Source: Psychroflexus salis (GTDB lineage: Bacteria; Bacteroidota; Bacteroidia; Flavobacteriales; Flavobacteriaceae). Taken from it: 64,000 nucleotides of DNA. The notes below the pieces were generated by a model, which saw only the letters and a list, made by a program, of their open reading frames with translations, had not been told where the DNA came from and did no database searches. Position numbers and translations under genes: made by a program. Location of the stretch: contig NZ_BMGL01000001.1 of the NCBI RefSeq assembly GCF_014640175.1, forward strand, positions 1 to 64,000. The letters are read 5' to 3'. Below are positions 1-64,000 of the stretch, piece after piece. Positions within the stretch are counted from its first letter, which is position 1. Each line of letters opens with the position of its first letter.

Positions 1-2666
1 AAGTAACTAATGCTGTAATCTGAAGCTTCTTGGTTGGCACCCAATACCAAGCCGTTTTGCTGGGTTAAGTTAAATACGCCTTCGCCAGTGTCACCGATTT
101 CACATTCTTCGATTAGGGGGAGTGGGTTGGCAACAATAACGTTATACTGAAATATATTAAAACTAGCGATATCAAAACAATCTTCACTTCCTGTATTCTC
201 AGCACGTAAATATATAGTCTGCTCATCAACTCCATTAGGCAAGGTGTAGTTGTTTGGAATTAAAATTGGGTTTTCTCCTGCTTCGGCATCTACTTCGGTT
301 GAGTGGTAAGAAACATTAACAATATTGGGATCCTGAACTCCTATAGAAATTGCATCATTTTCAGTTAAATCGAAAATTTGAGTAGGTAGTGTAAAATCGC
401 CACAATTGGTAAGATTAGTTAATTGATTGTCTTGTATTTCAGGTTCTTCAAAGAAGATGATTTCAAAACTATCTATAGCCGGGCCTTGTCTTTCTCCAGA
501 AATGTTTTCATTTACTCTAACCCAAATTTCTTGCACAAAATTACCTGGTGGAATTGGAAATATTTCTGGGTTTTGAATTGGATCGACAAAATCGATAGCA
601 TCTTGTTCAGAATCAAAATAATGAGCTTCCATATTCAAATCAGCTAGCGATGAAGCATCATTTGGAATAGGTTGCCCTAAACCATTGTGGATTAAGTAAT
701 CAAAAGGGTCAATTTCTAATAAACCGTTTTCTAATTCTCCTCCTTCACCACAAAAAGTAATGTTTGGAAATGGAAATGGATCATCCGGATTAGCACTAGG
801 TTCACCATAATTAGCAGTAGGTAGGAACTCTACAACAATTGAATCTTCATCATCACAACCGCCATCTCCACCAACAAAAACAGTATATGTTCCTGTTTCA
901 GTAGCGTTATAAGAAGCATCATTAGCACCATCAATAAGGTTACCGTCTAAAAACCAATCGATTTCAATATCACAATTGGTGTCTAAAACTCCTCCAAAAA
1001 CAGTTAACTCTTGTTCTTCACCATATGGCAATACAAAATCTGTTTCTACAGTAATATCATCACCTAAATCAGCACCAATATTAAACGAACCACCTTCAAT
1101 AAACACAAAAGAATTCAATATTGAATCATTCCAATCGGCTATCATTAGTTTCATGGTGTAGGTTTGACAAGGAACTACATTAAAAGAAGCAGTTAATAAA
1201 TTAGTTTCTCCATTTAAACTATGATATGGTGGATCTAATTGGTTGAAAAATTGTGAGTAAAAGGAACCTCCTAAAGAATTAGCACCACAATTAAAACTAG
1301 GTGGACCAGGATGAATATTAGTAGCTGTTGTAGGAACCAAAAAACCATCTGGCGAAAAAGTTGCCACATTTAAACCACCTAAGTCTTGACTTTGTATAGC
1401 CGTATTAGGATTAGCATCATGGTCATAATCATTTATATTGTTAATACCAGGACCTGAGACAATAAAAGCGAAGGGGTCAGCATACGTACAGGGATAGTTT
1501 GAAGTATATTCTTGCGAAGCATAAATATAGTTAAAACTTACTTCACTTTCAAAAGAACTAAATTCAAACTCTATAACTGTTGGATCATTTACGTTATTTG
1601 TAGGGTTACCTCCAACGGTAGCTAGAAGCTGTTCATTGGGTGCTCCACCAGGCTCACCCCATCCATTTTCAAATCCAAAGTCTCCAACTATTTCACCAAT
1701 ACCAGCGCTACCAATTACTAAACCTTCTTCAAAAGGAAAATTACTACAACCTCTTGTAAAATAGCCAATACTACTTCCATTAGGAGAGCTAACGGGTGAT
1801 GTTATATTATTTACATTAGCACAGTCGCCACCGCCAACCATTACATCTTCAATTAATTCTTGAAGTGTAAACTGATCGTCCTGAACACTGACTGACAATT
1901 CATTGGTACCGATTATAAAGCTAAAACCAACGGGATCTGATTCACAGAAGAATTCATCTGTTACGATTAATGTACCTTGGTAAAGACCTGGCGTGTTAAA
2001 TGCTTGAGATGGATCAATACCAGTTAGTGTAGTCGAACCATTATTAGGTTCTTCTATTTCCCAAGTAAATGTAAGCTCATCATTTGGAGTACCATTAGAA
2101 GCATTTGCATCTGCATTAAACGTAATGCCTTCGTTTTGTGGGAAAGTTAGAGCATCTGAACCTGGTTCTGAACAAATATTATCAGCTTCGATACTAACTA
2201 CAATGGCTTCTATATCTTGGCATGGTTCACGACAATCTATTGTTGCTGTAAAATTCACATCAAAAGATGGTGGTACAAATCCAGCCTGATAAACAATGGT
2301 TATACAACCTGAAGTGTTGCTTTCGGTTGCAGAAACAAAGCCTCCGTTGGGTAAATTTCCTGGTAATGAATACAAAACTGGTGAACTAATATTATCTCCA
2401 TCATAAATAGTGAATTCTTGGGTTAAGTTGCCCCCTGGGATATTAAATTCTGTAAAATCAATTGTACTCAATAATCCGTCTTCATCAGGACAAATAACCA
2501 ATGTATGATTCATGTTTCCAATTTGGCCATCATCATTATTTACGGTGAGTGAACCCTCACAAGTAGTAATTGCATCTACTTGTTCTAATTCTAACCAATT
2601 GTAATCCTGACTGTAAACAGTTAGTGTAAAAAACACTATAAATAAAAGTGAAAATTTCTTTAACAT
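1..2666 (-). CDS. Large secreted multidomain adhesin-like protein, 3' end beyond window
   Basis: The frame is open from an ATG at 2664-2666 down to the left edge, so about 888 residues are visible and the C-terminus is missing. Residues 1-19 (MLKKFSLLFIVFFTLTVYS) form a signal peptide. A CUB-like region (about 25-115) and a PKD/Ig-like region (about 150-245) follow. Residues ~260-525 resemble the choice-of-anchor L domain (DDQFTLQELIEDVMVGGG start, then GYFTRG, GLVIGSAG and FNYIYASQEY-like segments). After that come repeated Ig-like units with the flavobacterial FDLTEND/FNLTQQNG pattern. Such proteins are usually exported by T9SS and carry a C-terminal sorting signal; here that part is outside the window, so T9SS export is inferred. 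A role in adhesion or gliding is possible but not shown. Confidence 0.85.
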   Translation of the reverse strand, partial: MLKKFSLLFIVFFTLTVYSQDYNWLELEQVDAITTCEGSLTVNNDDGQIGNMNHTLVICPDEDGLLSTIDFTEFNIPGGNLTQEFTIYDGDNISSPVLYSLPGNLPNGGFVSATESNTSGCITIVYQAGFVPPSFDVNFTATIDCREPCQDIEAIVVSIEADNICSEPGSDALTFPQNEGITFNADANASNGTPNDELTFTWEIEEPNNGSTTLTGIDPSQAFNTPGLYQGTLIVTDEFFCESDPVGFSFIIGTNELSVSVQDDQFTLQELIEDVMVGGGDCANVNNITSPVSSPNGSSIGYFTRGCSNFPFEEGLVIGSAGIGEIVGDFGFENGWGEPGGAPNEQLLATVGGNPTNNVNDPTVIEFEFSSFESEVSFNYIYASQEYTSNYPCTYADPFAFIVSGPGINNINDYDHDANPNTAIQSQDLGGLNVATFSPDGFLVPTTATNIHPGPPSFNCGANSLGGSFYSQFFNQLDPPYHSLNGETNLLTASFNVVPCQTYTMKLMIADWNDSILNSFVFIEGGSFNIGADLGDDITVETDFVLPYGEEQELTVFGGVLDTNCDIEIDWFLDGNLIDGANDASYNATETGTYTVFVGGDGGCDDEDSIVVEFLPTANYGEPSANPDDPFPFPNITFCGEGGELENGLLEIDPFDYLIHNGLGQPIPNDASSLADLNMEAHYFDSEQDAIDFVDPIQNPEIFPIPPGNFVQEIWVRVNENISGERQGPAIDSFEIIFFEEPEIQDNQLTNLTNCGDFTLPTQIFDLTENDAISIGVQDPNIVNVSYHSTEVDAEAGENPILIPNNYTLPNGVDEQTIYLRAENTGSEDCFDIASFNIFQYNVIVANPLPLIEECEIGDTGEGVFNLTQQNGLVLGANQEASDYSISY

Positions 2667-2717
2667 AGACTTATTATTTCGTGCGTAAATATATTCAAAG
2701 TATTGAGTTTCTTTTCC

Positions 2718-2725
2718 TATTTTTG
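2718..2725 (+). promoter_or_regulatory. Possible -7 promoter element of the NifU-like gene
   Basis: TATTTTTG matches the Bacteroidota -7 consensus TAnnTTTG and lies 15 nt before the ATG at 2741. No good -33 TTTG is visible at the usual spacing. The assignment rests on motif and position only. Confidence 0.4.
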
Positions 2726-2740
2726 AAAAAAATTACTTGA

Positions 2741-3652
2741 ATGAAGACCTATACATTTGAAATACAAACTACAAATAATCCATCCATTATAAAATTTGTA
2801 GCCAACGACTTCCTAGTGAACCACCAAAGTTTCGAATTCAATAATATTGAAGATGCAAAGCCTTCGCCTTTAGGACAAAAATTATTTCATTTACCATTTG
2901 TAAAAAGGGTTTATATTTCTCAAAATTTTATTGCTATAGATAAATACAATATTGTAGAATGGAGCGATGTACAAAAAGAAGTTTTAAAAACCATCCAAAC
3001 TTTTATAAACAATGGTGGTCAAATTATTGAAGAAACTGAAGCGCCCAATAAAGTACCGGTTACTGTTTATGCAGAAAGTACGCCCAATCCTTCGGTTTTA
3101 AAATTTGTAGCTAATAAAAAGCTTGTTTTACAGTCTATTGAATTTAAAAGTATTGAAGAAGCTAAAATAGCTCCACTAGCAGAGCAATTATTTCATTTTC
3201 CATTTGTAAAAGAAGTATTTATGGACAGTAATTACGTTTCTGTACAGAAATATGATATTGTAGAGTGGGAAGATGTTACTACCGAAATTCGTGAATTTAT
3301 AAAGAAATTTATTGAGTCTGGTAAAGAAGCTGTTAACCAGCAAGCAGTTCAAAAACAAGCAGAAAAAGCCCAAAGTAATTCAACTAACAACTCATCTTTT
3401 GAAGATTTAGACGATATATCTCAGCAGATTGTTAGCATTTTAGATGAGTATGTTAAGCCCGCCGTTGCTAGTGATGGTGGAAATATTGTATTTGAATCGT
3501 ACAACGAAGAAGCTAAAGAAGTAAAAGTAATTTTACAAGGCGCTTGTAGCGGATGCCCATCATCGACAATGACTTTAAAAAACGGTATTGAAACCATGCT
3601 AAAAGATATGCTACATGGAAAAGTAAACCATGTGGTTGCAATTAATGGGTAA
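2741..3652 (+). CDS. NifU-like Fe-S cluster scaffold/carrier with two Nfu N-domains
   Basis: A 303-residue cytoplasmic protein. Residues 1-90 and about 105-190 are two related Nfu N-terminal domains, recognised by the parallel starts NNPSIIKFVAN and TPNPSVLKFVAN and the shared LFHxPFVKxV segments. A polar Q/N/S-rich linker (about 195-225) leads to a C-terminal NifU domain (about 228-303) with GACSGCPSS. The CxxC at C269/C272 is the pair that bridges a [4Fe-4S] cluster between two subunits in the Nfu family. The expected role is Fe-S cluster assembly or delivery to apoproteins. The duplicated N-domain is seen directly; its effect is unknown. The gene stands alone, divergent from the adhesin gene and facing a decayed gene. 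Confidence 0.9.
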   Translation: MKTYTFEIQTTNNPSIIKFVANDFLVNHQSFEFNNIEDAKPSPLGQKLFHLPFVKRVYISQNFIAIDKYNIVEWSDVQKEVLKTIQTFINNGGQIIEETEAPNKVPVTVYAESTPNPSVLKFVANKKLVLQSIEFKSIEEAKIAPLAEQLFHFPFVKEVFMDSNYVSVQKYDIVEWEDVTTEIREFIKKFIESGKEAVNQQAVQKQAEKAQSNSTNNSSFEDLDDISQQIVSILDEYVKPAVASDGGNIVFESYNEEAKEVKVILQGACSGCPSSTMTLKNGIETMLKDMLHGKVNHVVAING

Positions 3653-3662
3653 GTAACTTCCC

Positions 3663-3960
3663 TTAGTAAGTGTTTTTATCTACTCCACACTGTTCCAAGT
3701 ATATATAAATTTCTGAGTTGAGCGTTTCGCTTGATCCTTCAGGTTCTAAAGTAATTTCAAATGCTTCTGAAGTTGGAATATTTTTAATTTCAAAAAGTTT
3801 AGTTTCAGACAAAGCAAAACCATCAATCACGCCAATACTTGAAAGAGTGGGCGGCTTTATTAACTAAGACCTAGTACTCCATCATGCGGTTCGGGCAAAG
3901 CTTGCAATTCTAAATAAGCAGTTTGCGATTTTTCACTTAAAAAACTTTCGCAAATGCATC
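3663..3960 (-). pseudogene. Remnant of an RskA-like anti-sigma factor (C-terminal part)
   Basis: Two minus-strand reading frames together resemble the C-terminal half of flavobacterial anti-sigma-K (RskA-like) proteins. Frame A (3860-3958) reads SEKSQTAYLELQALPEPHDG and then stops after VLGLS. Frame B (3663-3863) continues with PPTLSSIGVIDGF, then EAFEITLEPEGSSE and a stop. The frames differ and meet at 3860-3863, so a frameshift plus stop breaks the gene. The N-terminal cytoplasmic domain and membrane span are absent, and no sigma-factor gene is next to it. Family assignment is from remembered patterns (QTAYLEV.LP, SIGVLD.F, ITLEPEGGS). This fills most of the 468-bp gap between the neighbouring genes. 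Confidence 0.65.
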
Positions 3961-4087
3961 ATAAAACCAAAAAAACATTGTTTAGAATGACCTAGTTGTG
4001 TTTCTAATAGTTATGTAAAAAGAGTGAGATGGTTCATTTTGAAATGTAAATTTTATACAAATCATTCGACTGTACTGTTTAGTAAAC

Positions 4088-4096
4088 TACTTTTGC
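4088..4096 (+). promoter_or_regulatory. -7 promoter element of the 4121-7719 glycosyltransferase genes
   Basis: TACTTTTGC is an exact match to TAnnTTTGC, 25 nt before the proposed TTG start at 4121. No clear -33 TTTG is seen at 17-19 nt spacing. It would drive the three collinear glycosyltransferase genes. Confidence 0.55.
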
Positions 4097-4120
4097 AACA
4101 CAAAGAACAATAGATTCATA

Positions 4121-4837
4121 TTGAAAAAAGACTCCCAAAAAATCACTTCAGAAATAATAAATGTAATTATTCCTGCTTTTAACGAGGCAGGTTCAATAGC
4201 AAAAGTAATACATGCTATTCCTAATTTTGTTGAAGAAATTATTGTAGTAAATAATGGCTCCACTGATGCCACAGCCACTGTTGCTAAGCAAGCTGGAGCT
4301 AGCGTTCTTACTGAAAAACAAAAAGGCTATGGCTATGCTTGTTTAAAAGGAATGGAATATATAGCAAGTAAAACTAAACTTCCTGATATTATTGTTTTTT
4401 TAGATGGAGATTTTAGCGATTATCCAGAACAAATGCCTGAATTATTAGTACCTATTCTGAATAAAAACTACGATTTTGTGATTGGTGCAAGAAAAAAACA
4501 ATTGCGTGAAAAAGGAAGCATGACTTTTCCTCAAATTTTTGGAAATTGGTTGGCTACTTTTTTAATGAAGCTATTGTATAAAGCAAAATTTACCGATTTG
4601 GGTCCATTTCGAGCAATTAAGTATGAAAAATTACTTTTGCTAAATATGCAAGACAAGACCTATGGATGGACTATTGAAATGCAACTAAAAGCTTTAAAAC
4701 ATCAATTAAAACACAGAGAAGTTCCTGTAAAATATCGGAACCGAATCGGTGTTTCTAAAGTTTCAGGAACGCTTAAAGGTGCTGTAATGGCCGGTGTAAA
4801 AATTTTAGGTTGGATTTTTAAATACCGTTTAAAATAA
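4121..4837 (+). CDS. Family 2 glycosyltransferase, polyprenyl-phosphate hexosyltransferase (DPM1-like)
   Basis: 238 residues with a GT-A fold: IIPAFNEAGSIAKVI near residue 17, VVNNGSTDAT near 43, and the acidic LDGDFSDYP near 95 that would bind metal and nucleotide sugar. The GSMTFPQIFGNWLA segment and the basic C-terminal part resemble dolichol/polyprenyl-phosphate sugar transferases, but no transmembrane anchor follows. The start is TTG at 4121; no in-frame ATG precedes it and the promoter element sits just upstream. Its stop overlaps the next start by one base (TAATG), so the two genes are probably translationally coupled. Inferred role: making a lipid-linked sugar, perhaps the donor for the GT-C enzyme encoded at 6349. 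The sugar cannot be told from sequence. Confidence 0.82.
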   Translation: MKKDSQKITSEIINVIIPAFNEAGSIAKVIHAIPNFVEEIIVVNNGSTDATATVAKQAGASVLTEKQKGYGYACLKGMEYIASKTKLPDIIVFLDGDFSDYPEQMPELLVPILNKNYDFVIGARKKQLREKGSMTFPQIFGNWLATFLMKLLYKAKFTDLGPFRAIKYEKLLLLNMQDKTYGWTIEMQLKALKHQLKHREVPVKYRNRIGVSKVSGTLKGAVMAGVKILGWIFKYRLK

Positions 4838-6300
4838 TGGAGTTAATAATCATCATTCTTTACAGCTTTTTGTTGTTTATTATCTTTGCATATAGTTTGA
4901 TACAATTAAATTTGCTTTTTAATTTTCTAAAATGGAAGAAAAGTAAAAAAGTAAAATCACCCAAGTTTGATTTTACAAAACCTGATGAAATTCCCGTTGT
5001 AAGCATTCAATTGCCTATCTACAACGAAAAACAAGTGGCAAGACGATTAATCACTCAAATTTGCCAATTAAACTATCCAAAAGACAAATTAGAAATTCAG
5101 GTTTTAGATGATTCTACCGATGCTTCTGCTCAAAAAAATAAAGCATTGGTTGAAGCTTTTCAGCAAAAAGGTATCGATATAATTTACCTTCATCGAAAAA
5201 ACCGAGTTGGTTTTAAAGCTGGTGCACTAAAGGAAGGTCTCGCTGTAGCCAAAGGAGAATTCATCGCTATTTTTGATGCAGACTTTCTTCCTAAACAAGA
5301 TTGGTTGTACAAGACTGTTCCTTATTTTAAGGATGAAAAAATTGGCGTTGTTCAAACCCGCTGGGGACACTTAAATAAAGATTATTCGTTACTAACAAAA
5401 ATTCAAGCTTTTGCTTTAGATTTTCATTTTGTGTTAGAACAAGTGGGAAGAAATTTTAGAAATCACTTTATTAACTTCAATGGAACAGCAGGAATTTGGC
5501 GAAAAAAATGCATTTTGGATGCTGGAAATTGGCAAGGTGATACGTTAACCGAAGATTTAGACCTTAGTTACCGAGCCCAATTAAAAAATTGGAAGTTTAA
5601 ATATTTGTTAGATGTGATAACTCCTGCTGAGTTGCCTGTTGTAATCCATGCCGCTCGTTCGCAACAATTTAGATGGAACAAAGGTGCAGCAGAAAATTTT
5701 CAGAAAAATTACAGCTATGTATTGAAACAAAAAGATGTAAAATGGGTAACCAAAATCCATGCTTTTTTTCATTTACTCAATAGTAGCTTATTTGCCGTGG
5801 TTTTGGCTTTAGCTTTATTAAGTGTTCCTATTTTGCTCATTAAAGCAAATTCAGCTGCATATCATGTTTTGTTTTATATCATTGCATTTTTCGGTTTAAG
5901 CACGCTAGTTTTTATTTTAGTCTATGCGTTCACATATCGAAAAATCGAAGGTAAAAAAGCTTCCGTTTGGAAATTTGCAGGCTTGTTTTTTAGTTTTTTT
6001 TCCATTGCTATGGGCATGTCGGTAAATAACACCAAAGCGGTTATAGAAGGTCATTTTGGAAAAAAATCTGGTTTTGTGCGTACCCCAAAATTCAACAGCG
6101 TTGAAAACAAAAAAATTCATATTAAAACAAAAAGAAATTTATCTTGGGAGAACGGAATTGAATTTATCTTGATGGTATATTTTGCTTTTGGAATTTATAG
6201 CGCATTTCAACTAAATGAATTTGGTTTACTGCCTTTTCATTTAATGTTGTTTTTTGGCTTTAGCTTTGTTTGGTACAAAAGTGTTTTTAAGATGAGTTAA
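4837..6300 (+). CDS. Processive-type membrane glycosyltransferase, cellulose synthase/glucomannan synthase-like (GT2)
   Basis: 487 residues. One N-terminal transmembrane segment (1-25) precedes a GT-A catalytic domain with the D,D,D,QxxRW signature of the cellulose-synthase superfamily: DDSTD near 91, DADF near 147, TEDLD near 239 and QQFRW near 278. Several transmembrane helices follow (about 310-400 and 440-485). Such enzymes polymerise or transfer hexose across the inner membrane. Bacteroidota members of this length, next to a DPM-like GT and a GT-C protein, are common but poorly characterised. No PilZ domain is visible. Substrate is unknown. Confidence 0.85.
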   Translation: MELIIIILYSFLLFIIFAYSLIQLNLLFNFLKWKKSKKVKSPKFDFTKPDEIPVVSIQLPIYNEKQVARRLITQICQLNYPKDKLEIQVLDDSTDASAQKNKALVEAFQQKGIDIIYLHRKNRVGFKAGALKEGLAVAKGEFIAIFDADFLPKQDWLYKTVPYFKDEKIGVVQTRWGHLNKDYSLLTKIQAFALDFHFVLEQVGRNFRNHFINFNGTAGIWRKKCILDAGNWQGDTLTEDLDLSYRAQLKNWKFKYLLDVITPAELPVVIHAARSQQFRWNKGAAENFQKNYSYVLKQKDVKWVTKIHAFFHLLNSSLFAVVLALALLSVPILLIKANSAAYHVLFYIIAFFGLSTLVFILVYAFTYRKIEGKKASVWKFAGLFFSFFSIAMGMSVNNTKAVIEGHFGKKSGFVRTPKFNSVENKKIHIKTKRNLSWENGIEFILMVYFAFGIYSAFQLNEFGLLPFHLMLFFGFSFVWYKSVFKMS

Positions 6301-6348
6301 TTCGATTTCAAATAAGCGAAAAATTATTTTACACTGAGAATATATAAG

Positions 6349-7719
6349 ATGCTAGCTAACAAAACTTTTAATTACCTGCTTGTTTTTATTTCCGCTTTGC
6401 TGTATTTGTATTTTGCTTATTTCTTAAATAGAAGCGATTTTTACCTGCTTCTAGGTTTGTACAGTGTTTTATTTCTAATTTTAACTAATTTATTAAAAAA
6501 TGCGGATTTAAATTTTAAGCAGCTTACTTACATTTCAATTGTATTTTATGCTTTGTTTTTGTTTAGCACTCCTAATCTTTCTCAGGATTTTTATCGCTTT
6601 ATTTGGGATGGTAGAATGCTCGCCAATGGAATAAGTCCTTATCTATTTACACCCAACGAAATTTTAAAGCAAAATCCAGAAATAATTCCACAAGCTCAAG
6701 ATTTAGTAAATGGAATGCAGAATTTAAATGCAAGTCATTATTCTAATTATCCACCTGTTAGCCAGTGGATTTATGTGTTGGCTGCTGCAATCGCACCAAA
6801 ATCTATTCTTGGAGCAACAATCGTAATGCGAATTATACTCATTTTGGCAAATGTTGGTATACTGTATTTTGGCAAAAAAATATTAGGCCATCTAAACTTA
6901 CCACTTAACAACATTTTTTGGTTCAGCTTAAATCCCTTAATTATTTTAGAGCTTGTTGGAAATCTTCATTACGAAGGTTTAATGTTGCTTTTCTTATTGG
7001 CTGCTATCTACTTTATTCTAAAACAAAAAACAAGAATTGCAGCTTTATTTTTTGGACTTTCGGTCGCAACTAAATTGCTTCCGCTGGTATTACTTCCTAT
7101 TTTTTATCGATTTTTTTCGCAGAACCATAAACCAACTTCTATTTTTAGAAATAAAAATTTGCTTCAATTTATCCAATTTACAGCGCTAAGTATATTTGTT
7201 TTTATACTTAGTTTTTGGGGTCTAATTGAAGAGCATTTTTTTAAAAATTTTTCAAGCAGCATCGCTTTATGGTTTGGTACATTTGAGTTTAATGCTAGTT
7301 TTTACTACCTGTTTAGATGGATTGGCTTCCAATTAGTAGGCTGGAATACCATTGCAACACTTTCAAAAATAGGTTCTGTTTCCATTTTTATTTACATTTT
7401 ATATTTGGCTTTTTTAAAGAAAACTTCATCTCAAAAAGCAATTTTTCAGCTTTTATTATTTGGGGTAAGTTTTTATTTTTTGTTTTCAACTACTGTTCAT
7501 CCTTGGTATATAGCCACACCTTTATTGTTGAGTGTTTTTACGCGTTTTAAATTTTTAATTGTTTGGTCCTTTACGGTAATATTGAGTTATGCAGCCTATC
7601 AAAATGAGATTTATACCGAAAAAATAGGTTTAATTGCTTTGGAATATACCTTAGTACTAGGGTATTTAATTTATGATTTGTTGTGCTTGAAAAAGAAAAA
7701 ATCTGTTTTTTTAAAATAA
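6349..7719 (+). CDS. GT-C polytopic glycosyltransferase (MptA/MptB/GT87-like)
   Basis: 456 residues with about ten hydrophobic segments. The first long loop contains DFYRFIWDGRMLANGISPY (D80, D87), the pattern found in polyprenol-phosphate-mannose-dependent mannosyltransferases and GT87 enzymes. SLNPLIILELVGNLHYEG near 190 and TVHPWYIATPLLL near 380 are further family-like loops. It follows the cellulose-synthase-like gene by 48 bp on the same strand. Inferred role: using a polyprenyl-phosphate sugar, perhaps made by the 4121 gene product, to glycosylate a lipid or glycan on the periplasmic side. Its last 49 bp overlap the end of the convergent small gene at 7671-7922. Confidence 0.8.
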   Translation: MLANKTFNYLLVFISALLYLYFAYFLNRSDFYLLLGLYSVLFLILTNLLKNADLNFKQLTYISIVFYALFLFSTPNLSQDFYRFIWDGRMLANGISPYLFTPNEILKQNPEIIPQAQDLVNGMQNLNASHYSNYPPVSQWIYVLAAAIAPKSILGATIVMRIILILANVGILYFGKKILGHLNLPLNNIFWFSLNPLIILELVGNLHYEGLMLLFLLAAIYFILKQKTRIAALFFGLSVATKLLPLVLLPIFYRFFSQNHKPTSIFRNKNLLQFIQFTALSIFVFILSFWGLIEEHFFKNFSSSIALWFGTFEFNASFYYLFRWIGFQLVGWNTIATLSKIGSVSIFIYILYLAFLKKTSSQKAIFQLLLFGVSFYFLFSTTVHPWYIATPLLLSVFTRFKFLIVWSFTVILSYAAYQNEIYTEKIGLIALEYTLVLGYLIYDLLCLKKKKSVFLK

Positions 7720-7922
7720 AAATAAGCTAAGCTAATGCCCAATAAAATAAATAATAAAGAGTAATCTAAAGCCATTTCTGGAACATCTTTAACCAAGGCA
7801 CCATCTCCTCCATCTCCAGGTGGTTCGGGTGGGTTAGCAGAACCCGGAGTCTGAAAAGAATAAGCAAAGCTACACAACAAAAAGCTTGCTAAAAACAAAA
7901 ATATAAATCTGTTGTTTTTCAC
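7671..7922 (-). CDS. Small exported protein with C-terminal membrane anchor, partner of the T9SS protein
   Basis: 83 residues: signal peptide (about 1-22, ending FAYSFQ), a short Pro/Gly/Asp-rich region (SANPPEPPGDGGDG), then DVPEMALDY, a hydrophobic helix (about 54-70) and a lysine-rich tail. The start is GTG, immediately after the TAA of the upstream T9SS gene (zero spacing), which indicates coupling. The layout resembles short PEP-CTERM-like or PID-CTERM-like sorting-tail proteins of Bacteroidota; that link is tentative. A second protein of the same plan lies at 60571-60786, also after a T9SS gene. Function unknown. Confidence 0.72.
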   Translation of the reverse strand: MKNNRFIFLFLASFLLCSFAYSFQTPGSANPPEPPGDGGDGALVKDVPEMALDYSLLFILLGISLAYFYFKKTDFFFFKHNKS

Positions 7923-10900
7923 TTATTCTTTTATTAATTGATAATTAAAAACAGTTTTCTCGCTGCTAATTTGAAGTATAAATATTCCTGTAGAAAATGA
8001 ACTTAAATCAATTTTAAAAGAATTTGAATTCACTTCTTTTTGTTTAGGCATTAGTGCTCTCCCTAACACATCGTATATTGTTACGTGAATATGTTCTCCA
8101 TTTTGGAAATGATGTTGAACCCAAACTTCTTCATTTACAACTGGATTAGGATAAATTTTTATTTGCTTTTGAATTTCAGCAATACTTGACAATGGAATTT
8201 CTTCTAAAATAAGTTGAAACCGCTCAGTTGAAATACTTTCAGGAATACTGGCGTCTACACTGAAGTTATGCGTATAAACTTCATCATTTTCTACTTCATA
8301 CATTTCATTCAAATAAGCATCTTTTAAATGAATCTGCTGTGTTTCTAGATTACTTAGGTTAATTGTTAGCTGGTAATCTTCTAATTGATAATTTCCAGTA
8401 AATAACTGAATTGTATCATTTTCAACCAAAGGTTTCTTTTCAATAGCCAACCAATTATTCGGTTTTTTTATCGCGATATATTCAGCATTGTTCCATAGTT
8501 TTTTCGCATCTTCAAAACTGACTTCATCGGTATAATTTTGACCAAATACAATTCGAGTTGCATCGATAATAGAAGGTGAATTTTCTTCAGCTAAGCGTAT
8601 ATAAATTTCAGATGTGTTTGAAATAGAAAAAGTTTCAACATTGGTTATGTCTTCTGTTTTATGACTTTCTTCAAAAGTTATGGAAGAAGTGGCTGCAGAA
8701 GTTTCCATAAAAAAAGCTTGCCCTGGTTGAAGCCGTTCATTTGCATTTGAAGCAGGCGTTGTTAATACAGGATTTTCGGTTAAATCGATAGTTGTGTAAC
8801 CGCCGGTAGCTCCTATATTCGGATCCCAGATGTACATAAAATTTGTGTTTAAACCAGTTGTGTTTATGGTTTTTACATCTACCTGTGCTTGGTACGGATT
8901 GCCAATTAAAGCAAATTCTTCGGCAGCAGTTGGCATAGTTGAAGATTGAATTGTAAAAGTGCCTATTTCTGGGCCTCCAAAGTTTCTAAGAATTGTTGCT
9001 CCTCCTTGGGCTTCATTCGAATTTAAATTAGTTGACCGATCGCCTCGAACCATTAAAGCATATGCTTTTCCAGCTTCCAAATTAGTTGCATTGGTATTTG
9101 GAATGGCCGACCATTCTTGTGTTATGTTATTCCAAGTAAACATCGAAGGATTTCCAGTTAAGGTCGCATCAAAACCATTTGCCCCCGAAGTGGAGCCAGT
9201 TATATGTGTTCCATATCCAGAATTGGGGTTTTCATTATCTGTTGGATAATTGGTACCCAAATTATTTACCCCTTCTTGCCAATTAGCTCTAATATTATCG
9301 GTTGAATTTACAGGCGAAGAAACGTATCTAAACGAACGGTTTACATCAGAGAAATAGCGTTCAGTCCGAATATTTCCTGTAATACTACCACCCAAAACTT
9401 CTGGAATTATAGCTGTTTTTAATGCAGAACTTTTAAAAGTTAAATTTCCATTAGACGAAAAAGTCCCATTTTTTAAAATGAATTTATTGTGAATATTCAA
9501 TGTGTCAGTAATTGTTATCCCTCCACTTCCATCCATTTCAAATTCAGCTAAAGCATTTGCATTGACAGGGCTTTGAAGAAACTTTAAAGTTCCTGCTGAA
9601 GCATTGGTGGAGTTAAAAACAATTCTAGAATCAACTGAAGCTTTTAGAGCAGAATTATTATTAAAAACCACACTTGTATTGGTTGAATTACCAATTTGCA
9701 ATACATTTCCATTTAAATTTAGAATGGCTTCATCAGACATTTGTAAGCCATCTCCATTTCCCGAAATAATAATATCTTGGTTTAAAGTTACTTCTCCAGC
9801 TGTTTTAGCGATAATTAAAAAAGGAATTTCAAATTCAGTTGCTGTATTGAATTGTTGATTTTCACTTCCTTCAAAAAAAAGAGCACGGCCATTATCTTGA
9901 AATACGCCATTATTAGTAAAATCTCCGAATACTTTTAAGTCGCCACCTGATAAATTAGATAAAGAAATTTGTCCATTATTTAAAACATTTCCTCCAACAA
10001 CCAGAGATCCAGTCATATCATCACTCCCAAAATCCATGAGCAAAAAACTACCTGCATTAATAGTTAAATTAGCTTTCATGATGGCATCAAACTCTTTCCG
10101 TTCAAAACCTAAATTTACCGCTGTATTATTTTGAAGTATTACATTACTTGGTGTCCCTTGACCTTGTGGGTCTTCAGGATCAACATTACTCCATTCAGAG
10201 CGTCTTTGATAAGGCGTGGTTGGACTGCTTCCCGAATTGTAAATTAAAGTAGAGTTCGCAGTATAAATTGGTGAATTGGTATTCACAAAACTACCAGAAT
10301 TTAAAGTCAAGCTTCCGTTAATTGTACAAGTAGTTCCAAATGAAACACCGCCCGTATTTAGCACTACATCGTTTAAGCTAAGTGTTCCAAAAATAGAGCC
10401 ATTGCCTAAAAAGTTTAAGGTTCCGTTGTTGGCATTAAAAGTTCCATTATTAATTAAACTGCCATTGTTTCGAATGTTTAAAGTTTCTGCATCCGAAAAA
10501 TTTAAAGAAGCTCCAGATTCAATTTCAACATTACTCGCTTCTCGGTCATCGGTCAAATTTAAGTCATGCGCTACAATTACATCAGCGTCATTTGGTGGAA
10601 CAACCCCAGCTCGCCATGAAGAAGCTGTGCCCCAATTAGTAGCACTAGATTTTGTTATGTATTCTGAACGAACAGTGTAAGAGTAATTTGAGCCTGTGTT
10701 GTTGTCTGAGTTTATAGTGTAAAAATCAGAATTACTTCCTGAAATTGAAAGTGGATTATTTGAAGCATCTGTGCCAGAAGTGAAAACATAGTAGTCAATT
10801 TCTGCACCAGCTATATTTATAGTTGAAGGAATGGTAGCTGTATAACTAGTTCCAGAACCTGTCATATTTACAACTGTTGAAGAATTAAAATTATCAGTAG

Positions 10901-11444
10901 AATAACGTAAATAAACAGCTTGACCAGCGTTTAAAGTGGCATTTAAACTAGCCGTAATGCTTACATCTTCTCCAAAAAAAATATCGCCATTGGCTTGTGA
11001 CTGGCTAACACTTGAAACTGTTCTTATATCTCCTTGAACTTCAAAAAATATTAAGGCTAATGGACTGGGTGGATTTCCACCTGCTCTTGTTTTAAATACA
11101 TAATTGTAATTAACATCTGCGTTTTCTATTTGAAATGCATTAAAGTCTCGCTTAGCATATGCTGTAAATTCTTGTCCAATTATCATAATTACACCGTCAA
11201 CATCTGGACCCCATTGATCTTCGTTATTATCCCAACAAGTTACTAGTCTAAAAAACTTATCTCCATTTAAATTATTTGGCTGAAAAACACCAATTCTTGA
11301 ACCGCCAGCTCCATCTGTAAAGCAAATTCTATTAGTAGGATTATTCCACCCATCAGTAAATCCATCACCCAGAATTGCATTTTGCCCATGCAAACCAAAT
11401 TGCATACACATCATCATCCCGAAAAGCATCAAAATTAACTTCAT
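7923..11444 (-). CDS. T9SS type A sorting domain-containing surface protein
   Basis: 1173 residues. Residues 1-20 are a signal peptide (ending GLHGQ). The middle (about 270-620) has repeated short strands rich in N, G, S and T (GSLINNGTFNANNG, NGSLTLNSGSF) that suggest a beta-helix, introduced by a WGTASSWRAGVVPPNDAD segment typical of such flavobacterial proteins. Residues ~690-950 include FRYVSSPV, NPSMFTWN, VRGDRS, GNPYQAQV and LQPGQAFFM, a block shared with the 60839-63820 protein. The end (from about 1095) is a type A sorting domain: IYPNPVVNEEVWV, VTIYDVLGR, IDLSSFSTGIFILQI. It is expected to be carried to the surface by T9SS. No catalytic domain was recognised. Confidence 0.9.
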   Translation of the reverse strand: MKLILMLFGMMMCMQFGLHGQNAILGDGFTDGWNNPTNRICFTDGAGGSRIGVFQPNNLNGDKFFRLVTCWDNNEDQWGPDVDGVIMIIGQEFTAYAKRDFNAFQIENADVNYNYVFKTRAGGNPPSPLALIFFEVQGDIRTVSSVSQSQANGDIFFGEDVSITASLNATLNAGQAVYLRYSTDNFNSSTVVNMTGSGTSYTATIPSTINIAGAEIDYYVFTSGTDASNNPLSISGSNSDFYTINSDNNTGSNYSYTVRSEYITKSSATNWGTASSWRAGVVPPNDADVIVAHDLNLTDDREASNVEIESGASLNFSDAETLNIRNNGSLINNGTFNANNGTLNFLGNGSIFGTLSLNDVVLNTGGVSFGTTCTINGSLTLNSGSFVNTNSPIYTANSTLIYNSGSSPTTPYQRRSEWSNVDPEDPQGQGTPSNVILQNNTAVNLGFERKEFDAIMKANLTINAGSFLLMDFGSDDMTGSLVVGGNVLNNGQISLSNLSGGDLKVFGDFTNNGVFQDNGRALFFEGSENQQFNTATEFEIPFLIIAKTAGEVTLNQDIIISGNGDGLQMSDEAILNLNGNVLQIGNSTNTSVVFNNNSALKASVDSRIVFNSTNASAGTLKFLQSPVNANALAEFEMDGSGGITITDTLNIHNKFILKNGTFSSNGNLTFKSSALKTAIIPEVLGGSITGNIRTERYFSDVNRSFRYVSSPVNSTDNIRANWQEGVNNLGTNYPTDNENPNSGYGTHITGSTSGANGFDATLTGNPSMFTWNNITQEWSAIPNTNATNLEAGKAYALMVRGDRSTNLNSNEAQGGATILRNFGGPEIGTFTIQSSTMPTAAEEFALIGNPYQAQVDVKTINTTGLNTNFMYIWDPNIGATGGYTTIDLTENPVLTTPASNANERLQPGQAFFMETSAATSSITFEESHKTEDITNVETFSISNTSEIYIRLAEENSPSIIDATRIVFGQNYTDEVSFEDAKKLWNNAEYIAIKKPNNWLAIEKKPLVENDTIQLFTGNYQLEDYQLTINLSNLETQQIHLKDAYLNEMYEVENDEVYTHNFSVDASIPESISTERFQLILEEIPLSSIAEIQKQIKIYPNPVVNEEVWVQHHFQNGEHIHVTIYDVLGRALMPKQKEVNSNSFKIDLSSFSTGIFILQISSEKTVFNYQLIKE

Positions 11445-11674
11445 CTAAACCAAATTGCTGGTTAAAGCTAATTATAATTTCATAAATAAAAAACAATACG
11501 AATAGTAAATCAGCATTGTTTTAGCAATAAAAATAAGTTATTAACAACTACATCGTTTTCGATTTCAATAATTCTCATTTTTCACATTTTCAATTTATTA
11601 GAAGACTTAAAGTAAACTCTAGAATATAGTTTATATTCCTGATGAATGTCATTTAAAAAACAGAATTCCCTAGG

Positions 11675-11683
11675 TAGTTTTGC
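11675..11683 (+). promoter_or_regulatory. -7 promoter element upstream of the first yceI-like gene
   Basis: TAGTTTTGC is an exact TAnnTTTGC match. It lies inside the longer open frame that could begin at 11646, so it argues for the ATG at 11712, 28 nt downstream. The -33 region is weak. Confidence 0.55.
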
Positions 11684-11711
11684 TTCAACAAATCTTAATA
11701 AATTTTGTAAT

Positions 11712-12290
11712 ATGAAAAGTACATATCGGATACAGAAAACTTGGATCATCATCTTTTTTATGACTATTGGATTAGCTCTACAGGCACAAGAAAAATTCAA
11801 TTTTACTAATCACAAAATTTTAATCGAAGGAACTTCAAATATCCACGATTGGGAAATGGAAGTAGAAGAAGCAGATGGCTTCATTGAAATGAAAATGGAA
11901 AATGACAAGCTTAATATTTCAAATATTTCATTAACAATTCCTATAAAATCTATGAAAAGTGGAAAAGGAAAAATGGATAGTAATACGTATGAAGCTTTAA
12001 AAGAAGAAAAAAATCCTAACATTACTTTTTCGTTTCTTGAAGCTACACAACTTGAAAAAACAGGGAATTTTACCTATACAGCAAACCTAAAAGGAAACTT
12101 AAGCATTGCAGGAAATACGCAAGTGGTAAGCATTCCTGTAGAAATCGATAATAACCAAACCAGCCTAGTAGCAAACTACACAATTACTATGACCGACTTT
12201 GGTGTAGACCCACCAACAGCTATGTTTGGTACAATTAAAACAGGTGATGCTGTAAACATCAACTTTAATCTAAACTACAATAAACAATAA
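11712..12290 (+). CDS. YceI-family periplasmic lipid-binding-like protein
   Basis: 192 residues from the ATG at 11712. An upstream in-frame start at 11646 is rejected because a promoter element lies between them and the ATG gives a clean signal peptide (TWIIIFFMTIGLALQAQ). The mature part has the YceI pattern: an early GTSNIHDWEMEV strand, central IPIKSMKSGKGKMD, NPNITFSF, and a late MTDFGVDPP segment. YceI proteins are lipocalin-like barrels that bind isoprenoid or other hydrophobic ligands; the ligand here is unknown. The porin-like gene begins 11 bp after its stop, so they are likely cotranscribed. Confidence 0.85.
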   Translation: MKSTYRIQKTWIIIFFMTIGLALQAQEKFNFTNHKILIEGTSNIHDWEMEVEEADGFIEMKMENDKLNISNISLTIPIKSMKSGKGKMDSNTYEALKEEKNPNITFSFLEATQLEKTGNFTYTANLKGNLSIAGNTQVVSIPVEIDNNQTSLVANYTITMTDFGVDPPTAMFGTIKTGDAVNINFNLNYNKQ

Positions 12291-12301
12291 ACAACAAACA
12301 C

Positions 12302-13561
12302 ATGAAAACGATTTTAAAAACCTTCGTAATTATTTTAGCTCTTGGTTTATTTAATCAAGGATTTGCTCAAAAGAGAGATTTAGACAACTACCGTTTACCA
12401 GATAAACGAGGAATTAATGTTTTTGAAGCTCCAAAGGATACTGTTTCAACTTTTGATGGTTTGCAAGTGCGAATTGGTGGTGCATCTACTCTTCAATTTC
12501 AAGCTTTAGATCACTCCAATAGTGGTGGTGAGCCACTAGTTGAGTTAGAGAGTAACTTTAATTTAGCCACTGCAAACTTAGATTTAGATGTTGTACTTGC
12601 AGATGGTGTACGCATGCACTTAAGAACTTACTTGTCTTCAAGACACCACCCAGAACCTTATGTAAAAGGCGGTTACATTCAAATTGACAAATTAGATTTT
12701 GTTAAAGAAGGGTTTATGGAAGACCTAATGCAATACGTAACTGTAAAATTTGGACACATGGAAAACAACTATGGCGATGCGCACTTTAGAAGATCAGATA
12801 ATGCTCAAGCTATGTATAATCCATTTATAGGAAACTACTTAATGGATTCCTTTACTACCGAAGTTGGTGGTGAGATTTACTATCGTAGAAATGGCTGGAT
12901 AGGTATGATTGGTGCTACCAATGGTAAATTAAACCAAAGCGTTGTAGATGTACCCACAAGTCCTTCGGTAATTGCTAAAGTTGGCTTCGACAAACAACTA
13001 AATCAAGACTTAAGAACACGATTAACCGCTTCTATTTACAATTCTGCACGAAGTGCGAAAAACTTCTTATATGATGGCGACAGAGCAGGTTCTCGATACT
13101 ATTTTGTAATGGAAGGCCCAGATGCGAGTTCGGCTGGAAACTTTAGATCAGGTAGAGTAAATCCTGGCTTCGGAACACAAGTTACCGCTATAATGGTTAA
13201 CCCTTTTGTGAAATACAAAGGATTCGAACTCTTCGGACTTTATGAAAATTCTTCTGGTGAAGGATTTGGACCTAATCCAGAAAACAGAACCTACAACCAT
13301 TATGCAGCAGAAACTATTTACAGATTTGGAGCTACAGAAGATTTCTACTTAGGTGCACGTTATAGCTATGTTAATGGAGAAGAAACAAGTGGAGACATAG
13401 AAATTGACCGTATACAATTGGGTGCAGGATGGTTTATGACTAAAAATATTTTAGCCAAAATAGAATATGTAAGCCAAAACTATTCAGGATACCCTACTGG
13501 CAGCATTTTAGATGATGGAAACTTTGATGGAATTAGCCTAGAAGCCGTAATTAGTTTCTAA
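12302..13561 (+). CDS. Outer-membrane porin-like beta-barrel protein
   Basis: 419 residues with a signal peptide (1-22, ending QGFAQ). The rest alternates hydrophobic and polar residues as in outer-membrane barrels, for example LQVRIGGASTLQFQAL, VRMHLRTYLSSR, VKFGHMENNYGD and a terminal strand ending in Phe (ISLEAVISF). No periplasmic or plug domain is evident. The family is common in Flavobacteriia and usually annotated as hypothetical or porin. It sits between two yceI-like genes, 11 bp after the first and before a strong terminator, which suggests joint handling of a hydrophobic or small substrate. That role is inference. Confidence 0.7.
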   Translation: MKTILKTFVIILALGLFNQGFAQKRDLDNYRLPDKRGINVFEAPKDTVSTFDGLQVRIGGASTLQFQALDHSNSGGEPLVELESNFNLATANLDLDVVLADGVRMHLRTYLSSRHHPEPYVKGGYIQIDKLDFVKEGFMEDLMQYVTVKFGHMENNYGDAHFRRSDNAQAMYNPFIGNYLMDSFTTEVGGEIYYRRNGWIGMIGATNGKLNQSVVDVPTSPSVIAKVGFDKQLNQDLRTRLTASIYNSARSAKNFLYDGDRAGSRYYFVMEGPDASSAGNFRSGRVNPGFGTQVTAIMVNPFVKYKGFELFGLYENSSGEGFGPNPENRTYNHYAAETIYRFGATEDFYLGARYSYVNGEETSGDIEIDRIQLGAGWFMTKNILAKIEYVSQNYSGYPTGSILDDGNFDGISLEAVISF

Positions 13562-13573
13562 TATTTTAAAGAA

Positions 13574-13619
13574 AAGGCTTTATGGGTTTTATTTAACCTG
13601 TAAAGCCTTATTTTATGTA
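13574..13619 (+). terminator. Rho-independent terminator after the porin-like gene
   Basis: AAGGCTTTA (13574-13582) pairs perfectly with TAAAGCCTT (13611-13619), with an inner GGTT/AACC extension, followed by a T-rich run (ATTTTAT). It ends the 11712-13561 unit and separates it from the second yceI-like gene. Confidence 0.8.
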
Positions 13620-13655
13620 ATAAAAATTAAACTAACAACCTATAAACTCAGGATT

Positions 13656-14222
13656 ATGAAATCATATATTATGCTTCTTTTGAGTTTTTTAATGTTATCT
13701 GCTTTTTCAAAATTAGCTTATCGAACCATCAATTTAGAAATAAAAGATAAAAGTAAAATAAGCATTAAGGGCACTTCTAATGTAAATTCATTTGAGTGTT
13801 TTTACGAGAACCATATTGAACTAAAAAATAAGCGTATTGAATTATTAGCAAACAACAATAATTTTAAGTTAGTAAACGCTATGCTTCACCTTAAAGCAAA
13901 TGCATTTGATTGTGGCGGTAAGAGAATTAATAGTGATTTTAAAAATTTATTAAAAACAGAACAATTCCCACAAATCAACATTAAAGTAAAATCTATTACT
14001 CAGCAGCAAAATACATATTTTGCCAATGTTGATGTTGAAATTGCAGGCCAAACCAAAGCTTATCAATTTAAGGTACTCAGTCCAGATCAATTTCATTACA
14101 CTAGCGATTTAATAATTAACATCTCCGACTTTGAGCTAGAAAGCCCAAAGAAATTAATGGGATTAATTAAAGTAGATGAGCTTATCGATATCAACTTTGA
14201 TTTATTTGTTAGCCTTAATTAA
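13656..14222 (+). CDS. YceI-like domain protein, second copy
   Basis: 188 residues with an N-terminal hydrophobic export signal (about 1-19). The pattern matches a YceI domain: ISIKGTSNVNSFEC, then NAMLHLKANAFDCG, QFPQINIKVKSI, IAGQTKAYQFKV and a late ISDFELESPKKLMGLI segment. It is clearly diverged from the copy at 11712. No promoter was recognised; it lies after the terminator of the porin unit. Its 3' end overlaps the end of the convergent dnaE gene by 8 bp. Confidence 0.75.
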   Translation: MKSYIMLLLSFLMLSAFSKLAYRTINLEIKDKSKISIKGTSNVNSFECFYENHIELKNKRIELLANNNNFKLVNAMLHLKANAFDCGGKRINSDFKNLLKTEQFPQINIKVKSITQQQNTYFANVDVEIAGQTKAYQFKVLSPDQFHYTSDLIINISDFELESPKKLMGLIKVDELIDINFDLFVSLN

Positions 14223-17200
14223 GTTTAAAAGCTACGTCTAGCTTTTTAAGTTCGTTTAATAAGTCTTTACAAATTTTAATTTTTTGATTTTTACTTGGCA
14301 TGGATAACTCTAAACTTTGTTTTTTATCAACAATTTTAAATTGTAATCGCTTATCACCTTCAAAAGATTTGCAAGTCTGGTTCAACAAGTTTATTTTTTC
14401 ATCTTGAACATGATTTAAACTTAACATTAAAGTGAGTTTTTTTGAGAACTCTTCCATAATATCTCTTAAAGGTCTTATTGAATTTACTTTAACCCTTGGT
14501 GGACTTGCTTTCCCTGAATCTTTGTTAATATAGACCTTATTAACACATTTTATAAAAAGGAAGCCATCGACAATCATTAAATGTCTAAACTTTAAATAAT
14601 CTTCACCAAACAAGAAAAAATCGTAAGAATTTTTATAATCTTCTAGGGTAAATTTACCGTAACCTCGTCCATTCTTACTTACACTATGGTTTACATCGGT
14701 AACTACACCTGCAACAGAAAGGTCTTTATTATGTTTTTCTTCATCAAATAAATCTGATAAATTATTTTTACAGAAATACCGCATTTCGTATTTAAAATCG
14801 TCTAGCGGGTGGCCTGAAATAAAAATTCCAACTACTTCTTTTTCAGCTTTTAATTTTTTCATGGTTGGCCATGGGTCGCAAGGTGGAATTTCAGGTTCTG
14901 GAATTTGCACTTCGCTAGCTTCACCAAATAAACTTACTTGAGCAGAATTCTTAGATTCTTGGTATCGAGCTGCAAATTTTACTACTTTTTCTAAAAAATT
15001 GAGTTCTCCTTCTGTTATATGAAAGTATTGAGCCCGATGTGTATTAGGAAAGCCATCAAAAGAACCAGCAAGTGCTAGACTTTCAAAAGCTTTTTTATTA
15101 GCAGCCCGTAAATCAATTCGTTTGGCCATATCGAAAATGGAATAATAAGGTCCATCTTTTTTTCGATTTTCTACAATAGTGTTAACAGCGCCACCACCAA
15201 CTCCTTTTACTGCGCCCATACCAAAACGTACCGCGTTATCTTTGTTAACAGAGAATTTATAGTAAGATTCATTTACATCGGGACCTAAAACTTCTAAGCC
15301 CATTCGTCGACATTCTTCCATAAAAAAGGTTACTTTTTTAATATCGTTCATGTTATTAGAAAGTACAGCAGCCATATACTCAGCTGGATAATGTGCTTTA
15401 AGGTAAGCAGTTTGGTATGCTATCCAAGCATAACAAGTGGAGTGCGATTTATTAAAAGCATAACTAGCAAAAGCTTCCCAATCTTTCCAGATTTTTTCTA
15501 ATTTGTCTTCTGGGTGTCCGTTGTCTTTTGCTTGACCAATGAATTTAGGTTTCAATTTAGCCAAGACATCTTTTAACTTTTTACCCATGGCTTTTCGCAA
15601 CACATCGGCTTCACCTTTAGTAAAATTGGCTAATTTTTGCGAAAGCAACATTACCTGCTCTTGGTAGACCGTTATTCCGTAGGTTTCTTCTAGGTATTCC
15701 TGCATTTCAGGTAAATCGTAGGTAATTTCCTGGTCGCCATGTTTCCGTTTAATGAAATCAGGGATATATTCCATTGGTCCTGGTCTGTACAAGGCGTTCA
15801 TGGCAATTAAATCTTCAAACACAGTTGGTTTTAAATCCTTCATGTGTTTTTGCATTCCGGGCGATTCATACTGAAAAATCCCAACCGTTTCTCCACGTTG
15901 GAAAAGTTCGTAGGTTTTCTCATCATCCAGCGGAAAAGTTTCTGGATCTAAATCTACATTATGTCTTGCTTTTACAATTTCGACCGTATCTTTGATTAAG
16001 GTAAGTGTTTTTAAACCTAAGAAGTCCATTTTAAGTAAACCTGCACTCTCTACCACCGAGTTATCGAATTGGGTAACATACAAATCGGAATCTTTTGCCG
16101 TAGCAACGGGAACAAATTTGGTAATATCGTCTGGCGTAATAATAACACCACAGGCATGAATTCCAGTATTTCTTACTGAACCTTCTAAAATTCGAGCTTG
16201 ATTTACAGTTTCTGCTTCAGGCGAATCTCCTTCAGAAATACCGATAAGCTCGTAAACTTTGGTTAAATCTTCAGATCGAAACTTTTCTTTTAATTCTTTT
16301 TCTTCTTTACCGAAGATTTTGCTCAATTTGGACATATCAGGAACCAACTTCGCAATTCGGTCGGCTTCATATAAAGGCAAATCCAGCACACGAGCAGTAT
16401 CTCGAATAGCAGATTTAGCAGCCATGGTTCCGTAGGTAATGATTTGTGCTACTTGGTTGGCTCCGTATTTTTCAATTACATAATCCATTACTTTACTTCG
16501 ACCTTCATCGTCAAAATCAATATCGATATCCGGCATACTTACTCGCTCTGGATTTAAGAAACGCTCAAAAAGTAAATCGTATTGAATAGGATCGATATTA
16601 GTGATTTTTAAGCAAAATGCCACAGCACTTCCCGCAGCAGAACCTCGTCCAGGCCCAACCGAAACTCCCATTTTTCTAGCTTCACGAATAAAGTCTTCTA
16701 CAATTAGAAAATAACCTGGATAGCCTGTGTTGGCAATTACAGAAAGTTCAAAGTTTAGCCTTTCTTCTATTTCGGGAGTAATTTCTTTGTAGCGTTCTTT
16801 AGCTCCCTGAAAAGTTAAATGTTTTAAATAAGCATTCTCACCCCGTTTACCATTATCCTTTTTATCTTCTGGGTCTAAAAATTCTTCAGGAATACTAAAT
16901 GCGGGTAATAAAACATCTCTTGCTAAATCGAAAGCTTCAATTTTATTAGCTACTTCTTCGGTATTGGATATAGCTTCTGGCAAATCGTTAAATAGCTGCT
17001 TCATTTGCTCTTTGGTCTTGAAGTAGTATTCATCATTTGGTAAACCATACCTAAAGCCACGACCGCGACCTTTAGGAGTGGCTTGTTTTTCTCCATCTTT
17101 TACACATAGTAAAATATCATGTGCGTTGGCGTCTTCTTGTTCTGCGTAATAGGTGTTGTTGGTTGCAATTAATTTTACATCGTGCTTATTGGCTAAGCGA

Positions 17201-18591
17201 ATCAAGGTTTCGTTGGCTCGGTCTTCATCTTCTTGACCGTGGCGCATAATTTCGATGTAGAAATCTTCACCAAAAGTGGTTTTCCACCAAATTAGTGCTT
17301 CTTCGGCTTGCTTTTCGCCAAGATTCAAGATTTTATTGGCAATCTCACCGTAGGTATTACCTGACAAAACAATAATATCTTTTTTGTATTCTTCAATAAT
17401 TTTTTTATCGATTCTAGGCACATAATAAAAGCCTTTGGTAAAACCTAGCGAAGACATTTTGGCCAAATTGTGGTAGCCATTTTTATTTTTGGCCAAAAGA
17501 ACCGTTTGGTAACCATTATCTTTTTGCGATTTATTGGTGTGGTCTTCACAAACAAAAAATTCGCATCCAATAATGGGTTTAATGGGAAGAATCTCAGGTT
17601 CTTCTCCTTTTTCTTGCGCTTCTTTTGCAGTGGCTTCAGCAGCTTTATTATGATTATTAGCAGCCGTAACAAAATGAAATGCGCCCATCATATTGGCGTG
17701 ATCCGTTAATGCAACAGCTGGCATTTTGGCTTTTGCTGCTGAACTCACTAAATCTTGCACCGACATGGTAGACTGTAAAATGGAAAATTGGCTGTGGTTA
17801 TGTAAATGAACAAAACTGGTTTGCGCTAAAACTTGTTTGTTTTTCTGAAGCTCTTCTGTAGTTGGTGCATCTTGTTCAGGTTGTTGTTGCTTTTGTAGTT
17901 TAGCCGATTCCTTTTTTAAGTTGATGTGTTGTAAACCAACTGGTTGAATTGGACTAAGGTTCTTTTCTTTAAAACTTTCAATATATCCTGCATCTTGTTG
18001 AAGCTTTTTTAGACTAAAACTTCCAATTCTAATTAATTCTAAAAAACAACGTGTGGTTGCTTCTACATCTGCTGTAGCATTGTGGGCTTCGTTAAAAGCT
18101 TCATTAAAAAGATGTAGATGTAATTCCGTTAAAGTAGGAAGTTTCATTTTTCCACCTTTTCCACCAGGAATTTGACAAAGCTGAGCCGTAGTTTCAGTAC
18201 AGGTATCCAAAACAGGAAGTCCCGTCATGGGCGTTTGCATCTGTAAACGGAAAAATTCTGCTCCAGTAACATTTATATCAAATCCAACATTTTGCCCAAC
18301 TACAAATTTAGCTTGTTGTAAAGCTGAATTGAATTGAAAAAGGGCTTCTTCTAAAGGCACTCCATTTTCTTCTGCCAAAGCCGTAGAAATACCGTGAATA
18401 CGTTCAGCATCGAAAGGAATATCGAAACCTTCAGGTTGGATTAAAAAATCCTTGGCTTCCATTAAATTACCCCACTGATCGTGCAATTGCCATGCAATTT
18501 GAATAACTCTTGGCCAGTTATCAGTATCACTTATAGGGGCTTTGAAGCGTTTGGGTAAACCAGTAGTTTCGGTATCAAAAATTAAGTACAT
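14215..18591 (-). CDS. dnaE: DNA polymerase III alpha subunit with fused N-terminal 3'-5' exonuclease
   Basis: 1458 residues. Residues 1-190 are a DnaQ-like DEDD exonuclease (FDTETTG at 5-11), which gives proofreading in the same chain. A PHP domain starts near 260 (FVHLHNHSQFSILQS, then ALTDHANMMG). The C-family polymerase palm contains PDIDIDFDDEG near 688, with the catalytic aspartates, and GPGRGSAAGS just before it. Finger and helix-hairpin-helix regions follow (FNKSHSTCYA; GVGGGAVNTI), then an OB fold near 1290 (SVAGVVTDVNHS). Length and order fit the DnaQ-DnaE fusion of Bacteroidota. The ATG at 18591 is the natural start. Confidence 0.96.
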   Translation of the reverse strand: MYLIFDTETTGLPKRFKAPISDTDNWPRVIQIAWQLHDQWGNLMEAKDFLIQPEGFDIPFDAERIHGISTALAEENGVPLEEALFQFNSALQQAKFVVGQNVGFDINVTGAEFFRLQMQTPMTGLPVLDTCTETTAQLCQIPGGKGGKMKLPTLTELHLHLFNEAFNEAHNATADVEATTRCFLELIRIGSFSLKKLQQDAGYIESFKEKNLSPIQPVGLQHINLKKESAKLQKQQQPEQDAPTTEELQKNKQVLAQTSFVHLHNHSQFSILQSTMSVQDLVSSAAKAKMPAVALTDHANMMGAFHFVTAANNHNKAAEATAKEAQEKGEEPEILPIKPIIGCEFFVCEDHTNKSQKDNGYQTVLLAKNKNGYHNLAKMSSLGFTKGFYYVPRIDKKIIEEYKKDIIVLSGNTYGEIANKILNLGEKQAEEALIWWKTTFGEDFYIEIMRHGQEDEDRANETLIRLANKHDVKLIATNNTYYAEQEDANAHDILLCVKDGEKQATPKGRGRGFRYGLPNDEYYFKTKEQMKQLFNDLPEAISNTEEVANKIEAFDLARDVLLPAFSIPEEFLDPEDKKDNGKRGENAYLKHLTFQGAKERYKEITPEIEERLNFELSVIANTGYPGYFLIVEDFIREARKMGVSVGPGRGSAAGSAVAFCLKITNIDPIQYDLLFERFLNPERVSMPDIDIDFDDEGRSKVMDYVIEKYGANQVAQIITYGTMAAKSAIRDTARVLDLPLYEADRIAKLVPDMSKLSKIFGKEEKELKEKFRSEDLTKVYELIGISEGDSPEAETVNQARILEGSVRNTGIHACGVIITPDDITKFVPVATAKDSDLYVTQFDNSVVESAGLLKMDFLGLKTLTLIKDTVEIVKARHNVDLDPETFPLDDEKTYELFQRGETVGIFQYESPGMQKHMKDLKPTVFEDLIAMNALYRPGPMEYIPDFIKRKHGDQEITYDLPEMQEYLEETYGITVYQEQVMLLSQKLANFTKGEADVLRKAMGKKLKDVLAKLKPKFIGQAKDNGHPEDKLEKIWKDWEAFASYAFNKSHSTCYAWIAYQTAYLKAHYPAEYMAAVLSNNMNDIKKVTFFMEECRRMGLEVLGPDVNESYYKFSVNKDNAVRFGMGAVKGVGGGAVNTIVENRKKDGPYYSIFDMAKRIDLRAANKKAFESLALAGSFDGFPNTHRAQYFHITEGELNFLEKVVKFAARYQESKNSAQVSLFGEASEVQIPEPEIPPCDPWPTMKKLKAEKEVVGIFISGHPLDDFKYEMRYFCKNNLSDLFDEEKHNKDLSVAGVVTDVNHSVSKNGRGYGKFTLEDYKNSYDFFLFGEDYLKFRHLMIVDGFLFIKCVNKVYINKDSGKASPPRVKVNSIRPLRDIMEEFSKKLTLMLSLNHVQDEKINLLNQTCKSFEGDKRLQFKIVDKKQSLELSMPSKNQKIKICKDLLNELKKLDVAFKLN

Positions 18592-18609
18592 CTAGGAAAG
18601 TATTTGCAT

Positions 18610-18617
18610 CAAAAATA
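18610..18617 (-). promoter_or_regulatory. Possible -7 promoter element of dnaE
   Basis: On the minus strand TATTTTTG matches TAnnTTTG, 18 nt before the ATG at 18591. A -33 match is not obvious. Confidence 0.4.
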
Positions 18618-18793
18618 CTAAAAATGTGTTCTTAGATTTGCTAAAAATGAATTTTATCGAAGTGCAAATCTAACTTTAACAACTGTGCTATATATCTTAC
18701 AGGATTCAATAAAATTAATAGTTAGAATTAAAGGAATGCGAAGAATTATAACTCTGAACGTTCTTAATTATTAAAAATAGAGCTAGAAAATAA

Positions 18794-18821
18794 GTTGTTA
18801 ATCAAACTTAATTTACATTTG
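18794..18821 (+). promoter_or_regulatory. Promoter of the family 4 glycosyltransferase gene
   Basis: GTTG (18794-18797) and TACATTTG (18814-18821) are spaced by 16 nt, close to the Bacteroidota TTTG-N17-TAnnTTTG arrangement. The predicted transcript starts near 18828, which favours the ATG at 18839 over the TTG at 18824. Confidence 0.55.
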
Positions 18822-18838
18822 TTTTGAAATATAAGTAT

Positions 18839-20017
18839 ATGTCAAGCAATAAACTACTCATAATAACTAGTTATTTTCCACCTGAATCAGGAGCTGCTTC
18901 GAATCGCATCTTTTCACTAGCAGAGAAATTAAGTGAAAAAAATTATGACCCACATGTAGTTACTCCACTCCCTAACTATCCTGTAGGTAAAATCTTTAAT
19001 GAGTACAAAAACAGGTTTATCGTTAATGAGTTTTATAAAACCATAAAGACAACTCGTTTATTTATTTTAGCAAGTAATTCAACTAACAAATACATTCGTT
19101 TATTTTCAATTTTAAGTTATTCATTTATTTTGTTTTTCTATGTTATATTTAAACCACTACCCAAGAAAGTTATTATCCAATGCTCCCCTTTAATTGTAGG
19201 TTTTTTTGCAAGTTTTGCTTGCCGTTTAAAACAAAAAGAAATAATCCTCAATGTGTCAGACATTTGGCCACTTGCAGGATTAGAAATGGGTATTTTAAAT
19301 AAAGGGACTTATTACAATTTACTAGAAAAACTTGAACATTTTATTTACAAAAGCGCGAACAAAATTATAGGACAATCTAACGAAATATTAATGCATGTTT
19401 CATCGAAGACGTCCTCTAAGAATAAAACATTTTTTTTGTATAGAAATTTTCCAAAATTTGAAATTCCAAAACATAAGGAAAGTAAAAGTATACATAAAAA
19501 AAAGTTTGTTTATGCAGGTTTAATAGGAATAGCACAAGGTATTGAACAAATTTGCAGTCATATAGAATTTCCAGAAAATATTGAATTTCATATTTATGGG
19601 GATGGCCCAAATGCTAATGAATTAAAAGAAGTAATTAAGAACAAGAAACAGGTTTATTACCACGGAAACCTAAATAGAGACTTGCTGCACCAAACTCTAA
19701 TTGAATATGATTTCACCTTAATTCCATTAAAAAATAGAATTTATGGTTCTGTTCCTTCAAAAATATTTGAGTTTTCTAAATTAGGCTTACCCATTTTATT
19801 TTTCTCAAGCGGAGAAGGTGCCGATATTGTAGAAAGTCACAAGTTGGGGATTGCGCAAAGGGAAATTAATTTTGAAGAACTACAACAGAAAATAATAGCT
19901 ATAAGTGAAGGAGATATTATTTTACCGAATAAAATTAAGGTACGGGATATAGCAAATAAAGACTTTGATTTAGATCAGCAATTTAAGGCTTTTGAAGAGT
20001 TTTGTTTAATAGACTAA
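18839..20017 (+). CDS. Family 4 glycosyltransferase (WbuB-like) of the EPS locus
   Basis: 392 residues from the ATG at 18839; an in-frame TTG five codons upstream lies almost at the predicted transcript start. The N-terminal half has ITSYFPPESGAASNR and the C-terminal half a GT-B nucleotide-sugar site with FVYAGLIGIAQGIEQ, FHIYGDGPNANELK and YGSVPSKIFEFSKLGLPILF (the E of the E-x7-E pattern). These features fit WbuB-type transferases that add an amino or deoxy sugar to a lipid-linked unit. It is the only plus-strand gene of the EPS locus and ends 1 bp from the end of the convergent sugar transferase gene. Confidence 0.85.
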   Translation: MSSNKLLIITSYFPPESGAASNRIFSLAEKLSEKNYDPHVVTPLPNYPVGKIFNEYKNRFIVNEFYKTIKTTRLFILASNSTNKYIRLFSILSYSFILFFYVIFKPLPKKVIIQCSPLIVGFFASFACRLKQKEIILNVSDIWPLAGLEMGILNKGTYYNLLEKLEHFIYKSANKIIGQSNEILMHVSSKTSSKNKTFFLYRNFPKFEIPKHKESKSIHKKKFVYAGLIGIAQGIEQICSHIEFPENIEFHIYGDGPNANELKEVIKNKKQVYYHGNLNRDLLHQTLIEYDFTLIPLKNRIYGSVPSKIFEFSKLGLPILFFSSGEGADIVESHKLGIAQREINFEELQQKIIAISEGDIILPNKIKVRDIANKDFDLDQQFKAFEEFCLID

Positions 20018-20018
20018 T

Positions 20019-21380
20019 TTAATACGCTTTTCGGTCGCCACGAATAGCATTTACTATGGTTAAAAAAATAATTTTTGCATCCAGTAAAATCGACCAATTT
20101 TCTAAGTAGAAAATGTCAAATTTTACACGATTAATAATATCATGGTCTGTTTCTACTTCTCCACGAAAACCACTTACTTGTGCTAAGCCTGTTATGCCTG
20201 GTTTAATAAAATGTCGCACCATAAATTTATCGATTCGTTCTGCGTACATATGGGTGTGACTTACCATGTGTGGACGTGGACCAACAACAGACATTTCACC
20301 TAAAAAGACATTAAAAAACTGAGGTAATTCATCTATACTCGTTTTACGCAAATATCTTCCAACTGTTGTAATACGAACATCGTTTTTACGAACTTGATGT
20401 ATGTCTGCTTCAGGATTAGGCTTCATCGACCTATATTTATAACAGTAAAATTCTTTATAATCTAGACCGTTCCTTTTTTGTTTAAAAAAAACAGGACCTT
20501 TGGACTCTAACTTAATGATAATTGCTAAAATTGGGGTTAACCAAGACAAAACACATATTATAACCAAGCTGGAGACAATTATGTCGAATACCCGTTTTAA
20601 GTAAAGGTTAATGGGTTCTTCAATCGGTATTGTTCGTAGAGATAAAATAGGCAAATAGCCGTAATAATCAATCTTTAGTCGCTTGGCATAAATATCCCGA
20701 TTGTCGGGTAAGAATTTTAATACTTTTAAGTTATTATCTGAAAAATCGATAATTTCACTAATACTTTCATCGTCTAAATCTGAAGTAGAGCAATAAATCT
20801 CATCGATATCTTCGTGTATGATATAATCAAAACAATTTTGTAGCTCAGGTTTTTGTGCAACAATATCCTGAACAGAAAACTGCTTCATGAATTTATAACC
20901 AAATTCTGGGTTAGCTATAAAAAACTCTTTGAGTTGGTTGGATTTTGCTGAATCTCCAATAATTACAGTTCGCCTATAATTTCTTCCAAAAACACTTCGG
21001 TATTTTTTTAGAAATAAATAAGTGCCTAATTTGAATAAAAAAATTAAAAGAAAAATTCTTCCTAAGTAGTTGAAAATTTCTTGCGATGCATATTCAGTAT
21101 AGGAAAACACCTTGAAATAAAAAAACACAACCAATGTAAACACTACAAATTGGGTTACTGCCAAAGAAATAATACGCAGAGTTTTAGTAAAACGGTATAC
21201 CTCGTAATAGTCTGTTTTAATAGAAATAATAATCCAAGAAAAAACAGCATATAAACTAAAAAAAGCCCATTGTTTTGAGTCGAAACTAAAAGCATATGCT
21301 AAAAGAATTAATATAGTCCAATCTACAACAAAAGTTAATGGCCGTAAATAACCTGAATATCTACCTACTTTACTCCCCAT
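20019..21380 (-). CDS. Polyprenyl-phosphate sugar-1-phosphate transferase (EPS initiating enzyme, WcaJ/WbaP-like)
   Basis: 453 residues. Four or five hydrophobic segments occupy about 1-125, followed by a nucleotide-binding-like domain (RRTVIIGDSAKSNQLKEF, near 135). The C-terminal bacterial sugar transferase domain starts near 262 with KRVFDIIVSSLV, then SKGPVFFKQKRNG, YKYRSMK, RKTSIDELPQFFNVFLGEM, VGPRPH and PGITGLAQVSG, all standard for the family. It transfers a sugar-1-phosphate from a UDP-sugar to undecaprenyl phosphate and so starts the repeat unit. It lies 6 bp after the UXS gene and is the last gene of the minus-strand EPS run. Confidence 0.93.
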   Translation of the reverse strand: MGSKVGRYSGYLRPLTFVVDWTILILLAYAFSFDSKQWAFFSLYAVFSWIIISIKTDYYEVYRFTKTLRIISLAVTQFVVFTLVVFFYFKVFSYTEYASQEIFNYLGRIFLLIFLFKLGTYLFLKKYRSVFGRNYRRTVIIGDSAKSNQLKEFFIANPEFGYKFMKQFSVQDIVAQKPELQNCFDYIIHEDIDEIYCSTSDLDDESISEIIDFSDNNLKVLKFLPDNRDIYAKRLKIDYYGYLPILSLRTIPIEEPINLYLKRVFDIIVSSLVIICVLSWLTPILAIIIKLESKGPVFFKQKRNGLDYKEFYCYKYRSMKPNPEADIHQVRKNDVRITTVGRYLRKTSIDELPQFFNVFLGEMSVVGPRPHMVSHTHMYAERIDKFMVRHFIKPGITGLAQVSGFRGEVETDHDIINRVKFDIFYLENWSILLDAKIIFLTIVNAIRGDRKAY

Positions 21381-21386
21381 ATAATT

Positions 21387-22373
21387 TTATCGCATTATAT
21401 GTTTACTAAAATCTTTGTGTTCGCTTTTTCTCAATTCTTCATCGGTTAAGCTTTTAAAGTAATCGTATGTAATTTTCATTCCTTCTGCACGATTTACTTT
21501 TGGCTCCCAACCTAAAATTTCTTTTGCTCTTGAAATGTCTGGCTGTCTTTGCATAGGATCGTCTTTAGGCAAAGGTTTATAAATAATTTTTTGGTCTGTT
21601 CCTGTTAATTTTATAATTTCTTCAGCAAAGTCTTTGATAGTAATTTCGTGCGGATTTCCAATGTTTACTGGCTCTGCATAATCACTCAACAGCAGTTTAT
21701 AAATACCATCTACTTGGTCGTCTACATAACAAAATGAACGTGTTTGATCTCCTTCTCCAAATACCGTTAAATCTTCCCCACGCAATGCTTGACCTATAAA
21801 TGCAGGAATTACTCGACCATCGTTTAATCGCATTCTTGGTCCGTAGGTATTAAAAATCCTAACAATTCTTGTTTCTAAACCGTGAAAGCGGTGATATGCC
21901 ATGGTAATAGACTCTTGAAAACGTTTAGCTTCGTCGTAAACACCACGAGGGCCAATGGTATTTACATTTCCGTAGTATTCTTCAGTTTGTGGGTGAACCA
22001 AAGGATCTCCATACACTTCTGATGTACTTGCAATTAAAATTCGGGCATTTTTTTCTTTTGCCAATCCTAATAAATTATGAGTTCCTAACGAACCAACTTT
22101 TAAGGTCTGAATTGGAATTTTTAAATAATCGATTGGACTTGCGGGTGATGCAAAATGAAGTATATAATCTAATTGACCAGCTACATGTACAAATTTTGAA
22201 ACATCATGATGATAGAATTCAAAGTTTTCATTTTTAAACAAATGATTTATATTTTTTAAATCGCCAGTTATTAAGTTATCCATTCCAACCACCCGATAGC
22301 CTTCAGCTATAAATTTATCACACAAATGTGATCCTAGAAATCCTGCCGCTCCTGTAATTAATATTCTTTTCAT
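21387..22373 (-). CDS. UDP-glucuronate decarboxylase (UDP-xylose synthase), SDR family
   Basis: 328 residues. NAD-binding [14 protein letters not shown] is at 7-20, the catalytic Ser region [14 protein letters not shown] near 116 and the YxxxK pair in [11 protein letters not shown] near 144. [23 protein letters not shown] and EVNRAEGMK-like C-terminal segments match UXS. The enzyme converts UDP-glucuronate to UDP-xylose with tightly bound NAD. The UDP-glucose dehydrogenase that makes its substrate is encoded just upstream, separated by a 14-bp inverted repeat. Confidence 0.9.
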
Positions 22374-22393
22374 TTGCTTAAGTTTAAATGTAA

Positions 22394-22436
22394 AAAAGCT
22401 TTTATAGATGAATTAGTAACACCTATAAAAGCTTTT
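22394..22436 (-). terminator. Strong hairpin between ugd and the UXS gene
   Basis: AAAAGCTTTTATAG (22394-22407) and CTATAAAAGCTTTT (22423-22436) form a perfect 14-bp stem with a 15-nt loop. On the minus strand it ends in a run of Ts. It may terminate or attenuate transcription after ugd, or protect the 3' end of a processed transcript. Confidence 0.6.
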
Positions 22437-22450
22437 ATAGTATTGTGTTT

Positions 22451-23758
22451 TTAAACTGATTTTCTTCCGATTGATAAATAATGGAAGTCTAATTCTTTTA
22501 ATTCTTCAGTGGTATATAAATTTCTTCCGTCGAAAATAACAGGCTCAGATAGCTGTTTTTTCAGTTTAGTAAAATCAGGTGTTCTAAAAATACTCCATTC
22601 TGTACAAATTAATAAGGCATTTGCTCCTTCAGTAGCTTGGTACATATTTTCGCAAAAAGTAACTTTATCGCCATACTTTCGCTTAACATTTTCCATGGCT
22701 TCGGGGTCGAATGCTTTTACTTTTGCGCCAGCTTCAAGTAATAAATCAATCATATACAAAGCTGGAGCCTCACGGATATCGTCAGTTTCTGGTTTAAATG
22801 CTAACCCCCAAACTGCGATGGTTTTCCCTTTTAAATCGTCTTTAAAATAGCCTTCCATTTTAGGGAATAGTTTGGTTTTTTGTTGTTCGTTTATATCTAC
22901 TACAGCTTCTAAAATTTTAAAGCTAAAATTAGCATCTTTCCCTGATTTGTGTAAAGCTTTTACATCTTTTGGAAAGCAAGAGCCGCCATATCCAATACCC
23001 GGAAATAAGAAACGTTTTCCAATTCGAGAATCGGTTCCCATACCAATACGGACATGATCTACATCTGCACCGACTAATTCGCAATAATTAGCTACTTCGT
23101 TCATAAAAGTAATCTTGGTAGCTAAAAATGAATTGGCGGCATATTTAGTTAGTTCTGCAGACTTTTCGTCCATTACTAAAATTGGATTTCCTGAGCGCAC
23201 GTAAGGTTTGTATAAACGTTGCATGATTTCAGCTGCTTTTTTGCTTTTGGTACCAATAACGATGCGTTCGGGTTTTAAAAAATCATCTACTGCAAAACCT
23301 TCACGTAAAAATTCTGGATTAGACACCACATCGAATTCTGCTTTTGCAGTTTTAGCGATGGTTGCTCTAACTTTTTCGGCTGTTCCTACAGGAACGGTAC
23401 TTTTATCTACAATAACTTTATAATCGGTAATGTAATCTCCAATTTCTTTAGCCACGCCTAACACATAAGATAAATCGGCTGAACCATCTTCATCTTCTGG
23501 CGTAGGTAAGGCGAGAAAAATGACTTCGCCATGGTCTAAACCAGCTTTTAAATCGGTGGTAAAAGTTAGTCGATTAGCTTCTATGTTTCGGTCGAAAAGC
23601 ACATCGAGATGTGGTTCGTAAATGGGAACAATTCCATTGCGCATTTTTTGCACTTTTTCGGCATTGTTATCTACACAAACTATTTCGTTTCCTGTTTCGG
23701 CTAGACAAGTTCCTGTTACAAGGCCTACATAGCCTGTTCCTACTACGGTTATTTTCAT
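22451..23758 (-). CDS. ugd: UDP-glucose 6-dehydrogenase
   Basis: 435 residues. The N-terminal Rossmann motif is VVGTGYVGLVTGTCLAE (4-20), with the acidic VDNN at the end of the second strand. SNPEFLREGFAVDDFLKPER near 155 and GIGYGGSCFPKDVKAL near 255, which carries the catalytic Cys, are family hallmarks; the C-terminal domain has GLAFKPETDDIREAPAL. It oxidises UDP-glucose twice to UDP-glucuronate using NAD+. The product feeds the next gene (UXS) and probably goes directly into the polysaccharide. A TACATTTG promoter element lies upstream, so it may be expressed apart from the rest of the EPS run. Confidence 0.96.
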   Translation of the reverse strand: MKITVVGTGYVGLVTGTCLAETGNEIVCVDNNAEKVQKMRNGIVPIYEPHLDVLFDRNIEANRLTFTTDLKAGLDHGEVIFLALPTPEDEDGSADLSYVLGVAKEIGDYITDYKVIVDKSTVPVGTAEKVRATIAKTAKAEFDVVSNPEFLREGFAVDDFLKPERIVIGTKSKKAAEIMQRLYKPYVRSGNPILVMDEKSAELTKYAANSFLATKITFMNEVANYCELVGADVDHVRIGMGTDSRIGKRFLFPGIGYGGSCFPKDVKALHKSGKDANFSFKILEAVVDINEQQKTKLFPKMEGYFKDDLKGKTIAVWGLAFKPETDDIREAPALYMIDLLLEAGAKVKAFDPEAMENVKRKYGDKVTFCENMYQATEGANALLICTEWSIFRTPDFTKLKKQLSEPVIFDGRNLYTTEELKELDFHYLSIGRKSV

Positions 23759-23818
23759 AAGCTTAGTCTTTAAGTATCAATTTAAATTGAAGTAAATTAG
23801 TTAGTATAAAATAATATC

Positions 23819-23826
23819 CAAATGTA
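23819..23826 (-). promoter_or_regulatory. Possible -7 promoter element of ugd
   Basis: TACATTTG on the minus strand, about 60 nt before the ugd ATG. A TTTG lies about 20 nt further upstream, slightly wider than the usual spacing. It falls in the 113-bp gap between the WecG-like gene and ugd, the largest gap in this run. Confidence 0.45.
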
Positions 23827-23871
23827 GTTGTTCTGTTAAGTATTTGCAAATGAAGCTTACTAAACTTGCTT

Positions 23872-24624
23872 TTATTTATGTGAAGGGAAGAATTTTTCTT
23901 TTAAAACGAGATAAATAAATTTAGAATTTCCAATTAAGTAGCGTTTCCACATGCGTTTTGGTTCTTGTAAAAATCGATAAAACCATTCTAAACCTGCATT
24001 TTGCATCCATTGGGGTGCGCGCTTGGTTTTGCCTGCAAACACATCGAAACTTCCGCCAACGCCCATTATAAAATTTACGTCTTGCAAAGCATCTCTATGT
24101 TTGTAAAGAAAGTTTTCTTTTTTAGGCGATGGCATTGCTACGAATAACATTTGCGGCTTGGCTTCTTTGATTTTTTGAACGATTAGTTCTTCTTCATTTT
24201 CTTTAAAGTATCCATTTCTAAAGCCTGCAATAATGTTACTTTCAAATGTAGCTTTGTATTTTTTTACAAGTGTTTCAATCACTTCTTGAGTAGCTCCAAA
24301 TAAGTAAATTTTGTAGTGATTTAGAGCTGCCATTTCAACACAGGCCTTCATTAAATCTACGCCTGCCACGCGTTCTTTTAATGGCTGGTTTAAAAAGCGA
24401 GATGCCCAAACCACAGCTTGGCCATCTGCATTGATTAAATCTGCACTGTTTACACTCTCAGACAACTCTGCATCTTTATGCATTTTTGCAATTTTACCTG
24501 CATTAACTACCGTATGATGCAGTTGTTTCTTTTCGATAATATGTTGCTGAATACATATTAAGGTTTCTTGAAAACTTAGGTTGTGGATGCTTGTTTGTAT
24601 AATGTTTATGGAAGGTATACTCAT
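23872..24624 (-). CDS. WecG/TagA/CpsF-family glycosyltransferase
   Basis: 250 residues. The family pattern is complete: VVNAGKIAKMHKDAEL, INADGQAVVWASRFLNQPL, ERVAGVDLM, YLFGATQEVIETL, GFRNGYF, FVAMPSPKKENFLYKH, IMGVGGSFDVFAGKTKRAP and WFYRFLQEPKRMWKRY. Members transfer N-acetylmannosamine or a related sugar (ManNAcA in WecG) to a lipid-linked GlcNAc; the sugar used here is not fixed by sequence. Its start overlaps the stop of the upstream membrane protein gene by 4 bp, so they are coupled. Confidence 0.92.
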   Translation of the reverse strand: MSIPSINIIQTSIHNLSFQETLICIQQHIIEKKQLHHTVVNAGKIAKMHKDAELSESVNSADLINADGQAVVWASRFLNQPLKERVAGVDLMKACVEMAALNHYKIYLFGATQEVIETLVKKYKATFESNIIAGFRNGYFKENEEELIVQKIKEAKPQMLFVAMPSPKKENFLYKHRDALQDVNFIMGVGGSFDVFAGKTKRAPQWMQNAGLEWFYRFLQEPKRMWKRYLIGNSKFIYLVLKEKFFPSHK

Positions 24625-25769
24625 TTTTGTTTTAAATTACCTTTTAAAAAAATTTGCTGTAAAATTAGAATAAATATGGCAATTGATGCGCTTTCAAAAA
24701 AGTTTCCTGCTAGTAAAACTATTAAAGAAAGAATTCCTACAAATAAAGCATTTTCCAGTTTAATTTGAAATGAAAAGAAAAATTTAGTAAACACATAAAA
24801 GTAAAAAATACCACCTATAATTCCCCAAAAGTAGAAAACATCTATGAATCCCAATTGTGAGCGAGTGTTAAAGTCTGAAACTCCTCCAAATAAATAATTC
24901 AAAATTGACCAATTTTCTTTAATATAAGGCAGAGTTACTTCAATTAATAAGTCATTTCTAAATGATAAAATAGAGCTCAGCAGACCTTTTTCTTCTCTTA
25001 TAAGGTTAAAATCACCTGTTAAATAAAAATAATAATAAAAAAGGCTTGTAGCTGTAACTAGCAGCAAACTAATAAAGATATACTTAACTTGAATAGATAG
25101 TTTATTCGATATAGCAAAAGCTAGGGTAAAAATTAAAAATAAACTTAAGTATATAGCTTTAGTTCCAACCAGTAATGAAGAACACAAAATAACAATAGTT
25201 ATTATTATTTCAGTCCAAGATGATATGTTTTTATGTTTATAATATGCGTAAATAAAAAAAATAATGTACGCATAACTAGATGCAGCAGATGTTACAAATA
25301 GACCATTGTATCCAAATCGATAAATATAGGTTGACAAAAAATTGATATCAAACGCAAAACCTACAAAAATTAAAACAGCATTAAAAAGCATAATTAATGC
25401 GAAGGTTTGTAAAAAAATACGACGAGAATTGTGGGAAAGCGGATAAAGATAAACCAATACTAAAAAAACTAATGTTACAAAAAACCTTCCAAAACTTTTT
25501 AGGCTATTAATTTCTATACCTTTTGAAACAGAGAAGTGCCCAACTAAAAAAACTAAAAATAAAACAATTAACCAAAGGGTATTCTTTTTTGATTTTAAAT
25601 AAATAAAATAAAATGCTACAATTACAAAAAAGAGTTTTGTTATTTGAGTAAGTAAAATTTTAGTATCAAACACTTCAAAAAAAAGCTTGTAAAATGCTTC
25701 TGTGAAAAAGAACATAATTAATACAAAAGTTGGCCAATAAATACTCAATAAAAATTTAAACCTATCCAC
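24621..25769 (-). CDS. Polytopic membrane protein, probable polysaccharide polymerase (Wzy-like)
   Basis: 382 residues with about ten hydrophobic segments and little else conserved. The start is GTG at 25769, overlapping the previous stop by 8 bp. A periplasmic-loop-like segment (LREEKGLLSSILSFRNDLLIEVTLP, written here across residues ~260-285) followed by GGVSDFNTRSQLGFIDVFYFWGI resembles the late loop of Wzy/O-antigen polymerase proteins (short acidic motif before the last helices). Such proteins show little sequence identity, so the call relies on topology and on the place between a flippase and GTs. Confidence 0.6.
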   Translation of the reverse strand: MDRFKFLLSIYWPTFVLIMFFFTEAFYKLFFEVFDTKILLTQITKLFFVIVAFYFIYLKSKKNTLWLIVLFLVFLVGHFSVSKGIEINSLKSFGRFFVTLVFLVLVYLYPLSHNSRRIFLQTFALIMLFNAVLIFVGFAFDINFLSTYIYRFGYNGLFVTSAASSYAYIIFFIYAYYKHKNISSWTEIIITIVILCSSLLVGTKAIYLSLFLIFTLAFAISNKLSIQVKYIFISLLLVTATSLFYYYFYLTGDFNLIREEKGLLSSILSFRNDLLIEVTLPYIKENWSILNYLFGGVSDFNTRSQLGFIDVFYFWGIIGGIFYFYVFTKFFFSFQIKLENALFVGILSLIVLLAGNFFESASIAIFILILQQIFLKGNLKQK

Positions 25770-27027
25770 TTATATTTTTATTAAAGGTTGTGTATGTAAA
25801 AACTACCGAAAAGAAAGCAATGAAAACTATTCCTGAATTATTATTAAAAATGTTTTCGAAAAGGGATGAAAAAAATAATGAAATAAAAAAAAATGCTCCA
25901 AGAAAGGATTTAGATTTTAATGCATAAAAAATATTGATAATTAAAAAATGAATAAAGATTAAAAAACCAAATATACCAAACTCAAGAAAATAACTTATAA
26001 ATTGACTATGTGCTCCATATTGTTTATCTGCTGCTAATTTCATATTCCTTTTATTATACTCACTTACAAGATGGTATTTTTCTGTTCCCGCACCATAGCC
26101 AAAAAAAGGTTTATCTTTTATCAAATCTATAGCTACTTTCCATCTTGAAAGTCTTGAATCTTGTTTGTTTATTAGGTTTTTCTGATTAAAATCTTCAGAA
26201 GTTAAATCCCAATAAGTTTCTTTAGTCATACGATATCCAATATATGTCTTACTTAAAATTCCTAAAGTTGATAATATTAATATTAAGCTAATTACAATCA
26301 AAAAGATTCCATTTTTATGATTATTTTTATAGCTTTTGTTTAAAGTTTGCACGAGAGAAACCAAGAACAATAACATTGCTAAGGCATAAATTATTCTTGA
26401 TGCTAAAAATAGTATGGTTATTAGAATTACTAGTTTAAAAATTATTAATAGACACAAATTCTTTAAAGGCTTTTCTATTATTATATAAGCTAAAGAAAGT
26501 GAAATAAACAACCCTAAGTAAGTTGGGTGTATATCTAATGGGGCAGTAAAATGAAAACCAGTGTGAAAATAATCTAGTATGCTTTTATCAAAAACCCACG
26601 CTTTATTTAAATTATAATGCATGATTACTAAATTCACCAGTAAATAAAAAGATGATAAAAAAGCACCTAATGTAAGAGCATTTAAACTATACTTTTTAAT
26701 CTTTACTAAAACTTTTGGATGTAACCAAAAGAAAAATAATGGCAAAAACACAAACCAAACTTTTTTTCCTAAAGATTTGAAAGTTAAATAATCATCAGTA
26801 GTAAATAAAAAGCTAATAGAAGTAAGAATAAAAAATAATATTGGTGTCAGTAAAACTATTTTTTTTTGAAAAACAATTTGACAATAAGTATTAGGGTTTG
26901 AAGTAATTCTCAAAAGCGTAAATACGATAACTACACCTAAAAAGATTGATGCCAATTTTGGATTTAAGCAAATTAAAAGCGCATAAATAGAAACACTAGA
27001 ATAAAAAAACAGATTAATTTGTTTCAT
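25762..27027 (-). CDS. O-antigen ligase/polymerase domain membrane protein
   Basis: 421 residues with about eleven membrane segments. A large loop near 290-340 contains RLSRWKVAIDLIKDKPFFGYGAGTEKY, split as SRWKVAIDLIKDKPFFGYG then GAHSQFISYFLEFGIFG, the hallmark of the O-antigen ligase (WaaL/Wzy_C) family: a PFFGYG turn, then an essential H with an aromatic context. It overlaps both neighbours (14 bp upstream, 8 bp downstream). It would join or polymerise lipid-linked glycans on the periplasmic side. Whether it acts as ligase or polymerase is not decided by sequence. Confidence 0.8.
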   Translation of the reverse strand: MKQINLFFYSSVSIYALLICLNPKLASIFLGVVIVFTLLRITSNPNTYCQIVFQKKIVLLTPILFFILTSISFLFTTDDYLTFKSLGKKVWFVFLPLFFFWLHPKVLVKIKKYSLNALTLGAFLSSFYLLVNLVIMHYNLNKAWVFDKSILDYFHTGFHFTAPLDIHPTYLGLFISLSLAYIIIEKPLKNLCLLIIFKLVILITILFLASRIIYALAMLLFLVSLVQTLNKSYKNNHKNGIFLIVISLILILSTLGILSKTYIGYRMTKETYWDLTSEDFNQKNLINKQDSRLSRWKVAIDLIKDKPFFGYGAGTEKYHLVSEYNKRNMKLAADKQYGAHSQFISYFLEFGIFGFLIFIHFLIINIFYALKSKSFLGAFFFISLFFSSLFENIFNNNSGIVFIAFFSVVFTYTTFNKNISG

Positions 27028-28273
27028 TGTAGATGTTTTTCTTGAACATTATAGCAAAAGTAAGGCCTATAAAAATAGCAGCTAATCCTGAACTAAATAC
27101 GTGTCCCGCAGTAGATGAAATTGCAACTAAAATAAATAACATTAAATTTACAAAAGATGCATAATTGAATTTTGGTGACTTTGCTAATCTTTTAGATTGT
27201 TTCCACAAATAAATAATAAGCCCGATAAATATTAACAAACCAATGAAACCAAAAGCAAAAAATATATCAATGAAATCAATTTCAATAATTGAGCTTCCAT
27301 TTTTAGTTTCAAAAGTAGATTGACCAACACCTATCAATTTTTCTAGCCAATTATAATCATTAATATAAACTTGAACTGCATCAATTAAAAATGTATTCCT
27401 GTTACTAAGCAAGAAAGTTATAAAATCAAGTTTTTCATAGAAATACACTACTCGAATATAAAGTTCTGTTCTTTTAATATATTCCCACGATACAACTAAT
27501 AAAGATGGTATTAAAATTAGAATAGCGATTGAAGCAAAAATAAATTTGTTAAGGGATGTTTTCAAACTTATTCTTTTTATTGGTATTAAAAAAAAAATCA
27601 ATAAAATTCCAAATAATGCAGTTTTTGACCCAATACCTAAAGCTGTTATAAAGCTTAGTAAAAAAGTAAAAAAGTAATTTATTTTAAAGTTTTTAACCCA
27701 TAAATTTTTTGCTAAAAAAGCAGACATAATAAGCAACAACACAGATATTTCATTTCCAGCATAGAAAAAACCTTTGCTACCTATATTACCATAATTATAC
27801 ATTGGATAGCCAAAACCAACATATTTAAGCAATATGCTAGCACATGTTAAATAAAAAGAAAACGCTACCAGAACATTGATTTTTTTATGCAAAAAAACAT
27901 TATTAGACTTATATATTGTTGCAAAAAAAACAAAACTCAAAATAGGTGTAGTATATCTGAATATTTTAATAATATCTTTTGTTATAATCGAAAATTGATA
28001 AGTTTTAAAAAGCTGATAAATGGTTGGTATAAAGAGTAAACTTATTAACAGGAAAAAAAAGTTCACAAATAACGGCTTAGTAAACAATCTAAATAAGATT
28101 AAGAAAATAATGAACAATTTGTAAGCTTGGCCAACTGTAATTGGCAAACTAACAACTTTAGTAATCAATACTCCATTAAGCATATCGATTGGAATCAAAA
28201 GAAACATCAACAATATTATGTAATAATCTAAGTTGATACTTAATGTTTTATTGTGCAACTTGATATCTAGCAT
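27014..28273 (-). CDS. Polytopic membrane protein, O-antigen polymerase-like
   Basis: 419 residues with about eleven hydrophobic helices. Segments such as LLSNRNTFLIDAVQVYI and LIGVGQSTFETKNGSSIIEIDFIDIFFAFG follow the Wzy/EpsK-like pattern, in which a G-x-G turn and acidic residues precede the last helices. It is adjacent to two more proteins of the same kind. The role in polysaccharide polymerisation is inferred from topology and place. Confidence 0.62.
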   Translation of the reverse strand: MLDIKLHNKTLSINLDYYIILLMFLLIPIDMLNGVLITKVVSLPITVGQAYKLFIIFLILFRLFTKPLFVNFFFLLISLLFIPTIYQLFKTYQFSIITKDIIKIFRYTTPILSFVFFATIYKSNNVFLHKKINVLVAFSFYLTCASILLKYVGFGYPMYNYGNIGSKGFFYAGNEISVLLLIMSAFLAKNLWVKNFKINYFFTFLLSFITALGIGSKTALFGILLIFFLIPIKRISLKTSLNKFIFASIAILILIPSLLVVSWEYIKRTELYIRVVYFYEKLDFITFLLSNRNTFLIDAVQVYINDYNWLEKLIGVGQSTFETKNGSSIIEIDFIDIFFAFGFIGLLIFIGLIIYLWKQSKRLAKSPKFNYASFVNLMLFILVAISSTAGHVFSSGLAAIFIGLTFAIMFKKNIYNETN

Positions 28274-28292
28274 TTTTTAAAATTAAAATGAT

Positions 28293-29084
28293 TTAATTTT
28301 TACATTCTGTTAATATATATTCAAAATTATCTATTAAAACTGAAATAGTATCATTACTCTTATTATTTCCATATAGTCCTAGTTTAAAATAGTTAGGGAC
28401 ACTATTATACATGTTTGGCCCAAAGATTTTATGCTCTTTATTTTCTTTATTTTTAATTAAAAATGAGTCATTTATTTTAGGTTTTGAATATGCTGTTTTT
28501 TGAGTACCCCAGAGAACTTCATTTTCAAAGGTATACCATTGGTTGGGTTTTAATGTCTTTTGATAAGGAATATGTCTCATTTCATATTTATTTTTGTTAG
28601 CTAAGCCATATGCATAAACTAAGGAATAATTATTATCTGGACTTAATTGTACATAAAGATGTATAGGTGGCTTTGTAAGCATACCATAATTTTTCCAATT
28701 TAGATTTTTTGGTGGTTTATCATGCCATTGGTGTAACATTACCCAGTCTTGTTCTTTTTTTTTGGAAAAAAAATCAGGCTTAAATAAAAATTTATATGAA
28801 TATTTAACCTTTAAACCAATAGTGTCTTTGGTCTTTAAAGTAAATTCACTACGTTTCCCGCTAGAAATATAATCATCGGGGTATAATTGAAACTTAATCA
28901 CTTTATTTTTTGGATTCTTCGGATCAGAAATAATTTTATAATTTTTGTCACTTGTTGTTTGTGACCTATTCCAAATTGTATCTACAATATTAAAATCATC
29001 TTTTACTTGTTGAATAACTTTATGATTATCACAAGAAATGATGATTAAAATTGATAAATAACAAATCAATGATTTAAAATTCAT
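28293..29084 (-). CDS. Heparin lyase I-like (polysaccharide lyase) lipoprotein
   Basis: 263 residues from the ATG at 29084. A longer frame begins at 29141 but would overlap the upstream gene and add 19 residues before a clear lipoprotein signal (MNFKSLICYLSILIIISC, with the Cys as probable lipidation site). The body has SGKRSEFTLKT, WVMLHQWHDKPPK, PPIHLYVQLSP and a late FKLGLYGNNKSNDTISVLIDNF, a pattern of the heparin-lyase-I-like jelly-roll family (PF14099-type). Lyases inside EPS loci often clip or edit the nascent polymer. It would act in the periplasm or at the outer membrane. Catalytic activity is not proven. Confidence 0.68.
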   Translation of the reverse strand: MNFKSLICYLSILIIISCDNHKVIQQVKDDFNIVDTIWNRSQTTSDKNYKIISDPKNPKNKVIKFQLYPDDYISSGKRSEFTLKTKDTIGLKVKYSYKFLFKPDFFSKKKEQDWVMLHQWHDKPPKNLNWKNYGMLTKPPIHLYVQLSPDNNYSLVYAYGLANKNKYEMRHIPYQKTLKPNQWYTFENEVLWGTQKTAYSKPKINDSFLIKNKENKEHKIFGPNMYNSVPNYFKLGLYGNNKSNDTISVLIDNFEYILTECKN

Positions 29085-29130
29085 AGTTATTACTCTAAAA
29101 ATCATGCAGATGTAATTGTTTATAATTAAA

Positions 29131-30252
29131 TTAAATTTCATTTAGAATTTCAATTTCAAACTCTATGGTATTATTATAATTCATTTCTAACATTTTTTTA
29201 CTAGCTTTTTTAGTTAATTGGGCAAATAAAACTTCGTCGATAGTATATTTTTCAATTAACAATGCTAGGCGCCTAGCTGTTTTACCCAATATACCAGTTT
29301 TTTCATGAATTATAAACTCAGGTTTTGCTGTATTTAGTGTAGCTACTCCTAACAACCCACAAGACATTGCTTCAAGAATTGTTAAGCCTTGCGAATCTTG
29401 TCTTGTAGTTGATAAAAACACACCATGATTTCTGTACTCTTCCAGCATTTCTTTAGGTTGAAGAAACCGTTCAATAATTTGTATTCTTTGACTAAGATTT
29501 TTCTTTTTAATTATTTTTTTATATTCACCTAAATACTTTCCTTGACCATATAAAGTTAATGTATATTTTTTGGGTAAATATTCCATAACTTCTATGGTTT
29601 TTTCTATATCGTAAACCTTTGATGAAAAAGATCGAATACTTAGTAAATTATATCTGTATTGACTTACGTCTTGATAACTATAAAAGTCTGTTTCTATTCC
29701 ATTAGGAATAAAAACAGGATTAATAATTTTTAATTTCAAATTTCTTTGCATCTCCTTATGCATCCATTTTGATGGGAAAATAAATCTACCTAAAGCTATC
29801 GATTGTGAAGTTTGAACGAAATTTTTAATTTTAGGAATGACCCAAAAATCTTTTTTAATCCATTTTAAAGATTCGGCAATACTATAATTATATTCATAAC
29901 TTCTGGCTGAATACTTTTGAACTTCGTTGCCATGTACATACATACAGAACGGAATTTTTTTCTGTATTGTTTTTTGGTAAATTAGCCACCCATCTTTATT
30001 TTGAAATGGATAAATATTTAACAAATGGAAATAAAGAACATTAAAGTTACCTAACACAGAAACAATTTTTTGATTGGTTAGTTGTTGTACTACTACCCCG
30101 TCATAGATATATGTTTTATTAAAATTACTACAAACCAAAATCTGTATATCTACTCCTAATTGAAGCATATACTTAACTCTTTGGTGTACAAACATGTGAT
30201 TGTAGGGCTGAGAGCTATTTGGATACTTTGATGTGATTATAGCAAGTTTCAT
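29131..30252 (-). CDS. Family 4 (GT-B) glycosyltransferase
   Basis: 373 residues. The N-terminal half begins KLAIITSKYPNSSQPYNHMFVHQRVKYM, seen as ITSKYPNSSQPYN followed by FVHQRVKYM; the C-terminal half has the GT4 pattern YGQGKYLGEYKKII, then VFLSTTRQDSQGLTILEAMSCG with the acidic E in the E-x7-E position. It is one of several transferases that would extend the repeat unit. It sits between the sulfotransferase and the lyase-like lipoprotein genes. Acceptor and donor are unknown. Confidence 0.86.
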   Translation of the reverse strand: MKLAIITSKYPNSSQPYNHMFVHQRVKYMLQLGVDIQILVCSNFNKTYIYDGVVVQQLTNQKIVSVLGNFNVLYFHLLNIYPFQNKDGWLIYQKTIQKKIPFCMYVHGNEVQKYSARSYEYNYSIAESLKWIKKDFWVIPKIKNFVQTSQSIALGRFIFPSKWMHKEMQRNLKLKIINPVFIPNGIETDFYSYQDVSQYRYNLLSIRSFSSKVYDIEKTIEVMEYLPKKYTLTLYGQGKYLGEYKKIIKKKNLSQRIQIIERFLQPKEMLEEYRNHGVFLSTTRQDSQGLTILEAMSCGLLGVATLNTAKPEFIIHEKTGILGKTARRLALLIEKYTIDEVLFAQLTKKASKKMLEMNYNNTIEFEIEILNEI

Positions 30253-30301
30253 CGAAATATTTATATAAGCCTTATGAATAGTTTAATTAATAAACTAAAA
30301 T

Positions 30302-31243
30302 TTAGTGCTTTGCTTTTACTCTTTTTTCTATTTCTTGTATTTGATTAGTATTTAAGCTTAATTTCCATTTACCAATACTATTTGTATTTAACGGCTCGCT
30401 TATATTTTTATGGTGTTTATGTATTTCTACATCACCTAATTTTACTTCTGTTTTCCAAAATTCTAACATTTTAGTTTTAAAATCTATACCTAAAAAATCA
30501 CTTACAACAACAAGCGTGTCTTTAGGATTTGTTACTAAATTTTCATATTTAATTTCTAGTATTTGTTTATGGTCTAGTGTATTCTTTAATATATTTATTT
30601 TTCTTTCGCATATATTATGGTAATCAATCGCTTGGTCCAAATCTTTATAGATATTACTTTTTAATGCAGATGCTATAGCATCTTTGGGTTCTCGGTTCAT
30701 CAATATATATTTAGCATTAGGAAAAACTTTAACTAATTTATCAATAAACCTTAAATTAACAGGTGTTTTATCTCCCCACCTTAAATGTTTATTATGCTTT
30801 TGAAATGAATAGTCTTTATAAATCTCATTAATTATGCTTGATAATGTCTGTTCTTTTAAATGTAATTTTCTTGCATTTTTTTTGGCATTATTTAATTGAA
30901 TGCCCCAAGTATGAAATTCTGGGTAAGCTTCAAACTCACCAATTATAATATTTACCAACTCGTTCCAAGGTAAAAAATTATATATTTTAAAAAGTTTAAT
31001 TAAGCGTGGTAATACATAAGATTCTGGAGGGATTGAAACATCACCTCCTGAAACTAACATAGACCTCAATAAAGTATTACCAGACCTGCCGTAACCTACA
31101 ATAAAAAAAGGCTCCTTAAAAGAATGCTTATCAGTTAGTTTTTTTCTAAAAAAAAATAACTGATAAAAAATAAGTTTTATTTTCAGCAGTAAGCTAACTA
31201 AATAAAGAGGTGTAAAGTATTTTAATCTTTCTTGAAAAGTCAT
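30302..31243 (-). CDS. PAPS-dependent sulfotransferase
   Basis: 313 residues. The 5'-phosphosulfate binding loop is IVGYGRSGNTLLRSML at 48-63 and the 3'-phosphate binding region is YILMNREPKDAIAS at 179-192 (R184, S192). RWGDKTPVNLRFI near 155 is another family-typical stretch. It would transfer a sulfate from PAPS, most likely to a sugar of the EPS or its lipid-linked precursor, given flippase and GT neighbours; a glycan target is inference. It lies 1 bp from the flippase gene stop. Confidence 0.88.
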   Translation of the reverse strand: MTFQERLKYFTPLYLVSLLLKIKLIFYQLFFFRKKLTDKHSFKEPFFIVGYGRSGNTLLRSMLVSGGDVSIPPESYVLPRLIKLFKIYNFLPWNELVNIIIGEFEAYPEFHTWGIQLNNAKKNARKLHLKEQTLSSIINEIYKDYSFQKHNKHLRWGDKTPVNLRFIDKLVKVFPNAKYILMNREPKDAIASALKSNIYKDLDQAIDYHNICERKINILKNTLDHKQILEIKYENLVTNPKDTLVVVSDFLGIDFKTKMLEFWKTEVKLGDVEIHKHHKNISEPLNTNSIGKWKLSLNTNQIQEIEKRVKAKH

Positions 31244-31244
31244 G

Positions 31245-32564
31245 TTATTTAGTATCTCTTTTAAATGGATTAAAATACGAAGTAATATTTAAGTATAATT
31301 TTAAATAAATAGCTCCACCTAAATTCCAGAATGCCATACTTATAACGGTTGCAATTGCAGCACCAACACCACCATAAATAGGAGTTAAAGCAAAAGTAAG
31401 CATAAGGTTTATCACTAATGCAACCAACACAATATTTTGATATATTTTTTGTTTGCCAGTCATTTGCAAAATCACCCCAACAGAACCAGAAAAAGAATTA
31501 ATTAATTGTCCAAAACAAAAAACAATTAGGATAGTAGCTCCAGCAAGAAATTCAATCCCAAACATTCCCAACAAAATATCTTTTAAAAGGATTATGGCAA
31601 TAATGACAAAGGAGCTAATTAAAAAATTTAATTTAGTAGAAAAAGAAATTAATCTTTTATAGTTTTTTGAATTATTTGTTAAGTAATCTTTTGCTATTTT
31701 AGGAGCTAATATAGCATTTATGGCTTCAAGTGAAAAACTAGCTAATGTTGCTACTTTTAAACTAACATTGTAAATGCCTATTTCAGAATCGTCTTCATAA
31801 ATCCCCATAACGAAAGTGTCCATCCAACCCAATAAAATTAATATTGAAGATGAAAACATCATTGGTATTCCGCTGAACATAAAACTCCATGAATTTACCT
31901 TGCTTCTTTTTTGTTTTTTTTTAATTTGAGAAGAAACTAATAAAAAACTGCATATAGCACTAAGCAAAACAGCAAAAAAATGAGCTTGTACTGTTATAAT
32001 TGGGTCTTGAGTGATTAAGTAAAGTATAGATAAAATTAATAAAGAGAACAAAAACCTAGCTGGATTATAAAAAAAAGCAAAGGATTTTGTGTGTTTTTTT
32101 GCTCTTAAATACCCTGCACTTATATGGTTTACAGACCATAATGGAATTGCTGCTAAAACCCATGGAAGATAAGGTAATAGTTGTGGCTTAGGAACTTCAA
32201 AAATTTGAAAAACTAGCTCGTACCGAAATGAAAAAATTAAAAGAGACAATACACTACTAAAAACAAAAGATTTGAGAACAGATTTATAAAACAATCCTGA
32301 ATCTTTATCATTTTCATTATCTGAGAAAAACTTAAGAATATTAGTATCCAAACCTAGTTTTCCTACAACACTTACTATCATAAATATAGAAAAACTAAAA
32401 GCAACAACACCATATATATTTGCACCAAATTTTAGAGTTATAAATAAAGTAAATAAGTAACCTACTATTGTACCTCCTACCTTTAGCAATAAAAATGAAA
32501 AACCTTTTGTAAGGATTTCTTTAAAATCAGCATCTTGAAAGGCTTTTTTAAATTTTGTGATCAA
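31245..32564 (-). CDS. Wzx-type polysaccharide flippase (MATE/MVF superfamily)
   Basis: 439 residues with about twelve to fourteen transmembrane helices. LTKGFSFLLLKVGGTIVGYLF at the N-terminus (LLLKVGGTIVGYLF) and the central WSFMFSGIPMMFSSS and GIYNVSLKVATL segments are typical of repeat-unit flippases. The start is TTG at 32564; no in-frame ATG lies between the upstream stop and the first helix. It would move the finished lipid-linked unit across the inner membrane for polymerisation. Confidence 0.88.
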   Translation of the reverse strand: MITKFKKAFQDADFKEILTKGFSFLLLKVGGTIVGYLFTLFITLKFGANIYGVVAFSFSIFMIVSVVGKLGLDTNILKFFSDNENDKDSGLFYKSVLKSFVFSSVLSLLIFSFRYELVFQIFEVPKPQLLPYLPWVLAAIPLWSVNHISAGYLRAKKHTKSFAFFYNPARFLFSLLILSILYLITQDPIITVQAHFFAVLLSAICSFLLVSSQIKKKQKRSKVNSWSFMFSGIPMMFSSSILILLGWMDTFVMGIYEDDSEIGIYNVSLKVATLASFSLEAINAILAPKIAKDYLTNNSKNYKRLISFSTKLNFLISSFVIIAIILLKDILLGMFGIEFLAGATILIVFCFGQLINSFSGSVGVILQMTGKQKIYQNIVLVALVINLMLTFALTPIYGGVGAAIATVISMAFWNLGGAIYLKLYLNITSYFNPFKRDTK

Positions 32565-32594
32565 ATTAATGTTTTCGTTTTTTATTTTTTTCCA

Positions 32595-33560
32595 TTAAGC
32601 ATAAACAGATAGTTTTCTAACTAGGTGTTTTGTTAAAAAAACCAAACAATAAAACAGTACAAATACAACTGGAATTATTCTAAATGAAAAATTATATGAT
32701 CTATCCATAATAGCCGTTGTTTTATCAACTAAAGCAACTACATTTTTTTCTTTAGCAAGCCTATCTAGTAAGTCGAAATCGGAAGCAAAAAGAGCTCTTT
32801 TTCTATTAATTAATTCACTAACTTCTTGCGAAGCTGAAAAACTTATACCTTGTTGAGTTAATTGTGAATTGGGTTTTTTTTGAACATAAGCAATAACAGA
32901 ATCAATCTGTTTTCGCATTAACTCATTTTCTTCTAACTGCTCTTCAATCCTTTTGTATATAACGTCACTTTGTTTTTGATAAAATAAATTAGAATTTATA
33001 TAATCAAAAAACTGCGAACTTATTATTTCATTATCATCTTCTCCTTCGACAAGTATTCTTATTTTGTGTTGTGTATAATTAATTTTATTGATGTCTTCTT
33101 CAAAAAAAGAAGTATTACCATTTTCAACAAATAAAACCTTAAAAGTTTCTTGAATTTCTTCAGACTCGCTTACTAATCCATAAACATCAACAACAGGTTC
33201 AATTTCTAATCCCTTTACTTTTTTATAATTAACCCCAAAAACATCTTGGAGGTAGATGGTATCAGCACTTTCAATTTTTTTATTGATTGCATTTACCTTA
33301 TCGTAAACATATTGAGTACTCTTGTAGTTTGGCTCTATCAAGAGTTCGTTTAAATATATTTTTTCTGCAGTTTTAGCCAAATATAAGCCTACTGCAATTC
33401 CTATTACACCAACAATAATTAATCTAAACTTATGCTTCCAGAAAAACTGAACTACATTGACTATCCCTTTTAAAACAGACTTAACTAAGGACTTTATTTT
33501 ATCGAACAAAACTCCCAAGTCGATTTCTTCATTAGCTTGGGTAGGTGTATTTTCGGCCAT
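32595..33560 (-). CDS. Wzz-like chain-length determinant / polysaccharide co-polymerase
   Basis: 321 residues. An acidic N-terminus (NEEIDLGVLFDKI) leads to a first transmembrane helix near 46-66, a long periplasmic region with coiled-coil character (about 190-265) and a second transmembrane helix near 295-315. This is the two-helix plan of Wzz/PCP1 proteins; the tyrosine-kinase domain of Wzc-type co-polymerases is absent. It would set polymer length together with a Wzy-like protein. It is the first gene of the EPS run and has a clear promoter just upstream. Confidence 0.75.
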   Translation of the reverse strand: MAENTPTQANEEIDLGVLFDKIKSLVKSVLKGIVNVVQFFWKHKFRLIIVGVIGIAVGLYLAKTAEKIYLNELLIEPNYKSTQYVYDKVNAINKKIESADTIYLQDVFGVNYKKVKGLEIEPVVDVYGLVSESEEIQETFKVLFVENGNTSFFEEDINKINYTQHKIRILVEGEDDNEIISSQFFDYINSNLFYQKQSDVIYKRIEEQLEENELMRKQIDSVIAYVQKKPNSQLTQQGISFSASQEVSELINRKRALFASDFDLLDRLAKEKNVVALVDKTTAIMDRSYNFSFRIIPVVFVLFYCLVFLTKHLVRKLSVYA

Positions 33561-33579
33561 ATTTGATTTTTTTACAGCG

Positions 33580-33588
33580 GCAAATTTA
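33580..33588 (-). promoter_or_regulatory. -7 promoter element of the EPS operon
   Basis: TAAATTTGC on the minus strand exactly matches TAnnTTTGC and lies 19 nt upstream of the Wzz-like ATG. No strong competing promoter is seen until the ugd gap at about 23820, so it may drive the genes from 33560 to about 23872. Confidence 0.6.
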
Positions 33589-33679
33589 ACTTTATTTTAA
33601 TGAAAACGCATGCTTCTAATTAATAGTATATTAAAAAGCAGAAAGGTTGCGCTGAAGCTTGTTAATATTAATAAGTAAA

Positions 33680-35578
33680 TTAATATGAACGGTCTTTTTT
33701 ACCTTCCACAAAATTCATAAAAGCTTGATTTACTACGCGGTTACCACCTGGGGTTGGATAATCTCCTGTAAAATACCAATCGCCTAAGTTTTTAGGGCAA
33801 GCTTCATGTAATTTTTCTACAGTTTGGTATATTACCTTAAGTTCAGCATTTAAGCCTTCTTCGCTTAACAAATCAGCTATTTTATCTGAAATTTCTTCGT
33901 TGGTAAAAGGAGCATAAATTTCTTTAACAAAATTTTGAATTTCTACTGAAGGCAATTCTTTTTGCAATAGACATTTTTGGTACACTTCTTCAATTAAATG
34001 CGATTTGTTGTTTTCTTTTAGCAAATGTATTGCTGCCTGAAAAGCTACAAAATCTTCTAATCGAGCCATGTCAATTCCATAACAATCAGGATATCTAATT
34101 TGTGGTGCAGAAGAAACAATAATTATTTTTTTAGGCTGTAGCCTGTCTAACATCTTTAATATACTCTTTTTTAAAGTAGTTCCTCGAACAATGCTATCGT
34201 CTATAATTACAAGATTATCTGTAGGTTTTACCACTCCGTAGGTTACGTCGTACACGTGAGCAACCAAGTCGTCTCGACTAGAATCTTCGGTAATAAATGT
34301 TCTTAATTTAGCATCTTTTACTGCAATTTTTTCGGTACGTAGTCTAAGCGATAAAATCTCGTTTAAACGCTCGTCGGTAAGCGAAGATTTTTCTGCTAAA
34401 ATAGCCTCGTTTTTTTGTCGGCTTAATTCATCTTGAGCAGCTTCAACCATGCCATAAAATGAAGTTTCTGCTGTATTAGGTATATAAGAGAATACGGTAT
34501 TTAAAGTATCGTAATTTATGGCTTCCAAGACATCGGGCATTAATAATTTACCTAATTTTTTACGTTCCTTATAAATTTCAGCATCACTACCACGCGAAAA
34601 ATAAATTCGCTCAAAAGAACAAGCTTTGCGTTCGATGGGCTCAATAATTTTTTTAATGTAAGTTGAACCATCTTTTCGGGTAATTAATGCGTGTCCTGGC
34701 TCTAATTCTATTACATCTTTAAAAGCAACATTAAATGCAGTTTGTATAACGGGCCGCTCCGATGCTACTACTACTACTTCGTCGTCTTTATAGTAATATG
34801 CTGGTCTTATTCCTGCTGGATCGCGCAAAACAAAACTATCTCCATGACCTAGCATACCAGCCATTACATAACCACCATCCCAATCTTTAGACGATTTTTT
34901 AAGAATTTTATGCACCTTTATCTGTTCTATAATATGCGGCGATGCTTGTTTTTTGTTGAAGCCTTCGGACTTCAATTTTTTGTATAATTTACGAACTTCT
35001 GAATCTAAAAAGTGTCCGATTTTTTCCATTACTGTAATGGTGTCGGCTTTTTCTTTAGGATGCTGCCCTAAGTCTACTAAATTATCAAAAAGCTCGTTAA
35101 CATTGGTCATGTTAAAGTTGCCAGCTAAAATTAAGTTTCGGTGCATCCAATTGTTTTGTCGTAAAAAAGGATGAACGCTTTCTATGCTATTTTTACCATA
35201 AGTTCCATACCGCACATGACCTAAAAAAACTTCGCCAATGTAGGGCAAATTTTGTTTTTGAAGCTCCAAGTCGTCGTTGTATTCAGGATGAAGTTTCAAG
35301 GCTGAATTAATGCGTTCGTTAATTTTAGCAAAAATATCTTGTATGGGTTGGGCTTCGTTAGATCGTACTCGACTAATATAACGCGTTCCTGGCTTCATAT
35401 TGAGTTTAATACTAGCTAAACCAGCGCCATCCTGACCACGGTTATGTTGCTTTTCTAACATTAAATACATTTTATTAATGCCGTAAAACGCAGTGCCATA
35501 TTTTTCTTTGTAAAAACTAAGTGGCTTTTGTAATCTTAATAATGCTATTCCACATTCGTGTTTAATTGCGTCGCTCAT
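33680..35578 (-). CDS. Amidophosphoribosyltransferase-like protein (PurF family)
   Basis: 632 residues, longer than the usual ~470-510 of PurF. MSDAIKHE precedes C9 (HECGIALL), the expected N-terminal nucleophile after propeptide cleavage of class II glutamine amidotransferases; HNRGQDGAGLA and GHVRYGTYG are family motifs. The phosphoribosyltransferase loop is NLVIIDDSIVRGTTLKKS near 455-472. A C-terminal extension of about 100 residues follows. The reaction is the first step of purine synthesis (PRPP plus glutamine to phosphoribosylamine). A strong terminator ends only 13 nt before its ATG. Bacteroidota often carry such a long PurF-like protein in addition to a shorter PurF, so this may be a paralogue. 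Confidence 0.85.
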   Translation of the reverse strand: MSDAIKHECGIALLRLQKPLSFYKEKYGTAFYGINKMYLMLEKQHNRGQDGAGLASIKLNMKPGTRYISRVRSNEAQPIQDIFAKINERINSALKLHPEYNDDLELQKQNLPYIGEVFLGHVRYGTYGKNSIESVHPFLRQNNWMHRNLILAGNFNMTNVNELFDNLVDLGQHPKEKADTITVMEKIGHFLDSEVRKLYKKLKSEGFNKKQASPHIIEQIKVHKILKKSSKDWDGGYVMAGMLGHGDSFVLRDPAGIRPAYYYKDDEVVVVASERPVIQTAFNVAFKDVIELEPGHALITRKDGSTYIKKIIEPIERKACSFERIYFSRGSDAEIYKERKKLGKLLMPDVLEAINYDTLNTVFSYIPNTAETSFYGMVEAAQDELSRQKNEAILAEKSSLTDERLNEILSLRLRTEKIAVKDAKLRTFITEDSSRDDLVAHVYDVTYGVVKPTDNLVIIDDSIVRGTTLKKSILKMLDRLQPKKIIIVSSAPQIRYPDCYGIDMARLEDFVAFQAAIHLLKENNKSHLIEEVYQKCLLQKELPSVEIQNFVKEIYAPFTNEEISDKIADLLSEEGLNAELKVIYQTVEKLHEACPKNLGDWYFTGDYPTPGGNRVVNQAFMNFVEGKKDRSY

Positions 35579-35591
35579 GGTACATAAAGGT

Positions 35592-35616
35592 AAAAAAAAG
35601 CCCCAAATTTTGGGGC
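35592..35616 (-). terminator. Rho-independent terminator between the PfkB-like and PurF-like genes
   Basis: On the minus strand GCCCCAAAATTTGGGGC (35616-35600) is followed by eight Ts. The stem begins 5 nt after the kinase stop codon and the T-run ends 13 nt before the PurF-like ATG. It is a textbook terminator but its place leaves almost no leader for the next gene. Confidence 0.85.
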
Positions 35617-35621
35617 AGGAT

Positions 35622-36554
35622 TTATTTTGTTAAGTTAATTTCAAATTGAGTTAAAGCTTTAAAATGCTTTAAACGCTCTTTCGATTCTTTTTTATCTAGG
35701 TTTTGCATACGTTCAGTTCCAAATTTCTCAACACAAAAAGATGCTAAATTTGATCCGTAAATTACCGCGTTTTTCATGTTTTCAAAACTAATATCTTTGG
35801 AGTTAGCCAAATAACCCGCAAATCCACCAGCAAAAGTATCGCCTGCTCCAGTTGGATCAAATACTTCTTCTAAAGGGAGTGCTGGCGCAAAAAACATTTC
35901 TTCGTTATGAAATAGCAAAGCACCATGTTCTCCTTTTTTTATAACTACATGGTCTGGCCCCATATTACGAATTACGCGAGCAGCCTTAACCAGTGAATAT
36001 TCGCCAGAAAGCTGTCTAGCTTCTTCATCGTTAATGGTAATTACATCTACTTTAGCAATTACTTTTTTTAATAAATTTAATGTGGTATCCATCCAAAAAT
36101 TCATAGTATCTAAAACTACTAATTTAGGATTTTTTATCTGTTCTAAAACACTTAATTGAACTGCAGGATGTAAATTTCCAAGCATAACAATTTCAGCATT
36201 TTGAAATTGCGCTGGAACCTTGGGCTGAAAGTCGGCTAATACATTTAGTTGTGTATCTAAAGTATCTCTAGTATTCATATCGTTATGATAACGACCACTC
36301 CAAAAAAATGTTTTCCCTCCTTTAACAATTTCTAAACCATCAAGGTTAATCCCGTTTTGTGTAAGCAAATCTAAATTTGCTTGCGGGAAGTCGTCTCCTA
36401 CAACAGAAACAATTCCTGCGTCTACTTTTTTAAATTGTGCAGCAGCTAAACCAATATAGGTTGCAGCACCACCAAGAATTTTTTCGGTTTTACCAAAAGG
36501 AGTTTCAATGGCATCGAAAGCCACAGTACCTACAATTAATAATTGATGAGACAT
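35622..36554 (-). CDS. PfkB/ribokinase-family sugar kinase
   Basis: 310 residues from the ATG at 36554 (MSHQLLIVGTVAFDAIET). A start at 36572 is unlikely because a promoter element lies at 36569-36577. The family signatures are LGGAATYIGLAAAQF near 32, VSVVGDDFP near 52 and the C-terminal DPTGAGDTFAGGFAGYL near 232, in which the last Asp is the catalytic base. NDEEARQLSG supports the fold. The substrate is not identified; adenosine- or sugar-kinase activity is possible. Confidence 0.87.
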   Translation of the reverse strand: MSHQLLIVGTVAFDAIETPFGKTEKILGGAATYIGLAAAQFKKVDAGIVSVVGDDFPQANLDLLTQNGINLDGLEIVKGGKTFFWSGRYHNDMNTRDTLDTQLNVLADFQPKVPAQFQNAEIVMLGNLHPAVQLSVLEQIKNPKLVVLDTMNFWMDTTLNLLKKVIAKVDVITINDEEARQLSGEYSLVKAARVIRNMGPDHVVIKKGEHGALLFHNEEMFFAPALPLEEVFDPTGAGDTFAGGFAGYLANSKDISFENMKNAVIYGSNLASFCVEKFGTERMQNLDKKESKERLKHFKALTQFEINLTK

Positions 36555-36568
36555 GAATTTATTTTTTT

Positions 36569-36577
36569 GCAAATATA
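36569..36577 (-). promoter_or_regulatory. -7 promoter element of the PfkB-like gene
   Basis: TATATTTGC on the minus strand is an exact TAnnTTTGC match, 15 nt upstream of the ATG at 36554. It fixes the choice of that start over the earlier in-frame codon at 36572. Confidence 0.6.
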
Positions 36578-36614
36578 GGTTTTTAGATACTACTTATACA
36601 ATGAATTTAGAATC

Positions 36615-37229
36615 TTACTTCCTTCCAAAATCAGCTGGAATTTCGCCCCATTTTTTGGTTTCCCATTTTAGTATAGGTGTAGAAAATGAGTTTAGTTTTA
36701 ACCAATTCTCTGCACGTTGAATAAGCTCAAAAAGCTTTTCATTTTTGGCATTTTGCTTCAATTTAGTTTTACATTTTTTTTGCTTCACCCAAGAAATGGC
36801 TATTTTAGAGTCAGAATAAATCGAAATATTGTATTTTTTTTGTTTCACCAATGCCAAAGCATGAACCAATGCCAGAAATTCGCCAATATTATTAGTTCCT
36901 TGTTGAAAAGGCCCTTTTTTAAAAAGCACTTGTTTTGTTTTGGTTACTACGCCCTGATATTCCATTTTACCAGGATTCCCGCTACAAGCCGCATCTACCG
37001 CAATAGAATTAAAATCTATTTCATTTAAATAAGTTGGGTTAATCTGCCCCTCTTCTTTCTTAAATCCAAAATAACCCATATTAAAGGCTTCTTTAGCTTC
37101 AACTAGACTTTTAAAAGATTTGTATTTTGCCTGGGGATAGTTTGTAATATACTTTTTACACTCCTGCCAAGAATTATAAATTCCAGGCTCAAAACCTTCC
37201 CAAACTACATAGTATTTTTGTTTCGCCAT
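36615..37229 (-). CDS. rnhA: Ribonuclease H with N-terminal viroplasmin/hybrid-binding domain
   Basis: 204 residues. Residues 3-47 are the viroplasmin (caulimovirus-type hybrid-binding) domain: KYYVVWEGFEPGIYNSWQEC then YKSFKSLVEAKEAF, which grips RNA-DNA hybrids. Residues ~72-200 are RNase HI with D79 (IAVDAACSGNPG), E117 (GTNNIGEFLALVHA) and D140 (IYSDSKIAISWV), the metal-binding acids. It cleaves RNA in RNA-DNA hybrids. It begins 3 bp after purN, so purN-rnhA are probably cotranscribed. Confidence 0.93.
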   Translation of the reverse strand: MAKQKYYVVWEGFEPGIYNSWQECKKYITNYPQAKYKSFKSLVEAKEAFNMGYFGFKKEEGQINPTYLNEIDFNSIAVDAACSGNPGKMEYQGVVTKTKQVLFKKGPFQQGTNNIGEFLALVHALALVKQKKYNISIYSDSKIAISWVKQKKCKTKLKQNAKNEKLFELIQRAENWLKLNSFSTPILKWETKKWGEIPADFGRK

Positions 37230-37232
37230 ACA

Positions 37233-37820
37233 TTAGTTTTCTTCCAATAATTGCTGAATTACTTTTGGATAATGACGATATTCTAAAATGTGGATTTTAT
37301 CTCGTAAGCTTCGTAAAGTATCATTCGGCTCTACTTCTACAGTTTCTTGGAAGATTATTTTCCCCTTATCGTAAACTTCATTTACATAATGAATAGTTAT
37401 ACCTGAATTATTTTCATTATTATCTAAAACAGCTTTATGTACACGATCGCCGTACATACCTTTGCCGCCGTAGTTAGGCAATAATGCAGGATGGATATTA
37501 ATTATTTTCTCTGAAAAGTGAGCTATAATAGATTTAGGTATTTTCCACAAAAATCCTGCTAAAACAATAAGTTCAGGATTAATATCTATTAGTAGTTGAA
37601 GTACCTCGTCACTTTCCTGAAAACTGTATTTATCAAATTGTACTGCTTGTACACCATGTAAATGCGCTTTTTCTAAAACTTCGGCTTTTGGATTATTCGA
37701 AAAAACATGCGTAACCGCCATAGAAGAGTCTACACGTTCAAAATAGTTGATAATATTTTCGGCATTGGTTCCTGTTCCCGATGCAAAAATCACAATTTTT
37801 TGGGTTTTTATTCTATTCAT
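37233..37820 (-). CDS. purN: Phosphoribosylglycinamide formyltransferase
   Basis: 195 residues from the ATG at 37820; the codon two earlier in frame is TTG. IVIFASGTGTNAENII at the N-terminus, VLAGFLWKIP, and IINIHPALLPNYGGKGMYG with the catalytic N-H pair are typical; GITIHYVNEVYDKGKIIFQE holds the catalytic Asp region. It formylates GAR in purine synthesis with 10-formyl-tetrahydrofolate. Neighbour to a PurF-like gene two genes away. Divergent from acpP. Confidence 0.94.
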   Translation of the reverse strand: MNRIKTQKIVIFASGTGTNAENIINYFERVDSSMAVTHVFSNNPKAEVLEKAHLHGVQAVQFDKYSFQESDEVLQLLIDINPELIVLAGFLWKIPKSIIAHFSEKIINIHPALLPNYGGKGMYGDRVHKAVLDNNENNSGITIHYVNEVYDKGKIIFQETVEVEPNDTLRSLRDKIHILEYRHYPKVIQQLLEEN

Positions 37821-37941
37821 TCTCAATTAGGTTAGGAAAAATAAACTTAAAATTATTAGGTTGTTAGTGCGTTTATTCAGTAAATTTAATTATTTTTAAT
37901 CACATTTTTGGTATTAAAACTTGTTTTCAACTAAAAGTTTT

Positions 37942-37950
37942 TATTTTTGC
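37942..37950 (+). promoter_or_regulatory. -7 promoter element of acpP
   Basis: TATTTTTGC is an exact TAnnTTTGC match, 30 nt before the acpP ATG. A TTG at 37921-37923 lies 18 nt upstream of it, near the expected -33 place. It should drive acpP-fabF and probably rnc. Confidence 0.65.
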
Positions 37951-37978
37951 CAACTGTATAAACTTAAAAATAATAATC

Positions 37979-38215
37979 ATGTCAGACATTGCATCAAGAG
38001 TAAAAGCCATTATCGTTGATAAATTAGGAGTAGACGAAAATGAAGTAGTAAGCGAAGCTAGCTTTACAAACGACTTAGGTGCGGATTCTTTAGATACCGT
38101 AGAACTTATTATGGAATTCGAAAAAGAATTTGATATCCAAATACCAGACGACCAAGCTGAAAATATCGCAACAGTAGGTCAAGCAACTTCTTACATAGAA
38201 GAAGCAAAAAAATAA
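37979..38215 (+). CDS. acpP: Acyl carrier protein
   Basis: 78 residues, acidic, four-helix ACP. The phosphopantetheine attachment Ser is S37 in [11 protein letters not shown]. It carries growing acyl chains in type II fatty acid synthesis. fabF follows by 15 bp, the usual bacterial arrangement. Confidence 0.97.
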
Positions 38216-38230
38216 TTAATTTTTAATTTC

Positions 38231-39484
38231 ATGGAGTTAAAGCGAGTTGTTGTTACAGGCATGGGTGCGCTCACGCCAATAGGTAATAATTTAAACGATT
38301 ACTGGGAGAGTCTTGCCGCAGGCAAAAGTGGCTCTGCTCCTATTACGTATTACAATACGGAAAAGTTTAAAACAAAATTCGCATGTGAAATTAAAAATTT
38401 CAACACGGAAGACTTTTTCGACAGGAAAGAAGTTCGGCGTTTAGACAAATTTGCACAATATGCAATGGTCGCTGCAGATGAAGCTATTTTAGATTCTAAA
38501 TTAAATTTAGATGTAGTAGATAAATATCGTGTAGGAGTAATTTGGGGCGCTGGCATTGGTGGTTTAGAAACTTTTCAAAACGAAGTAATATCGTACGCAA
38601 AAGGAGATGGAACACCAAGGTTCAATCCTTTTTTTATTCCTAAAATGATAGCCGATATTGCCCCTGGTAATATCTCTATTAAACACGGTTTTATGGGGCC
38701 GAATTATACAACGGTTTCAGCGTGTGCATCTTCAGCAAATGCAATGATCGATGCTTTAAATTCCATACGTTTAGGTCATACCGATGTTGTAGTTACTGGC
38801 GGAAGCGAAGCAGCTGTAACCGAAGCTGGAATGGGAGGATTTAATTCCATGCACGCATTATCGACCAGAAACGAAAGCCCGGAAACCGCATCGCGCCCAT
38901 TTGATGCTACTCGAGATGGTTTTGTTCTTGGCGAAGGAGCAGGCGCTTTAGTACTCGAAGAATACGAACACGCAAAAGCAAGAGGGGCTAAAATTTATGC
39001 CGAAGTTGCGGGTGGTGGACTATCTTCTGATGCTTACCACATGACAGCTCCACATCCAGACGGAATTGGTGTAATTGCTGTTATGAAAAATTGCTTACAA
39101 AATGCAGGTTTACAACCAGAAGATGTTGATGCCATCAATACACATGGCACGTCAACTCCGTTAGGCGATGTTGCAGAACTAAAAGCAATTAAAGAAGTTT
39201 TTGGAAATCATGCTAAAAACATCAATATAAATTCAACTAAATCAATGACGGGGCATTTGTTAGGTGCTGCTGGTGCAGTAGAAGCTATCGCTTCTATATT
39301 AGCAATGAATAATAGTTTGGTTCCACCTACCATTAACCACGAAGTTGCAGACGAAAATATTGATCCTGAATTAAACCTAACCTTAAATAAAGCTCAAAAA
39401 AGAAACTTAAATGTTGTAATGAGCAATACCTTTGGTTTTGGTGGACATAACGCTTGTGTAGTATTCAAAAAATTAGTAGAATAA
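38231..39484 (+). CDS. fabF: Beta-ketoacyl-ACP synthase II
   Basis: 417 residues. The Cys-His-His triad is complete: C165 in TVSACASSAN, H305 in NTHGTSTPLGD and H342 in KSMTGHLLGAAG, with K337. It condenses malonyl-ACP with acyl-ACP to lengthen fatty acids. It lies between acpP and rnc, a gene order conserved in many bacteria. Confidence 0.97.
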   Translation: MELKRVVVTGMGALTPIGNNLNDYWESLAAGKSGSAPITYYNTEKFKTKFACEIKNFNTEDFFDRKEVRRLDKFAQYAMVAADEAILDSKLNLDVVDKYRVGVIWGAGIGGLETFQNEVISYAKGDGTPRFNPFFIPKMIADIAPGNISIKHGFMGPNYTTVSACASSANAMIDALNSIRLGHTDVVVTGGSEAAVTEAGMGGFNSMHALSTRNESPETASRPFDATRDGFVLGEGAGALVLEEYEHAKARGAKIYAEVAGGGLSSDAYHMTAPHPDGIGVIAVMKNCLQNAGLQPEDVDAINTHGTSTPLGDVAELKAIKEVFGNHAKNININSTKSMTGHLLGAAGAVEAIASILAMNNSLVPPTINHEVADENIDPELNLTLNKAQKRNLNVVMSNTFGFGGHNACVVFKKLVE

Positions 39485-39493
39485 TATTACTAA

Positions 39494-40225
39494 ATGAGCT
39501 TTTTTAAAAAAATAATGAAATCCCGTTCTGAGAAGGACGGGATTATTTATGAAAAACTAAATGCAGTTATGGGTTTTAAACCCAAAAACTTAAGTATTTA
39601 CGAAAAGGCTTTTATACATTCTTCCGCTAAAAAAAAAGATAGCTTCGGAAACAATGTAAATTATGAACGATTAGAATTTTTAGGCGATTCTATCCTTGGA
39701 GCTATTATTTCTTGCTATCTTTTTGACGAAGCACCACATGGCGATGAAGGCTATTTAACCAAAATGCGATCGAAAATTGTAAGTAGAAAAAACCTGAACT
39801 TATTAGGCGAAAACTTAGGATTAATCGATTTGTTAGTGTCTAAAGTAGACCATAAACATGTAGGCACAAACATACATGGCAATTTATTTGAAGCCTTAAT
39901 CGGTGCTATTTATTTAGACCGAGGTTATAAATTTTGCGAAACTTTTATTTATTCAAAAATAATTGAACCGCACGTAGACCTAAAAAAATTAGAAGGAAAA
40001 ATAATTAGTTATAAAAGTCTAATTATTGAATGGTGCCAAAAAATGCATTACAATTTTGAGTATCATGTAGCTGAAGAAGATGGAGTAGATGGATTAAAAT
40101 ATTTTGAAATTCGACTTTGTATTAACAACGAAAACATAGCGAAAGCTAGAGAAGTTTCAAAGAAAAAGGCAGAAGAGAAAGCATCGAGAAGAGCTTATTA
40201 TGCGTTACAAAACTATATTAATTAA
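39494..40225 (+). CDS. rnc: Ribonuclease III
   Basis: 243 residues. The RNase III signature NYERLEFLGDSILG lies at 56-69 (E61, D65), and GNLFEALIGAIYLD supplies the second acidic pair. A double-stranded RNA-binding domain occupies about 168-240 (SLIIEWCQKMHYNFEYHV; KAREVSKKKAEEKASRRAYYAL). It processes rRNA and structured RNAs. It starts 9 bp after fabF. Confidence 0.95.
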   Translation: MSFFKKIMKSRSEKDGIIYEKLNAVMGFKPKNLSIYEKAFIHSSAKKKDSFGNNVNYERLEFLGDSILGAIISCYLFDEAPHGDEGYLTKMRSKIVSRKNLNLLGENLGLIDLLVSKVDHKHVGTNIHGNLFEALIGAIYLDRGYKFCETFIYSKIIEPHVDLKKLEGKIISYKSLIIEWCQKMHYNFEYHVAEEDGVDGLKYFEIRLCINNENIAKAREVSKKKAEEKASRRAYYALQNYIN

Positions 40226-40282
40226 AAAATATTTTTTTACTAGTTAATATCTACGTACTTTTAAATTTGATTTTTTAACAAA

Positions 40283-40777
40283 ATGAAAAAGAACAAGTTG
40301 GTACTAGAGCAGGTAGTAAGCACTGATTTTTTGTTAATAGGTATAAATGCTTCAACTGAAATGTATCAATTAGCCTATTATATCAACAAAAAAGTTAATA
40401 TCAACTTTAAAAGAGCAGAGCGCGATATCGATTTTTATTATGCTAATGCAATTGCATTGTACCAATGGTACGAGTATTATTCAAAAGACTTACAAAGCAA
40501 AGTATATTTTGTTGCTAATAAATCTTATAGCAAAGAAACAAACATGAATTCTACAGGAAATTTATTTGCTGAAAATAATAAAGAAGAACTTAAACTAAGG
40601 TATTTAATTCCTGAATTTAAAAACGTAGATTATTTTATAAAAGTGGAAGAAACAACCTTAGACCAAATAAATTATAAGAGTTTATTGTTTCAACTCAATA
40701 CTATAAAACAAATATCTACTGCTTATCAAATTGACATTCAAAAACTTAAAACACCAGAAAACTTAATATTTTATTAA
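40283..40777 (+). CDS. IPExxxVDY family protein
   Basis: 164 residues, no signal peptide or membrane span. The name-giving motif is IPEFKNVDY at 109-117. The family is restricted largely to Bacteroidota, is usually found next to rnc and pyk, and has no known function. Its stop overlaps the pyk start by one base (TAATG), so translation is probably coupled. Confidence 0.88.
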   Translation: MKKNKLVLEQVVSTDFLLIGINASTEMYQLAYYINKKVNINFKRAERDIDFYYANAIALYQWYEYYSKDLQSKVYFVANKSYSKETNMNSTGNLFAENNKEELKLRYLIPEFKNVDYFIKVEETTLDQINYKSLLFQLNTIKQISTAYQIDIQKLKTPENLIFY

Positions 40778-42207
40778 TGGACAAACTAAAAAAAACTAAA
40801 ATTGTTGCAACCTTAGGACCAGCTACTTCAGACAAGTCTGTATTGCGTGAAATGCTAGAAGAAGGAGCCAATATATTCAGAATCAACTTTTCGCATGCAG
40901 ATTACGATGATGTTCGAGAACGCGTAAAAATGATTCGTGAATTGAATGAAGAATATGGGCTAAATGCAGGAATTCTAGCAGACTTGCAAGGACCTAAACT
41001 TCGTGTAGGCAAGATGAAAGAAGATGTAATGGTTAGTAAAGGCGATACCATTACCTTTAAAACTGGAAAAGAATTTGAAGGCGATGCCAACCAAGTATAC
41101 ATGAATTATGAAACTTTTCCACAAGATGTAAATCCTGGCGAACGTATTTTGTTAGACGATGGAAAACTAATTTTTGAAGTTGTTGCTACCAATCGTAAAG
41201 ATGCAGTAGAAACAAAAGTTGTACAAGGCGGGCCTTTAAAATCTAGAAAAGGGGTTAACTTGCCCAATACTAAAATTTCACTTCCTGCACTTACCGAAAA
41301 AGATGTAAAAGATGCAAAATTTGCTTGCGAACTGGAAGTTGATTGGATTGCTTTGTCTTTTGTTCGCTATGCTAGCGACTTAAAGATACTCCAAAAACTA
41401 ATTAAAAAACATAGCAAGTATAAAATACCAATTGTTGCAAAAATTGAAAAGCCAGAAGGCGTTACCAATATCGATAAAATTATTGCATATTGTGATGGAT
41501 TAATGGTTGCCCGAGGCGATTTAGGTGTAGAAGTTCCAGCTCACGAAGTTCCACTAATTCAGAAAAAATTAGTGCTTAAAGCAAAAGAAGCTAGAATTCC
41601 TGTAATTATTGCCACCCAAATGATGGAAACAATGATTACAAGCCTTACGCCTACTCGAGCAGAAGTAAACGATGTAGCTAATTCAGTAATGGATGGTGCA
41701 GACGCTGTAATGCTTAGTGGAGAAACTTCTGTTGGAAAATACCCAGTGCAAGTAATTCAAAAAATGAGTCAAGTAATTAAAAGTGTAGAAAACTCACCTT
41801 TAATTCGTGTCCCACAGCAAGCCCCTCATATTCGTACCAAACGCTATATTACCAAATCAGTTTGTTACCATGCTGCAGTTATGGCAAACGAAATTAAGGC
41901 TAAGTCCATTTGTACTTTAACCAATAGTGGCTATACTGCATTTCAAATTTCGGCATGGAGACCCGACTCTAATGTTCTAGCTTTTACTTCTAACAAACGC
42001 ATCTTGACACAGCTTAGTTTACTTTGGGGAGTAAATGCCTTTTTTTACGATAAGTTTAGTAGTACAGACGAGACGATAAAAGATGTAAATGAAATTGCTA
42101 AAAAGCATGGTTTTGTAAATGCTGGAGATTTCTCCATAAACCTTGCTGCTATGCCAATTGAAGATAAAGGCATGGTAAATACCTTGCGAATTTCTGAGAT
42201 AGAATAG
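40777..42207 (+). CDS. pyk: Pyruvate kinase
   Basis: 476 residues. KIVATLGPATSD at the start, FRINFSHADY with the catalytic Arg and Asn region, IPIVAKIEKPEGV with the active-site Lys, and the ADP/Mg site MVARGDLGVEVP followed by IATQMMETM and VMDGADAVMLSGETSVGKYP. The C-terminal regulatory-type domain is present (from about 355). It makes ATP and pyruvate from phosphoenolpyruvate. It is followed by a long hairpin that runs into the next gene. Confidence 0.97.
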   Translation: MDKLKKTKIVATLGPATSDKSVLREMLEEGANIFRINFSHADYDDVRERVKMIRELNEEYGLNAGILADLQGPKLRVGKMKEDVMVSKGDTITFKTGKEFEGDANQVYMNYETFPQDVNPGERILLDDGKLIFEVVATNRKDAVETKVVQGGPLKSRKGVNLPNTKISLPALTEKDVKDAKFACELEVDWIALSFVRYASDLKILQKLIKKHSKYKIPIVAKIEKPEGVTNIDKIIAYCDGLMVARGDLGVEVPAHEVPLIQKKLVLKAKEARIPVIIATQMMETMITSLTPTRAEVNDVANSVMDGADAVMLSGETSVGKYPVQVIQKMSQVIKSVENSPLIRVPQQAPHIRTKRYITKSVCYHAAVMANEIKAKSICTLTNSGYTAFQISAWRPDSNVLAFTSNKRILTQLSLLWGVNAFFYDKFSSTDETIKDVNEIAKKHGFVNAGDFSINLAAMPIEDKGMVNTLRISEIE

Positions 42208-42223
42208 CACAACAGATTTTTGT

Positions 42224-42306
42224 AAAAGGCGAATACAAGTTTCAAAGAATTAGTGTACTTTTAAGCTAAATTACACAAGCATGAAACTTCGTATTCGCCT
42301 TTTTTT
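42224..42306 (+). terminator. Long hairpin spanning the pyk 3' region and the start of the next gene
   Basis: AAAAGGCGAATAC-AAGTTTC (42224-42243) pairs with the complementary stretch 42283-42303, the only defect being one unpaired G on the right arm. The loop is 39 nt. The right arm is codons 1-7 of the 42281 gene and is followed by Ts (42301-42306). It could end pyk transcription, or hide the start of the hydrolase gene when RNA is made through it. Confidence 0.6.
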
Positions 42307-43690
42307 ATTATTCAGTATTGTTTACACTACTTCTTTGTTTGCACAAATTGAAGGCACTTGGTACGCAAATTTAAATGCAGCTGGCATCAATATTCCTTTG
42401 GTGTTTAACTTCGAAAAAACTTCTAATAATAAGTGGAATGGAACTTTAGATAGCCCTAATCAACAAATGTTCGATTTACAACTCGATCTTGTGCAGTTTA
42501 AAAACGACAGCCTACAGCTAAAAGCAAATGCTTTAGGGATATATTATAAAGGAAAGAAAAACAGTAAAGCCATTAATGGTGTGTTTAAGCAAGGCATGTT
42601 TAAAGCAGAATTAGCGCTAACACGTGAGCAAAAAAAACCAGAAGAAAAGAAATTAAATAGACCACAGGAACCCAAACCACCTTTTCCTTATACGGAAGAA
42701 ACTATTCAATTTCTAAATAAAAAAGACAGTATTACCTTAGCTGGCACACTTACCTACCCCAAAAACAAAAGTAATTATCCAATTGTAGTGATGATTTCGG
42801 GAAGTGGTGCGCAAGATCGAAATTCTGAAATACTAGGGCATAAACCATTTTGGGTAGCAGCCGATTATTTAACTAGAAACGGAATTGGTGTTTTACGATT
42901 TGATGATCGTGGTACAGCTGAATCTGAAGGAGATTTTAGTAAAGCAACTTCTTTAGATTTTATGGAAGACGCCTATGCTGCAGTTCAGTTTTTAAAAGAT
43001 GACCTTCGATTTAAACATACGGCAATTGGTTTGTATGGACATAGCGAAGGTGGCATGATTGCTCCACTTTTAGCAAACACTTACACCAACAAAGTAGATT
43101 TTTTAGTGCTATTAGCAGCTCCAGCGGTTGCAATTACAGATTTAATGTTAAAGCAACAAGAACTCGTAAGTCTAGCAAGTGGTATTGATGATGAAGAGAT
43201 TAAAATAAATGCGAAAATTAATAGTGGAGCCTACCAACTTATAACTCAATTTGAAGCTACTGAAAACTCTTCGCTGCAAAATGAGTTACAAAATTACTTT
43301 ACCAAAGTTACAGAAGAGTATCCGCAAATTGGCGCAAGCATGGGCTTAAGCAATCAGCGTTATATTATAAGTATGGTAAGTGCTTATACAAATCCTTGGA
43401 TGGTTTACTTTTTGAAATACAAACCAAAAGAACACTTAAAAAATTTAAAGCTTCCTGTTTTAGCTCTATTCGCAGAAAATGATTTGCAAGTTTCTGCCCA
43501 AGAAAATTCAACAAAAATGAAAGAATTGATTCTTGGTAAAAATCCAAAAAATGAAGTAAAAACCTTTAGCAATAAGAATCACTTATTTCAAAATTCAGAG
43601 ACTGGAAATATTGCAGAATATGCCGAAATTGAAGAAACTATTTCTACAGAAGTACTGCAAAAAATAGCATCCTGGGTAAAATCCTTATAA
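42281..43690 (+). CDS. Exported alpha/beta hydrolase (S9/S33-type esterase or peptidase-like)
   Basis: 469 residues. Signal peptide 1-22 (ending TSLFAQ), then an N-terminal beta-rich domain (about 25-140) of the kind found in DUF3887/YccT-like secreted hydrolases, then an alpha/beta hydrolase fold from about 150: MISGSGAQDRNSE, GVLRFDDRGTAESEG and the nucleophile elbow YGHSEGGM with Ser near 256. A C-terminal NKNHLFQ provides the likely His; the acidic residue is probably in ALFAENDLQV. Substrate unknown. Codons 1-7 form the right arm of a large hairpin. Confidence 0.82.
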   Translation: MKLRIRLFLLFSIVYTTSLFAQIEGTWYANLNAAGINIPLVFNFEKTSNNKWNGTLDSPNQQMFDLQLDLVQFKNDSLQLKANALGIYYKGKKNSKAINGVFKQGMFKAELALTREQKKPEEKKLNRPQEPKPPFPYTEETIQFLNKKDSITLAGTLTYPKNKSNYPIVVMISGSGAQDRNSEILGHKPFWVAADYLTRNGIGVLRFDDRGTAESEGDFSKATSLDFMEDAYAAVQFLKDDLRFKHTAIGLYGHSEGGMIAPLLANTYTNKVDFLVLLAAPAVAITDLMLKQQELVSLASGIDDEEIKINAKINSGAYQLITQFEATENSSLQNELQNYFTKVTEEYPQIGASMGLSNQRYIISMVSAYTNPWMVYFLKYKPKEHLKNLKLPVLALFAENDLQVSAQENSTKMKELILGKNPKNEVKTFSNKNHLFQNSETGNIAEYAEIEETISTEVLQKIASWVKSL

Positions 43691-43739
43691 AAAATGTATA
43701 AGCTAAAATTTTGCTGCTTTTAATTTCCCTATAAACCAA

Positions 43740-44951
43740 CTACATTTTAGCAATCCAATCTGCAGGATTGAGTTTGGTTTCATTTTTAGTAAGCATGAAG
43801 GTAAGTACATTTTTACCTGTAGACGGGTCTTTACCAACTTTACCTAATATTTCTCCAGCCTTAACCTTTTGATTCGGCTTTACCGAAAGATTAACTAGGT
43901 TTTTGTAAACACATAAATAATTTCCATGCCTTACAAATACAATAGGATTGGCTCCACGGACTAAGAAAATTTTGGAGACTTCGCCTTCAAAAATAGATTG
44001 AGCTTCTGCACCATCTTCAGTCTCTATGCGAATACCATTACTAATGACCTCTAAGGTATTTACAATATGGCTTTTGTTTACACCAAAACGCATGGTTAGC
44101 AAACCGCGTTCAACTGGCCAAGGTAATTTTCCTTTGTTCTGTTCAAAATTTTTAGCCAATGCTTGACCTGCAGGAGTTAGCTTATAAACCGAACTTGAAG
44201 TAGAGCCACGCTTTTTGTTTTCTGCGGCAATAGCTTCTTTAATTAGACGGTCTATTTCTTTTTCTATTCGAGCAATTTCTTTTTGCTTTTGTTTTATTTC
44301 CTTGATGTATTTTTTTTCGTCTTGCCTAATTTCAGCAATTAAGGCTTCTTGTTCTTTCTTATCGTTAATAAGCTCGTTTTTCACTATTCTATTTTGAGCT
44401 AAAACAGCTTCTTTATTCTTTTTTTGTTGAAATAACTCTTCATTTAGCTTTTCTAAGTCAGCTGTTTTCTCATTAATTAACCTACCTTGTTTTTCTCGGT
44501 ACTCAGCATGTTGTTGCATATACTGCATACGTTTGTAGGCTTGCTGAAAACTTTCGGAAGAGAATAAAAACATAATTCTGTTTTGTTCAGAACGGTTTTC
44601 GTAAGCCTTTATAATCATTTTAGCGTATTCAGATTTAATGAGCTTTAACTCTTCTCTAAGTGCATTGATTTTATTTGTGTTTTGGTTTATTTTGGCAGTA
44701 AGTAAATTAGCTTCTTGATTATTTATTTTAATAAGTTTTTCGGTTACTCGAACTTGTTCTTCAAGATAATTAACTTGGTCTAGTAAGGAGCTTTCTTCTT
44801 TGTTTGTAGCTTTTAAAATTTGATTAATTTGTTGTATTTCTTTTTCAACTGAACGACGCTGAGCTTCTAATTGGCTTTGAGTTTGCGCACTTACATACCC
44901 ACTAAAGCACATTATAATTATTAGGTTTAAAATGATTTTACAGCTTTTCAT
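43740..44951 (-). CDS. EnvC-like murein hydrolase activator with degenerate LytM (M23) domain
   Basis: 403 residues from the ATG at 44951; the codon before is TTG. Signal peptide 1-22, then a long coiled coil (about 25-250, e.g. RRSVEKEIQQINQIL), then an M23-type domain (about 280-403). The zinc ligands expected for an active metallopeptidase are not conserved: the region that should read H-x-H reads NVLTFMLTKN, and the early His is replaced in VISNGIRIETEDG. This is as in EnvC, which activates amidases without cutting itself. The role in cell separation is inferred. Its start overlaps the DUF4292 gene stop by one base. Confidence 0.85.
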   Translation of the reverse strand: MKSCKIILNLIIIMCFSGYVSAQTQSQLEAQRRSVEKEIQQINQILKATNKEESSLLDQVNYLEEQVRVTEKLIKINNQEANLLTAKINQNTNKINALREELKLIKSEYAKMIIKAYENRSEQNRIMFLFSSESFQQAYKRMQYMQQHAEYREKQGRLINEKTADLEKLNEELFQQKKNKEAVLAQNRIVKNELINDKKEQEALIAEIRQDEKKYIKEIKQKQKEIARIEKEIDRLIKEAIAAENKKRGSTSSSVYKLTPAGQALAKNFEQNKGKLPWPVERGLLTMRFGVNKSHIVNTLEVISNGIRIETEDGAEAQSIFEGEVSKIFLVRGANPIVFVRHGNYLCVYKNLVNLSVKPNQKVKAGEILGKVGKDPSTGKNVLTFMLTKNETKLNPADWIAKM

Positions 44952-45727
44952 CAAAATAATATTTCTTCGTAGTTAGATGGAATTTCGAACGGAAAACTTA
45001 ATTCTTCATCTACGCTAATGTTTCGGTAATTTAAACTAAGTTTAATCATTTCATCTTTTCGTTTGGCTAAAATATTAATTTCCTTTGGAAAAGGGCTTTT
45101 ATTAAGTTCTTTAAAAGCAGCATAATTTACACTTAAAAAATCTACTTGGTTATTATGTTTTACCAACTGCTCTTCTAAGCTAAAGTTTTGGGTGTTAATT
45201 CTTGCTTGCTGAGTTAAAAATGAATTGATTTGGTGTGTAAAAACAAAAGCGTTCTCTTCTACTTGTGTTTTACTTTTAGAGGCTTTTAATGGATAAACAC
45301 TTTGGGCAAATAACAAATTTTGCAAACCATTAAAGTCAATTTCTACACCAAGCAATTCACTTATTAGTCGAAAATCTCCATCAAAATACTGGTTATTTAT
45401 TTTTTCGTAAAATTGAACCCGTTGTGGTGTGATTTTTAATTTAGCAACCGTAAAGAATCCTATTGCCTTTGCGCTCATCCAAATGGTTTTATCCTTTTCT
45501 ATACGGTAAGTAATATTAATGCTTTGGGAGTAATTAGCATCTTGATAAGATGCTTTAATTTTTCCATTAATGGTTTTAAAGCTTGGTGCTAATTCGTTAT
45601 GAATAGCAATAGCTGCTTTTGCATTTTTAGCTGTTAAACCATCTTCTGCAATAAATTTTTTGGGTCCACAAGATAATAATATCGTGATTATAAAAATGAT
45701 TAACACCTTGTTTTTACTGCATTTCAT
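44951..45727 (-). CDS. DUF4292 lipoprotein
   Basis: 258 residues. A lipoprotein signal ends IITILLSCG, with the Cys at about 20. The body shows the DUF4292 pattern: FKTINGKIKASYQD, IWMSAKAIGFFTVAKLKITPQRVQFYEKI and QYFDGDFRLISELLGVEIDFNGLQNLLF. The fold is LolA/LolB-like, so a part in lipid or lipoprotein handling at the envelope is possible. It overlaps the TPR gene by 14 bp and abuts the EnvC-like gene, an order common in Flavobacteriia. Confidence 0.85.
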   Translation of the reverse strand: MKCSKNKVLIIFIITILLSCGPKKFIAEDGLTAKNAKAAIAIHNELAPSFKTINGKIKASYQDANYSQSINITYRIEKDKTIWMSAKAIGFFTVAKLKITPQRVQFYEKINNQYFDGDFRLISELLGVEIDFNGLQNLLFAQSVYPLKASKSKTQVEENAFVFTHQINSFLTQQARINTQNFSLEEQLVKHNNQVDFLSVNYAAFKELNKSPFPKEINILAKRKDEMIKLSLNYRNISVDEELSFPFEIPSNYEEILF

Positions 45728-47093
45728 CTAATTCTATTTTTGTTTTTTTTGCCTGATTCTTATAAGATTCTGCTTTATCGGCTTGTTGTATTTTTGCATA
45801 TGCTTGGCTTATTAAGTTTAAACTATCTACTTGCAGTTGCGATACTTCAAATACATAGTCTAAGCCTTCTTGTAAAACTGAAATTGCAGCTTCATATTGT
45901 GTTAATTCGAATAAAACCCTGCCTTTTAAATAATAAAAAACTGCTTGCGAAGGAAAAACTTCTAAAGCATTTTTTGAAGATTGTAGCGCTTCTTGAAGTT
46001 GATTCTGCTTCAATTGAAGAAAAATAACTTTTTGTTGCAAATCGAAACTATTAGGCTGATCGTTTAATGCTTTTTGGTAAAACTCTAATGCTTTTTCAGG
46101 GTCGCGTTGTAAGTAAAAATTTGCTTTTTCTTCATTACTGGCTGCATTTTCACCTTCATCTATAGCAATATTTAGAACTCTAATAAATTCGTCTTGATAA
46201 TTAGGGTTTTGGTCTACAAAAACTTTTAAAGATTGTACCAACTGGGTTTTAGCTTCTTCGCCAATAGCATTGTTAGCAAATACTTTTTTACTGTAGGCAA
46301 AAGCTTCAATAGGCTGATTTAACTCTAAATAGACCATGCTAAAAATAAAAGGTAATTCGTCTTGTAGTGGATTAACTTCTTCTAATTTATGAGCAATTTT
46401 TAAAATTTCACTAAAGTTTTCTTCAAGTTTATAAAAACTAATGAGTCTAAAGTAAGCATCTTCACTTAATGGATGTTCTGCTATTCTTTTCTTGTAATAT
46501 ACAATTGCTTCTTTGTAATTAGATGTGCTTTTATATACGGCATCTCGAAAATTATCTGTCAGTTTAGAAAAACCTTTTTTTTGTTCAAAGTCTTCAATTT
46601 GTTTAATGGCAAGCTTATATTTTTTGGCGAGTAATAAAACTTCCATATATTCTACATCTAAATCTATTCCTTTACTGCGTAAACGATGTAAAACTTCGGC
46701 CGCCTGATCGTATTTTTTTTGATCTTTATAATTTTGAAATAAGAGCAACTGCACATCAATTTTAGGTTGTGCTTTTAAAAGTTCTATGGCCTTTACGTAA
46801 TTGGTTTCTGCCGACGATAAGCGATTTAAAGCTTCTTGGTTTTTAGCCATTTCGACATAAATAACAGCTTCATTTTCGTTAATACTCACACATTGCGTTA
46901 GGGTTTCGATAGCCTTTTCATGTTTTTCGATAGCCCTAAGCTTGATAGCTGTAAAAAATAATTCTTGAAATTTATCGGTAACATTTCCTAAATCGTTTTC
47001 TTGAACAACTTGCTTTTCGGATAAATCTTGTGCATGTGCATAGGTTGTGCTAAAAAGCACAAACAAAATCCAAAAAACAAGTTTATAGTTCAT
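45714..47093 (-). CDS. Exported tetratricopeptide repeat protein
   Basis: 459 residues. Signal peptide 1-21 (ending YAHAQ), then helix-turn-helix TPR units across about 40-455, e.g. KAIETLTQCVSINENEAVIYVEMAKNQEALN (segments AIETLTQCVSINENEAVIYV and AKNQEALNRLSSAETNYVKA) and the late FYYLKGRVLFELTQYEAAIS. It is a periplasmic scaffold by inference, in the same run as the DUF4292 lipoprotein and EnvC-like genes. Confidence 0.85.
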   Translation of the reverse strand: MNYKLVFWILFVLFSTTYAHAQDLSEKQVVQENDLGNVTDKFQELFFTAIKLRAIEKHEKAIETLTQCVSINENEAVIYVEMAKNQEALNRLSSAETNYVKAIELLKAQPKIDVQLLLFQNYKDQKKYDQAAEVLHRLRSKGIDLDVEYMEVLLLAKKYKLAIKQIEDFEQKKGFSKLTDNFRDAVYKSTSNYKEAIVYYKKRIAEHPLSEDAYFRLISFYKLEENFSEILKIAHKLEEVNPLQDELPFIFSMVYLELNQPIEAFAYSKKVFANNAIGEEAKTQLVQSLKVFVDQNPNYQDEFIRVLNIAIDEGENAASNEEKANFYLQRDPEKALEFYQKALNDQPNSFDLQQKVIFLQLKQNQLQEALQSSKNALEVFPSQAVFYYLKGRVLFELTQYEAAISVLQEGLDYVFEVSQLQVDSLNLISQAYAKIQQADKAESYKNQAKKTKIELDEMQ

Positions 47094-47098
47094 AAAGT

Positions 47099-48112
47099 TT
47101 ATTCTAATGCAGAGTAGTCGCCGATACTTATGCTGGTAAATTTACCATTAAATTTAGCAAAATTACCAATCATAGAATTAGTTAAGTTTGCATTTTGAAT
47201 GAACGCATCTTCTTGAATAAGTGAATTTTTAATTTCAGAATTTTCAATAATGCTTCCTTTTCCAACCGAAACATTCGGACCTATTTTGGTATTCTTTAAA
47301 ACCACATTTTCGCCAATATAGCATGGTGGAATAATCTTGCTATTTTCATTGGTATGCCTTGGATTAATTAAAACTTCGGCATCTTCTCTTTTAATGAAGT
47401 TTAGCATTCTGGAGTTGGTTTCTACCGTTACATTTTTGTTACCACAATCCATCCACTCATCTACTTGTCCTGGTTTAAAAACAGCTCCGTCGGATTTCAT
47501 TTTTTCAATTCCATCGTTAATTTGGTACTCCCCACCACGAAGTATATTTTCATCTAACACATCTTGTAGTTTTTGTTTTAAAACAGCAACATCTTTAAAG
47601 TAGTAAATACCAATTACTGCTAAATCTGAAACAAACTCACTAGGTTTTTCTACCAAATCGGTTATTTTTCCCTCTTGGTTCATTTTTACCACACCATAAG
47701 CGCTTGGATTTTCAACTTGTTTTACCCAAATAACAGCATCGGCTGATTTATCTAAATTAAAATCAGCTTTAAAAAGTGTATCCGCATAAGCTACAACCGC
47801 AGGTCCTGATAAGGATTCTTGTGCACACATAATTGCGTGACCTGTTCCAAGTGGTTCATCTTGAAAGTAAATACTAGCTTTAGCCCCTAAATCTTCTGCT
47901 ATTTTAGTTAAATCTTTCTCTACTTGATCGCCAAAATCTTTGCCGATTACAAAAGCAACTTCATCTAAAGGTTCGTTTAATACTTTGGCAATATCTTCAA
48001 CCAAACGTTGAACGATAGGTTTTCCTGCAATAGGAATTAATGGTTTTGGAACGGTTAAAGTATGTGGTCTAAGTCGTGAGCCACGACCTGCCATAGGTAC
48101 AATTATTTTCAT
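47099..48112 (-). CDS. Sugar-1-phosphate nucleotidyltransferase with left-handed beta-helix tail
   Basis: 337 residues. The N-terminal nucleotidyltransferase signature is VPMAGRGSRLRPHTLTVPKP (6-25) with the metal-site Asp in VVAYADTLFKADF near 110 and DLVEKPSEFVSD near 150. The C-terminal part (about 250-335) has hexapeptide-like repeats (IGENVVLKNTKIGPNVSVGK). It activates a sugar-1-phosphate to an NDP-sugar; the nucleotide and sugar (glucose, mannose or other) are undetermined. It is not a GlmU because no acetyltransferase active-site His is visible. Confidence 0.85.
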   Translation of the reverse strand: MKIIVPMAGRGSRLRPHTLTVPKPLIPIAGKPIVQRLVEDIAKVLNEPLDEVAFVIGKDFGDQVEKDLTKIAEDLGAKASIYFQDEPLGTGHAIMCAQESLSGPAVVAYADTLFKADFNLDKSADAVIWVKQVENPSAYGVVKMNQEGKITDLVEKPSEFVSDLAVIGIYYFKDVAVLKQKLQDVLDENILRGGEYQINDGIEKMKSDGAVFKPGQVDEWMDCGNKNVTVETNSRMLNFIKREDAEVLINPRHTNENSKIIPPCYIGENVVLKNTKIGPNVSVGKGSIIENSEIKNSLIQEDAFIQNANLTNSMIGNFAKFNGKFTSISIGDYSALE

Positions 48113-48124
48113 GATTGAGTTATT

Positions 48125-48757
48125 TTATTTTAAAAATCCTAGTTTTTTTATGTTTTTATGTTGTTCGACAATATCTTCTGGAAATTCAGCTTTTATTAGC
48201 CAATTTACATCAAATCCATTGTGAATAGCAGTCATCATTAAATTATGGTTATCGCCAATTGATTTTCCCAATTCCTTCAATTTATCTTTTACGTCAAACA
48301 ATTCATCGGGATGTAATTTATGAGCTAAAATGGAAATTTTAAAAGCCCTAGCAATTATATCGACTAAAAGCTTTCTGGCATTGTTTGGTGTAGATTCTAC
48401 TATTTTATTATGGTTGCGTTTTATAACTTGATTTAACATTGCGCAATGCAAAACAACTTCTCCAAATTTATCTTTGGTTACTTTTACATTTTCATTAATT
48501 ACTCCACTTACATAACGAATATTCATAAATAAACGTCCTGAAGAAAAATCAGAACGAGAACTCATTTGTTTTACATCTTCTAGTACCTCAGACATTATTT
48601 TTGCTCTTTGCTCTTCTATGCTTAAATTATTTACAAGTTTAAACTCTAGTTGTTTAGCTAAGTTTATGTCCTTTTTAAGCAAAAGCAAAAGCAATTTATC
48701 TTTTTCCTTAGCAGGCAATTGGCTAGTGGCTTCTTTAAATTTATTGGTAAATTTCAT
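48125..48757 (-). CDS. Conserved hypothetical cytoplasmic protein
   Basis: 210 residues, lysine-rich, no signal peptide or membrane segment. Helical throughout by residue pattern (EKDKLLLLLLKKDINLAKQL; NNARKLLVDIIARAFKISIL). No catalytic motif is recognised. It is between dut and the nucleotidyltransferase gene with gaps of 10-12 bp, so it is part of that operon. Function unknown. Confidence 0.8.
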   Translation of the reverse strand: MKFTNKFKEATSQLPAKEKDKLLLLLLKKDINLAKQLEFKLVNNLSIEEQRAKIMSEVLEDVKQMSSRSDFSSGRLFMNIRYVSGVINENVKVTKDKFGEVVLHCAMLNQVIKRNHNKIVESTPNNARKLLVDIIARAFKISILAHKLHPDELFDVKDKLKELGKSIGDNHNLMMTAIHNGFDVNWLIKAEFPEDIVEQHKNIKKLGFLK

Positions 48758-48767
48758 ACTTTAAGCT

Positions 48768-49199
48768 TTAGTTCCCCGTACTTCCAAAGCCCCCTTCTCC
48801 ACGGGAAGTAGCATTTAATTCTTGCACTTCAAACCATTCGGCTTGTTCGTGCTGAGCAATGACGAGTTGAGCAATACGATCGCCATTTTGGATTGTAAAA
48901 TTTTCTGGAGACAAATTAATTAAAATAACACCTATCTCGCCACGGTAATCAGCATCGATGGTGCCAGGCGAATTTAAGACCGTAATCCCTTTTTTTAGAG
49001 CTAAGCCGCTCCTTGGTCTAACTTGTGCTTCAAAACCTTTAGGAAGCTCAATAAACAAACCCGTTTTTACCAAAACACGCTCTAAACTTTTTAAGTGAAT
49101 AGCTTCATTTAAATTGGCTCTTAGATCAACTCCAGCGGATTGTGAAGTTTCATAAGCTGGAAGTGGATGAGAAGATTGGTTAACTATCTTAATTTTCAT
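48768..49199 (-). CDS. dut: dUTP diphosphatase
   Basis: 143 residues, trimeric dUTPase type. All five motifs are visible: [10 protein letters not shown] near 24, [11 protein letters not shown] near 64, [20 protein letters not shown] near 77 with the catalytic Asp, RIAQLVIAQ near 107, and the C-terminal [10 protein letters not shown]. It cuts dUTP to dUMP. It overlaps the flippase gene by 11 bp. Confidence 0.96.
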
Positions 49200-50655
49200 T
49201 TTTATCCATTTTAAAAATATGTATTATTTCCTGTTTTTCGAACACATAAACTAAAGATGAAAAAACAAGAATAAAGCCGATTCCTATATAGTAATTCCCG
49301 CTAAATACATAAAACGAAAGTACGGAAAATAAGATGGAAACGCTAAGGTAAGTTATAATTTTACCCATGGCATAAGGTACGGCATAGTGTTTTTTCCCTA
49401 TAAAATAAGATAAAACGGCCATGCTAGCATAAGCAAATAATGTAGCTATTGCCGAACCTACATAACCAATTTTTGGAATTAACCAAAGATTTAAAACAAT
49501 AGTACTGATGGCTCCAAAACTAGAGATATAGGCGCCATATTTTGTTTTATCGGTTACTTTATACCAAACTGAAAAATTATGATACATGCCTAAAAATAGG
49601 TTGGCTACCAAAATGATAGGAACAATTTGCATAGCTTCCCAATAACTTTCATCGCGGATAATCAGTTTCTTTAAAGGGTCGATAAACACAAGAACTACCA
49701 ACAGGATGGCTGCACCGACAATTAAAAAATATTTGGTAATTAAAGCATAGGCTTTTTTAGGATTTTTACTGGATGCATGGCTAAAAAAGAAAGGTTCGAT
49801 TCCCAATCGAAATGCAGTTGCAAACAAAGTGATAAACATACCCAATTTGTAACAGGCTGAGTAAATACCGATTTGTTCTTTGGCGATATTTGCGGGTAAT
49901 ATGCGTTCAAGAAGTAAACGGTCCATTACTTCGTTGATAGAAAAAGCAACTCCGGCTACTAAAATTGGCAAAGCATACTTCATCATGCTTTTCCAAAGTT
50001 GCTTATCGAAGCTCCATTTCAATTTTCTGAAAAACCCAGAAAGCAGAAGCAAAGTAGTAGTACTAGCTACAAAAAGAGACCAAAAGATGTACTCTACTTC
50101 ATAGTTTGGAATGTAGATAGCTTCTAAAAAAAGGTACCTACCCACAAGTTTTGGTAAAAGATAAATTAAGAAAACGTTCAAGCCTAAATTGATGCTTACA
50201 TTAATGATTTTGATCACAGTAAATTGAAGCGGTTTATTATTGGCGCGCAACCATGCAAATGGGATAATGGCTAAAACATCGAAAGCTAAGATCCAAATAA
50301 CCAATTGAAGAATTTTAGCTTTAATTTGCGTAAAGCTTTGTATCTGTTCAAATAAAAGAAAGCCTATGCAAACAAAAGCTACAGTAGTAAAAATAATAGA
50401 CCAATTGGCAGTTTGGGTAACTTTAGCTTTATCTCTTTCCTTATTGTAAAACCGAAAAAATGCAGTTTCCATGCCATAAGTTAAAATTACATTGAAGATA
50501 ACAAAGTAGGCAAACACAATAGAATATTCCCCAAAGGAAGTATTGGCAAGAATTCCTGTATAAAATGGCACCAAAATTACCGATAGCATACGAGGTACAA
50601 CAGAAGCTACGCCATAAAGAAAAGTATTTTGAAAAAGTTGTTTATAAACTCCCAA
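49189..50655 (-). CDS. Polysaccharide flippase (Wzx/MVF superfamily), second copy in window
   Basis: 488 residues with about fourteen transmembrane helices. [25 protein letters not shown] at the start ([18 protein letters not shown]) is typical of the oligosaccharide flippases of Bacteroidota O-antigen or capsule systems. The start is TTG at 50655. It heads the 43740-50655 envelope operon. It may move a lipid-linked glycan different from that of the EPS locus; its substrate is unknown. Confidence 0.86.
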
Positions 50656-50675
50656 GTTTATTTTGGTTTAGATTG

Positions 50676-50706
50676 GTAAATTTATAAAATAAACTAGGTT
50701 TACAAA
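50676..50706 (-). promoter_or_regulatory. Probable promoter of the 50655-43740 envelope operon
   Basis: On the minus strand TTTG (50706-50703) is followed after 18 nt by TAAATTTAC (50684-50676), one mismatch from TAnnTTTGC. It is 20 nt upstream of the TTG start. Confidence 0.5.
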
Positions 50707-50767
50707 CTATTAATCTAAATTGAATAAAAGGAACAAGCTTATATTTCAACTCAAATTTTATGCAAAA

Positions 50768-50922
50768 GGGATGGAAGTGATTAGCCTGCAATGCGAAAAA
50801 CTATACAAACTTGTTTTTGCAGAGCGACCAAAGAAGCTCCTGCAAAGGCTTAGTTTTTAAGTTTTACAAATGAAGCCTAAAAACGAACAGCCCGACCTGT
50901 TGTTTTTCGACAGGATTTGCCC
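50768..50922 (+). ncRNA. Candidate structured RNA (Flavo-1-like?)
   Basis: The stretch has three stems: TTTGCAG (50816-50822) with CTGCAAA (50840-50846), extended by AGC/GCT; AGGCTT (50846-50851) with AAGCCT (50873-50878); and CCTGTTG (50896-50902) with CGACAGG (50908-50914). GGG (50768-50770) may pair with CCC (50920-50922) to close the whole. The landmarks GGGATGGAAG and GCCCGACC recur, from memory, in flavobacterial intergenic regions. It is in the 345-bp divergent gap before the aldehyde dehydrogenase gene. The plus strand is preferred from the landmark orientation. Not verified by any model search. Confidence 0.45.
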
Positions 50923-51000
50923 TTAAAAAATCAAAAACTCATCTAAAATTTAGTATTTTCGCAAGAATTGTTTGAATTAATTTAAAAAACACAAATTTAC

Positions 51001-52554
51001 ATGAGTGATATAGCTAAAAAATTCGGAATTGATAAAGCTTTAGAAGAATTGGGTATTTCAAAAATGAATGCAGGATCTTCAACTGGAACTGACTTTTTTG
51101 CCCATGGTGAAGAAATAAAATCCTACTCGCCTGTAGATGGCGCCTATATTGGAAGCGTAAAAGCAACCACCAAAGAAGATTACGAAAAAGTAGCTTCAAC
51201 AGCTTTTAAAGGTTTTAAAGAATGGAGAAAATTACCTGCACCGCAGCGTGGCGAAGTGGTAAGACAATTTAACGATGAATTACGAAGATTGAAAGCTCCC
51301 CTTGGAAAATTGGTTTCTTATGAAATGGGAAAATCCTATCAAGAAGGTTTAGGCGAAGTGCAAGAAATGATAGATATCTGCGATTTTGCAGTAGGCTTAT
51401 CAAGACAATTGCACGGTTTAACGATGCATTCGGAACGACCTGGACACAGAATGTACGAACAATACCACCCTTTAGGAGTTGTAGGTGTAATTTCTGCTTT
51501 TAACTTTCCAGTAGCTGTTTGGTCATGGAATACTGCATTAGCTTGGGTTTGTGGCGATGCTTGTATTTGGAAAGGTTCAGAAAAAACACCATTAACATCG
51601 GTTGCTTGTCAAAAAATTGCGGCTCGTGTTTTTGAACAAAATGGAGTTCCTGCAGGAATTTCGTCTTTAGTAACTGGAGATTATAAAGTAGGCGAATACA
51701 TGACAAGTGACGAGCGTTTGCCGTTAATTTCTGCAACTGGATCTACCAGAATGGGGAAAATTGTTGCACAAGATGTAGCAAAACGCTTAGGAAAAACTTT
51801 ATTAGAATTAGGCGGAAATAACGCCATTATTGTAACTCCAGATGCGGATATTAAAAACACTGTAATCGGTGCTGTTTTTGGAGCAGTTGGAACCTGTGGG
51901 CAACGTTGTACATCTACAAGACGTTTAATTGTACATGAAGATGTTTATGACAAAGTTAAAACAGCAATTGTAGATGCTTATAAGCAAATTAGAATTGGAA
52001 ATCCGTTAGATGAAAACAACCATGTTGGACCGTTAATTGATAAAGATGCAGTACAAAATTACCTTGCTGCTTTAGAAAAGGTAAAGCAAGAAGGCGGAAA
52101 TGTTTTAGTTGAAGGTGGCGTGTTAGAAGGCGAAGGCTACGAAAGCGGATGCTACGTAAAACCAGCTATAGCTGAAGCTGAAAACCATTTTGAAATTGTA
52201 CAACATGAAACTTTTGCTCCTGTTTTATACATTATGAAGTATTCGGGAAGTATCGAAAACGCGATGGATATGCAAAATGGAGTAAGACAAGGACTTTCTT
52301 CTGCAATTATGACCAATAATTTGCGTGAAGCTGAATATTTCTTATCTGTGGAAGGTTCAGATTGTGGTATTGCGAATGTAAATATTGGAACTTCTGGCGC
52401 CGAAATTGGCGGTGCCTTTGGTGGAGAAAAAGATACAGGTGGAGGAAGAGAATCGGGTTCTGATGCTTGGAAAATTTATATGCGTAGACAAACCAACACC
52501 ATTAATTACACAACCGAATTACCTTTAGCGCAAGGAATAAAATTTGATTTATAA
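51001..52554 (+). CDS. Aldehyde dehydrogenase family protein, ALDH7/AmaB-like (aminoadipate-semialdehyde type)
   Basis: 517 residues. General ALDH motifs: SAFNFPVAVWSWNTALAW near 164, LLELGGNNAIIV with E269, GTCGQRCTSTRRL with the nucleophile C303, and FAPVLYI near 400. The N-terminal ALEELGI start and the GQRCTSTRRL block are characteristic of the ALDH7 (antiquitin/AmaB) class, which oxidises alpha-aminoadipate semialdehyde in lysine breakdown. A weak -7 element (TATTTTCGC, 50954-50962) is upstream. It ends with a strong terminator, so it is a single-gene unit. Confidence 0.9.
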   Translation: MSDIAKKFGIDKALEELGISKMNAGSSTGTDFFAHGEEIKSYSPVDGAYIGSVKATTKEDYEKVASTAFKGFKEWRKLPAPQRGEVVRQFNDELRRLKAPLGKLVSYEMGKSYQEGLGEVQEMIDICDFAVGLSRQLHGLTMHSERPGHRMYEQYHPLGVVGVISAFNFPVAVWSWNTALAWVCGDACIWKGSEKTPLTSVACQKIAARVFEQNGVPAGISSLVTGDYKVGEYMTSDERLPLISATGSTRMGKIVAQDVAKRLGKTLLELGGNNAIIVTPDADIKNTVIGAVFGAVGTCGQRCTSTRRLIVHEDVYDKVKTAIVDAYKQIRIGNPLDENNHVGPLIDKDAVQNYLAALEKVKQEGGNVLVEGGVLEGEGYESGCYVKPAIAEAENHFEIVQHETFAPVLYIMKYSGSIENAMDMQNGVRQGLSSAIMTNNLREAEYFLSVEGSDCGIANVNIGTSGAEIGGAFGGEKDTGGGRESGSDAWKIYMRRQTNTINYTTELPLAQGIKFDL

Positions 52555-52592
52555 GAAATTAAATTCGTTGTAATTATTACTAAAAGCCTAAA

Positions 52593-52631
52593 AATAAAAG
52601 GTTTTGCTATAAAACAGCAAAACCTTTTATT
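52593..52631 (+). terminator. Rho-independent terminator after the aldehyde dehydrogenase gene
   Basis: AATAAAAGGTTTTGCT (52593-52608) and AGCAAAACCTTTTATT (52616-52631) form a perfect 16-bp stem with a 7-nt loop, with T-rich ends. Confidence 0.88.
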
Positions 52632-52661
52632 ATGCGTGTTCAGTAAATCTTAGCTTAGATT

Positions 52662-52692
52662 TTTGAATACGAAATAAAAAAACTTACTTTGC
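52662..52692 (+). promoter_or_regulatory. Promoter of the fabH-accB-accC operon
   Basis: TTTG (52662-52665) and TTACTTTGC (52684-52692) are 18 nt apart, one mismatch from TTTG-N17-19-TAnnTTTGC. The transcript would begin near 52699, 46 nt before the fabH ATG. Confidence 0.6.
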
Positions 52693-52744
52693 GTAATATT
52701 TAGCTTTTAATTCAAGATAAAACTTGAATTGCAAATACAATTCT

Positions 52745-53749
52745 ATGAATAAAATTAATGCAGCTATTACCGCTGTTGGCGCTTATGTTCCTGAAGACAT
52801 TTTAACCAACAAAATGTTAGAAGAAATGGTTGAAACCAACGACGAATGGATTACCAGCCGAACAGGAATTAAAGAAAGAAGAGTTTTAAAAGACCCTAAT
52901 AAAGGAACTTCGTACTTAGGCATACAAGCTAGTAAAGACTTAATTCAAAAATCTGGTATCGATCCAGAAGAAATTGACCTTGTTATTTTTGCCACAGCAA
53001 CACCCGATTTACCTGTTGCATCTACTGCAGCGTATACAGCTTCTCAAATTGGAGCAGTAAATGCTTTTTCTTACGATCTGCAGGCCGCATGTTCTAGTTT
53101 TTTATATGGCATGTCTACTGCAGCAGCATACATAGAATCGGGTAGATATAAGAAAATCCTATTAATCGGAGCCGATAAAATGTCTTCTATTATAGACTAT
53201 AAAGACCGTGCAACTTGTATTATTTTTGGCGATGGTGCTGGCGCAGTTCTTTTTGAACCCAATACAGAAGGTTTAGGTTTACAGGATGAAATACTCCGTA
53301 CAGACGGTATTGGCCGTAATTTCTTAAAAATAGATGCAGGTGGCTCATTGTTACCCGCTTCGGAAGAAACTGTTAAAAACAAACAACACTACGTATACCA
53401 AGATGGAAAAACCGTATTTAAATTTGCGGTTTCCAATATGGCCGACGTAAGTGAGCAAATTATGCAAAGAAACAATTTAAGTGGCGACGATGTAAATTGG
53501 CTAGTACCACATCAAGCCAATAAACGTATTGTAGATGCTACTGCTAAACGAATGAATTTAGATGCTGATAAAGTACTTATGAATATAGAGCGTTATGGAA
53601 ATACAACTTCTGCAACGCTTCCTTTATTATTAAGCGATTTTGAACAACAATTGAAAAAAGGAGATAATGTAATATTTGCCGCATTTGGTGGTGGATTCAC
53701 TTGGGGATCTATTTATTTAAAATGGGCTTATAATTCAAAAAACAACTAA
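52745..53749 (+). CDS. fabH: Beta-ketoacyl-ACP synthase III
   Basis: 334 residues from the ATG at 52745; an in-frame TTG at 52724 is less likely because the family begins with this MNKINAAITAVGAYVPE. The triad is C116 (DLQAACSSFLYG), H256 (VPHQANKRIVDA) and N286 (ERYGNTTSAT). It starts fatty acid synthesis from acetyl- or branched acyl-CoA and malonyl-ACP. accB follows by 11 bp. Confidence 0.95.
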   Translation: MNKINAAITAVGAYVPEDILTNKMLEEMVETNDEWITSRTGIKERRVLKDPNKGTSYLGIQASKDLIQKSGIDPEEIDLVIFATATPDLPVASTAAYTASQIGAVNAFSYDLQAACSSFLYGMSTAAAYIESGRYKKILLIGADKMSSIIDYKDRATCIIFGDGAGAVLFEPNTEGLGLQDEILRTDGIGRNFLKIDAGGSLLPASEETVKNKQHYVYQDGKTVFKFAVSNMADVSEQIMQRNNLSGDDVNWLVPHQANKRIVDATAKRMNLDADKVLMNIERYGNTTSATLPLLLSDFEQQLKKGDNVIFAAFGGGFTWGSIYLKWAYNSKNN

Positions 53750-53760
53750 ACATTGAAACT

Positions 53761-54267
53761 ATGGATTTAAAAGAAATTCAAAACCTGATTAAATTTGTAG
53801 CTAAGTCTGGGACTAGTGAAGTACGTTTAGAAATGGACGATGTAAAGATTACCATTAAAAACGAAAAAGAAAGCAAAGGTGAAAACCAAACTGTAATTCA
53901 CCAAATGCCTATGCAACAGCCGCAAATGCAGCAGATGCCACAGCAACAACTTGCACCACAGCCTCAAGCACAAGCACCTGCTTCTCCCGAAGCTGGAGAA
54001 ACAAAACAAGAAGGAGAAAACGACAAGTATATTACAGTAAAATCTCCCATAATTGGAACTTTTTATCGCAAACCTTCGCCAGACAAGCCTGTTTTTGTTG
54101 AAGTTGGATCTAGCATTAGTGAAGGCGACGTACTTTGTACCATTGAAGCTATGAAACTTTTTAATGAAATTGAAAGTGAAGTTTCTGGAAAGGTTGTAAA
54201 AGTCTTGGTTGACGATTCTACTCCAGTAGAATTTGATCAACCTTTATTTTTAATAGACCCATCTTAA
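53761..54267 (+). CDS. accB: Biotin carboxyl carrier protein of acetyl-CoA carboxylase
   Basis: 168 residues. An N-terminal helical part (1-35), a Q/P/M-rich linker (48-78, many QMQQMP-type repeats) and a C-terminal biotinyl domain (about 88-168) with the EAMKLFNEIE motif; K132 is the biotinylated lysine. It carries carboxybiotin between AccC and the transferase. It lies between fabH and accC, the common operon order. Confidence 0.95.
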   Translation: MDLKEIQNLIKFVAKSGTSEVRLEMDDVKITIKNEKESKGENQTVIHQMPMQQPQMQQMPQQQLAPQPQAQAPASPEAGETKQEGENDKYITVKSPIIGTFYRKPSPDKPVFVEVGSSISEGDVLCTIEAMKLFNEIESEVSGKVVKVLVDDSTPVEFDQPLFLIDPS

Positions 54268-54311
54268 AAGAGCTTGCCTAAAAGGTATGCTTTAACTTAA
54301 AACAAAAACTT

Positions 54312-55670
54312 ATGTTTAAGAAAATTCTCATTGCAAATCGAGGAGAAATTGCGCTTAGGGTAATTCGTACATGCAAAGAAATGGGCATAAAAACTGTAGC
54401 CGTTTACTCTACAGCAGATAAAGAAAGCCTTCATGTACGTTTTGCAGACGAAGCAGTTTGTATAGGGCCAGCTCCTAGTAGCGAATCGTATTTAAAAATT
54501 CCACATATCATAGCAGCAGCAGAAATTACAAATGCAGATGCTATACATCCCGGTTATGGATTTTTATCTGAAAACGCAAATTTTTCAAAAATATGTAAGG
54601 AACACGATATAAAATTTATTGGTGCTTCGCATGATATGATTGAAAAAATGGGAGATAAAGCAACGGCAAAAGCCACCATGAAAGCTGCCGGTGTTCCTTG
54701 TGTTCCAGGATCTGAAGGAATTTTAAAAGATTTTGAAGATTGTTTAAAAACCGCTAAAAAAATCGGTTTCCCTGTTATGCTTAAAGCTACTGCAGGTGGT
54801 GGCGGGAAAGGAATGCGAGCCGTTTGGAGCGAAGACAAGTTAGAAAATGCTTGGGAATCGGCAAGACAAGAAGCAAAAGCTGGTTTTGGAAATGACGGTA
54901 TGTATATGGAGAAACTGATTGAAGAACCAAGACATATCGAAATTCAAATTGTAGGCGACCAAACTGGAAAAGCCTGCCATTTATCCGAAAGAGATTGTTC
55001 TGTTCAACGTAGGCATCAAAAACTTACTGAAGAAACACCTTCTCCATTTATGACGGATGAGTTACGTGAAGAAATGGGTAATGCAGCCGTAAAAGCAGCC
55101 GAATATATTAAATATGAAGGTGCTGGAACTGTTGAATTTTTGGTAGATAAACACCGAAAATTCTACTTTATGGAAATGAATACCCGAATACAAGTTGAGC
55201 ATCCTATTACCGAAATGGTAGTAGACCACGACCTTATTCGTGAACAAATATTAGTAGCTGCAGGTGTTCCTATTTCTGGTAAAAATTATTATCCTAAATT
55301 ACATAGCATCGAATGTAGAATTAATGCAGAAGATCCTTACAATAACTTTAGACCTTCGCCAGGTAAGATTGTAAATCTACACACACCAGGTGGTCATGGA
55401 GTTCGTTTAGATACGCATGTATATAGCGGATATATAATACCACCAAACTATGATTCTATGGTAGCTAAATTAATTACTACTGCACAAACACGACAAGAAG
55501 CTATACATAAAATGAAACGCGCATTAGACGAGTTTGTAGTTGAAGGGGTAAAAACTACAATTCCATTTCATAGACAACTAATGGATCATCCAGATTATTT
55601 AGCTGGCAACTATACTACTAAATTTATGGAAGATTTCGTACTTGAAGCTGAAGTGGAAGAAGAAGACTAA
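54312..55670 (+). CDS. accC: Biotin carboxylase subunit of acetyl-CoA carboxylase
   Basis: 452 residues, ATP-grasp fold. [20 protein letters not shown] at the start, ATP-binding [15 protein letters not shown] near 157, [17 protein letters not shown] near 199, and [16 protein letters not shown] near 286, with the catalytic Glu and Arg. It carboxylates the biotin on AccB using bicarbonate and ATP. It ends at a strong bidirectional terminator. Confidence 0.97.
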
Positions 55671-55686
55671 ATTTAAAATTTTATAC

Positions 55687-55726
55687 AATCAAAAGCCGTT
55701 TTAGTTATCTAAAACGGCTTTTGATT
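55687..55726. terminator. Bidirectional terminator between accC and the dksA-like gene
   Basis: AATCAAAAGCCGTTTTAG (55687-55704) and CTAAAACGGCTTTTGATT (55709-55726) form a perfect 18-bp stem with a TTAT loop, with A/T runs on both sides. Two convergent units end here. Confidence 0.9.
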
Positions 55727-55798
55727 TTTAATTAGAAAAATATCTAAAATTTTTCGAAATTTTCTAATTCCAATATAACAGATAATTAACTATTAAAA

Positions 55799-56182
55799 TT
55801 ATCCCTGATTATTTTTAGCTTCTATGCTTAAAGTAGCATGTGGAACAAGCTTTAAACGTTCTTTGTTTATCAATTTTCCTGTAACACGACAAATTCCGTA
55901 AGTTTTGTTTTCTATACGAATAAGCGCATTTTTCAAATCGCGAATAAATTTTCCTTGACGAATAGCTAAGGCAGAATTGGCTTCTTTACTTAAAGTATTA
56001 CTGCCATCGTCGAAAGATTTAAATGTAGGAGCTGTGTCTTCAGTATCGTTAGAACTTCCATTTTTGAAAGCTTCTTGGTATAATTTCAATTGCTTTTCAG
56101 CTTTTTCAATTTTGTCTTCAATTAGTGCTTTAAACTCCGCTAAATGTTCGTCGCTATATCTCTCTTTGATTGTTGATTGCAT
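55799..56182 (-). CDS. TraR/DksA-like protein lacking its zinc ligands
   Basis: 127 residues: a coiled coil (about 10-40 and 65-92) and a C-terminal zinc-finger-like region YGICRVTGKLINKERL. Of the four Cys of a DksA finger only C98 remains (the others read T, S and A), as known for flavobacterial members. It may still bind RNA polymerase through the coiled coil. It begins 5 bp after ileS on the same strand. In many Flavobacteriia lspA comes next; here a terminator and accC follow instead. Confidence 0.85.
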   Translation of the reverse strand: MQSTIKERYSDEHLAEFKALIEDKIEKAEKQLKLYQEAFKNGSSNDTEDTAPTFKSFDDGSNTLSKEANSALAIRQGKFIRDLKNALIRIENKTYGICRVTGKLINKERLKLVPHATLSIEAKNNQG

Positions 56183-56187
56183 GATTT

Positions 56188-59100
56188 TTAATTTTTTTTC
56201 ATTTGAAGAACTGTGCTCACATCATCGAATTCAATGACAGTTCCTTGATTAATTTGGTTGCTAAATATAAGCTTTGCTGTTAAAGTTTCAGCCATAATAT
56301 AGTTTAAATTTTCATTAACAGCTGTTTTTAACTTTTTATTTTCTTGTAAGGTAATGATTACTTGGTCAGTAACATCAAAACCACTTTCCTTTCTAATATT
56401 CTGAATGCGATTTATCAATTCTCTTGCAATACCCTCATTAATAAGTTCTTCGTTTAATGTAATGTCTAAAGCAACTGTAATTCCGTTTGCAGAAGCCACT
56501 AACCAACCTTCTATGTCTTCTGAAGTAATTTCAACCTCATCGAGTTGTATAGTAGTAGGCTTATTGTTCACATCAATTTCAATTTCTCCTTGCTGTTCTA
56601 TTTTTTTAATAGCATCTGCATCGAATTGCTGAATGGCTTGAACCGCAAATTTCATTTCTTTGCCAAATCGTGGACCTAAAACTTTAAAATTAGGTTTAAT
56701 GCTTTTTACTAATATACCTGATGCATCATCTAAAAACTCAATTTCTTTTACATTAACTTCAGCCTTAATTAAATCTGCAACTGCGGCAATTTCTTCTCGT
56801 GTTTGCTCATCTAAAACAGGAATCATAATTCGCTGTAAAGGCTGGCGTACTTTAATCATTTCTTTTTTTCTTAGCGACAAAACTAAAGATGAAATGCTTT
56901 GTGCTTTTTGCATTTTACGCTCTAAACTTTTATTGATAAATGCTTCATTAGCCAATGGAAAATTAGCTAAGTGCACACTTTCTTCAGCTTTAACCGATGT
57001 GTTTTTAGTTAAATCTTTATACAATTGATCTGCAAAAAATGGGGCTACAGGAGCAGAAAGTTCTGCTACTGTTTTTAAACATGTAAATAGTGTTTGATAA
57101 GCAGAAATTTTATCTGCTTTGTAATCGCCTTTCCAAAATCGTCTTCTACACAAACGCACATACCAATTGCTTAAGTTTTCTTGCACAAATTCTGAGATAG
57201 CTCGTGTAGCTTTCGTAGGCTCATAATCATCATAAAAATGATCTACATGTTGAATAAGTGTATTTAATTCAGATAAAATCCACTGATCGATTTCTGGTCT
57301 CTCCTTTAGAGCTATTTCGTTTTCTGCATAACTAAACTCATCAATGTTTGCATACAATGCAAAAAAGGAATACGTATTGTATAAAGTACCAAAGAATTTT
57401 CGCTGTACTTCTGCTATTCCTGCTAAATCAAATTTTAAATTATCCCATGGATTAGCATTACTAATCATATACCAACGCGTTGCATCTGGACCGTAGGTTT
57501 TTAAAGTTTCAAAAGGATTAACAGCATTTCCTAATCGTTTGGACATTTTTTGTCCATTTTTATCTAAAACCAATCCGTTAGAAACTACATTTTTATAAGC
57601 TACCCGATCAAAAACCATGGTTGCTATAGCATGCAAAGTATAAAACCAACCCCGTGTTTGGTCTACGCCTTCTGCAATAAAATCGGCTTGAAAGCCCCCC
57701 AGCCCCCTAAGGGGAGACTTATCAAGCTTATCTTTAATCTTTTTTAGGACTGCTTCTGTTTCATTTATAACTTCTTTATTTGAAAAGCGAATGACATTTA
57801 AGTCAAAGTTCTCTTTCAAAAATTGACTCCTAAATTCATCATTTTTTCTAATCTCTGGATCATTATGATAACCTCCGTCAACTTCAACAATCAATTTTCT
57901 ATCCAAACAAACGAAATCTGCTATGTATTCATCAATAATATGTTCTCTTCTAAATTTATAACCAGAAAGCTTCTTTCCTCTTAAAAACTCCCATAAAGTT
58001 TTTTCTGCTTGATTGGGATTTTTTTTTCTGTTTTGAGCTTTTTCCTTTAAAAATTTATAAGAAGACTTACGAGCTGTCTGATATCTTGGAGAAACAAGTC
58101 CCCCTTTGGGGGATTTAGGGGGCATCTCGAATGGGTAATGCCACTGCGCGTAAGGCATAGAACCTGAATCGAACCAAACATCGATTAAATCGGCTTCGCG
58201 CTTCATGGGTTTTCCATCTTCAGAAACTAAGGTAATTTCGTCGACTACATTTTTGTGTAAATCTACTTGAGCGTAATTTTCGTCACTCATATTACCTACT
58301 TCAAATTCTGCGTAGGGATCTTCTTGCATTAAACCAGCTGCAATGGATTTTTGTATTTCCTTTTTCAATTCTTCAATCGAACCGATTATTTTTTCTACTT
58401 TTCCATCTTCTGTTCGCCAAATTGGTAAAGGAATTCCCCAATAACGAGACCTCGATAAATTCCAATCGTTGGCATTGGCTAACCAGTTTCCAAAACGACC
58501 TTCGCCAGTAGATTTAGGTTTCCAATTAATATTGGTATTTAAATCGTGCATTCGGTCTTTAAAATCGGTTACTTTAATAAACCAAGAATCTAGTGGATAG
58601 TACAAAATAGGCTTATCTGTTCTCCAGCAATTAGGATACGAGTGCACGTATTTTTCTACATGGAATGCTTTATTTTCTTCTTTTAGTTTAATGGCTAATT
58701 CAACATCGATAGATTTTTCTGGAGCTTCGCCTTCTGGGTAATATTCATTTTTTACATATTTACCGGAGAATTCGTCCATTTCTGGTCTAAATTTTCCTTT
58801 TAAATCAACTAAAGGAACAAGATTGTCATTTTCGTCTTTTACCAACATACCTGGCACTTCAGGTTTAGCCTGTTTTGCTACTTGTGCGTCGTCTGCACCA
58901 AAAGTAGGTGCTGTATGTACAATTCCAGTTCCATCTTCGGTAGTAACAAAATCGCCTAATATAACGCGAAATGCATTTTCAGGATGATGATAAGGTTGAG
59001 CAAAATCGAGTAATTGTTCGTAACGAGCTTCAGCTAATTCTTTTCCTTTAAAAGTTTGTACTATAAAATAAGGAATCTTTTTATCTGCTTTTTGATAAGC

Positions 59101-59997
59101 TTTTACATCTTCTAAACTGTCTACTGCTTTAAACTTTTTATGAAATTGCTTTTTAATTAAATTCTTGGCAACTACAACATGGATGGGCTCAAAAGTGTAT
59201 TGATTGTAAGTTGAAACCAATACATAATCGATTTTTGGTCCAACTGTTAATGCTGTATTACTTGGTAAAGTCCATGGTGTGGTGGTCCAAGCAATAAAGA
59301 AAACATCTCCTTGTACTGATTGGAGTGATGTGGGTAAACTTTCTTTTACAGCTTTAAATTGAGCAGTAACTGTTGTATCGGTTACGTCTTGGTAGGTGCC
59401 AGGTTGGTTTAACTCGTGCGAGCTTAAACCTGTTCCCGCTTTAGGAGAATACGGCTGAATGGTATAGCCTTTGTAAATTAAACCTTTTTTGTAAATTTCT
59501 GAAAGTAACCACCAAACACTTTCCATGTACTTAGATGTATAGGTAACATAGGGATTGTCCATATCAACCCAGTATCCAATTTTTTCAGTTAATTCGTTCC
59601 ATACGTCGGTATAACGCATTACAGCTTCTTTACAAGCTTTGTTATAATCTGCAATTGAAATTTTTGTGCCAATATCTTCTTTGGTGATGCCTAATTCTTT
59701 TTCAACACCCAATTCTACCGGCAAACCATGTGTATCCCAGCCTGCTTTTCGTTTTACATGAAAACCTTTCTGGGTTTTATAACGACAAAATATATCTTTA
59801 ATGCTACGTGCCATAACATGGTGAATACCAGGTTGGCCGTTGGCCGATGGAGGGCCTTCAAAAAAAACAAAAGGAGTTTCGCCTTCTCGCGAATCCATAC
59901 TTTTTTGAAAGATTGCATTCTTCTTCCAATCTTCTCCAACTTTGTTAGCAGTTTCTGTTAAGTCTAAAGCTTTATATTCAGTAAATTTCTTTGTCAT
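56188..59997 (-). CDS. ileS: Isoleucyl-tRNA synthetase with in-frame DUF559 endonuclease insertion
   Basis: 1269 residues from the ATG at 59997 (a GTG lies two codons upstream). The synthetase is complete: HIGH-equivalent PSANGQPGIHHVMAR near 55, CP1 editing domain in the middle, catalytic WFDSGSMPYAQW near 607, ADFIAEGVDQTRGWF near 770, KMSKRLGNAVNP near 819 and an anticodon-binding C-terminus. Between HYPFE and ADFIAEG, residues ~625-768 are foreign: a DUF559/Vsr-like endonuclease (LWEFLRGKKLSGYKF, then EVDGG at 705-709, H711). Without the insertion the protein is about 1125 residues, normal for Bacteroidota. No stop or splice motif is seen, so the insert is presumably translated and retained. 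Confidence 0.93.
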   Translation of the reverse strand: MTKKFTEYKALDLTETANKVGEDWKKNAIFQKSMDSREGETPFVFFEGPPSANGQPGIHHVMARSIKDIFCRYKTQKGFHVKRKAGWDTHGLPVELGVEKELGITKEDIGTKISIADYNKACKEAVMRYTDVWNELTEKIGYWVDMDNPYVTYTSKYMESVWWLLSEIYKKGLIYKGYTIQPYSPKAGTGLSSHELNQPGTYQDVTDTTVTAQFKAVKESLPTSLQSVQGDVFFIAWTTTPWTLPSNTALTVGPKIDYVLVSTYNQYTFEPIHVVVAKNLIKKQFHKKFKAVDSLEDVKAYQKADKKIPYFIVQTFKGKELAEARYEQLLDFAQPYHHPENAFRVILGDFVTTEDGTGIVHTAPTFGADDAQVAKQAKPEVPGMLVKDENDNLVPLVDLKGKFRPEMDEFSGKYVKNEYYPEGEAPEKSIDVELAIKLKEENKAFHVEKYVHSYPNCWRTDKPILYYPLDSWFIKVTDFKDRMHDLNTNINWKPKSTGEGRFGNWLANANDWNLSRSRYWGIPLPIWRTEDGKVEKIIGSIEELKKEIQKSIAAGLMQEDPYAEFEVGNMSDENYAQVDLHKNVVDEITLVSEDGKPMKREADLIDVWFDSGSMPYAQWHYPFEMPPKSPKGGLVSPRYQTARKSSYKFLKEKAQNRKKNPNQAEKTLWEFLRGKKLSGYKFRREHIIDEYIADFVCLDRKLIVEVDGGYHNDPEIRKNDEFRSQFLKENFDLNVIRFSNKEVINETEAVLKKIKDKLDKSPLRGLGGFQADFIAEGVDQTRGWFYTLHAIATMVFDRVAYKNVVSNGLVLDKNGQKMSKRLGNAVNPFETLKTYGPDATRWYMISNANPWDNLKFDLAGIAEVQRKFFGTLYNTYSFFALYANIDEFSYAENEIALKERPEIDQWILSELNTLIQHVDHFYDDYEPTKATRAISEFVQENLSNWYVRLCRRRFWKGDYKADKISAYQTLFTCLKTVAELSAPVAPFFADQLYKDLTKNTSVKAEESVHLANFPLANEAFINKSLERKMQKAQSISSLVLSLRKKEMIKVRQPLQRIMIPVLDEQTREEIAAVADLIKAEVNVKEIEFLDDASGILVKSIKPNFKVLGPRFGKEMKFAVQAIQQFDADAIKKIEQQGEIEIDVNNKPTTIQLDEVEITSEDIEGWLVASANGITVALDITLNEELINEGIARELINRIQNIRKESGFDVTDQVIITLQENKKLKTAVNENLNYIMAETLTAKLIFSNQINQGTVIEFDDVSTVLQMKKN
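57694..57720. repeat. Left terminal inverted repeat of the element in ileS
   Basis: 27 bp beginning GCCCCCCAGCCCCC and ending AAGGGGAGACTT. It contains an internal palindrome (CCCCTAAGGGG) and is the imperfect inverse of 58096-58123. Confidence 0.7.
58096..58123. repeat. Right terminal inverted repeat of the element in ileS
   Basis: 28 bp beginning AAGTCCCCCTTTGGGGG and ending TTTAGGGGGC, the imperfect inverse of 57694-57720. It has its own palindrome (CCCCCTTTGGGGG), so each end can form a hairpin by itself. Confidence 0.7.
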
Positions 59998-60003
59998 TTT
60001 CAC

Positions 60004-60514
60004 TTGATTTCAAATGCGTTGCGAAATTAAGGAAAATTGCAAAATTGGCGAGTTTCAAGAGCGAAAATAAGCATTTGATTAATAAAATAATTTAGAATTA
60101 GACAAAAAGGAGTAAAACAGCTGCTGTTATTGGTATAATACACAATAAATAATTAATACAGAACATTATTTTAAATGCATCCGATACTTACGGAACCTTA
60201 AAACACCTATCAGTAAAAGGATGGTAAGTTGGTATTATCTATTTGAGTTTTAAATAGCGAAATCATATAGTCAAAATGTTATAAGTTGCTACAAAAAAAA
60301 TATTTTGAACAGCATTTTATAGTTAAAAAGATAATTTCATTGGACTTTAGAAAAATGGTGTTACTTCAATTAAAGTTATACAGCTAAAATTTATCTTTAA
60401 AAATAGTTCATTGGTTATTTATTTTGAAAATGAATTTACCAATTGATTAAACTTCCAAATTATAAAACTTTTGAAACTGGACTTTAAGCTTATGAAGCTA
60501 AAACTTTTTTGTAT
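60004..60514. other. Gene-free AT-rich interval
   Basis: About 510 bp between the ileS start and the terminator of the small membrane protein gene. No credible open frame, tRNA or repeat is seen. A TAATTTCGC (minus strand, 60021-60029) could be a weak -7 element for ileS, one mismatch from consensus. Confidence 0.6.
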
Positions 60515-60550
60515 AAAAAACCCCACTTCGATTTGAAGCGGGGTTTTTTT
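60515..60550 (-). terminator. Terminator after the small membrane protein gene
   Basis: AAAACCCCACTTC and GAAGCGGGGTTTT form a stem (CCCC/GGGG and CTTC/GAAG with one A-C mismatch) with T-runs on both strands. It ends the minus-strand unit 60571-63820 and could work in both directions. Confidence 0.8.
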
Positions 60551-60570
60551 GATTATATAAAGTGTATGAT

Positions 60571-60786
60571 TTATTTCTTAAACTTACGGTATCCGAAAAA
60601 AGAACCTATAACTAAACCTAAAGTTACTAAAGCACTAATTGGAGCTTGTGGCACATCATCAACCGAGTCATCAAATCCCAGAGCATCTTCAAAAGATTGG
60701 CCAAAACTTAGCTGTGTAGTAATTAACAAGCACACTAAAATGGCGATGCTAAAGTATTTTGGATATTTATTTTTAAGATTATTCAT
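60571..60786 (-). CDS. Small exported protein with C-terminal membrane anchor, second T9SS-linked copy
   Basis: 71 residues: signal peptide (about 11-29, ending LSFGQ), a short acidic region (FEDALGFDDSVD), then DVPQAPISALV, a hydrophobic helix (about 50-65) and a basic end (GYRKFKK). Same plan as the protein at 7671-7922, with DVP before the helix in both. It lies 52 bp downstream of the T9SS gene and before a terminator. The DVP-hydrophobic-basic tail recalls PEP-CTERM-like and PID-CTERM-like sorting signals; function unknown. Confidence 0.75.
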   Translation of the reverse strand: MNNLKNKYPKYFSIAILVCLLITTQLSFGQSFEDALGFDDSVDDVPQAPISALVTLGLVIGSFFGYRKFKK

Positions 60787-60838
60787 GATTAGAATTTAAT
60801 ATTATTAGTTAGTATTTTAAACAAATGTAGCATAAAAT

Positions 60839-63820
60839 TTATAATTTAATGAATTTAGCTATTTGATTTTTAGACCTTATATCTAATTTTAAGAAATAAA
60901 TACCCGATTTTAAGTCAGTTGCATCAATTGGGTAGCTTTTATCTTCCGTAAAAGTAGCTGTTGTTTGCATTACTTGTCTTCCTAAAACATCGTACACTTC
61001 TATTTTTAAATCTGTTTCACTTAATGAATTTGATACAGAGATATTGATTTGATCTTTTACTGGATTTGGGTGTATACGCATATCTTCAACCAAGTTAAAA
61101 TCTTCATTACTTAGCGTAACATTTCCGAATACCAATTCGAAGCGCAAAATATCAAGGCTTTCTTGAATATTAGCATCGGCTGTAAATTCAATTTCAGTAT
61201 TACCAAGTTGAATAGGAATCAACTCTCCAGTATAATTATCTTTTAAAAATAATTCATCATCAGTATTGAAATTCTGTACATTGAAAGTAAAGGTATACGA
61301 TGCTGTTGAAAGATTATTCAACAAAAACGGAATGTTCTCTCCTATTTGCGGTAAAGCTCTATTTTCGATGGAAAACAATTGGTTTGAATTTACACTGGCT
61401 AAATTGATACCTGGATTCCCCATTTTGGAAGCATCTAAGGCATCTACTGCATTATTACCATTTTCAGTAAAACGTAAACCAAATGCATCTTCTTCAGTAA
61501 AGCCATTGTTCAACTTATCGGTTTTATAAATACGCATATTTACAAAAGCTGGTACATTTTCTCCAACGGAAAAAACTTGGGTTTGAGAACCAGAAGTGGC
61601 TTTATCGTCTTCATTAAATTCTATACTAAAATCTGAACCTGTTGTATCGTTTTGCATAAATACAGCTTGTCCAGGTCTTAAAAATTCATCTGCATCTGAG
61701 CTAGATGGGTCTGGCACTCCACTAGGAAGAGCTATCGTTACAAAACCACCAGCAACACCTAAAGAAGGATCCCAGTAATAAGCAGAATTTGTGTTCACAG
61801 CAGCTCCATAGGTAAGATTATTTAAGTGTACAACCGCTTGGTAAGGATTCCCAATGAAAGTAAAATTTCCAAAAAAATTAGATGTCGTAACTGAATGATT
61901 CCCTGTATGTAGTGTTCCTGTTGCACTTAAAGTTACATCGTTAGCATTTGCACCATTATCAGATAAACTTACGCCTCGGTCTCCACGGACAAATAAGCGA
62001 TAAGGTTGACCTGCTACAATACCTTGTGTAGTTGAAGCAATTGGGGTCCAAGCACTTGTGGTAACTTGATCTTGTATTGAATGATCAAAAGTAAACATCG
62101 ATGGATTATTGGTACCTGAAGCATCAAATCCATTACTTGCACCACCAGCGCCCGTTATATGCGTATCTTGTTGCCAAGCATCAGCAATGTTTACATTGCC
62201 AACAGGCGAAGCTAAAAAGCGAAATGCTCGTGCATCATCACTTCGTTTTGGTATAAATCGCTCAGTGGTGATGTTTCCTGTTACAGTTCCAGAAAAGTTG
62301 GCTAATTGACCAGAACCAGATGCGTCGCTTTGAAAGACTAAATCTCCATTGTTTATAATATTTCCCACTAAGTCTAAAATTCCTGAAGAAGTTATATTTA
62401 AAGTAGCTCCTAATGCTACTTCTAGGTTATTAGCTACTAAAGTTCCTGTTACATCAATGCTTCCATCAGCAATTAAAATATTATCGGTGGCAGTTGAACT
62501 CCCAACAGGATCTGATGGTGACCATGCGCCGCTTTCGTAAGTGAAATCTGGAATTGCTGTAAAAGAATTCCATTTAAAGTTATCAATTGCTGTTTGACCG
62601 CCGCTGGAACCTTGTTTAAACTCTATTGTGAATGTACCTGTCTCATTAACTGAAATTTGTCCTGAGTTCTTAGTTACACCTTGTTCAGAAGAGGAAGTAA
62701 CAGTTGTTACTAAAGAACCATTTACGTAAACTTCTAAATTAACATCCGTGCTAAAAGCTTGTTGATAATCAAACTCAAATACAGAAATACCTCCACTAAT
62801 TGATGAGTTTAAGGTAGCAGCAGAATTGTTTTGTAAAGTTACTGTTTCAGCATCTATATTTATATCTCCTCTTGCATTTACATAATTCCAAGTATTACCA
62901 GCAATTCCAGCAAAATTCCCATATTTATATGTACCTGATGTTTCAGGATAATTTACAAAAGTTTCTTCGTTATCATAGTTTATTGGTTCTGGTGTAACTT
63001 CACCTTCTAGGCTAACTGTTATATCTGAAGCTCCACCACCAGATACAGTAATATCATCAGAGTACAAATTGATTGTTAAGCCTGATTTCAATCTCACAAA
63101 AATATCAGTAGCTGTTCCGTCAAAAGATGCAAGTGTTATTGAATTAGAATAGGTACCAGAAACTGTTTCGGCTATCTCGAAATCTGAAGAAACAGGCACA
63201 GAAACAGTAACATCTGAACCATCTAAGTCAGTTCCAGATAAACTAAATGATTGTGGAATGGACGGGCCACTGTCTACTTCATAATCTAAATTAGTTAAAC
63301 TAGCTTGATCTGAAATAAAAACACCGCCTGCGGGACTTGTGTATGTTACATCAAAATTGTCAATATAGATTCTATTAGAACTACTACCATCTCTTTGAAA
63401 AAACTCAACTTCAGTGGTAGCAGAAATACCGTCTATTGTATATGTGTTTCCTGCAACCATATTTACTTGCGCACCACTATCAACTGTATAAGCAGCAGGA
63501 CCAGTTGTTCCAGAAGCGTTAACAATTATTTTAGTAATGGTGACTCCATTATTTGCATAAACTTTAATAGAACCACCTTTTGTAGCATTTTGATAAAGCC
63601 TTAATTGATTACTAAAAATCCCTGGATTTGATGTTCCAGAATTTTTAAATGACCCAAATCCAATATTAGAATCTAGTGAAATACCTGGAGAGTTTTCATT
63701 GAGTCCACTTTCAGCACCAACAGATGCAAAATCATAAGATGTTGTTACCTGCCCCCAACCAACAAAAACAAAAAAACTCAATAAACTAAATAAATAAAAT
63801 CTTAAGTGCTTTTTCATCAT
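60839..63820 (-). CDS. T9SS type A sorting domain-containing surface protein, second copy
   Basis: 993 residues. Signal peptide 1-24 (ending FVGWGQ). Beta-rich regions follow, including one with VTVSVPVSSDFEIAETVSGTYS and DITVSGGGASDITVSLEGEV near 200-280, found in many flavobacterial exported proteins (DUF4625/lamin-like or choice-of-anchor type). Residues ~545-760 share FRFLASPVG, NPSMFTFD, VRGDRG, GNPYQAVV and LRPGQAVFM with the 7923-11444 protein. The type A sorting domain ends the protein: IHPNPVKDQINISV, IEVYDVLGRQVMQ, TDLKSGIYFLKL. It is exported to the surface by T9SS; no enzyme domain recognised. Confidence 0.88.
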   Translation of the reverse strand: MMKKHLRFYLFSLLSFFVFVGWGQVTTSYDFASVGAESGLNENSPGISLDSNIGFGSFKNSGTSNPGIFSNQLRLYQNATKGGSIKVYANNGVTITKIIVNASGTTGPAAYTVDSGAQVNMVAGNTYTIDGISATTEVEFFQRDGSSSNRIYIDNFDVTYTSPAGGVFISDQASLTNLDYEVDSGPSIPQSFSLSGTDLDGSDVTVSVPVSSDFEIAETVSGTYSNSITLASFDGTATDIFVRLKSGLTINLYSDDITVSGGGASDITVSLEGEVTPEPINYDNEETFVNYPETSGTYKYGNFAGIAGNTWNYVNARGDINIDAETVTLQNNSAATLNSSISGGISVFEFDYQQAFSTDVNLEVYVNGSLVTTVTSSSEQGVTKNSGQISVNETGTFTIEFKQGSSGGQTAIDNFKWNSFTAIPDFTYESGAWSPSDPVGSSTATDNILIADGSIDVTGTLVANNLEVALGATLNITSSGILDLVGNIINNGDLVFQSDASGSGQLANFSGTVTGNITTERFIPKRSDDARAFRFLASPVGNVNIADAWQQDTHITGAGGASNGFDASGTNNPSMFTFDHSIQDQVTTSAWTPIASTTQGIVAGQPYRLFVRGDRGVSLSDNGANANDVTLSATGTLHTGNHSVTTSNFFGNFTFIGNPYQAVVHLNNLTYGAAVNTNSAYYWDPSLGVAGGFVTIALPSGVPDPSSSDADEFLRPGQAVFMQNDTTGSDFSIEFNEDDKATSGSQTQVFSVGENVPAFVNMRIYKTDKLNNGFTEEDAFGLRFTENGNNAVDALDASKMGNPGINLASVNSNQLFSIENRALPQIGENIPFLLNNLSTASYTFTFNVQNFNTDDELFLKDNYTGELIPIQLGNTEIEFTADANIQESLDILRFELVFGNVTLSNEDFNLVEDMRIHPNPVKDQINISVSNSLSETDLKIEVYDVLGRQVMQTTATFTEDKSYPIDATDLKSGIYFLKLDIRSKNQIAKFIKL

Positions 63821-63838
63821 ATAATTGTTTTAGTTTTT

Positions 63839-63868
63839 CAAAACTAATGAATGTTAACGAGTTACAAA
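63839..63868 (-). promoter_or_regulatory. Promoter of the 63820 T9SS protein gene
   Basis: On the minus strand TTTG (63868-63865) and TAGTTTTG (63846-63839) are 18 nt apart, matching TTTG-N17-19-TAnnTTTG. The -7 box is in a perfect 8-bp inverted repeat (TTAGTTTT/AAAACTAA, 63830-63847). The transcript would start near 63832, 12 nt before the ATG. Confidence 0.6.
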
Positions 63869-63920
63869 AAAGCATAGGTTATATTTATGTTATTTTAAAA
63901 TTAAGAAAGAGTTGTTTTTT

Positions 63921-63984
63921 AGAGAAAAGACGAAGGAACCAAGAACTAAGAAATAAGACAAAAAGATGAAAGGACGAAAAAGAC
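63921..63984. repeat. Purine-rich degenerate repeat at the window edge
   Basis: An almost uninterrupted A/G tract with short recurring units such as AAGAC, GACGAA and AAGAAATAAGA. It resembles low-complexity intergenic repeats of Bacteroidota. No gene or stem is seen; the region continues past the edge. Confidence 0.4.
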
Positions 63985-64000
63985 CTAATTGAAAAGACTA

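Follow-up and report, generated by a model that had tools for sequence, protein, structure and literature searches.

Introduction

Inteins are mobile elements that sit in frame within conserved housekeeping genes and often bear a nuclease. In REP/RAYT systems, a gene lies between inverted palindromic units, and solo and paired units are found elsewhere. Passages of PMC3943268 describe how an association with self-splicing sequences opens highly conserved sequences to invasion by homing nucleases, and how free-standing homing nucleases also exist. The same passages describe I-Bth0305I in an extended multi-domain form with a target near 60 bp. Rickettsia palindromic elements (RPEs), about 150 bp long, are reported in sections of PMC10969869 to lie in frame within unrelated metabolic genes, and the word 'nuclease' is absent from its main text. 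Among titles and abstract openings of open-licence PMC articles, we found no description of DUF559 inserts in housekeeping genes.

Here we analyse an isoleucyl-tRNA synthetase (IleRS) gene that contains a DUF559 domain, located in a 64,000-nucleotide stretch of the Psychroflexus salis genome (contig NZ_BMGL01000001.1; hereafter the window). We consider it probable that the insert represents one copy of a mobile element of the homing type, which is translated and tolerated as a domain and not spliced out. Across the phylum, essential proteins appear to retain a nuclease-type domain without splicing. Empty, occupied, doubly occupied and scarred sites are all visible.

A nuclease-type domain within isoleucyl-tRNA synthetase

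The ileS frame occupies 56188..60003 on the minus strand and encodes 1271 aa from a GTG (ORF, Pfam and NCBIfam evidence); an alternative ATG at 59997, the start used in the initial annotation, gives 1269 aa. The product scores 963.6 bits against the NCBIfam TIGR00392 (ileS) cut-off of 621.4, and Pfam recognizes tRNA-synt_1 (in two stretches), Anticodon_1, DUF5915 and DUF559. The N-terminal region and first catalytic part, ending at HYPFE, are assigned to 58124..60003 (minus strand; translation, sequence and Pfam). The second catalytic part (ADFIAEG, KMSKR), together with the anticodon-binding and C-terminal domains, is assigned to 56188..57693 (minus strand; translation and Pfam). DUF559 falls between HYPFE and ADFIAEG, at aa 653-760, with 99.9 bits (E 9.4e-29; curated Pfam cut-off 20.6), and the insert scores 105.4 bits at the DNA level. 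This confirms the initial annotation, which had read the locus as one open IleRS frame with an in-frame DUF559 domain of a nuclease superfamily; the four motifs it listed (LWEFLRGKKL, DEYIADFVCLD, EVDGGYH and VIRFSNKEV) are all present in the translation.

An assembly artefact is unlikely and was rejected because the same arrangement occurs at the same place in three other genomes of the genus and in one of another genus (G273). IleRS is apparently single-copy: a 118-residue piece of it has one strong match in the same genome, and the only other match (E 6.7e-8, 29% identity) lies in an 879-aa frame that probably encodes a different class I synthetase. A predicted model of the IleRS region was poor (mean pLDDT 56.5) and was left unused.

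The domain resembles the catalytic domain of EDxHD (Vsr-like) homing endonucleases in both sequence and fold. In particular, the I-Bth0305I structure 3r3p is matched by profile (E 5.9e-7) and by the predicted fold (Foldseek, 'pdb' only; E 5.8e-3, probability 1.00), with a TM score of 0.71 by target length and 0.59 by query length. Residues D56, E67, D69 and H73 are invariant in all 16 rows of our alignment (A1); against 3r3p, only some of the catalytic residues line up. The closest sequence relative with a solved structure is 3hrl (NGO0050; PF04480), at E 2.5e-30. The domain would cleave DNA, and it is presumably present in the mature protein.

Insert anatomy and palindromic ends

Measured from end repeat to end repeat, the inserted element is 430 nt long (57694..58123, minus strand), with borders read manually from the sequence. 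Compared with the empty sites of relatives, an 11-residue loop is replaced and the net gain is 405 nt. Sequence and repeat analysis define two end units on the minus strand. The left one, GCCCCCTAAATCCCCCAAAGGGGGACTT (58096..58123), carries the hairpin CCCCC-AAA-GGGGG; the right one (57694..57720; reverse complement GCCCCCCAGCCCCCTAAGGGGAGACTT) is inverted relative to the left. Between them, profile matching and alignment A1 place the nuclease domain at 57721..58083 (minus strand), with an N-terminal YQTARKSSY motif common to the in-frame subfamily. The DUF559 (PF04480) match itself covers 57724..58047 on the minus strand, at both protein and DNA level.

Inverted, palindrome-bearing end repeats exceed the 95% shuffle level in 83 of 125 in-frame inserts, which gives these inserts terminal inverted repeats as in transposons and insertion sequences. 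For the copy in the window, the end-repeat score is 14, which exceeds the 95% null (13) but not the 99% level (15). Palindromic DNA is also inserted in frame in unrelated genes, in the manner of RPEs. No target-site duplication was seen by eye at the ileS and recG sites read, and no transposase family is present among the Pfam and NCBIfam matches, DUF559 standing alone between the ends.

Ends of this kind could belong to a REP/MITE-like repeat of the usual sort, mobilized by a separate transposase (e.g. Y1), with DUF559 as a mere passenger. Solo and paired units without DUF559 occur in intergenic and intragenic positions, and 24 of 27 genomes of the genus have Y1 transposase matches. Moreover, palindromic units are found in genomes without a DUF559 match (e.g. 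G010), and therefore something else may move them. On the other hand, 2 of the 37 Y1 loci fetched contain a narrow unit pattern, versus 68 of 127 in-frame DUF559 regions and none of the control loci (80,440 bases); the regions were unmatched in length. Y1-driven REP repeats were rejected on the count in Y1 loci, and we regard the passenger explanation as a whole as quite improbable.

Distribution of in-frame inserts

DUF559 had been described as normally free-standing in the initial annotation. This is not supported here: the phylum has a subfamily that lies in frame within housekeeping proteins. Our collection comprises 127 non-redundant DUF559 domains lying in frame within the frames of other genes. 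Across the phylum, about 20 kinds of host gene are involved, 18 proteins being identified by Pfam and the remainder from flanking motifs; they include IleRS, LeuRS, ValRS, MetRS, MetH, RecG, UvrA and PurL. In a tree, 40 in-frame inserts group as a single clade (96/89, starred) that excludes 16 free-standing and 7 HemD-fused domains. The inserts of each site cluster together (MetH, RecG, IleRS), and one MetH (G240) has a pair of sister copies at separate sites.

Occupancy is patchy. In-frame DUF559 is present in IleRS in four and in LeuRS in five of 27 genomes of the genus. The ileS site of the window is occupied in 4 of the genus's 24 ileS genes, and close relatives have it empty. For RecG, there are 5 frames of 848-865 aa among the matches listed (193 matching genomes). 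Short units or deletion scars without the nuclease occur in relatives at the same sites of RecG (scars in G199, G185 and G200), IleRS, MetH and LeuRS, and a second IleRS site has both ends and no nuclease in two genomes (G019 and G151).

A position in conserved parts of essential genes is the one inteins prefer, and the inverted ends could pair in RNA. Both would suit an element resembling an intein or intron, excised from protein or RNA or skipped by the ribosome. Against such removal, the frame runs on at both sides wherever both were read, junction residues vary, and the scars are in frame. A Hint splicing domain is absent among the 8 Pfam families matched by the ileS product, and an Rfam search (E up to 1) detected no intron family, with one chance-level miRNA match elsewhere. 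Intein and intron identities were rejected on these results, and we consider removal or skipping in any form highly unlikely. No sign of splicing was seen, and the insert is probably translated, adding a domain to the host protein.

Apparent movement between species

Between the window genome (G000) and its neighbour G011, the insert differs at 2.7% of bases (97.3% identity, dS 0.07) versus 18% in the flanking ileS (82.0% identity, dS 1.19); a neighbouring gene is 84% identical. Around the 447-nt segment, 12 differences fall from -6 to +456, and core divergence is 0.025 versus a minimum of 0.115 across 151 outside windows. The contrast roughly tracks the insert; in an automatic scan, the low-divergence tract exceeds it (563 nt here; 839 nt in L006/L007). 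Weaker contrasts are seen for LeuRS in L006/L007 and RecG in L151/L156, and none in L004/L005, so that the contrast is strong in one pair and weaker in two. Of 997 same-site pairs in total, 295 have inserts that are more similar to each other than the flanks are (LeuRS 14/378, IleRS 47/136, RecG 94/171, MetH 138/300, ValRS 0/6, MetRS 2/6).

Trees add one conflict. The insert of G019 groups with those of G000 and G011 (100/97, starred), while its ileS groups with the empty genes of G016 and G006 (a starred value from a quick tree); no co-conversion tract was seen around this insert. AU tests did not reject a single origin for the IleRS (p 0.167) or LeuRS (p 0.417) inserts, and independent insertion of the IleRS inserts at one site was rejected as an explanation on the same non-significant results. 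The insert has apparently crossed between species and entered the same site, although same-site insertion may simply reflect few permissive loops (compare L306).

The insert evolves under purifying selection (dN/dS 0.17-0.24 in the 8 of 10 pairs computable). This selection, the clustering of MetH, RecG and IleRS inserts by site, and the 702 of 997 same-site pairs in which the insert is not more alike than its flanks would all fit a domesticated domain: an ancient insertion, passed on vertically and kept for a useful function of the nuclease fold. Yet the patchy presence in ileS and RecG, the G000/G011 contrast, the G019 tree conflict and the in-frame scars speak against it, and the hosts are unrelated, with no obvious common need. 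We hold domestication to be unlikely.

A homing-type mobile element accounts better for the empty sites in close relatives, the apparent same-site movement between species, the end repeats and the scars. The in-frame nuclease-superfamily domain and the homing-type selfish behaviour suggested in the initial annotation are supported; a free-standing norm for DUF559 is not, and an added nucleic-acid-binding function for IleRS found no support in this analysis.

Proposed mechanism and significance

We propose an element built from a Vsr/I-Bth0305I-like nuclease domain (DUF559) flanked by two GC-rich palindromic end units in inverted orientation. It lies in frame in permissive loops of Bacteroidota housekeeping proteins and is probably translated as an extra domain, with the host gene supplying promoter and start codon. 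The domain may cut the empty allele (or a palindromic unit) and then be copied in by repair. The palindromic units could offer a route to new genes, and the domain would stay in mature IleRS.

More broadly, such elements could form a distinct Bacteroidota class, the 'translated homing domain', a proposal on which our judgement is evenly divided. It would be a nuclease module bounded by palindromes, able to enter essential genes in frame and needing no intron or intein as the fold is tolerated. It would home between species into the same loop, jump via palindromic landing units and decay by in-frame deletion into peptide scars. If this is true, the conversion of selfish DNA into protein domains becomes testable. 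Such inserts would also explain the oddly long synthetases, MetH and RecG of Bacteroidota.

Comparison with known systems

As with homing endonucleases such as I-Bth0305I, the inserts lie in conserved genes and are patchy. However, 3r3p is named 'Mobile intron protein', and no intron was found around this insert; I-Bth0305I also has an extended multi-domain form, whereas the domain here has about 120 residues. The relative 3hrl is a lone 104-residue chain, in contrast to a domain inside a host protein. Like inteins, the element is in frame, probably mobile, within conserved housekeeping genes and equipped with a nuclease-type domain, but no splicing domain was found, scars are in frame and junction residues vary. 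As in REP/RAYT systems, a gene is flanked by inverted palindromic units, which also occur elsewhere singly or in pairs; yet the element has no tyrosine transposase, and unit copies are few per genome (<=17 matches in any one genus genome). Finally, RPEs are likewise palindromic elements in frame in unrelated genes, whereas here a nuclease-type domain lies between the palindromic ends.

Occupancy of the ileS site

The complete IleRS frame of the window lies at 56188-60003 on the minus strand (translation and family searches), and a Pfam search of this frame places DUF559 at residues 653-760, where it interrupts the catalytic domain. The inserted DNA (57694-58123, minus strand) starts with GCCCCCTAAATCCCCCAAAGGGGGACTT and carries the inverted counterpart at its other end. 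It replaces an 11-residue loop of empty ileS (e.g. NKEKVENTWRS) and adds a net 405 nt relative to the empty site. A search of this genome for ileS found a single strong match.

DUF559 matches occur in 14 of 27 genus genomes. The domain is in frame in IleRS in four (G000, which is the window's genome, G009, G011 and G019) and in LeuRS in five, where the editing domain begins. A strong ileS match is present in 24/27, and the first site of these genes is occupied in 4, an ordinary loop in 18, a shorter loop in one (G023) and a short GC-rich remnant in one (G020, HYPFE-EPQGGLS-ANFIAEG). In the family sample, 143/299 genomes have DUF559; among the matches listed, at least 30 (counted by hand; 28 plus G189 examined by sequence, G087 by length only) carry the domain in a frame at least 848 aa long. 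Of 199 family genomes, 197 have an ileS match and 193 a RecG match. Among the matches listed, an ileS frame exceeds 1250 aa only in the window's genome, and five RecG frames span 848-865 aa, the rest being mostly about 700-790 aa and a few shorter.

Host genes and subfamilies

Once duplicates were taken out, 158 DUF559 domains remained, drawn from best-hit lists and an in-frame profile, a sample biased towards the in-frame subfamily. Excluding short-frame domains (22), HemD fusions (6) and three more loci (L090, likewise fused to HemD, plus L033 and L120, with no host part read past the domain), 127 lie in frame within other genes. By flanking motif, the hosts are LeuRS (first site 28, second site 3), MetH (25 and 1), RecG (19), IleRS (17 and 2), ValRS (4), MetRS (4), methylmalonyl-CoA mutase (2), UvrA (1) and others (21); LeuRS, MetH and RecG were identified by conserved motifs read by eye. 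All 18 proteins tested against Pfam are DUF559 fusions, with peptidase M23, UvrD, mutase (two), Eco57I-type methylase, UvrA, MetRS, urocanase, PurL, guanylate kinase, adenine deaminase, aconitase-type, amino acid kinase, chorismate synthase, aldehyde dehydrogenase/MaoC, polysaccharide synthesis, Lhr-like helicase and ValRS partners. Insert-bearing organisms include Winogradskyella, Galbibacter, Tenacibaculum, Aequorivita, Maribacter and Prolixibacteraceae, and one Ignavibacterium MAG has a MetH insert.

A careful tree of 63 domains unites the 40 inserts from LeuRS, MetH, RecG and IleRS in a single clade (96/89), with 16 free-standing and 7 HemD-fused domains outside it. Inserts group by host for MetH (100/99), RecG (95/82) and IleRS (93/79), whereas those of LeuRS do not; AU tests do not reject a single origin of either the IleRS or the LeuRS inserts. 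A quick tree of all 158 domains is poorly resolved, partly mixes the sites and places two Eco57I-type inserts outside the in-frame clade. A motif resembling Y.TA....Y.LLKE precedes the domain in all 16 inserts of one alignment, and E27, W31, D56, E67, D69 and H73 are invariant among them.

Other DUF559 arrangements were also seen. A separate clade is N-terminal in HemD-like frames (L024, L034, L036, L083, L084, L086 and L090; HemD assigned by eye), with palindrome-type peptides between the parts. Outside the window, G000:C5:126480-126798 (loci L002 and L003) is a broken stand-alone gene from a different subfamily, interrupted by a stop and a frame change and surrounded by other palindromic repeats. 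Five of ten short-frame members examined adjoin argG/argC-like genes (by eye). In five loci from Prevotella and relatives (L143, L146, L173, L185 and L194), an in-frame-subfamily domain adjoins such genes, and the next protein's N-terminus reads as a right-end-type peptide.

Palindromic ends, remnants and shared sites

For 125 of the 127 regions (two were too short), the left end was scored against the right as an inverted repeat, with dinucleotide shuffles as the null: 83/125 exceed the 95% shuffle level and 64/125 the 99% level. The window's copy scores 14 (levels 13 and 15). A narrow unit pattern is found in 68/127 in-frame regions versus 2/37 fetched loci of Y1 (HUH-type) transposases, in 0/9 free-standing genus DUF559 loci and nowhere in 80,440 control bases. 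With one mismatch allowed, the core CCCCCNAAGGGGG has 114 matches summed over the 27 genus genomes versus 16 for the reversed control, some places being scored on both strands. Units in the genus occur solo, as inverted pairs and in frame within genes. Two loci with short in-frame units (L216 and L228) resemble, by eye, type I restriction specificity subunits.

At the RecG site, 29 of 30 loci were readable: 4 full, 21 empty and 4 with a short in-frame addition (L316, L318, L325 and L339), of which L316 retains left-end-like and L325 right-end-like element sequence. The IleRS second site has both ends without the nuclease in G019 and G151, and full DUF559 in L158 and L159. Palindromes at the LeuRS second site (L025, L041 and L047) share it with full inserts (L119, L124 and L125), and one at the MetH second site (L026) lies where G240 has its second insert; such single units may have inserted on their own instead of being scars. 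The mutase/GTPase gene of G000 (C8:70168) has a short in-frame palindrome at the linker where L206 holds DUF559. Shared sites may also be simply permissive loops: the first IleRS site of L306 (G158) holds CHSERSEES, an unrelated repeat peptide.

Three LeuRS genes (L004, L005 and L037) have a second, unrelated insertion (e.g. NIEGCLDNKGKILDKYV...) near the N-terminal catalytic part. Separately, L257, L258 and L259 (G005, G018 and G019) carry a Y1-like transposase domain in frame within what read as Eco57I-type methyltransferases (929-1272 aa); this may be another type of in-frame mobile domain.

Probable movement of the insert

The inserts of G000 and G011 are 97.3% identical (dS 0.07) versus 82.0% (dS 1.19) for the surrounding ileS genes and 84% for the neighbouring gene (54312-55673). 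Twelve differences fall between -6 and +456 around the 447-nt segment; the tract from an automatic scan, 563 nt, extends over some 100 nt of slowly evolving flank as well. Weaker contrasts are seen in LeuRS (L006/L007, 0.060 vs 0.188; lowest outside scan window 0.089) and Tenacibaculum RecG (L151/L156, 0.062 vs 0.114; lowest 0.073), and L004/L005 show none in the divergence scan. Across all same-site pairs, the insert is closer than its flanks in 295/997. The G019 insert groups with those of G000 and G011 in the careful tree, while a quick tree (G020 left out) places its ileS with the empty genes of G016 and G006. In G240, the two MetH inserts are sisters (100/93), suggesting that the element jumped to another site within the same gene.

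A putative homing-type element

The insert protein is kept by selection, since its dN/dS is 0.17-0.24 (8/10 pairs computable), and the reading frame runs on across both junctions wherever both sides were read. The predicted domain structure (pLDDT 88.8) best matches 3hrl, a solved PF04480 structure, and then the catalytic domain of the homing endonuclease I-Bth0305I, which the sequence profile matches too. Because of this fold and profile likeness, the selection and the open frame, we read the insert as a putative homing-type element. It would be translated within the host protein as a tolerated domain and may act as a nuclease cleaving a putative target.
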